A stretch of 64,000 nt of DNA, taken from Favolaschia claudopus (lineage: Eukaryota > Basidiomycota > Agaricomycetes > Agaricales > Mycenaceae). The DNA lies in the NCBI GenBank assembly GCA_037176885.1, contig JAWWNJ010000047.1, positions 1,364,001 to 1,428,000 of the forward strand, written 5' to 3'. The position numbers and the translations under genes are program-made. Below are positions 1 to 64,000 of the stretch, piece after piece. Position 1 is the first letter of the stretch. The number at the start of each line of letters is the position of its first letter. Below the pieces are notes generated by a model that searched no databases, was not told where the DNA came from, and worked only from the letters and a program-made list of their open reading frames with translations.

Positions 1-154
1 CTGTTGTATTACAATGAAATACGGTTCTATGTAATCTCGTTGAGTGAAACGTGTGAAATTGCTTGACGAACGGCAAGTCGTATAAGCGTTGAAGGTGCGT
101 TACAATTTTGCATCGATAGGCAACAACTATCTAATACACGAACAGAAACATGGA

Positions 155-297
155 AGGCACGAACGGCATTAATAAGTAATAAGTAATCAAGAGATCGTTT
201 GGAACTACAAACTACAGGAACATAAGAAAAAGAGGAATACAAGGCACGAATTACATGAGTAAGTAAGAAACAAGAGATCGCTTGGAACTACAAAGTG
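155..297. repeat. Two-copy tandem repeat (~88-bp period)
   Basis: Two related blocks begin with GGCACGAA at about 155 and 243. Both continue through AGTAAGTAA-like runs to a shared CAAGAGATCG(C/T)TTGGAACTACAAA. AT-rich, no reading frame. It lies just downstream of the T5orf172 gene stop. Confidence 0.7.
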
Positions 298-323
298 AAG
301 CACTCAAAGAAAAGATAGCTAAT

Positions 324-912
324 CTACGAATCAACCAAGTCCCTCAAAAGGCGCGTCACCCTGACCGCCTTTTGGATCCCCCCCCGAAGGCGGCCGATTT
401 CAAACTTTTCGCGATGGTGTACGCGGCAAGCCTCGCACGCGCAGGGTTTCTTCCATAAGTCGCTGGTCTTCAAATACAAGTGTAGACACCGTTCTTGAAG
501 AATTTTGGGAAAGAAAAGGACAGATTCAGATGTAAGACTCACCTAGCTTTTTTGCATAACGTGTACGAACTTTATCGACGACAGTGATACGGCACCCGCG
601 GCACTGCCGGCGCCATTGGCGAAGGCGGCGCTGCATATTGTCGGTGCGGCCCGCCTTCCACTCAACTAACCCGCTTTGATGCACCATTTTCAGCCAATAC
701 ACGACGCCGGGGCGGTCGGACGGGGACGGCCGTTTGGCGATGGCGCTGTGGACGTCGCCTCGCCTATAGATTTTGTTGTACAGCGTCGACTGGTCGTGGA
801 GGTCGCGGTCGAGGCGGGCGAGGCGGGCGCGGCGGAGGCGGCGGGCTGCACAATGAGCGCCAACGACATTGAAAAGGTAAGTGTACTCACTGGTATTAGA
901 CGAGGTATTCAT
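324..912 (-). CDS. T5orf172 / GIY-YIG-like domain protein
   Basis: Predicted small protein with a T5orf172-type (GIY-YIG-like nuclease fold) domain, a family common in basidiomycetes but functionally uncharacterised there. The ATG is at 912. A 49-base intron (494-542, GTGAGT..AG) joins exon 543-912 to exon 324-493, total 540 nt, 179 aa. The protein shows VVYWLK, then KAGRTDNMQRRLRQW (the usual K-x-G-R-T-x-N-x-x-R-R-L-x-Q-W signature), then after the splice LERCLHLYLKTSDLW and a C-x-C-x-x-C-x-x-x-H-R-E-x-F segment typical of the family's C-terminal half. A second possible 45-base intron (846-890) is in frame and would shorten the N-terminus, so the start region is uncertain. The upstream flank is a GC-rich minisatellite, which also makes the 5' end doubtful. 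The nuclease activity is a family-level expectation, not something visible here. Confidence 0.7.
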
Positions 913-961
913 ACTGTGAACAGTACGAATAGGGCGGGAGAGGCGGGTGTATGCGGATGTG

Positions 962-1209
962 GCGAGCGCGCTGCGATTGGACACAACGCGGGGAGGTGAG
1001 AGGGAGGATGAGGCGCCGGTGTATGCGCGTATGTCGGTGTTGTGAGCGCCGGTATGCGGGTGTATGCTGGTGTGGTGAGCGCGCTGCGACGGGGGCACAA
1101 CGCGGTCAAGTGAGAGGCGGGTAGGGTGTGTGCGTTTGTCGGCGGGTGTATGTGTGTGTCGGGGCGGTGAGCGCGCTGCGACGGGGGCACAACGCGGTCA
1201 AGTGAGAGG
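962..1209. repeat. GC-rich minisatellite, three units
   Basis: A 43-base block (GTGAGCGCGCTGCGACGGGG... to ...CAAGTGAGAGG) occurs identically at 1075-1117 and 1167-1209, with a diverged copy at 962-1004. The spacers contain TATGCGGGTGTATG-type purine/pyrimidine repeats. It abuts the 5' end of the T5orf172 gene and generates spurious long frames on both strands. Confidence 0.85.
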
Positions 1210-1451
1210 ATGGAAAGTCCGTCGCGTCGCGTCGCGTCGGACTTGCGTGCGTTTGTATGCGTCGGCGTCGCGTCGCATCGTGAACTCGTTCAGTTGTGTA
1301 TTTCTGAACGCGTAGGTAGGTGCTTTACATTTATACAATACATATTCTACTTGCCTGCTAAACAGTGAATGTATTCAATAAAAGGAATAGATATTTAAAT
1401 ACGCGTTTGAATCAGCGGATGAGAATCTAAGTGAACGATCAACTATTAGTA

Positions 1452-1697
1452 GGGGTGGGGAACCTCACCGCATCAAATATGGGGTGTGGGGCAGCCCACA
1501 ACTAAGAATACCGACGGTGGGGACCCACACGGCGAGAATAGACACAGTGGGGAGCCCCACAATCTATAATAAGAAAGGTGGGCGCCCCCACCTCGGTGTG
1601 GGGTACCCCACGCCCACTGTTCGTGGGGTAGTCCACCGTAATGCCAAGACGGTGGGGAGCCTCCTTGGTTACGGCGGCTCGGGTGGGGTTCCCCACA
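1452..1697. repeat. Array of GTGGGG..CCCCAC palindromes (array 1)
   Basis: About nine short palindromes of the form GTGGGG(N2-3)CCCCAC, some imperfect, lie every 25-35 bases, for example GTGGGGAGCCCCAC near 1549, GTGGGGTACCCCAC near 1598 and GTGGGGTTCCCCAC near 1683. The AT-rich spacers differ between units, so the hairpin core and not the spacer is what is kept. No gene overlaps it. Confidence 0.85.
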
Positions 1698-1786
1698 TGC
1701 TGTCGTGCTGGACTTGGAGATTTTGAGTTACTTTGTAAATCATTAAATATAAAACCGCATAATGAACAATCTTGTTGTCTACTTTG

Positions 1787-1875
1787 CTAAGGGTGATTGG
1801 TGAAGTGGTAATGATACCTTCTCCATTGGCCACGTCATTCGTTGGACGTCGTGGGTTCGATTCCCCAACCTTTAG
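1787..1875 (+). other. tRNA-like sequence (pseudo-tRNA or SINE head)
   Basis: The ends CTAAGGGT (1787) and ACCTTTAG (to 1875) can pair as an acceptor-like stem. An A-box-like TGGTGAAGTGGT follows near the 5' end, a B-box GGTTCGATTCC lies at about 1855-1865, and a T5 run follows at about 1892. However, I cannot draw a clean anticodon arm, and the T-stem has only three good pairs. The length, 89 nt, would need an intron or extra arm. It is therefore more likely a decayed tRNA or the head of a tRNA-derived SINE than a working tRNA. Confidence 0.45.
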
Positions 1876-3415
1876 TTGGTCTCCGCAACTTCTTTTTATT
1901 TCGAAAACTTTTGTGTTTATTTTATGTGTCTCATGATACTTATTGAACTCCATACTGCTCACATTCCCTGTTTTTTTTCTAACTATAGCAGAATGAAGCT
2001 GTTGAATAACTGTGAAATTGTTTAGCGTCTCTGAAGCCAGCTTTTGAGAGCAACGGCTGTACGCATAGTAGGGCTTGACGTGCGGTGACAATACAGTCGT
2101 TGGCAGCTTGACAGGTATCGAGCACCGCAAACTGAACCCAGGTCAATAGAAGCCGACGGTATCACTCACGCCATGTTACGCCATAGTCAGACGAGTACGG
2201 TGAAGAGCACTATCGCTACCACATGTACATACTAATACATAACATTAATCAAAGTTGTTGTATGCAGTCAATGAATACACAAGAGACATGTGGTATGTTC
2301 TGCCTTTCAATGGCGCCAACACCCACATTCAATGTGGGAGGCATGAACTGCTGCAGCTCATGTACGATCAAACTAAAGGTTGCGGTATCCGCTTATGGAC
2401 CGCACAAGATATATACCTTACATTCCGCCTCCCAATAGCCTCAACACCAACACCGAATGTGCATGTACTGCACTGCGATAGGCACTGTTCGCTGGTGAAC
2501 GATCAAAATCAACCTCATGGTATTAAGTTGCTACCTACACAGAAAAAAAGAGAAAAATCACAGCTCCAAGATGCACCTAGACCCATGCAAAACGGTGCAG
2601 AAACGGGCGTAAAAACCATTTTTTCTCCCCCGGCGGTGCCGGGGGTCTTACGCAGGCGGTGGGGAACCCACCTACAGGTGGGCAGCCACACCCTACGTGA
2701 TTCCCGTGGGGCACCCTCACCTCCCCACACGGTGGGGAACACCACCTCACGTGGGGCAGAACACCTAGTACACCCCCCCTAGGGCCAGTTAAGTCATGGG
2801 TAGGGTCCACCCCTTAGGGGGGTATATCTAGGTAGCCTGAAGTGCAGATCCGCGACTGGTGGATGAGTTGTGGATGAGTGTATGTGGGTATCGCAGCTGC
2901 CCAATCAATTGAAAGGGCCACGGAAAATGAATGATATCAGACAACGAAACAAGTTGTGCTTGTTGAAACTTGGGTCGAGAAGGTCGAGAGTCCAGACCCC
3001 GGAAATCAAAGTGCCGGTGCTCAGTAAATGTAAGATTTTGGGGATTTACTGGACGACCAATTGTCTGGCATCCGCAGCCGAAGTTGATACGAATGATTAG
3101 CGGCATGATCGTCCTTCGAGCCGTCTTGCGGTTTTGCGAAGCAACAATTGAGCTTGATGAATCAGTTATGGAGCTCCGAGTGCGAGGGGCTACCTAGCGA
3201 TGACCCTCGGTATCCTTGGCAAAGCAACGTGTCAATGCTCGAATAAATGGTTCACCTGAATCAAGAATGGACAGAAATGGACCCAGATAATCCAGTGATA
3301 TTAATCAGATCGGGTTGAGCGGCAGGAGAATTAGGCCGACGGCTAGTTGGTTGGTTTACGGCAAGCACTGAGCGCAATCACTGTCAGAAAATTCTAGAAA
3401 TCTAAAATGCAAACC
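1876..3415. other. Intergenic, no supported gene
   Basis: Apart from the second palindrome array (2656-2765) I see only short frames without recognisable motifs, low-complexity T-runs and no splice-compatible exon chain. A minus frame at 2828-3106 is open but has no recognisable domain. Confidence 0.6.
2656..2765. repeat. GTGGGG palindrome array 2
   Basis: Same palindrome type as the array at 1452-1697: GGTGGGGAACCCACC, GGTGGGCAGCCACAC, GTGGGGCACCCTCAC and GTGGGGAACACCAC within 110 bases. It is about 950 bases from array 1, with the tRNA-like sequence between them. Confidence 0.75.
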
Positions 3416-5897
3416 TCATATCGGAAACTCCAACGAAATATTCGTCAAAATCCCCATCGCCTCCCCTCTAAAGGTATCCTGCGTCACCTCGGTCACCGCC
3501 TTCCCGAACAACCCATCAGAGAACGTCATCAGATTCGGCTTCTCTGCGCTATATTGCGGCCAGGCGGGCACGGTGGGACCGTTCGGGTCCAGGTTCGTGA
3601 CGAAGTTGATGAGGTAGTCGGTGAGTTCGCCTTTGTTGAAGACATTGCGGACGTCGGAGGTGTGGAACTGTTTTTTGGGGAGAGGAAATTCAATTAAAAG
3701 AGGGAGAGAAGTGAAAGTGAGAGGGAGACGTACGGAACCGAGGAAGGGAACGGCTTTAAATCGTTTGTTCACTGGGGGCGGCTTCGATTTAGGGTATGAT
3801 TAAAAGGGAAAGATAGGAGGACACATACGATAAGCCCATTGATTCTGTTTACCCGATAGCGCGTGTTGGAAAAATCGGCGAGGAGCATGGAACACCGCGT
3901 CGCCCTTATCAGAACCGCTTAAAGCGCTATACATGTGGACAATCGCATATGAATCTCACCTGGAATGAAGCAATTCGCTTATACTGCGGACTAAGCGCCT
4001 GTAGAATCCCCGTCCCGAAGGGCGATCCGGAGCTGAGATCGCTTGGGTACACCGAAGTGAGTGCGTCGACTGTTGCCTTGCTGGCTGTCGGCGCCCAGAC
4101 GCTTGCGATGTATTCAGAGAATTCTTTATCGGTTCTGTAAAGTGATGACGATATCAGCTACATGAAGATTTGCAAAGTGAATTAGACGCATACGTGATGT
4201 TCAACGTCGAAAGCGAGAATACGGTTCCCTCGTCGTCGCAGTCACCTATTTGGATTTGGAAAAATTAGAAAACGTTTGAGGTAAACACAATAGAAAGGAG
4301 ACGCAGCTGCTTACCGGTAACAAACGGCACATTAGCCACCTTTCCCTGCTGAACAAGACGCTGCGGGTTGTCTGTGAGGAACACGCCGTCTTCGCGGGGA
4401 AGCCAGGCGAGAACGAGGGACTGCATATTCATCAACGATTGATATTGAGGGTTTGAACAGAGTAGCGTACCTGATACGACAAGAAAAATGGCGACGCGTC
4501 CTGCGCGGCTTTGAGTTTGGTATACGGAACAGTGCGTAGACACGCGAGGGTATCGGTGGCTCCGGCGCAGCCAGTCCCGGCGACGAGGTCGTTGTAATCT
4601 AACAGCGAGAAGGAAAGAAGCGATGTTGAAAACTTTATCCCGACTGGATGGATCACGTACACTTCTGCCCATTCTCAATGGGCCCGACGGGCACGGGCGA
4701 CCCAGACTGCATGTATCCCGCGCGGAAGAGCCCCTCGGTGTCGCCTCCGTTTGCGAGCATTTGGAGGGAGACGGAGATGGCGCCGGCGGATTCGCCCCAG
4801 CTGATGAAGTGTTGTTGAATAACGGAAGGAAATAGAATGAAAGGAAATGGAAGGAGAAGCGTACATACATCGTGACCTTGGAGGGATCCCCACCAAAGAG
4901 GTGTATATATTTCTGGGTCCAGCGGAGGGCCTCGCGCTCTATACGAAGGGGTAGAAGTCGTTCAGCGGGGGATGTGGGATAAGGGGTCAAGGGATCCTCA
5001 CGGTCATGTAGTCCGAGATTGCCTACTCCCGCTTCGCGCACTTCTTTCCCGCCCAGAAAGCCGAATGCTGGATGCCCAGGAATCATCAATCCGGGAGGAG
5101 GGAAAGTAATGGCAGAACACGAACCAGAAACGCGGTAATTGATTGAGATGTAGATGATTGGCTGGTCCATTTCAATTGAGCGTTGGACGATTGGCACGCC
5201 GTCGTATCTGAACCAGTTATGTATGAGATATGGCTTTACCGAGCCAACGTGCGCGATGAAGACGTACCGAGCAGGAGTCCCGAATTCAAATCCACCGGCG
5301 AAGAGCCACTAGCCCCGTATTAGAGCTCAAGGTCATGAACGATGAAAAATGATAACACACCATGGCTACAGGTAACTTCGAATCAGCCGTAGCGTTCGCG
5401 GGTTTGATTATATTCAGTGTGAGACCTGTATCGGTCATAATATTGAGCACCTAATTTCCAAGAATAGGCGGATAGAACTCACAATCCTCTGCAGACGGAT
5501 ATTTTTGTGAATACCACTCCTCCCACAAATCGCTGACGATTTTCTGAACGACCCCAGTGAGAATCGGGACCACGACCGTCTGCTGTGGACATGCGGGGCC
5601 CATAGCTGTGGCATCATAAGTCCCGCCATATGGTGCGACTTTGGTGGGTAGGCGGAATCGCAAGTCGCCGACTCTGTTTAGTGCGAGTGAGTATTTTATC
5701 TAGATGTAATAAAGTGGATTGGCTTACGGGGGTTCAGCAAAAGGTATACCAAGGAAACTATGTGTATCGATCGTCGTCGCGACCCCGCTGAAAGTTCCGT
5801 CGTCTAGAACGATGGTCGGCGTCGGCGTTGTGGCGCTGAGGACGACATTAGCGTGAAGGACCAGGCCGCCGATGAGGCCAAGGGTAAGGAGTGTCAT
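3416..5897 (-). CDS. Type-B carboxylesterase / lipase, secreted
   Basis: Serine esterase of the cholinesterase/carboxylesterase alpha/beta-hydrolase family; expected to hydrolyse carboxylic esters or lipids outside the cell. I trace 15 exons from the ATG at 5897: 5897-5728, 5673-5483, 5425-5361, 5308-5268, 5207-5125, 5067-5002, 4938-4869, 4800-4661, 4598-4471, 4420-4315, 4245-4194, 4134-3960, 3904-3829, 3771-3734, 3667-3416. They sum to 1653 nt, a 550-aa protein, normal for the family. The N-terminus MTLLTLGLIGGLVLHANVVL is a signal peptide. Landmarks: EDCLTLNI, NYRVSAFGFLG, DQREALRW, FGGDPSKVTI, nucleophile elbow GESAG (Ser about 233), DDEGT with the acid (Glu about 359) and FHTSDV with the catalytic His (about 469), so the triad looks complete. 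An in-frame TTG further upstream was rejected as a start in favour of the ATG before the signal peptide. Substrate cannot be told from sequence. Confidence 0.93.
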
Positions 5898-6189
5898 GGA
5901 GGAGAGAAAGGTAAGAAGACAAGGAGGGACTGCCAGATACCGACGCAAGTATTGCGAGCGATAGAATCACATTTGATGGAAGATCCACGCATGCATTGTC
6001 GCATGGCGCCTGGCCTCGGCGGCATGGTATCTATTGCTGGGAATTAAGGATTCGTTAATCCTTCCAGATAATCAAAGACGAGTGTTGGTCCAACCTGGTC
6101 CCGATTTGCGGACTCGCTAGCTCTCGGTGGTTGTGGACAACGTAGGAAGATGTCACATCCGAACATCACCACAGATCACCACGTCTTTC
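5898..6189. promoter_or_regulatory. Divergent promoter region
   Basis: About 360 bases separate the ATGs of the carboxylesterase (minus) and the first F-box gene (plus), so both must be driven from here. No TATA box is obvious. The only striking motif is the palindrome at 6190. Confidence 0.5.
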
Positions 6190-6201
6190 GTGACATGTCA
6201 C
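6190..6201. promoter_or_regulatory. GTGACATGTCAC palindrome upstream of F-box gene
   Basis: Perfect 12-bp palindrome ending 58 bases before the ATG at 6260. The same sequence occurs before the paralogue at 48173 and a one-base variant before the paralogue at 58867, always in the same relative place. Probably a dimeric factor site or a core-promoter element of this gene family; the factor is unknown. Confidence 0.6.
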
Positions 6202-6259
6202 TCTTCTCTCCTCCTCTTCGCCTACCCAACTCTCGCCTGACTCGGATTTCACGCGTCTC

Positions 6260-7872
6260 ATGCATCGCTGCCTCTCTGTTCTCGAAATCCTGGAACTGAT
6301 ATGCAGCCATTTGGACGGCCTTCAGAGGTGGCCAGCTTTGGCTGCGCTGGCCAGGACCTGTCGTAGCTTCAGCGGTCCAGCGCTTTGCGTTCTGTGGCAA
6401 ACGCACTTAAGTCTAGCGCCGTTCCTCAAACTCATGCCGGCAGATCTAATCCGGAAATCTGCAGATTTTCCTCGCAAATGGGTACGATTTTGGCGCTCTT
6501 TCGTTACCCTACTTGACAAATTCTTTCTCAGAATCTCATACGACCAATCACCGTCTCGGATTGGGACAGACCAAATGTCTTTGCGCCCCGGGTCAGGGAG
6601 CTGGTCCTGCAGAGCCAAGACTGGAACCAGGTCGCCGACATCTTTCCCATTCTGAGTGCTTGTGCGCCGCTGGGGGTCATTTTCCCAAATCTTCGCTCGC
6701 TCACCTGCTACATTATGTCGGTCGAGGCAGCCAATCTTCCATCGATACGGAGCTTTTTCTCCCTCACCCTACAAGAGATCAAGATCATATGCAGATGGAA
6801 TGTGACCAGCATCTCTCTTATTTCCGCCCTCCCCATTACATGCCCGACCGTCAAGCATGTCTCGGTCTCCTGTACGTCGTCACCAGGTGGTCTAGGCAGA
6901 ACGACCTCTCTATTCGTGAAGGGACTGCATTATCTGGTGTCGCTTTCCCTGGGTGGAGCCGAGTGCAACTCCGCCGTCATATCACACCTTGGCCAGCTCT
7001 CCACGCTCACGAAGTTGGAGTTGGTATCGCTTCCAGACATATTTTCCTTCCCGCCGACTTCAACCGCAGATTTATTTCCCAACCTGCGCACGCTTTCCTT
7101 CTCCGCTACCGAGGTCGTCCCCGTCATTACATTCTTCAGCATGTGTTCTGACACTCCATTTGCTTTGGTTTTTGTCACTTTCAAATCACACCCGACCGCT
7201 GCGGATACCGAACGTTTCTTCCACATACTAAAACTCGGCCGCGCGTGCGCGACCCTTCAATCGCTCACCTTGGCTCCGTCGTACTTCGCCTCAGCACCGC
7301 CAGACACAGCAAATTACATTCTTTCGGGTGCTTCGTTGCACAACCTAGCTCATTTTCGTGCACTGGAGCATTTCAACCTTTGGACACTGGCTCTGGACGT
7401 AGACGATACCGCAGTCGCTAATCTGGTTGCGTCGTGGCCCAGATTGAAAACTCTACACCTTGTAGCAATGACGATCGCCATGGGCCAGGCCGACCCCAAG
7501 ACCACCCTACAATCTCTATGGACCATCGCCAAGTCATGCCCCGACCTCACTTCGCTATTCCTCCAAATCGACGCTACACACATTCCTACCACTCACCCGA
7601 TTCGAGTCGTCCAAGAATCCTTGGATGAGTTGAACGTTGGGCTCTCTACCATCACGGAGCCAACGGCTGTGGCGCGATATCTCTCGAGCTTATTCCCGAA
7701 TCTCACGAACATCACGACACGCTATGATGGCGGAACGTCCGAAGACGACGACGAGGACGATGAGCCGAATCCCGATGGGCTGGGCCGGCGGGAGCTTTGG
7801 AAGCAAGTGGAAAGTCAGATTCCTCATTTTGTGGCGGCGAGGAGGGAGGAGGTTGCTTGGGGGTCGCTTTAA
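6260..7872 (+). CDS. F-box-like / leucine-rich repeat protein (paralogue 1)
   Basis: Two exons, 6260-6481 and 6532-7872 (50-base intron GTACGA..CAG), 520 aa. The N-terminus MHRCLSVLEILELICSHLD followed by LAALARTCRSFSGPAL-LW is an F-box-like motif, which in SCF ubiquitin ligases binds Skp1. The rest is a long run of leucine-rich beta/alpha segments (LVSLSLGG, FPNLRTLSF, WPRLKTLHLV, CPDLTSLFL) ending in an acidic patch and LWKQVESQIPHFVAARREE. Paralogues with the same intron position and the same end lie at 30522, 48173 and 58867. The start is supported by the conserved M-H-R-C/M-H-P-C beginning. Function as a substrate-recruiting F-box protein is a family inference; the target is unknown. Such genes are strongly expanded and fast-evolving in Agaricomycetes. 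Confidence 0.88.
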
Positions 7873-8179
7873 TTCTTTCTCATTCGATACTCTACACTTC
7901 GAGGTGCGTTTTTTCAAATTGCTATCTTGCGCATCTCACCACGAATATCCAGTGGAACTCGACCTCGCTTATTGTAATTTTTCGTGTTTGTTGCGAACTT
8001 AATGTATTGAGTCGTCCTTTCATCGTGCTTGAGTCTTGGTTGATTCATTCGAAATGACGGCGTTGGACGCTTCGACAGGTCCGATGGTGGGGTGGATGGG
8101 CCGAAGGAGAGCACGTTGAGTTGTCTATGGTCGACTTTTTATATTCTATAGCTAATGGTTGAATAAATTCAGTGCGATA
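7873..8179. other. Intergenic after F-box gene
   Basis: Contains the presumed 3' UTR. No motif-bearing frame. Confidence 0.5.
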
Positions 8180-8985
8180 CGCTCATCAAATACCGGCTCG
8201 ATGAGCTAAACACTTGGGAAGATGATTACAGCGGCATGCTGCTACCAACTCAGCCGGATACAGATAAAACGTTTCTCGGAGAAGCCTCATTGACCGCTCC
8301 CGCAACCGCTCAAAGTACATATAATGATACTTCATCAATCACTCTCTTCTGATATACGCGCGACTTCGAGCGGATTCGATAAGCTGCTTCGCATCGTTGC
8401 TGAAGCGGTCACTGTACCAGGTATGTTTAATCTATGGTGTGTTGGTTTCTTATGTGATCTAACACTGTTTAGTGCCGGCGCAGCTTGCTAACACAGCAAA
8501 TTCGACCCAATTAATTGGTTCCGCGCACGGCCGTCTCCTCCCCAATCACGGTCTCATCGTTCCTGATGTCCCAGTCACCCTCCCAGCCGGCAGCAAATCA
8601 AAACGATCCCACTCTTGGAGTATAACAGTCAAACATTGGGAGGAAGGCGATCCGGCACACGGCCTCGGGACTCCATTGAAGGATTGGCGGAAGGAGTGGC
8701 TCAGAGGCGCGAGCAAACCACTTGCTATCAAGTACACGAATCGGAGGACTATGGCGACTGAATTTATTGATCAGTTGAGTGGTTTCGCTGTTGATTGAGA
8801 CCGCTACTCATCCCATTTCACAGGTACAAAGTTGAACAAACGGGACAAGACGGCACTTGATCTCCACGCGTATCCCGAAGCAAACCAAGGCGCTTCTGCC
8901 CTCGTCGACAAAGCACTAGCAGCCCGGGGAGATCGTGTCTCCCGCAAATACTCTTCTTCTCTGTCTTCATTGCTGAATCCAGCTC
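8180..8985 (+). pseudogene. Remnant of an orphan basidiomycete protein
   Basis: Three blocks read like consecutive exons of an orphan family. Block 1 is about 8180-8351 (...TLIKYRLDELNTWEDDYSGMLL...). Block 2 is about 8472-8783 (...HSWSITVKHWEEGDP, GTPLKDWRKEWLRG, KYTNRRTMATEFIDQ). Block 3 is about 8824-8985 (NKRDKTALDLHAYPEANQGASALVDKALAARGD). The W-x-V-x-H-W...PLKDW...KY-x-x-R-x-x-A-x-EF...YPEA-x-x-G pattern recalls proteins I have seen in many mushroom genomes with no known function. Block 1 ends in a stop and no convincing ATG or donor joins the blocks, so I treat it as broken or incompletely modelled. Confidence 0.35.
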
Positions 8986-9152
8986 GAACTACGTATAATT
9001 CCTTATATTTTGTATCATACTTCACTTTTACTTGCTTTATTAATCATTTAGAAACTTCAGATGCCCAAGACATGTCTACACTGAGTAAATGAACTATTTT
9101 ACACCTTATATTGCCCAAAGGACGCGTCTCATCGCGTCGAGAGAGGGTAAGA

Positions 9153-9770
9153 CCACTCTTGACATTCCGCCGCTGATGTGACGCCTGAAAAAGGGAATTT
9201 GATGGTGGCTGTTCCCACTGATCAGATACCTCAACATATTTTGATGGGGACCACGGTTGACACAATGTCCAGGAAAGAAAAGACAAACTACCAATTCCCA
9301 GATAGTATGGAGGTTTTGATGGTCATCTTGAGTTTATGCTGCATGAATGGGTTCCGAGTTCAATTCTTGGGCCTAACATTTTTTTTTTCGTCAATGCCGA
9401 AGGCCAAAGAATTTCTGATTAAGTGGTTAGGGTTTGCTTCCCCAAAAAAACACTGCCGAAGGCCAAAATAATGCTGGGTTAAGTACCTGGTTAGGGTTAA
9501 GGCTTAGGGTTAGGTGGTTAGGGTTCGGGGGGGGTGTGGGGGTGAGGAACAGAAGGATTCGCGCGAACGAGGCTTTAGAGTGCCAACCTGACCGGCCCGG
9601 CTTGGGGGACCCCCCGAGCGCAGCGAGGGAGGGGAGGGCTGCGAATGGTTGGTCCCCTTCGCGCAAATGAAGGACTAGGAATTGGCGTTGCCGAGTTTCG
9701 CTGAGAAGTTGGCTGCCATCAAATTTCCTTATTCGGATGTCACATCAGCGGCGGAATGTAGGCAAGTGGG
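9153..9770. mobile_element. MITE-like element with ~58-bp terminal inverted repeats
   Basis: The left arm 9153-9210 starts CCACTCTTGACATTCCGCC and contains GCTGATGTGAC and AATTTGATGG. The right arm 9711-9770 is its inverted, diverged copy (reverse complement starts CCACTTGCCTACATTCCGCC). Both ends are flanked by GTAAGA (9147-9152 and 9771-9776), a candidate 6-bp target-site duplication. The 618-bp interior holds no transposase, only the TTAGGG-like stretch and a GC-rich segment. It is therefore non-autonomous and must have been mobilised in trans. Superfamily not assigned. Confidence 0.75.
9489..9527 (+). repeat. Interstitial TTAGGG-like repeat
   Basis: Degenerate run of GGTTAGGGTTAAGGC-TTAGGG-TTAGG-TGGTTAGGGTT, with a further GTTAGGGTT upstream at about 9425. 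It resembles the fungal telomere unit but is short, degenerate and inside the MITE-like element, so it is part of the element and not a telomere. Confidence 0.7.
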
Positions 9771-9776
9771 TAAGAC

Positions 9777-10194
9777 ATGCTGGGCACGTGACATTTGCCG
9801 GCCGCCAGCCGCCACCGCGAACCGATTACCCGCTGCGTGCCGCTCTGCCGCCGACTGTTCCGCCGCCGGCTATACATACGAAGCCCCTCTTCGCCGACGC
9901 TCCCGCTTGATCCCCAGCTGAGCTGCCCACATTTTGATTCCCTGTGCAACACTCAAGGCACCCACTTTTAGTTGTAATACCTTCGTGGACCGACCACAAT
10001 CAAATTTCAATCATGCCCCGAATTGGATGAAATGTTGAGTTGATATCTTGAGCCGCAATGCAAACAAGATCCGACAGCTACCACCTAAATGCGGACGAGA
10101 TTCGAACTCGAGCTGCACTCGTACAACCAGAACCAGTATCAGCAGAAATGATGGATTCGATCAATGATATACGGCCGGATTCAACCTTTCGTGT
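9777..10194. other. Intergenic between MITE and DUF6593 gene
   Basis: Begins GC-rich (CCGCCG-type) and ends next to the stop of the minus-strand DUF6593 gene. No gene seen. Confidence 0.5.
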
Positions 10195-10953
10195 TCAGAT
10201 ACCAACAGTAGCCATCTCAGCCGCCTCTTCATTCATCGCCTTCTCCTGTGCGGCAACGAAATTGAATCAGCTCCTTCTATAACACTCAAAGGATCAGAAA
10301 AAAAAATGGGGAACGCACCGTTTCCTGCCTAGTGATCTCCATATGCAGAATTGCCATCAAGAGGAACATCCGTTCCGCATCGTCCTGCATTCGGGTCGGG
10401 AAACGGATTGTTGCGGGTTCGTTGTCGTGGAGGACGTGTTGGCGGTGGACCGTGAATCGGACGGGGTCCGCGGGAGTGCCTTCCAGGGGTGTTGCCTTGG
10501 GATCAACAGACATGTAAGTTATCAAGTCAGGAATGGTTATACTTAATTAGGACGACGGGATTGCGCAACGTACAAGCAATTCTTTATGGGCGTCTTGGTA
10601 TTTGAGGTTAAACGGTCGAGGACCCCAGTTCCAGTTCCGTTCTCTGAGGGTACGAGGAAAGGTCATTCCCACGAGATCTATTCCTAGATCCAATGCGAGG
10701 CTCACGTCCTGAATACCCCAGCAGAACGCGTCTTTAAATCGTCCCACTTCTTCTCTACCCCGTTTATCGTGAAAGTCTTCTCCCTCCAGTCGATTGATCC
10801 AACAAGACCGCTAGCAGCAGTAATAGTGGTTATTTTCTTGCCTCGAAAGCCGCTTGTGGTTGTCAAAGTGTAGTGGATAGCGTTGTCTGGATCGATGAGG
10901 GTAGTTTGGAGTAGTTTTTTGTCGACGAAGGTGAGAGTTAGAGAATCGGACAT
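10195..10953 (-). CDS. DUF6593-family protein
   Basis: Four exons, 10953-10706, 10643-10574, 10495-10319 and 10245-10195, sum 546 nt, 181 aa. It starts MSDSLTLTF and shows the family layout: a beta-rich first half (AIHYTLTTTSGFRGKKITTI..., GSIDWREKTFTING), an R-x-W-x-W-G-x-x-x-x-L-x-Y core (RNWNWGPRPFNLKY), and a C-terminal helix MFLLMAILHMEITRQE, as in other DUF6593 proteins, which are widespread in basidiomycetes and have no known function. No signal peptide is visible. The ATG at 10953 is preferred because it begins the conserved block; the frame upstream is proline-rich and unconserved. A diverged, frameshifted relative lies at 19726-20390. Confidence 0.85.
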
Positions 10954-11771
10954 GGTATTGCGTTGGCGTTGGCGGTGGAATGCGAGGGAGGGATGGTGGT
11001 GGGAGGTAGGCAACTGGGGGATACTTGGGCGGTGCACTTGCACACCTCTGCGCTCCACTTGATACAGATATAGTCCATGACGATGCGGTGGGGAGTTGCT
11101 TCAATTTCAGAGCAAAGTTGGTGTACTTTGAATTTGAATGTGATTGTTTTAGCCAGATCTCGAACGAATGAACTGGTTCCGACTCTGCCTAGGGGGATCT
11201 GACGAGGGTTGAGGACAAGAGGCAATCGTGAGAAATCAGACAAACATTCCCAATGATTCGCACAGCCCCAATTCGAGGGTTTCTCGGTGCCTTAATCATC
11301 GATTCGCTTCGGTCTTGTTCTGGATGGATTCACCTTGAAACTATGTTCGATAGCAGTAGGAACGAATTCACTGGACGACCCAATAGCTGGCAGGGAGCCG
11401 CGGTACGTATGGATCGCTGTTTTACGGTTTTATACCAAGAGGTCTCTGGGTTTTTTCTGGGTTTTCTCTGGGTGCTCTTTGTTCTCGTTGGGCAATCTTG
11501 TATGTCGGACGTCGCAAATTGTCCACTACTAGCTCACGGTCTATCCAACTGTCTTCCATCTTCAAGTCTGTCTTTGAAATGGGCTCATGATTTCGAGCGA
11601 AACTCTCAAAGCTTTCGGACGTATTCGGGCAATCTTGCAGCCGTGGGTTGAATCTAACTCTCCTCGTTCTTGGTTCAATCTCTCAGAGAAAGGACCAGAC
11701 ACTACCGCAACACTGGGACTCGTGACACCCCGAAATTACATCAAAATATAACCCATAAATAATCTCCCAAT
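10954..11771. other. Intergenic, no supported gene
   Basis: A plus-strand frame at 11253-11651 is open (132 codons) with a hydrophobic stretch FFLGFLWVLFVLVG, but it has no family match I can name, no paralogue in the window and no splice-consistent extension. I leave it uncalled. Confidence 0.5.
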
Positions 11772-14221
11772 TCAAAGATCCCTCTCCGCCCACTTCACCT
11801 CCTTTGGCGAAGAGGCAGAATCAACCTGCCCCATCTCCATATCGCTCACCGTCACCACATTCTTCATAACGGTAATCACCACGTTATCCGGGCCCTCACT
11901 GCGCGTGTCAAGCCCCAAAGTGCGATTCGCATGGCGTCGTCCGCCGCTGGTGGGAGTCCGAGAGGAGTGCGAATCGTCTCCGGAGAGACCGTCGCGGGAT
12001 CGCTCGGAGAGGGTGAGGATGAAGCGGCCGCTGTAGATCATGGTGACGGCGAAGCCGAGGGAGGAGCTGCGAAGGTAGAATTAAACGTAAGTCGATTGTA
12101 TTGCCTGATGAAAACACTGCGTACGCTGCTGATTGTAAAACAGGATCTTGGTCTTGGAAGAAGATCAAGTTGACGATGTTCATCGCTGGGCAAGGCATCA
12201 GCGAAGGAAACTTGAACGCATGAAAGCCGACTCACAGGTAAGCGCCACAAAATACATGATCCCGTCCTCGATCATCATCTTTGCGAGTCTGCTGAGTCTG
12301 TTATCGGAAGGTCATTGTCAGTGATTACTCGAAACGTGCGAACAATGCAGAATCCAACTCACGGCGCACGTATGGCTGTAATAGTGTAACATTATTATTT
12401 GTTGCACCGCTACAGGGATTTTGGCACCCAGATACGCACCTAATGGAGATTTTCCACAATTTGTGCACAGGTCGGCAAAAAAATACACAACATGTATTCC
12501 AGAGGGGAAAAATACACTGCTGCACATAGTTTGTCGGAAAATACACAGGTCTTTGGGATATCAGGATCTTGGCCCGTCAACGATCATCAGTTGGCATCTG
12601 ATCCAAAATCACCGACAGGTTTTCCCTGTTTTGTACCTGTACCTATAGCGCCTGTATATCAAACCCATTGTGTCCATGAATTCAGATCGGGATCTAACAT
12701 TGCTCCAAAGATATATTTCAAATTGCCAGAGCTCGCTGGCTTCCTTGAGTGGTTCAATCGAATACATTACTGGAACTGCATTTCTTGTGTCCAATCTGAT
12801 ATTTTTGGAAAAAAGGAAGATGAAGGAAGGTAGAGAAATCATATAATTGTACTGTAGGTACTCTATGTACTACTGTCTCAGGCACCGAACGATGCCGTGC
12901 AGAGAAAGAAAAACAGCTTGAAAATGAACTCGAAAGGCTAGCCAATGCTTGGGCCCTTGATCCGTTGCCGAGATCGGTTGATCATCAGTCCGGGGCTTAC
13001 TGCCGATGGATCGGAAAATGCCGTACCTGTGCGTTTTTTCTTCTTCTGAAGACGAACCTGTGTATATTTTGGAGGGTGTGCATTTTTTCTGAATTTAAGG
13101 CGTGTGTGTTTGCTTAATAATGTTACAGTATTACCCCCATACGCACGACTACTATTGGAAAACTTCCACAAATAGACGGCGGTTAGACTCAAGGCGCCGA
13201 TGTCGAAGAGCCTCCAGTAAAAGGTCAGTTTCCCTATTATTGCTGAAAGTCAGGGGAAATTACTAACAAGGTACCAGCGTAGAACAGGGAGGCTACTTTC
13301 ACGCCTGGAAGATTGCCGCTTGTACAACTATTAAGGCAAGGAATCAGCAAATTAAATTGAAGAATAATTGAAAGCAAAAGCACCTTCCGTTATTGTGAAC
13401 CGCTGTCGAATCATGATGGATGGTGAGCGAGGGTTGGCAATTGAATGATGCCGAGACTCACGAACGCGCTTCCAGAACGTGGCGGCAAATTCTGCCTGAG
13501 CATAAGATAAGATCCATAGTGAGACTTCGGTTCTGCTGAGAAAATGAAACGCATTGACACTCACCGCCCCAGAAATCAAAAACAGTCCGACGAGCATGTA
13601 CAACACCACGCTCGATTTTCGCGACACGGCGTAGGTTCTATTCTTCCAGTCAGTCATCGGCGAAAAGTCGCAACACCAACCCTTCAAGGCTGAGTCAAGG
13701 GAGCACGTACCTTAAAGAAAGAATGACTTGCGACACAATGTACAAGAATACTGGAAAGCTTGGTGAGTCATCATTGCTGAGAAGCTATAATAACTGAACG
13801 AAATTTAAACGCACGTTTAAAAATAGGGAACAGCCAAAAGAATTGGTTGCATTGCGCCGTCGTGAACCCATGATGAAAGAATCCGAACGCGCCGATGAGG
13901 AGAGCCGTTGCGCCGAGAATGCGTAGGAGGATGAACAGGTTGCATGCGATACTGTGTGCGTACGCGTTGAGGTGAGACTTCATAGAAAGATGGGAGACTC
14001 GGAGACGTACGTCATATTGAAAATCCCCTTCTGCTTTGCGTAGAGCCGATATTCCACCGGTATGGTTTGCATGAAGCTACCCAACGCAACGTGAGCATGG
14101 TCTAGATCTCCTTCCTTCGAAGCTTCGATGTTGGATGGACACATTGAACGCACTCGAATAACGCGATAGCATACGCCGCAACGCGCAGGTATGCTGCGAT
14201 TTGGAGATTCGTGGCAGGCAT
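11772..14221 (-). CDS. Multi-pass membrane protein of an Agaricomycete orphan family, carrying a transposon at an exon end
   Basis: Twelve exons: 14221-14154, 14076-14011, 13951-13815, 13750-13711, 13637-13565, 13495-13462, 13402-13384, 13327-13275, 13233-13143, 12297-12236, 12185-12125, 12066-11772; total 999 nt, 332 aa. Hydrophobic helices alternate with short loops: LRVAAYAIALF, IACNLFILLRIL, LLIGAFGFFHHGF, VSQVILSLRTYAVSR, SVVLYMLVGLFLISGA, LFDIGALSLTAVYLW, MYFVAL, NIVNLIFF, FAVTMIYSGRFIL. The pattern ...GFFHHGF..C...SQ(V/I)ILS-RTYA.SR...C-T-S-G-N... is shared by many mushroom proteins of unknown role. The tail is polar and cytoplasmic-looking. The intron 13142-12298 contains a 771-bp transposon inserted two bases before the original donor. 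Using the GTATGG donor made by the insertion keeps the frame and costs one codon; the ancestral donor GTGAGT survives at about 12356-12351. Confidence 0.8.
12371..13141 (-). mobile_element. Non-autonomous DNA element B (TATGG ends, 6-bp TSD), inside an intron
   Basis: Terminal inverted repeats of about 29 bp: left TATGGCTGTAATAGTGTAAC.. and right (reverse complement) TATGGGGGTAATACTGTAAC.., both continuing ATTATTA. Flanks CGCACG at 12365-12370 and 13142-13147 form a 6-bp target duplication. Subterminal repeats of the type AAAANNNCACAGGT occur on both arms pointing inwards, the usual look of transposase-binding sites. There is no transposase frame. Read in the gene's direction, the duplication ends in G and the element begins TATGG, so the junction reads C|GTATGG, a good 5' splice site. 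Confidence 0.82.
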
Positions 14222-15093
14222 CGAGGTCGAAGTCGAAGTCGGATTCTGGAGTGGGTAAAGGGATGGCGATGGCGATGGCGATGGGAGTGGGGGAAGGGGA
14301 AGGAGGGGAGCAGTGAAAAGCGGCCGCTCGAGAAAGTTTGTGCGCTAGGAACCTTATACTTTGCCGGATGGTGTGCTGATGTGGGTCCACAGGGGCTCTT
14401 TGTGGCGCAGGAGGCTGATATATTAATTTTAGACTGAGATCAAAGCGTGCGGTGCGGAGGAGACTCGTCGGAGACCACGCGCCGTTGGTTTGGTTGCCTT
14501 TTGGTTTGGTTGCCTTGGAGTCGAGGACGTTCAGGGGCTTTGCCAGTGCAATCGTAAGTTTCGACGTCAGTTCTAAACTCGCTCGTGCCTCGATATGCCA
14601 CTTTTTTCTGTTGCTCAGTCCATATTCGAGATGAGATGAGCGGGGTCAGACTTGGGCTTGGAGCTTGGAAATAAGTATCGTGTCAGTTTACCTCTCAATT
14701 TATTTTTGGGCCACCGCATTGACATTTAAGTTCCACGATCGATGGCAGAACTGAAACGGTGCCGAGAGAAGGCTAATCATTGTCCCGAGCAAGTCCCGAG
14801 CGACATATATTTCTCATTGTAAATTCAACGAGGAACTGGAAAGATGGTGGAATGTAATGCTGTAGAGTTCCCGATCCGATAGCCAGATCGTAACCTTTCT
14901 GGATGCTTCAAGGTTGACAGATGGCACCAAGATCGAAGGAGTTTCATTTGGCGGAGTGCTGAAAACAACAAGCGAAGATGAATAGCATATAGTACAGCAA
15001 TGGTACACCAAGGAAAGGATTCTATATTCTGATATGTAATGAGTGTAATTATTCAAGTAACGTCTGTCTACCAAATCCACCTCAACGAATCCA
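14222..15093. other. Intergenic between two minus-strand genes
   Basis: Promoter side of the membrane-protein gene (short GGCGAT runs at 14260-14290) and 3' side of the zinc-finger gene. No gene supported. Confidence 0.55.
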
Positions 15094-16409
15094 TCAATAA
15101 TCATCCATCAAATGCCGCCTCAACACATCCGTCCTCTGGAAGCTCCTCCCACACGTCGGACACTTCACAGGAATATTCAAATGCAGCGCACTCCTCACAT
15201 GCTTCCTCAAACCCTCGCTCCTCACCGGCCGCCCACACCCCGCCTCCCCCCAGCGACAAGACACCTTCTTCCCCGTCTTCGGGACACCGTGTTTCTTCCT
15301 GAGATGCTCCGCGAAGCCGTCGAATCTCTTGAGACTGACGTTTTCGCCGCAGGAGCCTGCGTCCCAGAGGCATTTAACGCGGTCGGGCGCGGAGGCTTCG
15401 GCCGCGTCGCTCGCTTGTTTGATGAAGGCTTCGACTTGGCGGGGGGTGAGGGTGCCGGGGATGGGGCAGGGGTGGGGGTGGTGTTCGTGGGTGGTAGCGG
15501 TGGGTGCAGCGGAGAAGGGAGGGTGGAGGTATGGGTCAGGAGCGGCAGCGGCGGCATTTCGTCCGCTGCGGCGCGTGTGTCGTACGGGGCCGATGGAGGC
15601 GGGGATTTGCGTATCGTCGTCGGGCTCGGGAGTAGTTACGGGCGTGGAGCTCGATGACGAGGCAACGGAGGATGAGTAGTGGGATTGGGTTGAGGTGTGG
15701 GAGTTATCTGGTGATGGATGCGCGTACGTGGGGCAAGGGAGCCACTGCGCGAAGGCGGATGAGCCTGGTGGGTTGTATAGCCCTCCCCGAGCGAGGCCCG
15801 CCAGGAAAAAGTCGTATGATGGGCGGCGTGCGGGGGTGGCATTCGATATGGGGTCTGAGCCCGACGTCGATGCTGCGGTGGAGGTGGGATGTGTATAAGG
15901 AACGAGTGGGCGATACGCCAGGTAGTCGCCAGAGTAAGGATGATAATAAGGAGTGACGGCTACGGGGATGCCACCGGTCAAAGCGCCTGGTGGAGTGGCA
16001 TTGATGGGGAATAAGCTTGGAAAAGGCGGGAGGTCAGTGGCAATGCGAAAGAGATGCGGTGGCAAGAGCGTACTTGTAGTCAATCCCTCCACCAAGATGC
16101 TCGTTCCCTGCATTGTGAGCACACGGCTGCTCTGCGTTGGTCGAGGATGGGTGGGGTAGTGGGTCGTAGAGGTGGGTACTGGCAGCATTGCCACTGCTAC
16201 GGGGTAGACGAGACGAGGAGTCAGCATCGGGATGCGCAGAATAACGATTCGGATGGTACTCACCTCCCTCCATCGCATCCCTTCTGGACGTGCGCGTACG
16301 AAGGCGCATCGGGTGCGAAGTATTCGAGGCCGAGGAGGCACGGGTCGATACAACTGTCGGGTACAAGATGGGCTCGCAACTCGGGATTGCTGACCTGCCG
16401 CGTATCCAT
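15094..16409 (-). CDS. C2H2 zinc-finger protein, likely transcription factor
   Basis: Three exons, 16409-16264, 16196-16074 and 16015-15094, total 1191 nt, 396 aa. The N-terminal two thirds are low complexity (Ser/Thr/Pro-rich). The C-terminus has three finger-like units: C-x4-10-C...H-x4-H in VKCLWDAGSCGENVSLKRFDG followed by HLRKKH, then CRWGEAGCGRP..HVRSALH, then a canonical CPTCGRSFQRTDVLRRH. The first two are of the long-loop CxxxxC..HxxxxH kind seen in fungal regulators. The second finger ends H-x5-H; the last is at the extreme C-terminus and lacks a clear final His, so it may be partial. Exon joins are in frame at both introns (GTGAGT..TAG and GTACGC..AAG). DNA binding is inferred from the fingers; targets are unknown. 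Confidence 0.87.
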
Positions 16410-18030
16410 GAGCGTTGATTTGGAGAGAGGGGAGGTTGGGAGAGAGAGGGAGAGATCGAGTGACGGGTCACGATGAGTTGGTCACTTATATAGAGGCAAA
16501 GCATGACCGCGTTGGGAAAACGTGACTTGCGCGGGCCAAAGCGTGTAACGACAATGCAATGCCGGACAATGGGCGACGCTGGGACCTACAAGGGCAAGCT
16601 CGGCTTTTCCCGGGATTTGATCGGATGGAGTCTGGAGGGTTATGCTTGGATTATCATGGTCGATAAGAGACTGGAGGTTGGATGGACGCGTACGAACAAA
16701 TGGTGGGCCAGCCTGAGACTTTTGACAATCAGTTATTCCATTACTGAATGCTCAGCGCGTATGATTATCTGTCTTCTTTATCTTCATCCGATAGGTGGTT
16801 TGCATGGTACAGAGATCAAGAGATCCAGAGCTTTGGTCAACATCCGAGCGCCGATATTCAAGACGTACATTCGAGGAAGTCAAAGCCGAGAGAGAAGGAC
16901 AACCCGCCGTTTATACAGTGGGAAGGGGGGAAGCGGCGACAGATCTTGACACTTAACCTCGGTAGCGATGAGTACGACTTCATTGTCGAATGCGTCCATA
17001 TCAACTTGCCCACAGAAGAGCGCTGGTGCAAATATCGTGTCGATATCGAGATGTCGTGCTGAATTTAATGTTCGAAGAAGCCACGAGACGTAGGAGACAT
17101 AAGCCGGGAGATCTTAAAATTCGTACTTCAACTATGGCGGGTTTGTCGATCTTGCAGCGAAGCAGCAAAATTTTGGCGTTGCGTCGGTGTGGCCGTCGTC
17201 GGGGGTTTCTGACACCTGATTCCTGAAAGGGCGATTCAACCGAATTCAACGGTGTAGGTCACAGGTTTGCAATTTTGGTGAAAGGCTAGATTCGCTGGAG
17301 ACTGCTCTGGACGACTGATAGACGCACGGAGCAAGGTACTTGAGCGCTGACGCGCTGACGTGGTGGTGGAACTTGAAGGAGAAGGGCAAAGCATGACCGT
17401 GGGAGCATCAATTCTGCTTACGCAAATATTGATGGCATCCACTTGCCTCCGCTTGCTCCCTCCCTTCACCAGCTGCGCATCGCCGTAGCTCTGTCTGAGC
17501 ATAGCTCCCTAGCAGTTTATTTGAAGCCCACATTCGGATGTCCTGCGCGGCTCTCCGCTGAATTTGGAGCACTCTTGGGATTGATTGGTCGCCGGTCAGG
17601 CAGCCTGAGCCCGAGTTTGAGCCTTCGCCCTGGGGCAACGCACAGTCGCGAACTAGAAAATTCAGAAAATACTACCTCAAGATATTGTGTATATGGCAGC
17701 GATTCTCCCGGGATAAACTGTGCGCGCGCTTTTCACTCACTGAAACTTCAACGATGGATTCTCTGACACAACCCGACTTTACGTCTCTCAAATGAAAGTC
17801 AATAATAGCGACCAATCACTGTCTTTGTGGGTGCCGCGTGGTAGCGGCGCTCTTCGTTTCTGCCCTCCACCATGACCACTGACATGAAACCCACCACCAT
17901 ACGACTCTACTAAATCGCCGTCCGACCTCAACAAACACAAGACTGGTGTAGGAGCGGGCGCGGCAGAGCCACGTTACCGTCAGTGGTTGACGACTGAGAC
18001 ACAGCTGCAAACTTACCTGTTTTCGTTGGT
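16410..18030. other. Intergenic; one uncertain 104-codon frame
   Basis: An ATG-started frame at 16748-17062 (104 codons, ...QWEGGKRRQILTLNLGSDEYDFIVECVHINL...) is the only frame of interest. It has no relative in the window and no recognisable domain, so it may be chance. The end of the stretch must hold the missing first exon of the gene at 18031. Confidence 0.4.
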
Positions 18031-19082
18031 TTCAGTGTACTACAGCGTATTCACCCCCGATGGCGCGATCCCAGTGAAGCCCGTCTTCGATCCCGCCAAT
18101 CCATACGTCGGCCGCATCACAGCAAGATCGGTCCCACCTCCGCACATCGTCAAATCGTTGCAGCGCTGTCTGCTGAATGCTGAGAGATTCAGCGATCCGG
18201 AACTTCTGCGGACTGAACTTTATCTCTCTGCTGAATCAAATGGGGCGGCATCACTGTCAGGCTCCGCCGTCGCCATTGTCCATCCTACGTACGGAGCGAC
18301 TCCGGAGACGCCGTTTGCGCTGGTGCATAAGGAGCGTCTTACACAGGCGGAGATGGAAGAAGTTCAAGATATCGACTTATCAGCCACACGCGAAAATCAT
18401 CCCAACTACGGTGCGTCCAAACATGACTGTTTCCTGTTCAAATATTGACGGCAAGTAGTGTATTATCGTCTCTATACGCTTATTGGCGAAGATACCTCAA
18501 AAACGGCATTCGAACCAAGTGACCCCTCTCTGGGACGAACTGAATGGTCTTTCGTCTCGCCTCCGCGTCAACCTTCCACCCTCAAGTATCATATCGCGGG
18601 GGTCGAGGGAAAGCCTATATATCGATTTGCTGAGCTGTACAGTGATATTTCTGCCCAGCGGGAACTAGGGATGTTTGCCTTTATGCCCGGGCATGCTTTG
18701 GGAAGCCTGGAGAACCCCTTGGTTCTCGTTCAGCCGGAGCGACGACCCGGTTTGCTGAATCGTCCCGCCAAATTCACTCGGGCCGGGGTGAGTCATATGG
18801 CTGGAATCGGCCAGGTACGTCCATTATCGATTGTCACTTGCAGAGAATCTGACCCTCATCCCACTGCTTAGTGTCGAGGTGGACAAATCATTTACACCGA
18901 TGGCGTCAGGACTAATAGGAGTCCGAATGACACCCGCACAAACTACCAGTGCACTTTACGGAAGAACGATCCGGAGCGCTGCTCAGGATACATAGACACA
19001 GGTAGTTTTGTGAAGTTTTCGACAGGTTCTTTCACTACTAACGCTTCAAACCTCAGATTTTCTCGAACTTCTGGACGAATGA
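18031..19082 (+). CDS. Orphan repeat-module protein (5' end unresolved)
   Basis: Exons from about 18031-18410, 18456-18814, 18872-19001 and 19057-19082, ending TGA at 19082. Two tandem copies of one module are visible: VYYSVFTPDG..PVFDPANPYVGRI...SVPPPHIVKSLQRCL and VYYRLYTLIGE..AFEPSDPSLGRT...VSPPRQPSTLKYHI, each followed by an E-rich helix and a short Leu/Val strand. The third coding block (CRGGQIIYTDGV...) is shorter. I recall this V-Y-Y-x-(L/V)-(Y/F)-T...GR(I/T)...PP module from many mushroom genomes, where it is of unknown function. The first exon must supply a G in phase 1 before the acceptor TTTCAG at 18030. I found no convincing ATG exon upstream, so the start is missing. Confidence 0.65.
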
Positions 19083-19725
19083 TCTACAAGGTTTACTAGT
19101 TGGGACCTACTTCCTCAAATCAATTTAGTGCGGCAGACTGCAAGAACTGGGGAGAAAGAATCCTTGGGTAGCAAGTTGGGTTATCATCGGCTAACAACAG
19201 CGAGAATGAAAAGAGTAGAAGGGCATCTGAAGCCGTGGATGTGTCGATTGGATTCGTAATATATGTAACTATACACCCGTGAGCGGTGAAAATTGTTGTG
19301 GCTGCGAAGCGACTGAAGCTTTTGAATCGAGAGGTGGTATCGGGCGACTCGTGCGGAGGTATTGAATCGAAATTAGGAATCGTAATGAGTCAGCCTATCG
19401 CTTTCAACGCGGTTTTGACTTCGAGTCGTGTGATTCAAATCGGGCAAAATTTGTGTGGCATGAATTTGCAAAAATTTGCTCTCGTTCAATATCAATGGCC
19501 CTGTGGAGACTGAAGCTGCGATATCTCCCGCCACACTTTGCTCCATGTCTCCGAATGACTGCCTTTCAATAATTTGAAGTCCAGAGTCATATATAATTCT
19601 TTCTGGAAAATATTTATTTATTTGGATTGATTTGCTCAGGAAGGTCACGAGCCGAAAGCCGCCATCATAATGATCAGTTCCCTGCTTGCTTCCTACCACC
19701 ACAACAAATCTCCCACTCCCTCGCT
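19083..19725. other. Intergenic
   Basis: Presumed 3' UTR of the preceding gene and promoter of the DUF6593 copy. No gene seen. Confidence 0.5.
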
Positions 19726-20390
19726 ATGGAGGCATTCTTCGATAACAAAACCAACATCCTCAACGCTCGTATCTGTGCCAAACTGGATGCGTCAGAAATG
19801 TACACAGTCGAAACCAAGTTCGATTTCCACGGCCGCATTCAGACGATTCTACGGGACCGGAATCCGGTACTCTCAGGCTCTAGTTCGGTTGGAGTTGGAG
19901 CGATCAATTGGAAGGAGAAAACTTTCGAGGTGAAAGGACAGAAGAGTAAATACCATCAGCTTCGGCGGACAAAGGGGAATTTGTTCAATAAGTAGGCTCC
20001 AAATTCTTCGAACGTTATTGCTGGGTGAATGCTGATGAGGCACGATATGTGTAGGACAAGAGGTTGGAGGTGGTCTGCTACGCGGAAAGAGTACGACCTT
20101 TCATACAGTTTTGAAGAGTGGAAGGTGTGGGAATCCAATCAAACTAATTCGGTTCAATTTGCCTCTGATAGCCTCGCGAATGTGTGCACAGGCAGTCTTG
20201 GACGACGGAGTCACGGTCGCAGGGACTTTCTCTGCGCCTTTTCGTCCTCGACTCTTTCATAAATCCGAAGCGCCAGTAATCAATCTCAGCTCAACCGCAC
20301 CTCGAAGACGAAGTATTTTTGTTGCTGGTGTTTATTTATGAGGAAGTGAAGCGGCAGGATAAGACGGCGAGTGTTCATCTTGTGTTTTAA
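19726..20390 (+). pseudogene. DUF6593-like gene with a C-terminal frameshift
   Basis: ATG at 19726, exons 19726-19991, 20055-20124 and 20192 onward. The spliced frame reads MEAFFDNKTN..., AINWKEKTFEVKG, KTRGWRWSATRKEYDLSYSFEEWK and AVLDDGVTVAGTFSAP, the same layout as the DUF6593 gene at 10195-10953. In frame it stops at 20341 after an unconserved RRRSIFVAGVYL. One nucleotide out of register the sequence reads LEDEVFLLLVFIYEEVKRQDK and stops at 20390, the expected family ending. So a single extra base somewhere around 20285-20310 seems to have shifted the frame. Either it is a young pseudogene, a truncated but working protein, or an assembly error. Confidence 0.7.
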
Positions 20391-20926
20391 ACGATTGCGA
20401 ATGGGAAGCTGACTGGCACTTTTCTTGCTAGAATACCTCAACGCCAGGCGGGACAGGAGGTTGGTGATGCGGCCGTGTGTGAGAGTTATCGCGATTCCAG
20501 CAGTACCGTGTATAAGATGTGTTTATGAGCCTTGTAGCAAAGGAAAAGCAGGAGACAATTGGAACGACGATCTCAGAGCAAAGTATCACTGTTAGATCTC
20601 AGCATGGAGAAGAACAATCTGGCACGCAGTTACGGTTCAGATACAGAGTGCATTCAAGTTGAACATATATTGTATCAAAAACCCCGTCAGCCATTTTGAG
20701 ATGAAGTCTTTTGTCGACTCGGACCGGGAGCTCGAGTCGGTTAGAGTTTAGCACATGCGCGTTCAAACTTGATATGCCGGTAACCACGGAAGAACGTGGC
20801 ACCCCATCAGTATCACGTTACCGCGTAACCGAGAGAACAATAAAATGATTGCCGCGTGGCACGTCCCTTATTCTCTTTGTCCTCCAATTGTCCTCGCTCT
20901 TTGTCTTCTACTTTCACCTCCCCTCG
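20391..20926. other. Intergenic
   Basis: Only short unsupported frames. Promoter of the MYND-finger gene; pyrimidine-rich tract (TTCTCTTTGTCCTCC...) just before its ATG. Confidence 0.5.
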
Positions 20927-23019
20927 ATGCACCCCGCCGTCCAGATCTCTCGTCTCCAATGTCTTCCGCCCTCTATTCGAGTGAGTACGCCTGAGATGTG
21001 TCAAGCCATCGCTCTCAAAAAGAATTTACCAGCGTTTCGCTTCGCCGGCATGCGCAAGGAATTCGACTCTCAAAGAGGTGGAGCGTGCGATGGAATATAT
21101 TCAAGAGCATCGAGCTGAGCTCTCCAACTCTCAACACAACGCGTTCCTCCCCGTTTTCTTTCACCATCTCGATCCCGCCAAAATCCCATCTCCTGGATCG
21201 CTCGATTCCATGGACGTCCGGACTTCTGAAACGATATCTTGTGCTTTGATCTCTCTCGCAGCTATCGCGCATATGCACCAACTCCCTCGCGCTGTCGGCG
21301 TTTCTCTATGGCCCCGCGTCTGGCCTTGGACTCATTTCATCATCACCCACCGAGACCGTCTGCCCGCTCCGCCACCTCAGCCGACGTTCGAAACCGATTT
21401 TGTCAGGCTCATTGGGCAATTTCACGACCACCCAGACGGCTGGGAACTCATCTCGAGTACCCCCGGATTCCGCTGCTTCGTGGCGCAGATATGGAAGATT
21501 GGTCCCGTTATTCAAGAGCCGTACCGCGAGCTTATGTTCTCTGATCTCAGCGGGTTTATCGCCGACTTGGGGGTTCGCGAACCCAAAAACCTCGACGAGT
21601 TCGTTCAAGGGGCCGGGGGAGATGTGAAAGATCTGGCAGCGCTCATTGTGCAGTACATGAGAAGTATTCCCCTGAAATCTCCAAGTTCTCGCATTGTCCC
21701 AGGAGGACTCGCGACTGAGGTTTTTCGGCTCTTTACATTCATCGTGGAAGCTGATCAGCATCCTGGCGATGATGTGAAATGGCTCGGTACGCCATTCGGT
21801 CCTTTTTTCGAGGCACTCGTCCGCGCACACGGCGCTATTGAGACAGTTCTCGAGCTCATGCACACCCTCATCGGCTCCTACGCCCCCCATACCGATTCCG
21901 CGAAAGCGCTGAAGATCGGTCTATCCTTTATCACGCGGCTGCTCATCAGTCCGTGGGGATATGCATCGTTGGAGCCAGCCTTGGAGGCAGGTATCCTGAA
22001 AGTCATCGTCTCATGCGCGACTCTCAGCTGTTCTTCAATGGTATACCTCTCCTCGCGATATCTCCTCCGCGTCGGGATTCCTCTGGGCTTGGTCTTCTGT
22101 GACACTGGGAGGTGAGGAGGAGTTTCTATGAACTTGAAGACGCTACCGCGACAGCGGAATTTCGACATTCTAAAATATTCGAGGACTGGGAAATTTTTGT
22201 CAAGCTTGCCCGCGGACGCATCGAAATCTTGGACGACGAACAGTTCGAGGAGCCTTGGAAGGCTTGCGATAACTTGAAGGTGCGTTCCATATCGGGCGCT
22301 CGTGAAACGCTAAACAACATTAAACTTGTAGTGCGGCAACTTCGATGCGAAACAGGAATTCAAACGATGCTCACGATGCAAGTCATTCTACTACTGCTCT
22401 TCGGAATGCCAGAAAACCGATTGGCAGAGTGGTGGGCACCGAACCGCCTGCAAATCATACGGAAATCTCATCATGCGTAAGTTCAAATTTGTATCTATCT
22501 ATCATTCACAATGAGCGCATCTCATCCTTTGAATCTTCCGTAGATGAATCGATGCCCGGATCGAGCCTGGGTACCCGAGAGCGGGACTATCTCCGTTCCC
22601 TGCTGCGCCACGATTACATCGCCAACATCGAGAAAATCTGCGCTGAACAAATCAAAGCCATGTCAGCTAATCGGTCTGCAGTTCTCCTCACGGTTTTCGA
22701 TTACTGCTTCTTCGATCTCCAACTCGAAGTGCACTCTGCGACTGACTCTGCGCTTGCCGCAGACCTGCGAGAACGCAGCGAGGCAGAATACAACAACTTG
22801 GTTGCTAGGTCGAAAGCGAGCGAAGGAACCTTGCAGTTGCACGTTATTCGAATAATGGTGGCCTCTGTTCGGCGTGATTTCGTCATCCCGCTGCGTACTG
22901 CCGATTCGGAGATGTATGATACGATGAAGAAATTGGCGGCGCAAGGTAGTTATGACGCCGATGGGGAGGAGTTTCTTGGTCTCTTGGAAGTGGCGGTCGA
23001 TACGACGATTCACTCTTAG
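20927..23019 (+). CDS. MYND-type zinc-finger protein
   Basis: Five exons, 20927-20980, 21033-22040, 22112-22279, 22332-22476 and 22544-23019; 1851 nt, 616 aa. The first exon codes [18 protein letters not shown], the usual beginning of a large Agaricomycete MYND family (M-H-P-x-(L/V)-Q...LP-x-x-(I/L)-R). A helical region with WPRVWPW follows, and the MYND finger at about residues 406-445: C-D-N-L-K-C-G then [16 protein letters not shown] and C, all zinc ligands present. The C-terminal part ([13 protein letters not shown]...) also fits the family. MYND fingers bind proline-rich peptides; no SET domain is present, so methyltransferase activity is not implied. The 71-base intron 22041-22111 is required to keep frame. 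Confidence 0.88.
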
Positions 23020-23191
23020 TTTCTTGATTTTGTCCTTCTTGAATGGCTTAGATGTAACAAAAATATATACAGTGTAAGCCAGATTAGAATATTGTGACGA
23101 TTTCATTGGCAGCTTAAATACATCAAATACATCGAGTTTGAGACAAAGCGTACCATTCAAGAAATTTACCAAAAGCGATTTGATTCGGCCC

Positions 23192-24668
23192 TCACCTCTC
23201 CCCCAGGAAATTCAGCACACTTTCTTTGGTCCAGTCGTTCGCGACGGGACGTGTTATCGTCTTCAACACGAAATTCCTATCTCCCTCAGAGTCCCTCCCG
23301 ATGCAGTAAACGAGAGACTGGGTTTTGGTGGTCCAGCCAAGATACTTCAGATGATGAGGAACAGGACCGAGGTTATCGAGACGAGCTTGCGGCAAGAGCT
23401 CATCGAAGCCGAGGCGCAGCGCTCAAATTCGGGAATCGGGCGGAATTGACTCGAGAACGTAGTCCTATGAATAATTTAAACTGAGAGCGAAATCGGCGAA
23501 TCGAAACTCAAGACGCACCAAAAAGTCCACGGCTGATATCGGTATCCGGGAAGATCGCAAACGGTAGGAAATAGCGAGCTCGTCCAGATGTGATACTACG
23601 TCCACCATCAAAGCAAAAGCATCCACTGGGCGTACATCGCTTCTATGAATGGATGCCTCGATCTCTAGGCACCGAAGACTGGGCACGAACGAAGATACGA
23701 AGTTTTTGACTTTGCTCAACATCCGAGCATCATCTGGGTTGTCAAGCGCTCGAAGCCGCAAATGCAAAATCGCAGCGTTTACTAATGTGGGCGAGGCACA
23801 AATGGTGTAATCGTCAATATTGAGGTTGCGCAGTGCATTACTATCGAGGAGAGGGAAGGGCTGATGCGTATCGAGATATAGCGTTTCAATCTGCGGATGC
23901 CGCGTCAAGAAGTCTGAATCTGATGCGATTTTGCCAAGGCTGGGGCCGGTATACGAAAATCGTTTGAGTTTGGGATAGACGGATTGCAGTGTAAGTCCTT
24001 CTGGTGGTTCGCAACATACATGGAACCACAGCTCCAGCTCTTCGAGATCTTGGAGAGTTCCCAGGAGGGTCTCGAGCAAGACACCATCCCATTCATGGGA
24101 GTATAGACGGAATACCCGTAAGCGTGTAAATGTGATTGATTTCAATGGATTCTAGAGTTTGTTTCTCATTTCAATACATGGATGTTATGGAGCAACTCAC
24201 CGTATATTTTTCGTTGTTCGCGATATACAACTGTAACATCCGTAGGGATCCCAAGACGGGGAAAATGGCGGCCCAAACCTCTTCAGGCAGCAAGCAATCG
24301 TTACAACTGTAGTGGTAGCCATCCCAAATCAGAGTCGACAGCTGCTGGTGCCTGCTAATCGCGTTGAAGATCGTGATGAGATCCTGCTGGATCTGTTTAT
24401 CGACAGTGATATCAGGTCCCCGCCCGGGACCAGTGTATGGGGCGGCAATCGAGAGTGTCTTGCAAGACTTGGCTCTGGAGGGGTCAATCTTGAACACTCG
24501 AGCGAGCAATGAGATGGATTTGAAGGGAATTTCGATGGTGCGAAAGAGGATGGGGGTTGCTATTGAGTGAGTAAAGTGGTCGACTCTGCAGAAAGAAACC
24601 AGATCAAGGCGATCGTCAATCGATTCCGCTATCAACTGGAGTAGTTCGGGAAGTTCTATGGCCTTCAT
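23192..24668 (-). CDS. F-box protein (second architecture)
   Basis: Exons 24668-24201, 24151-23482 and 23421-23192, total 1368 nt, 455 aa. The N-terminus is a typical mushroom F-box: ELPELLQLIAESIDDRLDLVSFCRVDHFTHSIATPILFRTIEI. Leucine-rich segments follow (LGSLRMLQLYI, LEELELWF, PSLRCLEIEA), and a C-terminal block LKYLGWTTKTQSLVYCI as in F-box proteins that end in a Y-x-x-W-type motif. The last donor (GTTTAA) is weak, but the 60-base intron it defines restores the family C-terminus in frame. It is unrelated in detail to the MHRC-type F-box genes in the window. Confidence 0.78.
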
Positions 24669-25096
24669 TTTTGTTGGAGCCTCGGAACTAGAGCGAGGAA
24701 GATTTAAAACGCGTCAACGGCACTACTAGTTTTTCAAAATTGACCTAAGAGAAAGCGTTTCACAAAGCTGATGACCCGGGGATAGGAGCGGCGATTCGTT
24801 GGAGCTAAACATTGCAGCTGTAGTTGGATGGGAGTTTTGTCAACGAACGCAGAGAGTAATGGGACATATCACCTTGACTGTGGTGGTGGGAGGCAAGCGC
24901 AATGCCAGCAGTGTTCGGCACAAAGGCGGCATCAACAAGGCACAACAGATGAGATCAGTCACACTGTGACCGGCGCTCTCTTCCTCCCGCCCTCAGGCCT
25001 CAACGTCCATCTACCGCACAGGCACTACCAAAATACCTATATATACATGCTGAGGCTCTTTCTATTGCCGATTCTGTATCCATTCTTGGAGAACCA
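24669..25096. other. Intergenic upstream of truncated cupin
   Basis: Contains the promoter of the minus-strand F-box gene. The duplication breakpoint of the cupin copy is at about 25097. Nothing else recognised. Confidence 0.5.
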
Positions 25097-25567
25097 GCCG
25101 TGGATAATTTTCCGATTTTGGAGATCGCGGATATCTCGGCGGCGGTGGCGTTCATCGAACCGTGCGGATTGAACATCCCACACATGCACCCCCGCGCGAG
25201 CGAGGTGCTTACGGTCGTAGAGGGGGTGCTGGATACGGGATTCCTGCAGGAGAATGGGTTCACGACCGAGATCGATACGCAGCTTGGGAAGTTTCAGGCG
25301 ACGGTGTTCCCCATGGGGAGTATGCATTTCCAGCAGAATCCCACCTGCGACCCCGCGATTTTCGTGGCGGCGTTGAATTCGAAGGATCCGGGGAGGAGCG
25401 ATATTGCGACGAATTTTTTTATGCTGGATGCTGCGGTTGTTAATGCGACGTTGGGGTTCCCCACCACGATTGGGGGGAGTAATATTGAGCAGTTTAGACA
25501 GCCTATTCCGGCGAATTTGGCGTTGGGGGTGGATACTTGTTTGCAGGCTTGTGGGTTGAAGGAGTAG
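25097..25567 (+). pseudogene. 5'-truncated cupin (germin-like) copy
   Basis: Starts abruptly at VDNFPILEI, which matches residue ~117 of the intact cupin gene at 33457-34315, and runs to a normal stop at 25567 (155 codons). Side by side the two proteins differ at roughly one residue in nine. The germin box (H-x-H-x3-S-E...G) and second cupin box (P-x-G-x-x-H-x3-N) are intact, so purifying selection, if any, was recent. The signal peptide, the N-terminal third and a start codon are missing: the upstream frame is open for about 30 codons but has no ATG and no similarity. Orientation is opposite to the intact gene, 8 kb away. Confidence 0.78.
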
Positions 25568-27935
25568 GGGGGGTCTCTTGAAGCAATGAGTGAGCTCATA
25601 ATGCAATAGTTCGATCAATTAGAACGATGTTTTTGGTTTACTTGGAAGTTGATTGGTGGACGGCGGTTAAAAGAATATACGATACTCAACATACATAGTT
25701 ACCCTCCCGATCCGTAATGTTGGTTGTGTGCGCCGACGAGTGCGAGTAGGATCGATGCTACGAGAGAACTGAATCAGCGGGTGATTATTGTAGTGAAGAG
25801 CGGGAGATCATGAGATAAATCGCTTAGTTCCAGAAGGTGGGTAAGGGTGCAGGTATAGGTTGCCTTCTTTGGGTTGAGGACCTTGAGGTCCACAAAATAT
25901 CAGCCTGCGACCGAAATCTCTCCGCAGATCTGAGTTGACAGAAATCTGTTATGCATTGAGTACAAAGTTGCAGCCGTGAGGCTTGATCTTCTTCTGATCC
26001 AAATATTTTGCTCAAACAGGTGAATTGGGTCGATGGGAGACAATGAATTGAGTTTGTTTCACGAGAGAAGATTGCAAACTGGCGAAGGTCAAGCGATTCG
26101 CGAAGGTACTTGGGTAACGAAGGTTTTTTGACGAGAGATTTTTCGATCAAATAGAAGAAAGTCTCCATGGCCATTAATCCGAGCTAAGTATAGGTGGTTT
26201 CAGATAGGGAGAACAGGCAGAGAGCGTTGACATTGGGCCAGACGACCAGAAGAGATGAAAGTTGAGGACAAGAGACGAGGTGTTTGTCGAGGTTGATTCT
26301 CGCCGCTGTTGCCTTATTCGGACGTACGCTCCTCCACGTCCACCACGACGAACGTAGCGCAGGCGTCTGTTCCACTTCTTCGGCTCAGCTTGCATGTCAT
26401 GATGGCGCGCACCCCGAACTACCGTCCAGCACCGTCTTCTGGGTTTGCAACGCTTGAGCGCTGCCCGTCATGACTCATCTGGCTTTTCTGGATCTAAGCA
26501 CTTAGGATGCGTCCCAACGTAGGGCTTTCGTTAGAATGAGTTCAGCCATTGAAGGGAAGGAATCGGCTACCTAGGACGGCAGAATTAAGGTCAATGTCAT
26601 AACTACATCTGCGAGGAATGTCCAGCTTACTCGTTTTTGAATCCAGCGTGTCGATTCCGTATTGGGACTCGGATGAGCTGGAGATATTTTAAAGTGGCTT
26701 CGTGTCGTCTGTGCGTCTCACCCTCCCCCCCATTCTTCTTGTACTGATTCCTTATCTTGGTCTTCAAGGAACGGCTTCTCTCGTTTAGCAAGACAGACCG
26801 ACGGCAGCATCGTCGTTTCAGCTCGTACTTTACCGCATCGACGCCGGTCTCCCTCTCTATACCAACAGCGACTTCTATCAACCCCGTTCGGCCGACACCC
26901 TTGCCTCCCTCCGTACCGAATTCCTCGCTGCCCATAGAGCTCCTACAATGCCTATGATCTCTCCTCCTTCTGTGAATATCCGGATCTTCTTGCTCCTGGT
27001 CCTGCATTCTTACTCTATACGGATCGTCCTCGTCTCGCGAAACACCACCCCAGCAACTCATCGTCGGCGTACCCTTTCCCTCATGCCCCCTACCGTCCGT
27101 CTCTCTCGTGCGCTGGCACTCCCTTCCCCGTTCAGACTCATTACTATCAACGAAATCTGCGTAGCTCCCGTCGCGGCGCGCCTCTCCGGATCGCCATGAT
27201 GTATGCGGGGCTCGAGCTAAGAGCTTCGTCCTCATCACGCCCCATGCGCGTCGGCGGATGAAGGCAAGTGGGAAGCGTGCGATCTTAACGGGAAGCGGCG
27301 GTAGCTTCGAATCGGATGTGGAATCGAAAGCGAGGACGCACGGGAGATGGGTACATTGCCTCTCCATCGCGCCGTCCCCCTTTTACGCCCGGACTGCATT
27401 ATCCTCTTGCTCGTTATCCATGTGCCGCTCCCCAAACCCTCATTCCCCCACCCCGCTATACCCTTGAATGCGTCACAACGCACGAAGGCTGACGACGGCA
27501 CATCGCCATGCATGCATACAGCTTGCCCTCGCCTCCCGCCTGCGCTACCACACGCCGCCGTTCGTGGCTCATCCTCTTGCCGCGCTTGATGTCACCGCAC
27601 CCCTCATCCCATGTGCGGAAGCCCTTGGACGCGTATTATTCCCTCACTTCGCAAGCCGTCGTCGCCGTCCGCGGGTCATGATCTTGCTCGCTCTGCTGCC
27701 GCTTCCCCTCATCCCGCCGCACTACCCTCCGCAGCTGTACCCGTCTTGGGGATACGAATTTCGTGCCTATCGTCGCGATGGATACGTAGCGTGAGGTGTC
27801 TGCCCAGCACGTATGTACGGGTAGACGAGAATTGGACGTATGAGGAAGATTTAGAGGGTTTGGGCGGGGTGGCGCGGAGAGAGGAAAGAGGATAGGGGGG
27901 ATTCAGAGCGTGTCTCTGAACCCAAGACCCTCGAT
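25568..27935. other. Gene-poor stretch, AT-rich then GC-rich
   Basis: At 25824-26395 minus-strand frames contain CPQLSSLLVVWPNVNALCL and SLPKYLRESLDLRQF, faintly like the C-terminal half of an F-box/LRR protein with stops between them; possibly a decayed copy. From about 26.7 kb the composition becomes GC-rich, giving long open frames on both strands (for example minus 26627-27367) with no motif and no intron logic, so I do not call genes. Confidence 0.4.
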
Positions 27936-28400
27936 GACTCCACAAGTTGCCCAACGGCACGCTTGCCTCGGGCTCAGAGGATCTATTAGCGGATGTGCCG
28001 ACGCGTAAGTCCTTCCTCTTCTTCAATCTCATACTTTCTTACTTTCACTCATCATCCTTCCTTCCTTCCACCACCCGCAGGCGAAAGTCGGATATCGTGT
28101 TTCGTACATCGGAAACGACGGCGTCGGTCGGAGGAGGAGGGCACAACGCTCATCGTGCATGTCAGCCAGCCAGGCGGCTGCGTCTCCTCAGTCGCATCTC
28201 CGTCGATGCCTGCCGCCGGCCCCCCACCACCGACCGACCCCTCCGCTGAAGATGTCCCGCTGCTTCTAGATCTCCTACCAACGGCTTCAGGATCGCCCGA
28301 CCCTTCTCCCGCACCCTCTCTCACCCTCCCGGAGTCGTCGGGACCGGCCGTGGTCATTGAGTCTTGGTACGACGACGAGTCTGAGTACGAGGCGGCGTGA
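27936..28400 (+). other. Possible two-exon gene, uncertain
   Basis: A textbook intron (GTAAGT at 28006 to CCCGCAG ending 28080, with a CTNAY-like branch and pyrimidine tract) joins two open stretches. The downstream one can read ESRISCFVHRKRRRRSEEEGTTLIVHVSQ... then a Pro/Ser/Asp-rich tail ending ESWYDDESEYEAA at 28400. No start or family is recognisable. Confidence 0.3.
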
Positions 28401-29339
28401 GCTGGGGGAAACGATTACTTACATGGGCTCGACCAGGGTTGTGAGCCGGTGGATGATGACGGTGCGGCGGAAGCGGCTTTGGCTGTACCCCGTCGTTCTG
28501 TATCGACTCGTTCCCGTTGACGTTGCGGTCGGTCATCGTCGAGCATCACCTACAGCTCGTGACGTCATACATGTATCTTGAGCTCGCGTGTGCCTCTTCC
28601 GCCTCGTCCCATTTGCCTTGCGTTGTGACTGTATGAATGTCGGCGTTCGTTTGTATCGCCCACGGACCGTCGGACGCGGTGCTAGAACGGGGGAGCGGGG
28701 AGGACGGACCCGTCGTCGCGCATCGCGCCTCTCTGGGATTGCAAACGTTACGCTATCGATGGATGGAAGCTGGGGCTTCGTCTGCATCACGCCCTATAGG
28801 CGCTTGGTCCTGACGGGGAGGCGGCCGGAGTGGACGAGGAATGGGAGAGGATGCGCGTAAGACGAGTACATAGGCTTTACCCGCGTATACTCTCTCCCTC
28901 CGTTCGCCATCTACGCCAGGGACCGGATCGTCCATCCTCTTACTCGCTCTGATTCTGCGGCCGCTCCCTCAACTCTCATTCCAGCACTCATCATTCACAA
29001 ACGCTATGCTGCACTCCGCATCCGTACTGTCCCGTCCCGTAAATGCGATTGACGCCCACTTTGCGGATAGGGTGAGGTGCAGATATGTAGAGTATGCCCC
29101 AGCGTGGACGAGGACGTGATGCCGGAGGGTGAGGTGCTGGCAGCGGTAGACTCAGAGGAGAGGGGGAGAGGTAGGGGCCTGCGGGAATGCATGGAGATGA
29201 CGCTAAAAGAGGACGAGGAGGAGCGTGGCATGGTCGAGCAGCTTTCTTTGGTGAGCTCTTGAATGCGCCACGACGCACCAGCGATAACGACCGGAGGAGC
29301 TTGTAGGTTTCTCCTGGTGCAATATTTAGCGATGTTTGG
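28401..29339. other. GC-rich, no supported gene
   Basis: Imperfect repeats of a GCTCGCTCTG..CGGCCGCT..CTCATTCC segment connect about 27385-27460, 27685-27715 and 28945-28985. No gene-like exon chain. Confidence 0.4.
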
Positions 29340-30135
29340 ACATTGAGTCTACTGTTCCCCGTCGTTGTCTCTCGGAGCGGTCGGTTATGCTGGGAGGCTG
29401 TTCTTTGTCGAGAAGTGCCTTGACATCCATTCGTCTACGAGCTTCCGACGGCATGTATCACTCACGGGCTGCGCGGGGAGGTGTTAGAGGAACGGCCTCG
29501 GGGAAGCGAGGGGGAAGAGGAGGAGGAGCAAGACGGGGAAGCGCTGCGGGGAGAAGGGGAGGGAGTTTTGAGTAATCGACGATACGGGGTCGTGAGGTGG
29601 AGCTGGGGGTGGGGGTGTCGAAGGAGACGAGCGCTTGGTGGATCGCCTGCAGAGCATGAGGTCGTGGTGATGGCTGGGGAAAGATGTTTCCTGCCGTCGT
29701 CTCGTAGCGGTGGGTCGAGCTGAGAGTATCCGTCTTCGTCGACGAGCAGCTCGATGCCGCAGGTTCGTCTTGACCTTCGCTCCCGCCTGCAGTACCGCCT
29801 CGCGTTGTGACCCTTGGATCACTCACGGACGCGGTGAGGTATTGAAGTAAGGGGAAGGCATTGAGGGGAGGAGGCAAGGGTGTCGTGCTGTTCAAGGTGG
29901 ACCCCTCCAAGGGCACGAGGGGGTGGTGATGGCTGGGGGAAGATGTCGCCCGTCGTCGTCCTCTCGTAGCCGCCGGTCGGTCACGCTGAAAGGCTTCGTC
30001 GAGCAGCCTACGATCCGTCGACGCCACACATTCATCAGCTTGACCTCCGCTCCCACACTCGGATGCCACCTGTATCATTCACCGACGCGGTGAGGTCCTG
30101 AAGGACCGAGGGAGGGGGGAGGAGGAGGAGGATGA
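29340..30135. repeat. Diverged tandem repeat, three units of ~200-330 bp
   Basis: Units at about 29350-29560, 29690-29880 and 29945-30135 share in order: a TCGTC(G/C)TCTCGTAGCGG-like start, TTCGTCGA(C)GAGCA, a CTTGACCTTCGCTCC core, GTATCACTCAC or ATCACTCACGGACGCGG, then GGTGAGG and a G-rich tail. Copies differ by many substitutions, so the array is old. The long proline-rich minus frame over it (29458-30078) is a by-product. Confidence 0.6.
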
Positions 30136-30422
30136 GCGGCAGGATACGGCGAGCACCTGCATGAGGTGAAGCTGGTGGTGCTTGCGAATAAATCGGGTAC
30201 TTGGCTATCAGTCACTGAGAAACTCATGAGGCATGCAGCATGCTTCGTCGCGAATCATCCGGGAAAATTCATTATCATGCTCAGCGCGCCGAGATCCCCG
30301 ACCTATTGTCTACGATGCAATTGTGACCAGAGTTTTGACTCTAATTGTGCTTCGAGGGCTATGCTTGTCAATCAGCTTGGAGGATGACGCGTCGTTGTGG
30401 CCACAATCCTTGTTCTAGGCGC

Positions 30423-30430
30423 TATAAAAG
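30423..30430 (+). promoter_or_regulatory. TATA box of F-box paralogue 2
   Basis: TATAAAAG about 92 bases before the ATG at 30522. This paralogue lacks the GTGACAWGTCAC palindrome found before the other three genes of the family, so it may be regulated differently. Confidence 0.5.
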
Positions 30431-30521
30431 GCCGTTAGCGAGGACCACTTGCTGTATCCTGGACTCGTCATTTTCCCTTGCTTCTAAATCATTCCGATTG
30501 ACCTCAGCATCGAAGAGTACT

Positions 30522-33111
30522 ATGCACCGGTGTTGGCACATTTCCGAGTTGAGACACAAGATATTCGAGAGTTTGGGGGAACATGGTGAAGACCCCAACA
30601 TAGAACTGTCTCGGTTGGCAGTCACCTGCCGCGAATTTCATGTTGACGCCGTGGATCTACTCTGGGAGGTCCAATACGGCGTCGATAATCTACTCAAATG
30701 CCTTCCTCCCACCACCTGGAAGATTCACGATGGACGATTTGTACGTACTTCACTTTCCAACAAACGCTTGATATTGAGTTCAACTATATCAGATCATTGT
30801 GTCGCGACTCATGAAGGAAAACTGGGATCGAGTGCTATATTACTCGTCCAAGATCAAATATTTCTCCGATGAACCGAGATCCCCTAAGGCACTGATTTTG
30901 GACGTTTCCGTGTTCAAGTCCATCTGCCTCCGAGTCTCTCTAGATCTGTCTCCAGTGCCTCTTCTTCCAAACTTAAGAGCCCTAGAATGCCACACTAGCT
31001 CACCTCTTTTCCTCTATCTACCTTCACTCGTTGGGTCGGATTTTCTCGGGATTGACTCGGAGATCCCCCTCACTGACTCTACTTGGTGGTTTCCGAACTG
31101 GCCAAAACTCGCCAGCTGTTGTCACGCTCTGGAAGTATTGACCATACACAATGATGACAATGAAGGCAATCGTGGTTCACCGGAGGAGCGGCGGAGGAGG
31201 CAGGAATGGGCTTCTTGCTTCATCCTGACGCTAGATTGCGCAAACTTGCGTAGCATCAGCGTGGGCGATGTAACTCGTGAAGCATACAGCTATATCTCCC
31301 ATCTCAAGAACCTCGAAGTCATGCGAATTCGCCGCCTACCCGATGACAAGTCCTGTCTAGATGACGTCGCGTTGCCTGCCTTGCGTAAATTGTGGCTGGA
31401 ACAATCTGATTCTGCCTCTATAACCATTTTGCTCGACCATCTCCGGGCGGAGAGTTTAGATTTCGTGCGTTTATCTGCCATCCAGATCAACATACCCCTC
31501 GAGTCGACACCGGGAGAATTCATTACCAAGATTCTTTCATGTTGTTCCTCCCTGTGCACGACTGTCGATATCCGTGTTGACGCAGACTCAGCAGCACTTC
31601 AGTCCGCAGGCATGAACCCACTGCTGGAGTTGTCAAATCTCAAAATGCTGCATCTTTCTTATCCTACAATAGAAGGAATAGATGATGCCTTCGTCGAGCG
31701 CATGGCATCTGCTTGGCCCAATCTGATTGAGCTCTGGATAAGTACGCAATCTAAACCCCACTATGCTAGGTATCCTTCTATCATGTCCCTACGAACCTTG
31801 GCAGCCAATTGCTCGCGGCTGAGCATCCTCTCACTGGATGTGGACGTATGGCAGACATACTGTGCAAAAAGTTTTCGTCGACAACTTCTCCAAATTGACA
31901 CATTTTGCGACAACTTTTAGTCTGGCGGCAACTTCGGCAGGATGCAACTTCTATGGCAACAACTTCAAGTTGCTGCAACTTTCTGAATGACAACTTCACA
32001 GAGCTCAACCTAGATGGCCATTAGCACATGTTGAATTCCTCGTGATGCAGGTTACATGTTTGTGAAAAGTTCGGTTTCATTTCCATCATGCCGTGTGATA
32101 TAATATTGATCCGCCGCCATGCGCCGAACAGTTGTGGATGGTTTTCTACAAAGACAGCACTGGTAGTTTTGGTGTCTAAAGCTCAATAAGCCGCAGGCAT
32201 ACTGTATCCTACCCTACCTTAGAATTGTCTGAAGGGTCAAAATTCTATATCGCTTTGACTCAAAGACATTCCGTGGTACATCAGATCAAGAGAACTTCGT
32301 TGAAAAGATTGTACCACTGGAATATATACTCACACATCTCACACACCCAATTCCTCTCTGTACTTGGCGGCTAAGCTGACATATATCTGCCTTCAGAATC
32401 TAGATAGCAAAACCTTCATTCAGAAAATCCTCCCGAGGATTGAAGGGGCATCAGGGCCGGATAACTTACCAAAGATGGCGGTCCTCAGTATCTACCTATG
32501 CAAGAATATTCAATATCTCGTCTATCCAACCGGTATACTGCAGGTAAGCTGTCTTGTACCGAACTTGATCACAGTCGGCAACGCCGTAGCCGGCGAGTCC
32601 CGGATCATTGATCAAATGTTACTGCCGACATTTGAAAAGAGGTGAACGGAAGAACTTGCTGCTTGCCATTTTGATCCTGCGTATCCTTGATCATTCTAAA
32701 AACAAAGTTGCACAACTCCGAAGTTGCTTCCCGGACAAGTTGCAGTTGCCAAAGCTGAAGTTGCACCGAAGCTGAAGTTGTACACAAGGAAAGTTGTTCA
32801 TTTTTCCGCTGTAATTCGGAGCTAACTTGAAAATACTTTTTGCACAGTATATCGCCCATATGGACGCTACTGGAACCATTGATATTCCCGTTCAAGATAC
32901 GCACAGCCCCCCAATTCGCAATCTACTCAAGTCGTTTAACGCGGGGCATTCGCCTATCGGTGACCCGGCTCAAGTAGCAATATTTCTGCTCAACGTTTTC
33001 CCTAAGCTTTCGACAATCGAGTGCTCTTTGCCGAGAAAAGACCAGAACAAGATCAAATGGAGCGTCGTGAGCCAGGTAGTTCGACGTTATCAGACGGGGG
33101 AAACTGTATGA
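30522..33111 (+). CDS. F-box-like / leucine-rich repeat protein (paralogue 2), interrupted by transposon-derived intron
   Basis: Exons 30522-30740 and 30793-31845, then after element A 32848-33111: 219, 1053 and 264 nt, 511 aa, the same size as the three paralogues (506-526). It starts MHRCWHISELRHKIFESLGEHG, keeps the first intron at the paralogues' position, and ends in the family's last LRR and tail. Element A sits between codons for ...SLDVD and ATGTIDIP: the paralogues have ...LFLQIDATHIP at this point, showing the break is exact. If the element is not spliced, translation would run 25 codons into it and stop at 31920. If spliced from GTATGG (31846) to TTTTTGCACAG (32847), the frame is kept with six extra residues (YIAHMD). 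A CTAAC branch site lies about 20 bases before the acceptor. Confidence 0.75.
31847..32860 (+). mobile_element. Non-autonomous DNA element A (TATGG ends, 6-bp TSD), inside a coding exon
   Basis: Ends: left TATGGCAGACATACTGTGC.. and right (reverse complement) TATGGGCGATATACTGTGC.., both followed by AAAAAG. The target duplication is TGGACG at 31841-31846 and 32861-32866. Each subterminal arm holds six or seven (A/G)CAACTT(C/T) repeats within ~150 bases, all pointing inward. The 1014-bp interior has no transposase. The right end carries GCTAAC..CTTTTTGCACAG, a complete branch site, tract and acceptor on the gene's strand. Because the ends are inverted copies, the left end has the same acceptor on the other strand. 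Confidence 0.88.
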
Positions 33112-33456
33112 GTGATAACAGACATGGTTTACATTGAACCTAGAATACGGTAGTTTCTGCTTTCTGTATCATTGACTTGAGTGAATTGGACAATGGTTGA
33201 AGCTACACCTTGCGTGATACGCCGGAACTAAAACGATAATTTTCGCAGCACAGTCATTGGGAGACTTGGTGAAATTTGCGAGCTGAGATTTGAGTCGTTA
33301 AGAGAATCGCTCGGAAATTTGCGAGAGGCCACGAATGTTGCGGTACCCCGCGACCTGACTTGGGGTTTGGTCGCCGAACCCAGGCGCGAAAAGGCAAAAG
33401 CATCTATATAATTGAACTGGTGTATTGTGAGAGGGATTCACTACTTCGCAACTCCT
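33112..33456. other. Intergenic between convergent genes
   Basis: Shared 3' flanks of the F-box gene (plus) and cupin gene (minus). No other feature. Confidence 0.6.
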
Positions 33457-34315
33457 TTACTGCACCAACCCACAGGCCTTCAAACAAGTATCCACTCCCA
33501 ACGCCAGATTCGCCGGAATATGTTGTCTGAACTGCTCAATATTACTTCCTCCAATCGTGGTCGGGAATCCCAGAGTCGCATTGACGATAGCGGGATCGAG
33601 CATGAAGAAATTGGTGGCAATGTCATTACGCCCAGGATCCTTCGAGTTCAGCGCCGCCACGAAAATAGCGGGATCACATGTGGGATTCTGCTGGAAATGA
33701 ATGCTTCCCATGGGGAAGACGGTAGCCTGATATTTTCCAAGCTGCGTGTCGACCTCCGTAGCGAACCCATTCTCCTGCACGAATCCTGCATTGAGCACGC
33801 CCTCAACGACCGTCAGGACCTCGCTCGCGCGGGGGTGCGAGTGCGGGATGTTCAATCCGCACGGCTCGATGAACGCCACGCCAGCGGAGATATCCGTGAT
33901 TTCGAGGATGGGGAAGTTGTCGACGGTGGCGAGGAGGAGGGTGCCGCCTGCGCCGCCTTCGGTGACGTTGGCGGTGTTGCTGAAGTCGAAGACGGTGAGC
34001 TCGCGGAGAGCGTCTCCGGTGAGGAGGGTGCCGTTGAGGGTGAGGAGCTGCTTGAGGCGGTCGACTTGGCTGGGTTGGGTGGAGATGGAGGCTGCGATGG
34101 AGGCTGCGTTGGTGATGACGGGGACAGGGCCGGGGTTGGTGGCTGAAGCAAGTGTGGAGACGGCTTGCGAGGAAGTGAAAATTTTGGAGGACGAGTTTGT
34201 AGGTGCGGCGGCGACGAAGACTAGTCTCACCAAGTCAGACTCTATAAGATTTATGATAGTCGATAAATCTTGTTATAACCGCAGCCGCGACCAAAGCAAG
34301 CAAATTGGATAGCAT
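33457..34315 (-). CDS. Secreted cupin / germin-like (spherulin-type) protein
   Basis: ATG at 34315, first exon 34315-34280 coding the signal-peptide start MLSNLLALVAAA, a short intron (34279-34240, GTTATA..GAG) and exon 34239-33457; 819 nt, 272 aa. The germin box GLNIPHSHPRASEVLTVVEG (G-x5-H-x-H...E...G) and the second cupin box with P-M-G-S-I-H-F-Q-Q-N give the metal-binding His/His/Glu/His set. Such proteins are secreted, oxalate-oxidase-like or structural in other organisms; enzymatic activity here is unknown. The 40-base intron is short, so the exact first junction is less certain than the rest. A truncated inverted copy is at 25097-25567. The long open frame on the opposite strand is a shadow. 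Confidence 0.85.
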
Positions 34316-35857
34316 TGTACGACTGGAAACAATAGTCAGTAAAGGGAAAGATGTAGAGAATGCGTGATTTGACCTTGAGAGACTGTGAATCACAAACGAA
34401 GTAAGCTTTGAATGCTTGCCAGACAATTCGCAAACCAGCGCTTCCTTTTATATGCCACTCATGAGTCAAGCTGGCCCGGTCATTATCTTTCTCAGCCCGA
34501 GCGATAAGCAGTTGACGAATGCGATAGAATTAGGAAAGTAGAAGAAAGCCAATTTGGGCACGTACTAACTTGAAGGGGTTCGTCGTATTAATTCATGATG
34601 CCGACGGGCAAGAAGAAGGAGCTTCCAGCGTACTCAACGGCCACTTTTCACCGTCGACTGTAAAGGCCAGAATTAGCGATTCGATTGCAAAAATAAGGGA
34701 AAATAGCAAGGAAATAGACGAACTTTTGGTTCGAGCGACGTTAATCGCTTGGTGGGCATCCGACATACCGAATTGAGGTCTTTGTTAACTTCAACCCATT
34801 GGCATAATTCAGAAGGGTGTAAACGATGAGGATTTTCTTCAATCCAAACGCCAACATTTTAGGATGAGTAGTTCACATTCAACGTCATCCCGTTGTTGAG
34901 CAGACACCGGATAGCAGCTGGAATGAAGCGCTGGAAGAAGTCGGAACACCACTCACAATTGAGTCCGTAGTTTAGATTCAGCTGCTGGCTTCTAAGGTGG
35001 TGGGTAAGTCTTACCATCTTCACCGAGGTGGACCGGTAGTACAAGCCTCAGGTAACATATTGCGTCACGGCTCCGTCTGAGGTACGAAATGCCAGAAGAT
35101 ATGCGGAGATATTCGTCGTGTCGTCCATGTGGATGGATTGCCTGAGTCGATAGATCGAAGAGAAAGATGGCGAATTAATGCACCCAATGTTTGAATATAT
35201 GTGACACAGATACGAAAGAGCCTTTTATTTGTGTGATCCAGAGAAATTGAAATCCAGTTCATCCAGAGGCAAGATTGCGAGAGGAATCGGAGTCCTACTC
35301 GGGAGTTAGAGCGTTGGAAAGTTCGCAAAAAGTTCGTGATTGTAGCTGAGAATCTGCAGCAAAGCTCAGGCTAGATAGAACTGGTTCAAGGGCCAGTAGG
35401 GCAGAAGTCCAATAATCCACGGAAAGGCAGTCACTATCGCGCCATTGTAGTCAACATGACGGTTGATGGAGAGAGCTTAGAGACTTGAGTCACATCGTGA
35501 CTATTTTGGTTGCCGATGCCTTTGCCGAGTGATGTTGACGCTGCCTTGTCTCTCACTCTCACTCGCTTCGAGTCCTCTCGAGGCGAAACGGCTTATAAGT
35601 GAGCAAAATACTAACTCCGCTGATAGAGATCCTCATATTGAAGAGATCATCTTGAATCGATTGAGCTGAAGCTGAACTCCGAATCTGCCCATAACAATTC
35701 TGAGAACCCATTACGGAGAAGCTTCAGTAGCGGGTCCGTTACCTTCGTTTACCTGTATCACCCATTTACCCATACTCATAATCTCTTCTCGTACAGTGCT
35801 GTCTGATATTCCGATATTCGAGCGACGAGCAGGTACGGCAACATTCTCTCCCGTTGG
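34316..35857. other. Intergenic, no supported gene
   Basis: Promoter of the cupin gene, then scattered short frames (34570-34776 plus; 35065-35328 minus) without recognisable motifs or splice support. Confidence 0.5.
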
Positions 35858-36276
35858 ATGCATCACAAGGGCAATTTATCTCAGTTCCCATCTGCTGCAG
35901 CTACTTACACTATTCTTGTCATGCCTTCAAGTTCAGGTTGTACGTACCTTGGCGTTGGCTCTCACAACGAACTTAACCTCATCAGATTGTCATCAGTCAG
36001 TTTATATTGCCGCCCGCTCGACGCGCTGATTTCGAGATCGACCGAGATATTGCGGCAGTGCCGGCGCATCATCGGATTGTTCAATGCGATCCGAAGTCAT
36101 GCCAACCTCACCCGACCCGCTGAATCACTGAGCAAGGAATTGTTGCGAGGTTTCATTCCATTCTTGTGAGTAATTTACACCTGTCTGCCTCTAGGTATGC
36201 ATTAGCATCGAGTGTCTGCAAATCCTTTCGTCGTTTGATCGACGATAACGTCAAGCGAGGCGAGTCTTGGCGGTGA
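35858..36276 (+). CDS. Small hypothetical protein, two exons
   Basis: An ATG frame 35858-36165 joins by a 29-base gap (GTGAGT..TCTAG) to 36195-36276, giving 129 codons with stop. It reads ...STEILRQCRRIIGLFNAIRSHANL...ESLSKELLRGFIPFLYALASSVCKSFRRLIDDNVKRG. The gap is very short for an intron, and no family is recognised. It might be a broken end of an older gene upstream of the NLR-like gene. Confidence 0.3.
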
Positions 36277-36438
36277 AGATCTACGTTTTTCCTGCTTTGG
36301 GACAGCTTGGGAGTCAATTCGGCAAGACGGATATTTTAGAACTTGATGATGGAAAGCTGAAACTCGGAGACGACACTGCCAAGCCGACAGATAAAATTTT
36401 CTACTCTCGACCACCACTTCCTCCTCCCAAACACCACC

Positions 36439-39400
36439 ATGCCCCTACCTCAAAATGCGTCAGAAGCTCGACTACAAAATACCGTCGTCTCCCTCAGTCT
36501 GGGCCTAAAGCTTCTGAACACTCTCCACGAGTTAAATATTCCGTTTGCCCAGCTTATGTCCAGCACGGTTCTCTCCCTCGTCAACGTGGTGCAGGTGTGT
36601 TACTCAGTTCCAGGATTGCTTCAGGCTTACGCTTGCCGTGTCAGAACGTCAAGAGGAATCGCGAAGAATGCATCCAACTACTGGAACACATCCAACGATT
36701 CATTTACGCAATCTCCGAGATCTACCTACAGTCCGAGACGGGAGACTTCTCTCCGATGGTGCTGGTAAGCATTGGAGAATTCACACAGTGAGTGAATCCA
36801 GATCCCATTATCCTCAAGACTCCTGTTCCGATCACACTCTACAGGACTCTACAAAAAACACACACATTCATCGAGGCGCAGCAAGACGGAAACAAACTCC
36901 GTTCTTTTTTCCGACAGACTGAGATGAGCAGTCTTTTGAAGGATTGTCAGACTGGTTTGGAGCAAGCTTTGGCGAATCTCAATGTATGGCGAGCTTTCCC
37001 TCCCGGCTCGATTCTAATTTTCGATACTTTGACAGATCCATGTTCGACACCAAACCTGGACCAACGTGAACGAGTTCAATGCGATATTGGAGAATACACA
37101 TACCCAACTTCTTCAATTAGCCTCGACCACATCTGAATATGGGAGTTCGATAGACAAGTCGTCTTCAGTAAGCGTTCGGTGTTTTCGGGAGAACAAAAAT
37201 CACTGCTGATGTGTTCTGTGTCAGATTTACCGCGGTGGAAGTGACTCATTCATCAGGTTAATTTTTTTCTGGACAATGCAATAATCGCTGAACGCCACCG
37301 TCACAGCTCGAGATCCTTCTCATTACTCCCAGCCACCCCGAAAATATTCTACGGCCGCGACTCAGAGGTCGACACAATCATGACCATCCTCACCGACCCT
37401 TCACCGCGCATCCCTATCCTCGGCGGTGCCGGAATGGGTAAAACCGCTCTCGCCAGAACAGTTCTCAACCACCCAGACACTTGCTTAATGTTCAAGGAAC
37501 GCGTCTTCGTTAGCGCCGAGTCTGCGACAACGAGTAACGAGCTGGTTGCATTGATAGCGTTGAATGTTGGCTTGGAGCCGGGTCGGGATGTGACGCAGGC
37601 GGTACTCAAATATTTCAAGCAGTCAACGGCATCGGTGCTCTTGGTTCTAGATAATCTGGAGACTCCCTGGGAACCCACACAATCACGGGCTGCGATCGAA
37701 GACGTTTTAGCTTTGCTTGCGGATATTCCGCATCTCGCCCTCATCGTAAGAAATATATTACCTCTGATAAGATACCATGCTGATGTCGATGCAACAGGTT
37801 ACATTACGAGGGGCAGAGCGCCCAGGCAAAGTTCGCTGGAGCCGTCCCTTTCTCTCCCCGCTACCACCATTATCGCCCGAAGCCGCGCGGAATGTGTTCA
37901 TGGATATCTGCGATGAAGCAGAGGAAAGCAGTCCCGCAGAATTGAAACAACTTCTCGATTTAACGGATTGTATGCCTCTAGCGATCGATCTCATCGCACA
38001 TATTGCCGATTACGAAGGCGTGGCTGACACTCTGGAGCGATGGGAGACGCAGAAAACGGGACTGCTTTCGATGGGTAATGACCGGAGGTCAAATCTCGAT
38101 TTGTCGATCGCTCTATCGTTCTCGAGTGCGAGGATGACCCCTGGAAGTAAGGAGTTGTTGAGCCTTCTCTCAATCCTCCCGGATGGCCTTGCCGAGGTCG
38201 AATTAATCCAGGCCAATCTTCCCATTCCTGATATTCTTAGATGCAAGTCCATTCTTCTGGCGACTTCGCTAGCATATCAGGAGAACGGACAACGTCTTCG
38301 ATGCCTCACTCCTGTTCGCGAATATATCCACCAGCTGCATCCACCTTCACAACGACTCGCTCATCCTCTGCGAAACCACTTCCATTCCCTCCTCGAGCTC
38401 TACCGAAAGCACGACGGCGAATTGCTGCAACCTGTCGTTCACCAGATCACTCCGAATCTCGGGAACCTACAAGAGGTTTTGCATCAGGGGCTGGCTGCCA
38501 ACGAAAATAGTGACTTCGCCGAAGATATCTACTGCATCTTATCGCTCAATGTGTTCTACCGCGTTAGCCGGGAGATATGTACTCCCCTCATGAACGAAAT
38601 AGGGTCCATGCCACACGACTCTGCGGATCATAGGCTTGCAGCCAGCATTCTGGTTGAAAGGCTTCAGTCTTACAGCCAGGATCCGAGCTTCATACCGCAG
38701 GATTTGATCTCCGAAGCCGAGACTCATTTTGAACATTTTACGGATATCGAGCTGAAAGGTATGCTAGATTCAAACTCAATCAGATTCGACTCAATGCCAA
38801 GCTGACTTATCCTAATAGCTCGCCTTTATTTGGCCGCAGGTATCCATTTTCTGCGGCATCGCTCGAATCTTGCCCAGGCCAGGGATTACCTCGAAAAAAC
38901 TCTTTCGCTGTCCAAAGAGTGCGGAATAGCTAGCATTAACTGTAGTGCGCTTCTAGGGCTTGCGCGCATCAACATGCAAAGCGGGAACGTCGATAAAGCC
39001 CAAGCCTGTGCCCGAGAGGCTCAGCAACTCGCACAATTATCCGGCAACTTCTACGACGGAGCTCGCGCACGGTATATTGATGCGGGGTGTTTGATGCAAA
39101 TGGGCGACTACCAGTCCAGTGTCCTTCAATTGACGATGGCGAGAGAGCTTCTGTCGCTTTGTGGAATGGCGCGGGGCCATGTTGATCAAGAAATCACGAT
39201 TTATCAAGCGGAGGTGCATTTCCTCAAGTCCGAATACGTGGAGGCGAAACAGATCTACGCCGAGATGCTGAAGGACTCGTCGGCGGATCAAAACCCGCAT
39301 GCCTTTGCTTGCGCGCTTCTCAACCTCGCGGGAGTTGAGGTCTTGGTTGGAGAGCCTACGGAGGGGGTGAGACGGAGGTTAAACGAAGCGAAGAGAATAT

Positions 39401-39990
39401 TCACAGATCACAAGTATCTCTCAGGCGCGACCTACTGCGATGCTACGTTGGCGCATCTTCATCTGCGAGACCACGAGACAGCGCAGGCAAAGCGAATCTT
39501 CGATGAATGCTTGCGCTTACAGTGGGGAGTCGAGAATCAGACCGTTGGCTATTGCTTGGAGCGACTGGCCGATGTCATGCAGTGGGGCGGTGCCCAATGC
39601 TTTGACTTCACTTGGCCCGTCGTGTATCTCGCCTTTGCCTTCAACGTCAAGGAGAAACTGGCCCTCTACAAGGCTTGCATGTCTCTCGGTGACGTCTTTC
39701 TTTCCATTGACGACAAGGAATCCGCACGCACTCTGTTCGAGGTAGCGCTCGGGGGGTTCCATTACATGGATGTTCACCACAGCCGTGCTCAATGCTTGCT
39801 TCGCCTCGGGAATATTGCAGAACGCACGGGAGAAAGGGTTCGAGCACGCGAGTATTGGAATGCGGCGTGTGCGTTGTTCGAGCGGTCCTTTCAGCACGAG
39901 CAGGCCGCGGAGATCAGGAAGAAACTCGATAGCGGGAGTAGTGACGAAGTAGATATCGAGATAGAGAGACTCAGGCCTCCAGTTTCTTAG
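36439..39990 (+). CDS. NLR-like STAND NTPase with TPR repeats
   Basis: Eight exons: 36439-36594, 36645-36787, 36845-36983, 37036-37167, 37225-37256, 37307-37745, 37798-38758, 38819-39990; 3174 nt, 1057 aa. The N-terminal ~190 residues are all-helical (MLKL/HeLo-like arrangement seen in mushroom NLRs). After a Gly-Arg-Asp linker (KIFYGRDSEVDTI) comes a P-loop GGAGMGKT at about 240-247 and Walker B VLLVLDN at about 311-317, the NB-ARC/NACHT-like core. The winged-helix part has MPLAIDLIA (GLPLAL-like). From about residue 668 the protein is tetratricopeptide repeats (ARLYLAAGIHFLRHRSNLAQARDYLEKTLSLSK...). Fungal NLRs act in heterokaryon incompatibility, programmed cell death or symbiont recognition, with TPRs sensing ligand; that role is inferred. 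Confidence 0.9.
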
Positions 39991-40072
39991 TTTCCTTCGC
40001 CTGGCAAAGTCTGCATAGATAACGATCCTAACATAATTTACGCGCCCGAGCACGATTTAAATCATTCAGCTC

Positions 40073-42231
40073 TCAATCGAAGGGAACGTTCTCCACCCAA
40101 TGTTCGACGATAGATTTAACGAGCTTCGGCTGATCATGAGCAATCTATTCATTCGGTCGTTAGTTGAATAATAAGCAAAATGCGCAAATACGACGCACGA
40201 AGTGCCCTCCTCCGTCAATCAAAATCCACGTCATATTCCCAGCACCCTCGCCCACGACTCGGACGGTAGCTTCCTCGGCGGCTGTGGGCCAAGGGACGTC
40301 CGGGGCACGGAGAAATTCTTCTTGGAAGGGTGATTTGATGAGTTTTAACTGCGAAATTTAAAGGCGGAGCGAGCATAATAATAAGTTGAGTAAGTAGCGA
40401 ATTAATTTGAGAGTTTAGAGGCGAAAGAAGAAAGACGGCGTACGAATGACATGATTCCGTGATAATTGCAGTTTGCGTCCTTCGATCCGACGTAATCTGA
40501 GATGGCTTTGGTGAGGAGATCTAGAGGTATAGCTAACGAGCCACTCACGAAGCAATCGAATTCCAGAGCGGAGAAGGGGTTCATAGAGCAGATACGCAGA
40601 TTGCATGCTGAGTGGTTTCAGTTAGTCACGATATCTCTGGGCATTGTGGGAAGCTTACTTACGTGTCTCCGTAACTATAGAACTCGTTGAACACTTGCTC
40701 GCTAAGGTGAATGAAATTTCTATGAGCGTCTACGCCGAGTGCGGTCTTGACATCCGAACGATGGAAAAAAGCGGACGCCCAGCCGAAATCTGGAGGAAGA
40801 CAGCCGAGCGGGTCATCAGAGACGCACTACGACGACGATTAATATTTGGAATTGGGGAAAGGAAGTAAGTATCAAGGGAATCACTCACCTTCTTACGATA
40901 ATCCTCGCCAACAACTCCGTGCATATCACCAGATCTGAGATACCAACATAACTCATGGGATTTCTTGCGAAGCTCAGGGTTCCATTCGGGGCTTTGTTCA
41001 GCAATCCTGATGCTATCGAGACACGCCGGGAGACGTTCGTACATGTGCGAGCATGTAGAGGCGTTGTACATCTCCACGGGCCCGTGGCAGGTCGTTTGCA
41101 GGAACCAGGTGAAATGCGATGTCGCATCCTCGAGAAAAAAAAGATTTGAGGTCGATAACGTCACAGAGAGCGGAGACCGACTTACAGACAGGGGGTTGCT
41201 GAGCATGAGTGACTCGAGGTTGATGTGGCGAGCCCCGGGCTGGCCTGCGCCTGCTGCGAGAGCGAGATTTTGTTCGTGGATTACTGTTGCGATGTGAGGG
41301 ACGTAGGTTCCGCCGTATGAGCCGCCAGAAAGAACGAATTTGTTTCTGAAAGCGGTATGTGTTATCCGACTTCGTCAAGATGAAAAAAAAACAAAGCTTG
41401 CTTCGAAAGGTGCGGATACAATCGGAAGAATTTCTGAAGAAAGTCGTATGTGTCGATAGCGGCGTCGCGACTATTATTGACCATTCGCCCGTAAGAAAAG
41501 CCGACTCCCACAGGCTGCGGTGTTGAGATTAGCGAATATGAATCAAGAAAGATGGGAGACTGGACCGACGTGGTCGAGTGCCAATAAATTGTAGTGTTCT
41601 TGGCTCTGCATCAGCTGTGCTATCGTCAATGTATGAGAACATACCGGTCCAGCGATTCGGATTCGGTTTGGTGGTCCCGTTTTCAGCGGAGAGACACGGG
41701 CCCTGTGCCATCATTGGGTTCATCATCCCACTCGTTCCGGGGCCGCCGCCGATGGTCATACTAGCTCATATCAGCTTCGAAGAAATGCGGTACGACTCTA
41801 CGAGTTTCCATCACGTACATGATTGGTGCATTCGCTGCATCCTGCTCCGCTTCAAAGTACCTAAGATTTACTATTCATTTCATGATTGTGAGCAGGAACT
41901 AGAGGCCGTACCAGAAAAACAAGCGTTTGGGCGAGTCTTCGCTATCTCCCTTCAACCCGATATGGCCCGAATGCGATATACCTGGACCGTCAACGACGGG
42001 ACAAATATCCTCCACAGTTTTCACATGCGCGTAGAATGGTTGAAGCGTTGCGCTCCAGGCATTCGATGTCCGAGAGCGATTCCAACACAAGAAGGCGAGA
42101 GTTAAGACACATCCAAGGAGCAAACGCGACGTCCTTGTGGACGAGGGCGGTGTCTGTGACGCAATGAACGGGGCTTGGTGAGGGAGGATAGACGCCTCCT
42201 TCTGCTTCGACTTCGGGGCCGCTAGCATCAT
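40073..42231 (-). CDS. Serine carboxypeptidase, family S10
   Basis: Twelve exons: 42231-41912, 41860-41819, 41760-41645, 41598-41570, 41514-41420, 41345-41186, 41128-40897, 40789-40663, 40607-40549, 40496-40444, 40348-40199, 40144-40073; 1455 nt, 484 aa. The enzyme removes C-terminal residues from peptides in the secretory pathway or outside. A membrane-anchor/signal-like stretch RLLLGCVLTLAFLCW sits near residue 40. Landmarks: FFWYFEAE, GGGPGTSGMMN with AQGPC, GVGFSYG, GGSYGGTYV (catalytic Ser about 210), NA-x-x-C, YVGSKDANCNY (Asp about 400), GGGHFIAHDQP (His about 460). All three catalytic residues are present. GGHF replaces the commoner AGHMVP, and GTSG replaces the usual GCSS. Confidence 0.92.
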
Positions 42232-43092
42232 GAGAGTCAGAAGCAAAAGCTGGGACTCGCGGTGACCATCACGTACGTCACACTGTTTTCGCCAAACAAA
42301 GACGACTTCCCACGCGCCCGGCAACACCCGATTGCCCTTTGCTTCCAACCCTCATGTGAGTCATGTCACCTCAGCGTCCTCAAAATTTCACGCGCTTTTC
42401 CTCTACCTTGAGCATTGATCAATATTGATCTTCTAGCAGCTTACCTTCTTGAACATCTCTGCCTTCTCTCAAGTTGCTCAACGCGGAAGATTTTGCTCGA
42501 CCGGCACTCAAGTTCTCAACATCCTCCATTCCTTGCGGCGGCGGAGGTACTTCGTCCGGTGAGGCTCACCCTTTTTGGCGCCGAATGATTATCCGACTTC
42601 CGAACGTCTCAGTCAAGCGACTGATAAAGTTTTCTGATTTTACTTTGGCGGGAAACACCGGGCAGAGAAGCGTCTCGATTGCTTACTGTCGGATGGTTCT
42701 TCACAACGAGCCGCTACTGGTAGGTGGGGTTTGAGTTGAAATTCTTGGCTGACCAAGCGGTACGTAGGGAATTAACGGACCGGATGGCAATGTCTGAATC
42801 ATTCATTGCGCCGCTCAATTGGTGAGGGCTGTATGTATATATCGAGGCTTCCGAACGCCGCGACTGCGCTAACTTTGATATCTCCAGGGTATATTGTTTT
42901 GCTCAGTGCTGTGCGCGCGCGACAGTGACTCTCCCGCGTTTTCATCACCAATCTGCCAGAATTCGGAGACGGGTACCTGGCAAAGCTGTTTAGGCGAGAA
43001 CATCGAATTGAGCTCTATACGCGCATACCGGCACGGGTTGGTTAAAAGGAACAAGGTAAGGTAGACGACAGGATTAAACGTGTCCTCCGAGG
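42232..43092. other. Intergenic divergent promoter region
   Basis: Between divergent ATGs (carboxypeptidase minus, peroxidase plus). A small frame at 42474-42734 has no ATG-supported start or motif. Confidence 0.5.
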
Positions 43093-45214
43093 ATGTACTT
43101 CGACTATAGCTGGGCATTGGCATTTGGAACCCTCATCATCTCGTTCCACGCAACCGGCATCACCGCGTACACCTGGCCCTCTCCAAAGCTCGACGCACTC
43201 GAAGCTGCTCGATTCGATCAGCTAGGTGTCAACGCTGTCTCTGCGGGCCTCACAAGCTTCGTACAACCCTGCGACTCTTTTCTCTTCGGAGACAACACCG
43301 GGAGGGCGAATGCAGCAGACTGGATTAGGACTGTTCGTCTGCCTTTTTTTTTATTACTAACCCTAGTAATATTCTTCTCTCCTCATTCGTCAAAGGCGTA
43401 TCATGACATGGCTACGCACAACTCGGCGGATGGGACGGGAGGATTGGATGGTTCGATTAGATTCGACGAGGAGCAGGCTCGCGCAGAGGTGGGTTTATTA
43501 CCTGAACCCTTATGTAGCTACTCATAAACTCGATGCAGAACGCGGGCGACGGGTTCCACAATACCATGCTCATCGCCGCTTTCCTCTCAAATCGATACGT
43601 CTCTGGTGGGTCTTGATATCTATGACATTATTAACGTTTTCGCTGAGCCCCTTGGTATCTTGTAGTCGCCGACTCAATCGCTCTGGCCGCTCTCATAGCA
43701 ATTGAAAACTGGTAATGGCATTTCATTCAACGCTTGCTTCTCGTTTGATTATCCTTCGACCCAGCGGCGGCCCAGAAATTCCATTTCGTGGAGGACGTAT
43801 CGATGCCACCGAGCCCAATACACCGGGTGTACCCGAACCGCAGCAAGACTTGGATTCGCACATTGCTTCATTTGCGCGTCAGGGATTCACGCCGACAGAA
43901 ATGATAGGGCTCGTGGCGTGTGGGTTAGTGCAAATTGCACAATCTTCAAACAATTACTGAATGGAAGATTGGATTTACATGAACAGCCACTCGTTTGGCG
44001 GCGTCCAACACGATGCCTTCCCAGATATTGTGGGCAATCTGAACGATCCTAATAACACAGAGGACGTAGCCCACTTCGATTCGACGTTCTCCCAATTTGA
44101 TAATAAGATGTGAGTCAAGCCTCTCGTTGTGGTTGATGCTTGAACTTCCTTACATCGAAACTACATCAGTGCGACTGAGTTCATTGAGGGCACCACCCAA
44201 AATCCACTGGTAGTGGGGTTCAACGACACGACCAATTCGGATAAACGCATTTTTGCCAGCGACGGAAATAGCACGATGCGCGCGTGAGTTTTCGTATTCA
44301 CCTACTTTCTCGCTTTTGAATTTGAATATCGCATAGTTTCGCGGATTCCCCGAGTCTATTCGCTGCGACGTGTGCAGACCTGTTTGCTCGAATGCTCGAT
44401 ACCGTGCCGAGCAATGTCCAGCTTACAGACGTGCTTACACCTCTTCCTGTGAAACCGTCCGGCGTTCAGTTGACTCTGGACGGCGACTTTATTCAGCTGG
44501 CTGGTCAAGTTCGGGTGCGTGCATAAATTCATGGCTTTACCGGGCATACCAAACAATCCTTCTTAGCTCTGGAACACGACAGAGGATTCAAGCCGCATAG
44601 TTCGTATGCTCTGGCATGATCATCATGGAGGCATGGGGAACGCGACCTTGAGCTTCACCGGCACATCTTCCTCCACGGGAGGGAAATACACCGCCGCCTG
44701 GTATGCATTCAACGCGTCTAACTCGGACAGTTCTATCTCTCTCGATGCTACTGCGGGCATCAAGAGTCTAAGCTTCCTCGTTAATGATCAGCTCGAAGAT
44801 CAAGATGGTGTGGGATTTGCTATCCAGGACGGATTTATGTTCTCTAAGACTTCGTGTCGGATTCAAAGCCCATTTACTGGTCGGTTTGATGTTGCGGTCA
44901 GTTCAGATTGACCATGTGATTGGAATCTGGATTGAGTTTGAAGTCATGTTCGATAGGTCCGCAAGGATGTCAATCCCACGAGAGTCTACCTCGAAGAAAT
45001 ATCGACCGACGGCACTCAGAAAGTCACCGTCACGGAGATTGATATCTCGCCTCCCACTTCACCTGTTTTCGGCGACTCTGCGTATTCTCTTTGGAGCATC
45101 AACTTGACCGATCCGACGACGGTGTATAGTATTGGGGCGGAAATCGGAGGAGTGAAGTACTCGACTACGGATGAGCATCTGTTCATTGAGTTCCCTCTTT
45201 GCTCGGGAGTGTGA
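43093..45214 (+). CDS. Heme peroxidase, secreted
   Basis: Ten exons: 43093-43332, 43396-43488, 43539-43605, 43665-43710, 43765-43923, 43987-44109, 44170-44283, 44337-44514, 44567-44896, 44957-45214; 1608 nt, 535 aa. Signal peptide around LAFGTLIISFHATG. Distal site R-T-A-Y-H-D (Arg about 79, His about 83) with THN, then GGLDGSIRF; proximal heme ligand in VACGHSFGG (His about 203). This is the plant-type (class I/II-like) peroxidase fold. The ~300-residue C-terminal part (VQLTLDGDFIQLAGQ..., beta-rich) goes beyond the catalytic domain, as in several mushroom extracellular heme peroxidases. There is no obvious ligninolytic Mn-site or exposed Trp I can assign, so substrate range is open. Splicing across 43924-43986 is essential to rebuild the proximal His motif. 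Confidence 0.9.
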
Positions 45215-45367
45215 ATTTCCTTGGGCTGGGTTTCTCATTCCAGCTTCGGTGATTTTGTTTCGGGGTCATTAGCCTAACGTTGCGACGATTGCATTTCCAA
45301 TAGCCTCTCTAATGTTTACATATTCTGCCTGGCGGTTCTACCAGTGGTACTAGGAACTCGACGGTGT

Positions 45368-46083
45368 TCATACATCTCCGGATACCACAATCCAATCATT
45401 ATTCTTGAGTCTCCAGATCCGATCATCTACAAGGATAATGACATTAGTATCCGTCAACCGAATAGACAACAAGTATCATACCGAGCACCACCGACGTCAG
45501 GGTTTTGCATGCTGCATACCACTGCAAGACCAGGCCACGATCGTCTTCAGAAGAACCCTTAATGCTACCAAAATTCAAGGTACGCAGCCGGTCAAATTTT
45601 TCGAGAGACGTCGCGATCCACCGGGCTTCGTTCTAACAATGATCATGAAAGGATGAGAATACACGCCATGAGATGATAAAAGAATCGAACCTGTGAAATC
45701 AAACTCCCGGACTCAGGCCAGTGACAGAGTTCAAGATTGTGAATGTGGGGCAAGTGTGTCGCAATCACATCAACATAATGCCGCTCCTGTACAGTATGCA
45801 GTCCCACGAGTTCGACAGTAGTCAGGGTTTCAAGGTGGTGCAATTTGGCCAGCGCCGAGAAGCTCTGCTGTAGACTCATAGCGAACGACCTGAGTCTGGA
45901 TCCAGTTGTGAGCCTGACGCAGCGGTAAAGCCAAGGAGTGGCGATATTCCTCAGCAATTGAGACGTTCGACAGACGGTGGCAAGGTCGTCAGTCGACAAC
46001 TCGTGCACTATTGCGGTTAGAACTTCGTTTGGGAGCCTGAAGAGAGAGCTTGCGGCTCTACGCGCGCTGCGAGTGAGGACCAT
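45368..46083 (-). CDS. Short F-box protein
   Basis: Exons 46083-45691, 45632-45482, 45426-45368; 603 nt, 200 aa. The N-terminus has a good F-box, LFRLPNEVLTAIVHELSTDDLATVCRTSQLLRNIATPWLYRCVRL. The tail ends WYAACKTLTSVVLDDRIWRLKNNDWIVV, an ending found in many mushroom F-box proteins. At 200 aa it is much shorter than usual (400-550), so it is either a naturally trimmed paralogue or one missing its middle leucine-rich part. It converges on the peroxidase gene, stops 153 bases apart, and its ATG is 126 bases from the eEF1B ATG. Confidence 0.75.
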
Positions 46084-46208
46084 GATGGTGGTAGGTGGAA
46101 GAAAGCTTTTGTTCGGTGTGACAGTGACAATGCCGCGTCAAATGATTAGCAACAACCTCCGAGTCTAGCATATGTAAACAAAACGCATCTTCTTCCAAAC
46201 CTTGATCG

Positions 46209-47316
46209 ATGGCCAACCTCACCAAGCTCGAACAGCACCTTGCCACCAGGTCCTACGTAGAAGGGTCAGTATAACATCAGTACATCTCCAGAATTACCTC
46301 CCTCGGGTCCGTGTATCCAAGAAAGCGAAAGCGGCACACGAATGCCAACAATTTTTACTATCTTTTTTCATTTTTTTTCTATCGTTCTAAAACCATTCCG
46401 ATCGTGTCTGATGCGCATATATTCTACAGATACACCGCCTCCCAGGCCGACGTAACTGTTTTCAAAGCGATCGCATCGGCACCGAAGCCGGACGCGCACC
46501 CGCACGTCGCCAGGTGGTACACCCACATCCAGTCGTACACCTCCGAGTTTGGCTCGCTCTCTGGCTCGAGTGCCGCGGGCGAGGCTTTCCTCGGTGGTGG
46601 AGCTCCCGCTGCCGCCGCTGCAGATGATGACGACGAAGTGGACCTCTTCGGCAGCGACGACGAAGCGGACGACGCCGCGGCCGAGCAGCTCAAGGCCGAG
46701 CGTGTTGCGGAGTATAACAAGAAGAAGGCTGGGAAGCCTAAGCCTGTGGCTAAGGTGAGTCATATCACCACTCCCGCCTTGAGTTGTTTTTTTACCTGGG
46801 TGCTTGCAGTCTGTCGTCACTCTCGATGTAAAACCCTGGGACGACGAGACCGATATGGAGGCTCTCGAGAAATGCGTCAGGTCTATCGAGAAGGATGGGC
46901 TGTTGTGGGGGCTCAGCAAGCTCGTCGCTATCGGCTATGGTATGTTGACCCTCTTTCTCTTTACATATATGCTAGATGTTCAGATCTGATATCCAGGAAT
47001 CAAGAAGCTCCAGGTAAGTACATGATTATACTACATCCCTATCTTCTCCGCTCACCCCTACGCTCCTCATGAAAATCCAGATCACTCTCGTCGTCGGCAT
47101 GTCCCCCATGTTCTTGCATCTAATAACCTATTTATGTAATCGTTTCTCTTTGTTGTACAGAGGACGAGAAAGTCTCTACCGACGAACTGCAGGAGCAGAT
47201 TTGCGAGTTCGAAGATTATGTCCAGAGCACGGATGTCCAGGCTATGCAGAGTACGTGTGTGGTTGGTGTCACGAATTTGAGCGGCATCTCATTAACTGTT
47301 TTTCATAGAGCTTTGA
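46209..47316 (+). CDS. EFB1: Translation elongation factor 1-beta (eEF1B alpha)
   Basis: GDP/GTP exchange factor that recharges eEF1A during translation elongation. Seven exons: 46209-46264, 46430-46754, 46810-46939, 46997-47013, 47081-47096, 47161-47250, 47309-47316; 642 nt, 213 aa, the usual length. An N-terminal GST-like part ([34 protein letters not shown]), an acidic linker ([17 protein letters not shown]) with the casein-kinase-type site, and the catalytic C-terminus ([55 protein letters not shown], ending MQKL). The intron 47097-47160 starts GCATGT: only a GC-AG intron gives VVEDEK in frame. Very short exons (17 and 16 nt) flank it. Gene symbol follows the yeast orthologue. Confidence 0.95.
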
Positions 47317-48129
47317 GACGAATATTACTCAATGTAGACGGTGTTGCTTGTGCTCGCTTGTGTATACAAACCTCATTTTCGGAATCCGATGATTATTGGT
47401 CTACTTCAATGGCGACAACGAACCGTCACGCCCGAGACTCTTCCACCAAATGTCCGGCGTCTCAAGAGTCGCTATTTCATTTATTATCTACCACAGCCCT
47501 TCCGATTTCGAGGATCGCAGCCCTCGCGTGCATTACTCGCTTCCGCTCGCTCATCTCTTGGGACTTTTCCATCATTGAAACAGAAGCAAGGTATGCGTCT
47601 TTATTAGCGAAAGTATAGTATGCTTTCGCATCTAAGTTCGACCCACTATGGCTACTACCCGTTCGACTCGTGAGTCAGATAAAAGTAAGGTCTCTTCGAC
47701 TCCCATTGGGCGATCTCCAGACCGAACCAAGTAGAATTTAGGAAGTGGCTCGCGTTGAAGATTTCTCTTGACGGAGCAAGGTTGGGACGGGACTTGGCCC
47801 GATTTGCATAGTTCGTTCGTAATGCGTATTTCGAGCTGTAGCATACGATAGGCTACTGTACCTGGAATACTGACTTGACCAATCCGGCGAAACCGTATGG
47901 CTTTGGAATTGAAATTCGCAGCGGCTCTGCCAGTGTGGAATTTAAGAAACCTTTTGGGTATTCTTCGATCGATGAAGGTGGGAAACTCACACTACTCATA
48001 CGCTCCCAACAAGGGATTGAACCTCCGATGCTCGTATCTTATTAACAACCAAGGACTTTCTTGAACACGCCTTCCAAAGGTTCGATAAAAATGAACATGC
48101 TGAGACCGGCAATCACAAAATAGGTCGTT
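47317..48129. other. Intergenic, decayed coding traces
   Basis: The plus strand at about 47885-47975 reads LTNPAKPYGFGIEI..., faintly like the peroxidase tail LTDPTTVYSIGAEI, with no exon context. Possibly a fossil duplicate of the peroxidase 3' end, but too short to be sure. Confidence 0.35.
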
Positions 48130-48141
48130 GTGACATGTCAC
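48130..48141. promoter_or_regulatory. GTGACATGTCAC palindrome
   Basis: Identical to the site at 6190-6201; ends 31 bases before the ATG at 48173. Confidence 0.6.
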
Positions 48142-48172
48142 ACATCGCATTTCTTTCTGTCTTCTACATGTG

Positions 48173-49818
48173 ATGCACCGCTGCCTACAGATCCTCGAGA
48201 TCCTCGAGCTCATCTGCGAAAACATTGACTATGGCGTTGGGCCTGAGGCTTTTGCGATCGAAGAGGCCACTCTGGCCGTGCTTTCGAGGAGCTGTAGGAT
48301 TTGGATGGGCCCAGCGCTCGCCTCACTATGGAAACTCCAGTCGTCATTGGATCCATTTCTGGGACTCCTGCCTACCGATTTGTTGGAACCCCCGGTGGTT
48401 GCGAATAATAGGCAATGGGTAAGTCATTTGCGCCCTCTTGGCGTCCTCTGGTATCAATTTCATGATCTGACCGATTTATGCAGAGATTACTGCGCCCCAT
48501 AATTGCTACAGACTGGGAAAGAGCAAATGTCTATGCTACGCGAGTGAAGCGGCTCTTACTCTCTTCACCGGCCTGGACGCGTGCTTCTAATGTCTTCCCT
48601 ATGCTGAGTGTTTGCTCTCCACTCGTGTTCATCTTCCCGTGTCTTGGCTCCTTCACCTGGTTGCACTCAGCACCGAATTTAGCAAACTCCGCATCGCTCC
48701 GGGCTTTCTTCCCTCCCACGTTGCACACGATCTACTTCTCATACGGTCAAAATTCGACTGCCGCTTCCCTCCTCTCTATGCTTCCCAATTCCTGCCCCAA
48801 TGTGAAATATCTCGCAGTTTCCGGGGTTCCGGTGCCTGGAACCTCACCTTGTGGATTACCTCTATTCCTCTCCGGAATGCGCAGTCTCGTGGAGCTTTCC
48901 CTGGCGGCTTGGAAGCTTGAATGTAGCTGGCCCATCCTAATACATCTGGGTCAGTTATCGACTTTGATCAATATGCAGATACATTCCATTTCTCCCGATA
49001 TGTCTTGCGTTCAATGCACCTCCGCATCTCCACCTCTATTCCCGCATCTTCAGAAACTATACATCTCCTTCGCAGAAATCCGGTCCGCGACAGCACTCAT
49101 GGAACGTTGTTCCAATGCTTCCCTTATTTCTCTAGCACTCGATTTTCCATCCGACCCGACCACCGTCGAGATGGAACGACTCTATGATATATTGACCCGG
49201 ACTTGTGGACACGAAACCCTCCAATCGCTTAGCCTCCAAATTTTTCCGCGCAACCTCTCGCACGCAGATCGGAAAAATTGTAGAGTAACGAAGGGCTTGT
49301 TACACAAGCTGGCCGTTTTTCGAGCTCTGAAGACCCTCGAAATCTCCGCGATGACTATCGCTCTAGCCGATGATACGTTCGCCGAGCTGACCCCCTTTTG
49401 GCCAGACTTGGAGCGTCTCAAGTTAATGGCGACGGATGTCGAGATCGGATGGGTTGAGCCTCGTATAACCCTTCGTTCCCTCTCGTCTCTCGCCAAAAAC
49501 TGCCCCAGGATGGTCTCTTTGGCTCTCCAGGTCAATGCAACCGAAATGCCTCCAAGTTCGCCTGTGCGCGTGGGTGGGATCGACCTCTCGGATTGGCACA
49601 TTGGATTATCTCCGATTTCGGAAGCGCTACCCGTTGCCCGGTATCTCTCGGCTTTGTTCCCCAGGTTGGAGAAGATCAACACGGGTTACCGAGAGGTCGG
49701 CGAGGAGGAACGCGACCATGTTGCACACGAACGCAATGGACTTTGGAGGGAGGTTGTAACTCAGATCCCACATTTTGTGGCAGCTCGACAAGAGGAACAG
49801 GGTTGGGGGCCGCTTTAG
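48173..49818 (+). CDS. F-box-like / leucine-rich repeat protein (paralogue 3)
   Basis: Exons 48173-48418 and 48484-49818, 1581 nt, 526 aa. Same plan as paralogue 1: MHRCLQILEILELICENID..., one intron after the first ~80 codons, leucine-rich repeats (LVELSLAAWKL, FPHLQKLYISF, WPDLERLKLM) and the tail LWREVVTQIPHFVAARQEEQGWGPL. The tail is nearly identical to that of paralogue 1 (PHFVAAR-EE--WG-L), so this segment is under constraint or was converted. ATG at 48173 chosen over an in-frame GTG just before it. Confidence 0.88.
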
Positions 49819-50071
49819 TCTCATTTTCTGGTGTGTCCTTTCTGGCGTTGCATTCCTCGACTCTCAATCATGCATGCAGAAATAATTCAATGCTCGATAG
49901 CCGCAAATTTCTACTGCTCCTCGATTGAAGTTTACTTGATTCAGCTTGATTTTACCTATTCGTTGTCCCATGATCATCACTTCATCCCATACCCCCCCTC
50001 GATCAATCCCGCACCGCGACCCGTAACGATATAGATCCGAGCTTGTGTATAGACGGTCTTCTTTGTCTTGC

Positions 50072-50153
50072 GCGTGGTCAGAGTGTGTTCTGCAGCGCAC
50101 CCCGTTCGAGTCGGGGCTCGAGTCGTGAATGAAAGACGGGGAGGATTCTTTTT
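50072..50153 (+). ncRNA. Pol III-type structured RNA, copy 1 (3' half only)
   Basis: The T-arm-like hairpin CCCCGTTCGAGTCGGGG at 50100-50116 and a T5 run about 31 bases later match the copies downstream, but the conserved 5' hairpin is not recognisable. Probably a decayed or partial copy. Confidence 0.4.
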
Positions 50154-50504
50154 CTTGGCGAGGGGGAGTTGAGCTTTGGTTGGCTGGCACAGGTGAAAGG
50201 GAATTCAGAACGGTCGCTAGGATCGAGTTTGTGAGGTGAATACTCGTGGGTTTCGCGTCTGTGGCGAATCAGTTTAAGATGAATTGGGTGGATAGCGACG
50301 AAACTTGACTGAACTTGAGGATTTTCGGCTGGCTAGAGCTGAGGGAGATGTGACAGTGGTATTGCTAAGCGATGTAACTGATCATCGAATCGTGCGTCCC
50401 GGGAAGGTTTTGCCTGTTCTTTGTGACGGAGATTTTTTATTGTTGATTGTGCGTTCCACTGGCAGCCTGAGACAATGATTACTGTGAGCAATTTCGCGAG
50501 AAGA

Positions 50505-50632
50505 AGAAGGCTTGATTGCGGATGGACCGCAGCTGCACTAGATGATCTCGCCTCGTTGTCGCTGTTTGAGCAGCAGAATCCCGTTCGAGTCGGGGTCAAG
50601 CCGTGGGCGTGGAGATCATAATTGAGTTTTTT
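50505..50632 (+). ncRNA. Pol III-type structured RNA, copy 2
   Basis: Begins AAGAAGGCTTGATTGCGG. The 5' stem TTGCGG pairs with CCGCAG across a five-base loop, followed by CTGCACT, a variable middle and GCAGCAG. The T-arm-like hairpin TCCCGTTCGAGTCGGGG (50579-50595) contains the B-box core GTTCGAGTC, and a T6 run ends the unit 32 bases later. No reading frame is conserved with the other copies. Confidence 0.55.
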
Positions 50633-50963
50633 CATTTTTTTATTTCATGTTGTCAAAGGGTGGTTTGATTAGGATTGGCGGCGGTGAAGAATAAGGCGTT
50701 CTCGAGGATGGAGGTTAGATGGCGGAGGACTGGGGTTGTGGTGAGTTACGATCGAGTTAGAGGCGCCAGTGGGTTTGAAATTGAGGATGATTTGGAGGAT
50801 GGTAACTGGCGTGGATAGCGATGCCATTTAGTTGGGGTGGGTTCGAGACGAGGGGGATATGCTTCGGGTTTGCCTGATTCTTAACGTTGGAGAGTGAAAG
50901 GTGGTAGTCGGCGCTTTGATCGTTGATTCAACAGCTTGGATGAACGATGAAGGGACACTCAAC

Positions 50964-51089
50964 AAGAAGACTTGATTGCGGACGGTCCCCAGGCTGCACT
51001 AGTTCGTTAGATCCGCGGTATCCAGCAGCAGAACCCCGTTCGACTCGGGGTCAGGTCGTAGATATAGCGGCATGCGGATTGTTATTTTT
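50964..51089 (+). ncRNA. Pol III-type structured RNA, copy 3
   Basis: AAGAAGACTTGATTGCGG start, 5' stem with one mismatch, CTGCACT, CAGCAGCAGAA, then CCCCGTTCGACTCGGGG (51034-51050), GTCAGGTCGTAG and a T5 run at 51085. The loop base change G to C leaves the T-loop consensus intact. Confidence 0.6.
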
Positions 51090-51310
51090 CGTCAAGAGGT
51101 GGTTGTATTTGAATTTGAACTTCGTCGAGGTTGGTTGGTTGAATGGCGTTGGTAGAAGAATATTGAAAGGGAAACTACGAAAGGGAAAATGCGCAAGGGA
51201 AACAGATCAGGATCGCAGTGTTGGGGTTGCTTGATGTTGATAGCAGTTGAGATGAACGATGAACGGCGACGAGTCGGAGTTAATCACACACATGGATTCG
51301 TTCTCGATTA

Positions 51311-51438
51311 AAGAAGGCTTGATTGCGGATGGCCCGCAACTGCACTGAATTGGATTTCGCGGTAATCTGGTCTGCAGCAGCACCCCGTTCGAGTCGGGGG
51401 TCAGGTCGTAGTTGTAAACTGTTGGCTGTTTTTTTTTT
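51311..51438 (+). ncRNA. Pol III-type structured RNA, copy 4
   Basis: AAGAAGGCTTGATTGCGG start, perfect 5' stem TTGCGG/CCGCAA (the A replaces the G of copy 2, a change between A-U and G-U pairs), CTGCACT, GCAGCAG, CCCCGTTCGAGTCGGGG (51383-51399), GTCAGGTCGTAG, then T10 at 51429-51438. Upstream GATGAACGATGAA (51252-51264) is shared with copy 3 (50940-50952) and with a degenerate unit at about 51850. Confidence 0.6.
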
Positions 51439-52889
51439 GTGTGAAAGAGGGCGGATCTGAATTTGTTGAGGTTGGTGGATATCGGGGGAAGGGAAGGGAA
51501 AAGGAAGGCATCTCCGAAGATGGAGTTGAGATGTGCCAGAGGAGGAGCTTGTGTAAGTATTTGATTGGGAGGTGGGTTCGCGTCGGGAATGGTTTGAATT
51601 TTTGAAGTGAGTTTGAACGTATATATTACTGATGGGATATAGGAACAGAAAGGAATTGCTGGTAAGATATTCGGGGTTTGTTTGAGGATGGTTGGAGGTG
51701 AGTGGAGTTGCTGCTGTGAGATGAGTTTGCAGTTATAGTTTATTATAGGCGGCAGCGGTTGGGGTATGGGAGTAAACGGAAGAGACAAGGATAGATGTCG
51801 GAGATTGCGGCGCTGCCGATCGTTTGGACAGGATTTGATAGCAGCTTAGATGAACGATGAACAAGCGGGATGGAACGCGTTCGTGGAGTCGGAGTCGGAC
51901 TCAATCACAGATGGATTCGTTTGTGAGAGCTGTGGAAGACTTGTAATCGAAGTGAGATTCAAGCGGGAGGTGAGATGAAATGTTAGGGATGCTGATGAGG
52001 TGAAGATGGGATGCATTGTTGGAGGTGCGGTCTGAGCTAGGAGGGAAGGACCCGGAAGGTGCGGTCCCGAAAGCGCCTGAGGGGGGTGATCGCATGTGGC
52101 GTTGGGGACGACGGGGACAGCGGTGATGGGTGCAAGTACATACTAGATCGTCGTCGTCATCACAAACGTTGTCGCCAAGACAAGGAGAGGAGAAAGGTTG
52201 AGGAAAGCGGCCGGATGCGAGGGAGAGGAGAGCAGGATGAAGGGATGGCTTTGGCGACAGGCTTGGGAAGAAGAGTATTTTGAGAGACGGACGTGGAGCT
52301 CGACTGGAATTTCGACGAGAAAGATTTGAAGTTGGCGTGGCTGAGATTCGAAGACGGAAACACCATTCATCGTGTCAATTTACCTGCTCATTTCCTCCGT
52401 ATATGCTATGTGCTGGATCTGCAGGGTCGACGAACGCAGGGAGACAGACAGACAGCTTGCTCGGCGTTCTGGACGTCGTGGAAGCCGTCAGGGACGACGC
52501 GGGCATAAGGGCGATCAACGTGGCTGTGAATCACATCAGTTACGTAAGACTCTCCTTGCTGCTTTTCCCGTCGTCGTCCAGGACCCTTTCGTCGCCGCCT
52601 ACCGCCTTCTAGCGTCAAGGAGAGGTATTCATAGAGTGGTTTGGGTTAGGGATTGCTACCGAGAGCGAGAGAGGATTGGATTAGGAAGGAAGAGGAGACT
52701 GACCGCTGACGGACGACCGACTGCCGACGACCGACGACCGACGTCTGCTGGAGCTGGGCTGGGCAGGGCTAAGAGGAGGATAAAGTGCGTCTCCGTCTTC
52801 GTCTCCCCCGTCCCCCACACCCTGATAATCCGACCCTCCTCCCAGCAAAATCACCCACAAAATCCACCTCTCACAAAAATCACCACACG
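51439..52889. other. Intergenic upstream of the Msb1/Mug8-like gene
   Basis: A degenerate fifth unit of the RNA repeat family is traceable at about 51838-51960 (GATGAACGATGAA, AATCACAGATGGATTCGTT, GAAGACTTGTAATCG). The rest is promoter and low-complexity sequence before the ATG at 52890. Long frames at 52372-53310 are shadows. Confidence 0.45.
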
Positions 52890-55800
52890 ATGCAAGCGCT
52901 CTTCTCACGCGCGCGCACGGCGTCGACGCCGTCCAAGTCTAAACACATCAAAAACAACAAAAACGACAACAACAAAGACCACCCGCCTCTCCCGCCGCTC
53001 TCCACCGGCGCCGTCAGAGCACACACCGTCGGGGATCGCGAGATGGGGTACGCGGGGTATGGGTACGGCGCGGGGTATAATGCGGACGGCAATTACGGGG
53101 GGAGTAGTGGCGCGAGGCCAAGGTCGTCGTCGCTCAATTTGGCTTCCGTGCAAGGGGGAGGACAAGGACAAGGGCAAGGACATCAAGAGGTGGGGTTCCT
53201 CCCGACGATACTTCCCGCGGACCCACACGTCCCCTGGGCTGGCTCAGCGTCCGCCACCGCACCCCCCACGCCCTCGTCCCCCGGCGGGTTCCTCCCACCC
53301 CCGCCTTTAGGGCACTCCTCCTCTACGGGACCACGCCAGTCGTACGGCCTCCTCAGCGCGGCGCGGGACACAGTTCTTGGACTTCCCGATGTGGGGCGGC
53401 TGGTGAATGTGGTTTGTGCGCAGCTGGAGGCGACGGGGGTGGCGACGCCGTTTGTGTTTTCGAGCTTGGCGTTGGATGTGCGGAAGGCGGGGGTGGTGAG
53501 GCTTGTGAATGCGTTTTTGAAGACTTGTGAGGGTGCGTTTTTTGCTTCCTTCGTTTCTTCGCTTTCGTCGCTTTCGTCGCTTTCTTCGTCTCTTCGTCCC
53601 TTCGTTCTCTATTTTCCTTTCTCTTTATCTTCCTTCGTTTTTCACTCATCGGCTATATACATATCTAATCTACTCTTACTCCCGCAGGCACCTCCCCCTC
53701 CCCCCAATCCGAATCCCGCTTCGCAGACGAAGCCCGATTCGCCTCCGCCCACGAGCTCGCCATGTGTCTGCGCTGGGGGCTCTCGCGGGTCGTAAGGGTC
53801 GAGGGAGGAAGGGAGGTGAGGGGGTTGTTGAGTATGGCGTGGTATGAGAGGTGGAGGGAGGAGGAGGCTGGTGAGTGGTTTCTTACTTTTATTCTTACTT
53901 GTATCCTTCCCCTTCTTTGCCTCCCTTTCGTCCCTCCTCCTTCCCCAGCATTCCCATCCACATCCCCGTCGCCTCGCCTCCCCCTTCTCTCCCCTTCTTC
54001 CGTCTTCCGTTCTTCCTCTCCCCCGTCCTCGCCTCCCCCATGTCTCTTTTCTCTTTTCTCCCCTACTCCCCCATCTCTCCTTCTCTTTTTACAATAACCC
54101 CGCTGACCTTTTTGCAGCCGCCTCCTACCCCCCAACAGCCTTCACCCTCTTCCTCACCTCGCCCACCTCCCTCCCCCCCAGTCTAGCCCCCTACCTCGCG
54201 CCGATACTGCTGCCGCTGTTTGCGCTTTGTAATAAGCTGGTGGCGCATAGGTGCGTGGTTTTGTCTTCCTCCCTTATTCCTGCGACTTTGTTCTTCTTCT
54301 TCCCTGTCTTTCGTTTTTCTTCTTCTTCTCCTAAGAATTGAGTATCTTGAGATGGCTGACGCCCCCCTTTCTTCTAGCAACGAATCAGGCCACACACCCC
54401 CCACCCTCGGCGGCGTCGTCGGGCCTGTACTGTTCGGGCTTGGGCGCAGGGTCGGGTGGAATGTGAGTCCGGTGCATGCGAACGGGAAGAAGAAGAGCGA
54501 GAAGGAGATGGAGGTGGAGGAGGTGCTGTGGCCGGGGGTGGAGGATTTTGGGCGGTTTGGGGTGGTTTATGAGGTGTGTCTTCGTCGTTTTGCGCTTTTC
54601 TTCCATACCATTTCCTTTTTCTTCCCTACCCCGTACCGATACCCTCCTCTTCTTCTACTCTCTTCGCTCCCGTTTACCCTAGATTACATCACGCTCCTCG
54701 CTCGTCATCTCCCTCCCTTACCTCCTTCGTTCTTCGCATCCGATTTATTCGATATCTGCTGCATATAGCTTCGTTTACCTGGTATCCGCCGCCTTTGCAC
54801 GTCTTCTCCTTGTCCTCCTCCCTCTCCCCTGCTCCTCCTCACCTCACCTTGTCTCGTCTTCCGACTCCCCTACCCTTCTTCGTCTACCCTTCTCTTTTCC
54901 CCCATTCTTACCGATCTCCCTGTTCCCCCTACCTTCCTCCTCGCCTCCTCCTCGCCTCCTCCTCCCCCCTCCTCCCTTTCTCCCCCCAGCTTCCCGCTTT
55001 TCTTCTCCCCTCCTCCCCTCCCATTCTCTCTTCTCCCTTCTCCCCCTTGCTTACTTTATACTAACATTTTCACAGGAATACCTCCGCTCCGCCCGCGCAG
55101 CCGAACACCTCCTCCTTGCCTCCATCCGGGAGGGCATCGTGGGCGCTGAGGGGAGGGGGTTGGGCGGGCCAACGAGGCTGAGGGAGTGGGTGAAGATGTA
55201 TCCGGCGAGTTTGGAGAGTGGTGAGTGGTCTTTTCGGGGTCTTGGTGTTGTCAGGGTGGAGGAGGAGGAGGAGGTGGTGGGACGTTCGGAGGCCAAGGGC
55301 GAGGAAAAGGAGGTGCTGAACGTCAGCAGCGCATGAGAGCTGGAGGACATGACCGACCTTGGCGTGGCAGTGGAAGTGGAAAGCGAAGGTCATTGCGACG
55401 GTGCTGGGCGTCTCGTCAGTCCAAGGCGACGACGTGGAGGCTGGAGACACGTTCCTTGGAGTACTGCTGCGCGTCACAGTCTCTATCTCTCTCGTCTCCC
55501 TTATCTTCTTCGTCATCGACACTAATATCTTTTCAGCCAAAACCACCGGCCCACGGCGTGGTGCCAAAACCACCCGCATCGTCCACGTCCGCCGCAACGT
55601 CCGCAGCTACTCCACCGACCTCGTCCGCAACGGCTCCACCTGGGCCTCCTCCTCCTCCTCCGGCACCGGCCCCAACGACTGGGCCTCCTCCAAAGCCTGG
55701 CGCAACATCCTCGCCGGCGGCGCCGGCTCTCCACGATACGCCGAATCCTACCGCAAGCGCATGGACCTCGGCGTCGGCGTCCACCCCTCCACCTCATCCT

Positions 55801-58368
55801 TGTCCTCGTCGTATTCGTCTGCGACCTCAAGCGCCCCGACGACCTATGGTTTCAGCGGCGGGGGTGGCGGCGGCGGAGGTGGGAATCACAGCACGTATAA
55901 TCTGAGTGCGCCGTCGACGAGCAGTTTGGGTAGCGGGGAGGATGCTGGGGGGGCGTTTAGGAGTTTGACGGATTTGAAATGGGGGGAGTTTGAGAGTCTT
56001 GGGTTTGGGAGTGGGGTTGGGGTGTCGTCGCCTGGGGGTGCGGGGGCGGGGGAAGGTGGGATTGAGACGAAGCTGAAGTTTGATTTGACGGAGAATGCGA
56101 GGGCTGTGAGTGTTTTCTTGCTTTTTCGAGGCGATGTGGGATTGATGAAGATTTGATTGTAGGAACGGATGGCGAAGCGCGAGACGCTTTCGTGGAACGA
56201 CTTCTCTACTGCTGGGTTCTCGAGAGGCGACGCTCCGCTTAGTGCGACGCTGCAGTTTTCCGCCCCGTTAACGATTTCGCTTTCGTCGTCGACGTCATCG
56301 AATAAGGAGCTCAATGCGGAGTTGACACGTAAACTTCGGAAAGCGCACAAGGCGCTGCCTGCGTTTGGATGGGATACGGCGCCGGTGCTGGGGCCGGAGG
56401 AGGTCATCGAGGAGTCGTTTTTGGATGTATTTTGCGATTTGCTGTGCGGTGGGGGGTGGATGGAGCGGGCTGCTGGCGTTGGAGGTCCGACGGCGGAACT
56501 GGCGAAGGAGTGTTCGTGGGCTTTGGTGAGTGCTGTTTTACCGCTATTTTGAGGACAATGCTGATCATACCTTGTAGGTGGAGTATAAATCTCGAAGCGG
56601 GGCGGCTCAGGATAGCGGGACGACGGTAGTGCTCTTTGAAGAGTTTGTGCCGCGCGAGTATCGGCTTGCGCTGGCGGGAGCTGCACCGCCGGGGTCTCGT
56701 CGTCGGCTGCCTGCGCTCTTCCAGCCTGGGTCGACGCCTGCGTTGGGCGGCAAGACGTGGAAACAGGCCGCGACGCTCAATGGTCGTCCGTATGTCGTTG
56801 GTGCTACCCCCGCTGTTACTGGAAGCACGCGCGAGCTAGACTTCGAGTCGATGATTCGGGGTGGCGGTGGGACGAAGGTGCTGTCTCTCGGTCGCGATAA
56901 GGACCGGAGGAGTACAGGCCCCGTAAGCCCCGAAGTCGCCTCGCCTCGTCCAGCGCCGCTCGTTAGGACACGGAGCGCTGAGACGCAAGGGTCGAGCACG
57001 GAGAACAGTAGTCTTGATAAGAAGGAGCGACGACAAAGTGCTCGTTTTCGGCTGCCAGGCGGGATGATCCCCGGACCTAGTCCTGGCGGCGGAGGCGCAC
57101 GCGTGCGTGCGGGGATGGCGCCGGCGGAGTCTGCGCCCGTGGACTTTGAGACCCGGTTGGCTGGGGAGAGCGACGATGAGGAGACGGTGCGGGATAAGGA
57201 TTTGGAGGCGGCGCGGCAGAAGAGGAGAGAGAGTGCGAGTGACGCGTGGGTGGATATCCTTGTGGGGAGCATGTCGGGTCGACGTATGGGCTCGCAGGAT
57301 GCGGAGATGCCGAGGGGCAGCGCTAGACGCAGGGGTGGTGTCGTCATTAAGGATGACCCCGATTTGGCTGGGCTGGAGGCGGCGCAGGCTTTGGCCGCGG
57401 AGACGATTGGGAATCGAATTAGCCGCGAGTTTAGTCCCGATCCGGTGGAGGAGGAGATGGAGAGAAGGAGGGTGCAGCGTGCGAGGGAGCGTGAGGATGA
57501 GAGGTTGCGGGATTCGGATGTCGTGGAGATTGAGCGCGTTCCACGTACTAGTGAGCAGTCGGATCGGAGCGAGGCTAGCGATGGATATGGGCCAGCTACT
57601 GACGAGGAAGATCATACGCCTGCCTCGGGCCCGCAGGGGAATGTCGCTCTCTCGGAGCGTCAGGAAGCACGTCAACAGCGGAGGCTGGGATACTTCGATC
57701 TGCATCCCGAGCGAAGGCCTCCTTCCATTGCGACGCAAGATGACGATCCTCGTAGCCTTCTCAGTGGGACCGATAGCGACGAGGAGCAGGAGGTCGAGGT
57801 CACTGTTCCTCGTAACCTTGATCTCACTCCCCGAAACCCTGAGACCCCCATCCGTCCGCTGCCCACACCCACCCGCGCTACGCCAGTCTCTCCCGTCTCA
57901 CCCGCCGAAGTCTCTCCCGCTAGCAACGGTCATGCCAACAACGGTAACGTAGTCGCCGCCCCCAAGCCTACGTCCGCCGGATCCGCTAGCAAGACCTCCG
58001 CACTCATCGATATGTTCCGCGAACGCGAGCGCGGTACTCCTCCGGCCAAGCCTGCTGGACCCGTACCGCCGTCGAAGCTTCCTGTACGCACAGCGTCTCG
58101 CGAGGCTCCGCCTGCGCATACACCCAGTCCGCCAGCCAAGCCGCCACTTCCCAAGACTCCACCTACGCCAGCAGCTGTCGGACTCCCCAAGTCGCCTGCG
58201 CCGGTCTCCCCATCGGCACCGGCCCCGTTACCTGCGGGTGCGCTGGCGCCACCGATGCTTGACCCTCCGCCCCCAATTGCAGTGGAAAGCGGTCGTGCAA
58301 GTCCCGGGCGATACATCCATGGTGCTCCTCTGCACAACGTCCTTGAGGAGGAGGAAGAAGAGGTCTAG
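52890..58368 (+). CDS. Msb1/Mug8-domain protein (RhoGAP-like cell-polarity regulator)
   Basis: Eight exons: 52890-53532, 53688-53870, 54118-54250, 54378-54573, 55076-55220, 55537-56105, 56163-56525, 56578-58368; 4023 nt, 1340 aa. After a disordered, glycine-rich start, the segment LGLPDVGRLVNVVCAQLEATGVATPFVFSS, then RFADEARFASAHELAMCLRWGLSRVV, matches the Msb1/Mug8 region, a RhoGAP-fold module found in yeast Msb1 (bud emergence, Cdc42/Rho1 signalling) and fission yeast Mug8. The second half is a long charged, proline-rich tail (PPSKLPVRTAS, PPAKPPLPKTPP), likely SH3-binding. Five introns are unusually long for this window (155, 248, 127, 502 and ~316 bases) and strongly C+T-rich; the last of them skips a 319-base stretch whose coding potential is uncertain. 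Family assignment rests on motif memory. Confidence 0.8.
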
Positions 58369-58820
58369 GACCCACCAACCCCCCACCGCCAAGTCAAAAT
58401 CATGCCAGCGCCGCATAAATAAGCTTTAAAAGTCGCCGATCAGCGCATCTCCATATTTCCTTCCTATCCTCGCCATCATATGCTTCCCTATCCACCATCC
58501 CATTTAGAGTCCTATCCACTTACTTATTCTCCAGCACGGCATCGTATACCCCATCGAGTCCGGATACTGCTGCTCTTTTTCTCTTACGTTTTCCATATGG
58601 CAGATTTGCGTGCGCTGCGCCATCGATACATACACTCATTAGTTTCTTTGTCTGGCGATATTACACTGTGATTTTTATATCTCGTCCTCTCTTTTTCGGT
58701 CGTAGGAATACCCGCAATATGTTATCCAGCTCTCACTTGCCTGTTTTTATGATACATAAAATAAAATGTTGGTTTTCCTGGGTTTTTCGCTCGAAAAGGC
58801 TCGTGACTTTGTGACTGTCC
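58369..58820. other. Intergenic, 3' UTR and promoter
   Basis: 3' flank of the Msb1/Mug8-like gene and upstream region of F-box paralogue 4. No gene. Confidence 0.5.
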
Positions 58821-58832
58821 GTGACAAGTCAC
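58821..58832. promoter_or_regulatory. GTGACAAGTCAC near-palindrome
   Basis: One-base variant of the palindromes at 6190 and 48130; ends 34 bases before the ATG at 58867. Confidence 0.55.
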
Positions 58833-58866
58833 ATTCTGCTCTGTCGCTCTTCCATTGGTCTTCCAA

Positions 58867-60454
58867 ATGCATCCATGCCTCCACATTGTCGAAGTCTTGG
58901 AGATGATCTTCAGCAAGTTTGACGACCGCAAGGGGCGCGCCACCCTGGCTCGCCTGGCCAGAACCTGTAGGACTTTTAGTCCTGGTGCTCTCGATCTGCT
59001 TTGGAAGGCGCCAGGCTCATTGGATCCAATTTTGGGATTATTTCCTGCAGATTTGGTTGCCCTGCGTCCCACCGAAGGCCGGAAGCTCCAGTGGGTACGT
59101 GTCGCTCCCTTTTGCGATTATCTCGCAGTCGACGCAGACCAACTCTGACATTTTCCGCTAGGAAATCTTGCGACCCATAGCATTCAACGACTGGGACAGG
59201 GTCGCTGTATACACCCCCAGAGTGAAATCTTTTCATCTTGGTTTCTCCACACTCGAAAGGACGTTGAAGGTACTGCCCGTTCTCGGCTTCTGCTCGCCGC
59301 GGGGGTTGATATTCCCCAATCTTCGATATCTTGGGTGCACTTTCGTCACTATAAATCCTGCCCTGATTCGACCGTTCTTGCCTGCCGGCCTGGAAGAATT
59401 TTCCCTTATCTGTCAGGCAGATATTGAATCATTGTCTATCATTTCTGTCCTTGGCGATCTCTGCCCCGGTCTGAAAACAGTTACAATCCACCTCGCGAAT
59501 TCGGAATCGAATGATCCCAAGCCCTCGCTTTCAAATTTGTTGCACACGTTGCGTCGTCTGGTGTCCTTGACCATTGACATGCCAGACGCAGCCGACATAG
59601 CCCATCTTGGTCAACTTTCTACGCTCAAAACGTTACGGCTGGGGACCCTCCCTCACGGATTATCTTCGCTTCCAGTCCCGTCGTACCCCCTGTTTCCAAA
59701 TTTGGTCGAACTCCGCATCTCACATGTGGGAATCCAAAGCGCGATCGCGTTTCTAGCGTTCTGTGCAAACACCCCCTTGGCCTCGCTTCGACTGAACTTC
59801 GCGTCACCTTCAAGTGACGCAGACGTTGCACGTTTTTATTACGCGCTGAAGTTGGCTTTCGCGCAAGATTCTCTTCGGGTACTTCGCATAGTGCATTCGG
59901 CCGAGGTTATGGCACGCAAATCGTTGCGAATTCTCGCCAGTTTCGAGCAACTCCGTGAACTAGCCATCTCCGCCGCGTCGTTCGAATTCGACGACCAAAC
60001 GATTGGTAACCTCGCTACGTCCTGGCCTTTTCTGCAAAAAATGGACTTCACGGTCTGCACCTTGGACATTGACGTGGACCCTCCAATCACACTGCATGCT
60101 TTGCGCCTGCTCGTTCGACACTGTCCCATGCTCCATTTCTTGCATCTCGAAGTTGACGCAAGCCAAGTACCACCAACTGAACCGACACGAATCGGACTAC
60201 ACTCTTTGGAGCGCCTCGACGTTGGGTGTTCCAGAATTTTACACGCACCATCTGTTGCGCGTTATCTTTCAGGCTTGTTTCCCAAGCTGGAGTCCATCAC
60301 CACCGATCGTGAGTACGAAGACAACGACGACCCGGACGAGATCGCAGCGAATGAGGTTGCGATCGAACGCCACCGACTTTGGAAGCAGGTCGAAAGCGAA
60401 ATTCCAGAATTCGTGGCCGCCCGAGAGGAGGAACGCCCTCGCGATCCGCTTTGA
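58867..60454 (+). CDS. F-box-like / leucine-rich repeat protein (paralogue 4)
   Basis: Exons 58867-59094 and 59162-60454, 1521 nt, 506 aa. Starts MHPCLHIVEVLEMIFSKFDDRKGRATLARLARTCRTFSPGALDLLW, with the intron at the paralogues' position (donor after ...LQW). Leucine-rich repeats, then an acidic patch (NDDPDEIAAN) and LWKQVESEIPEFVAAREEE, the family ending. An upstream in-frame TTG was not used as start. Confidence 0.88.
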
Positions 60455-61174
60455 TTCGATTGGTATGTGGAGTTTATATTCGGCGTGATAGTGGTTTCAG
60501 TTCCTTATTCCGCATTTAATACAGGTTTCCGACAGTGAATGAGGCAAGTGACTTCAGTCGCGTGTGCAACAAATACGATATATGATCCTCAATTGCAATA
60601 TGTTAGGGCGATGAGTTTGCCCAGGAGTAGTATGTATTGGGAAGCGCCCGCACAGTTCTGGGTGGGACTCAGGACGACGTCGGACGGTATGTTAATCAAC
60701 GTGCATATAACTTTCCATGTACCGATTTGTCTCGAGAACCGGCTGCTTTCACAGTCGAGGATGAAGCTTCGATGAAGTACGGTGAGAAGGCGTGACTATT
60801 CGAATCGTTACGTCATGCCACGCATTCTCTTCCGACTCCCACTGGCCAGTCGCAACCAACTTTTGTACGAGGCAGCACCAATCGCGTCGGCTTTGAATCC
60901 CAGGATGCTGTCTACTCTGGCTCAAAACTCCTGCGCAGTCCTACCAACAGATGTGACGCGGGTTGAAGAGTCGCCGGTGGCCACACTGAACTTCTTTGGC
61001 GGGACCCAAAACGCGAATTCGAATTTCGGAGGACCTCTCCGACTTTCAAGACGCCGTGGACTGTGTCTTTAACTGGTCTATCGATCCTCTAGTAGTAAGT
61101 TTACAAAACAGCTATGCTAAACGTGCTCCAGATATGAACTTCTCAATTTGCAATAAATTCTAATGCCGCAACCT
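60455..61174. other. Intergenic, no supported gene
   Basis: Two short plus frames (60539-60775, 60782-61072) may be remains of a lost gene, but neither has a motif I recognise. Intron-like GTATGT..TTTCACAG at about 60685-60749. Confidence 0.4.
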
Positions 61175-63746
61175 TCACGCTTGTGTCACTGGTCGCACTA
61201 ACATCGGAAGCTGCACCCCCGCCTCAGGCTCACTGAATAACGTCGGCCCCGCCGTGACGCGTACGATCTTCTTCCCGACATCCTCCGCCGGAACTGCGAG
61301 CTGGAACTCAAAATTCCGGATGAGGGTGAATAGTAGGGATTTGATCCTTTCAGATCCGTCAGTCGGTGCAAAGAGTAAGAGACGGAACGGAATCTGATAA
61401 TGGACTCACTCAACCAGAGAAAACCTATAACCGATGCATCCCCGTGGCCCACCGATGAAGGAGATGACTTGTCCCCAAACACCCGGGATGTCGTTTTCAA
61501 TCGGTTTCTCCCATCGTTCGGGTCTGTGGGTGGGTGAGTGGGTGTCCTATCAGCACCGAAACGGAGTTGAAGAAGGTCTACAGTCGCAAGGAAGGACGGA
61601 AGATGAACAACAAGCCGAAGAGTAAGGGAAGATGGCCGACGGTGATTCAACTCCGCAGTCAAGAAAAAACACAGGCAACGGAGCGTCGGAAATTTTACTT
61701 ACCTGAACTCCTTCGCGTCAGGTCCCCAGATGCTCGGATCCAGGTTAATCATCGACATGGGAATGAAGACTTCTGTTCCTTTGACGATGCTGCGCAGAGG
61801 AAAAACCAGCGAAGATCGACGTCGGATTCCTGGCCGGAAACAACGCAATACTCACGGAACAGAATGGTGGAGGTTGCCGGTTTCATCCGTCCAAGGTGTT
61901 TTGAGAGGTAGAAGGTCGTCGCAGAATGCTTCACGGACTGGAAAATTTGGAGGCGATGTCAGAGCTATCAATCAAAATGAAGGCTGAAAAGTCACCGTTG
62001 TGCGGTACAGGTCCGTGTACACGAAGGCCTTCTCGGACAACACAGTCGAGGTATGAGAGCTCGTTCAACTGATCCATGGTGGGACTGTCTGTGGCCAGAG
62101 ACCCCAGTTCTGCACGTAACCGATTCTGGGAATCCATATTTTGCGACAAGGCGAACAGCGTCCAGGTCACTGTTGTGCTGAGCGGTTGAAGATTTGAGGA
62201 ATATTTTCAAGTGGAGAGAAACCGTCATTCACCTAGTCGTAACATGGCCAGCAACCAGGAAGGTAATTATTTCTACAACTCAATTCACGTTTTCTGATGC
62301 GCAGTGAATGGCAGTGAACTCACGAGCTAAAACATCTTCGTCCGACATACGCTGATGTTCGGGAATCTCTTTCGATGTATTGGCACGTACAAGCAAGCTC
62401 AACAGGTCTCGCGCGCGATTTGTTTCAAATGCTGAAGACTCTGCGATGTCGCGCTTACTGTCATCTAAAATCTTCATTCCAATGCGACTCATCTCTGCTC
62501 GCGAGCCCGCACGCATACGTTCGTTGCGCGTACTCTGTGCGAGTTATATCAATATTGGAATCGAGTCTAACATCAATATGACTGAACTCACGACGTTGCG
62601 CAGAATCGGATATGTTCCCTGCAGAAAATCCAGAGGACCGAGTTCAACTGCAAGAAGCTTTTCAAATGTCGTCAAGATCTCGTCCTGGGGGTCTCCAGGT
62701 TTGGTGCCCGTAGCGTTGATATCACGGCTAAAACCTGACAAACAGTGTATTGAATGGCAGACGTTAACATTGTTAACGCAAATGCGTACCAGCGAGTCCA
62801 ATAATATCAAGAGTAACCTTGTGAAGCCATGTGCTCATATCAAGTCTAGCAACTCCCCCGTTCCGGCTGATTTCGACGGTGAAAATATCTCGGAGCTGCA
62901 ACGAGGGCGTGAGATGGTTCAGGTAGAATCCTCAAGGATATTCACACCTGTTGCGATTTTCTGATGAATATATGCGTCAGATCGCGAACTTGTGGCCATC
63001 CGAACGCAGGCGCCTGGAGGACAATAATTCGATGAAGGTTGTTCATGATGAGTCAAAAACGAAAATTTACCATGATTTTTCGCTATTCAACGTGGAACAT
63101 CAGACCTCGATGTACTTACTGACAATATAGCAGCCGGAGGTTCAAACCTGATTTCGGTGTACAGTACCCTCCGCCGAGGTGAGACCTTCATACATACGCG
63201 ATCTTCCGTTAATCGCACGGTCTCGAACAGAATATGCCATGGCCCACCTGGGTTTCCTGTCATGCGTTCGAGGAAATAACGGGCCGGCGTCGTCTTGCGA
63301 TATATTTGATTGTTGAATAGAACGTGGTGCACGGCTTTCGTGTCGATCGTGTAGACGCTGGCGGTTCCCTTGACCGACCGAGTCAGTTCAACGAACTTTC
63401 AGTGGGCGGACGGTGATTGAGACTCACGAAAAATCCAGATATCTTCATGGTAGGTCCGAACTGCCTGATCCATTGTTCCTCGATACATTGACCCGTCTGC
63501 AGAAAACGATGAACGTTATTAATATTTTGTTGAACCGGTTGAGTAAGGATCAGGATGAAAAGTACGCGCCGCACTGCGAATTTCGCTCCTTACTTCTGCG
63601 TAGCTTCCAGTGAGCCAGTCGCGAGGCTTTGGGCCCGCCATGTTACGAAGAGGCGATGAGGTGAGCTTCGACGCACAGATGCATTTGACGATACAGAAAA
63701 CCAGGAAAATGGCAAAAATCGAGAATGATAATTGGACGCCGAGCAT
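61175..63746 (-). CDS. Cytochrome P450 monooxygenase
   Basis: Fourteen exons from the ATG at 63746: 63746-63594, 63496-63428, 63368-63248, 63185-63148, 63013-62948, 62895-62790, 62734-62592, 62534-62324, 62272-62233, 62177-61996, 61937-61856, 61789-61703, 61523-61410, 61346-61175; 1584 nt, 527 aa. N-terminal ER anchor [19 protein letters not shown]-helix E-G-L-R (about 365-368), PERW (about 434-437), heme loop [10 protein letters not shown] (Cys about 462). Two oddities: the I-helix reads AGHVTT where fungal P450s of this type have AGHETT or AGxDT, and at the 63148/63013 junction HRNQ joins APAFG directly, about five residues short of the usual H-(R/K)-x-Q-R-x-x-x-x-PAFG. The protein may be enzymatically unusual, inactive, or slightly mis-modelled at that junction. 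Confidence 0.88.
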
Positions 63747-64000
63747 ATCGCTGGGGGAAACGGGGATTTTTGGTCCAGCGGGCGATTATTTATCGGTGAG
63801 TACCAGGAAGTCCGCCTCGGGAAGCTGATCCCGGATAATCGTAAACCAACTTCGCGACGCATGATTCCTTGCGCATGATATCGGTTGACTATCGTGCCGA
63901 CGTGCTATATTTAGTTTTTTTTTTTTTTTGCCTCGAAGGCTTGGAAGTTGGCTGTCCTCGAATCCTCGCGTGCTTGCTTGATCCGTAATGCTGTCATTTT
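63747..64000. other. Window end, promoter of P450
   Basis: A T15 run at about 63918-63932; no gene seen. Confidence 0.5.

Follow-up and report, generated by a model that had tools for sequence, protein, structure and literature searches.

The 1,014-bp DNA transposon that lies in the last exon of an F-box-like gene of Favolaschia claudopus is probably a commonplace insertion that truncates a weakly constrained gene and has intron-like ends, and the resemblance to an intron would be a by-product of how its element family is built. F. claudopus is a wood-inhabiting mushroom, and the window analysed here is a stretch of 64,000 nucleotides, C47:1364001-1428000 (+), of its 264.6-Mb assembly; positions are window coordinates unless a contig is named. 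A non-autonomous IS3EU-like element would have entered the exon recently, in a gene that is presumably dispensable. This explanation is supported by the element itself, its target duplication, an empty homologous site, relatives elsewhere in the genome and the absence of detectable constraint after the insertion. The initial annotation had described an element with inverted ends and an exact TGGACG duplication in a coding exon, spliced out as a neutral new intron; the element and its duplication are confirmed and an empty site was found on contig C125, while neutral splicing finds no support in the analysis presented below.

Table 1. Features of the interrupted F-box-like gene and of the element within it, in window coordinates (P0001, public protein R3P38DRAFT_3360599)
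Feature	Coordinates	Strand	Basis
Exon 1, F-box-like gene, 73 codons	30522..30740	+	ORF, splice sites; P0001 agrees
Intron 1, ordinary, 52 nt, GTACGT...TATCAG	30741..30792	+	script-called intron; P0001 agrees
Exon 2, coding part 5' of insertion	30793..31846	+	ORF; homologous to C125
Target site duplication TGGACG, left copy	31841..31846	+	exact; single in empty C125 copy
Potential 5' splice site GTATGG	31846..31851	+	last base of duplication plus element terminus; unused in public model
Non-autonomous IS3EU-like transposon, 1,014 bp	31847..32860	+	inverted repeats, genome relatives, 6-bp duplications
Left terminal inverted repeat	31847..31875	+	inverted-repeat search
Element-internal exon of public model	32406..32543	+	P0001; exact edges inferred from reading DNA
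Branch-site-like GCTAAC	32821..32826	+	subterminal, right end, outside 29-nt terminal repeat
Right terminal inverted repeat	32832..32860	+	inverted-repeat search
Potential 3' splice site CTTTTTGCACAG	32836..32847	+	terminal repeat; used by public model
Target site duplication TGGACG, right copy	32861..32866	+	exact 6 bp
Leftover coding part 3' of insertion, to TGA	32867..33111	+	ORF; homologous to C125

Conceptual translation gives a pre-insertion (empty-site) protein of 505 aa, and the unspliced frame with the element stops after 448 aa. The usual transcript would read into the element and the protein would end at that point, exchanging the last 81 residues of the gene for 24 encoded by the element. 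The window also has three paralogues, modelled at 520, 526 and 506 aa, that are continuous across the insertion position, as had been noted from the first. No Pfam F-box domain was found in the target protein, and a weak LRR_4 match in P0001 was the only one, so the F-box label follows the public name of P0001, the F. claudopus protein of the interrupted gene, and of its relatives.

The C125 copy of the gene is uninterrupted at the insertion site, carries a single duplication-equivalent hexamer, TAGACG, and matches the C47 gene at 79-84% on both sides of the insertion. C125 is a homologous region and not the site of a stray paralogue, because window positions 37000-40200 match C125:573928-577178 at 92%; they also match C46, a third syntenic contig, piecewise at 89-96%. 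DNA searches for the gene returned matches on C47 and C125 only and none on C46. The C125 gene copy is itself broken, by about 5.6 kb (L052/L053, C125:563.9-569.4 kb) bordered by a 9-bp direct repeat, GACGCAATC, recognised by eye. Among the loci studied, several are present in more than one copy (C47/C125/C46; C28/C79/C233; C10 and a 644-kb contig), with 92-93% DNA identity in long matches between homologous copies. The genome report states that 86.8% of BUSCO genes are duplicated in the assembly (PMC10905254), and the sequence comparisons fit an assembly that contains several haplotypes or homoeologues.

Between the C47 and C125 copies dN/dS was 0.45 in exon 1, 0.83 in the 5' part of exon 2, 0.64 over the 143 codons of its 3' part and 0.93 over the 77 codons that follow the insertion, all from a single sequence pair and mostly reflecting pre-insertion time. 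By these ratios the region after the insertion is the least constrained part of the gene; purifying selection on the exon 3' of the insertion receives no support from the value of 0.93, the elapsed time being too short for the test. The terminal branch of the window element measures 0.027 per site, against a dS of 0.21-0.36 between the two gene copies, and on this measure the insertion is young. Since it is young, the dN/dS values would belong mostly to the time before it and the open downstream frame says little; within that frame two internal indels relative to C125 are multiples of three, and the C-terminal tail beyond them has a gap of 14 bases. With dN/dS of 0.45-0.83 the upstream coding sequence shows some constraint, so that decay of the gene was not entirely free, a point against the preferred explanation.

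A genome search with the element gave at least 66 matches, and the terminal motif ATACTGTGCAAAAAGT occurs 259 times in the genome with at most one mismatch, against four occurrences of a reversed control. Exact 6-bp duplications flank 37 of 40 non-redundant insertions, both window insertions counted. The window element itself carries no transposase. The IS3EU superfamily bears an IS3-like transposase. Its families are described as marked by 6-bp target duplications and TAYGG..CCRTA ends (PMC12730594), which the TATGG..CCATA ends of the window element fit; the same source states terminal inverted repeats of more than 30 bp for the TET-bearing families, and those of the window element span 29 nt and are 86% complementary in an ungapped search. 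A candidate autonomous relative of 8,349 bp with closely similar terminal tips, L077 (C21:1003013-1011363), encodes a protein that matches the integrase-core profile PF24764 (E 2e-54), its match to rve (PF00665) falling below that profile's cut-off; its duplication reads as 7 bp by eye. Five of its eight long frames were scanned, and none matched TET/JBP or alpha-kinase. Because of the ends, the 6-bp duplications and the integrase-core protein of L077, the placement of the family as IS3EU-like is well supported at the level of sequence, L077 having been compared with Pfam profiles.

Several further elements were observed. Tips spaced as in L077 also occur at C21:1336834-1345184. The 5.8-kb L051 (C27:429030-434860) was considered as an autonomous copy and rejected, its frames indicating by eye that it is broken by a LINE-like insertion; the DNA that enlarges it has frames judged by eye to be reverse-transcriptase-like and RNase-H-like. 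A second element in the window, at 12371-13141, is flanked by the 6-bp duplication CGCACG and has TATGG..CCATA ends; it belongs to another subfamily, with the tip TATGGCTGTAATAGTGTAAC, and one of its ends likewise has an AG at 13 bases. At L032 two elements of different subfamilies lie about 110 bp apart (C15:621285-622202 and 622314-623314), each flanked by its own exact 6-bp duplication.

How often such an element resembles an intron was counted over sampled copies of the family. From 46 element intervals six loci with the same flanks (L034, L035, L039, L046, L072, L073) were dropped, leaving 40 insertions (80 strands), and removal of six strands without an exact duplication (L037, L038 and the left insertion of L056) left 74 strands from 37 insertions; L069, which gave no end pair, was uncounted and L051 and L077 were excluded. 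The sample is non-random, consisting of the best matches to the window element together with listed terminal-motif pairs. Given the terminus TATGG, any 6-bp target with a final G creates the donor GTATGG; the sampled duplications lean to YRNNYR, and 29 of the 74 strands have G as the last base. In most copies (52/74) the opposite end, through its ACTGTGC, has an AG 13 bases from the element end, and both features coincide in 23 of the 74 insertion-strands (31%). The reading frame is kept in every compatible strand, because 13 nt of terminus and 5 nt of duplication add up to 18 nt, and 60 of the 69 phase cases among the 23 splice-compatible strands are stop-free. A perfect intron look is thus expected for roughly one in four insertions: the transposon and its duplication are beyond chance, and the perfect intron appearance is not.

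Against this background, spliceosomal removal between GTATGG (31846) and CTTTTTGCACAG (32847), which would add six codons and leave the insertion as a new neutral intron, appears unlikely. The positions of the two motifs were read correctly by the initial annotation, and conceptual splicing bears out its arithmetic, since removal of 31846-32847 takes out 1,002 nt in frame and restores a protein of 511 aa; frame, length and motifs therefore fit, with a built-in chance of 23/74 against them. The further suggestion that the element brings its acceptor and its branch site within the terminal repeat stands for the acceptor and falls for GCTAAC. The best hint for splicing is an asymmetry in the branch-like motif CTRAY, which precedes the AG in 16 of the 35 right-type ends and in four of the 39 others (Fisher p = 0.0013, a value that overstates the case because the rows are related), and conservation of subterminal sequence for transposition would also produce it. 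In the subfamily of the window element, 10 of the 11 rows have a CTAAC whose A lies 22 nt ahead of the would-be intron end. In a single thermodynamic fold prediction for 31747-32960 the donor and acceptor are paired in the terminal-repeat stem and the branch-like site is free, a stem that might conceal the splice sites or bring them together.

The size of the would-be intron also counts against its removal by the spliceosome. At 1,002 nt it is about 15-20 times as long as the introns of neighbouring genes: as called by script, the four F-box-like genes in the window have best-consensus introns of 50, 65, 67 and 52 nt, with longer candidates of 82-112 nt also allowed for three of the four. The public model skips the GTATGG donor, and with so recent an insertion the open downstream frame cannot count as evidence, dN/dS being nearest to one in that part. 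A search of the genomic DNA for a retrocopy of the spliced junction (28-base pattern, up to 3 mismatches) gave none. Meanwhile, the acceptor matches the consensus and serves in the public model, which counts against truncation as the whole account. Occasional splicing of the window element is possible, and may use the cryptic GTATGG/CTTTTTGCACAG pair or join internal donors to the CTTTTTGCACAG acceptor.

The public model itself is the basis for a less probable alternative, partial exonisation, in which a predicted transcript would be spliced from about 31743 into the internal exon (about 32406-32543), whose donor GTAAGC at 32544 would then be joined to the terminal-repeat acceptor. P0001 has a structure of that form: it takes the terminal-repeat acceptor (..|YIAHMDATG) but a donor other than GTATGG at 31846, joining the acceptor to an exon inside the element, and the genome report states that mRNA was sequenced for better annotation (PMC10905254). 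The model omits 35 residues, those at the end of exon 2 just ahead of the insertion, which are nearly unchanged in C125 and whose loss speaks against it, and its 3' end departs from the ORF with an exon at about 33144-33197. The genome search gave a single further match to the internal exon, a C128 relative of the element with 58% identity and a stop. As its sole other genomic match is another element copy, capture of a host exon by the element was rejected, and the internal exon resembles a patch made by a gene caller.

The further copies that the initial annotation had proposed to count in introns do exist, and four of the 40 sampled insertions were recognised in host coding sequence; they were picked out visually, with open frames and Pfam matches as the guide, insertions in transposon-gene-like frames (e.g. 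L033, L065, L070) being set aside. Besides the window element they comprise a splice-compatible insertion with the duplication CTCTTG in an F-box gene (L040, C28:1837503-1838467), an insertion in a MYND gene with the duplication TTCTTT and no donor (L057), and one in the gene of an FAD-binding protein in which the donor is present and the AG lost (L066). Two of the four are therefore compatible against 23/74 in the sample, which is not above the chance rate (p = 0.37) in a comparison with no power. Empty homologous sites are seen at the protein level in P0011 and P0012 for L040 and in P0021 for L057. P0021, the sole public protein found for L057, comes from a different contig, represents a copy that lacks the element and has 98% identity over 203 residues. 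Element-bearing gene models were seen for two of the four insertions, and neither has the predicted intron boundaries.

One of these models, P0010, the partial 372-aa model of the L040 gene, is the ground for the weakest alternative, exact non-spliceosomal removal of such elements from RNA at the duplication, or transcription from an unassembled element-free allele, which is very improbable: across the junction P0010 reads exactly as the empty-site protein, its 970-nt removal equals the element plus one duplication copy with none of seven possible placements GT-AG, and its residues flanking the junction differ from those of the homologues P0011 and P0012, but the model is marked partial and may be homology-driven, and that of the window gene has no exact removal. 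For P0010 itself the explanation could lie in an element-free allele, in a homology-driven model or in an unusual RNA process, the first being favoured, since with 86.8% of BUSCO genes duplicated in the assembly an empty allele is the simpler source.

Exact removal of this kind would recall SOS splicing, which is described as acting on animal mRNA through the ligase RTCB, an enzyme absent from the major fungal phyla according to a review (PMC13247085). The terminal inverted repeats of the window element could pair as in that system and the P0010 model shows an exact removal; the animal setting and the ligase set the two apart. In maize, the DNA transposon Ds is said, in work by Giroux et al. 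1994, to have created an intron de novo. The window element would likewise be a DNA transposon acting as an intron, here as a prediction from DNA sequence. Transposons of this class spliced as introns are a kind of event already on record in the literature consulted (PMC9860276; PMC3443670), and together with the introners they provide precedents elsewhere for spliceosomal removal. Introners resemble the window element in being non-autonomous, with inverted repeats and splice sites that derive partly from the duplication, and families that add codons are described, as in Aureococcus (+12 bp; PMC9860276). They differ in size, 1,002 nt standing against family medians of 30-654 nt as given there (PMC9860276), and in that the present case is known from DNA sequence; the fungal carriers named in the sources consulted are ascomycetes (Pezizomycotina). 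The open-licence literature searched showed no description of IS3EU elements as introns.

A wider proposal, that the IS3EU-like families of F. claudopus are ready-made intron cassettes, introner-like and traced to IS3EU in a basidiomycete, appears unlikely. Such a cassette would work through the YRNNYR target preference, which would favour a G before TATGG, and through the ACTGTGC of the opposite end, whose AG would lie at exactly 13 bases from the terminus; with a 6-bp duplication the exonic remainder would be 18 nt, so that any compatible exonic insertion would be frame-neutral once spliced.

For the biology of these elements the truncating insertion is, as it stands, a caution: about a third of the sampled insertion-strands mimic a perfect intron, spliced or not, and the two public models P0001 and P0010 handle such insertions differently. 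Should splicing prove true, a named transposon superfamily would be tied to intron gain in mushrooms, and simple arithmetic would account for frame-neutral insertions.
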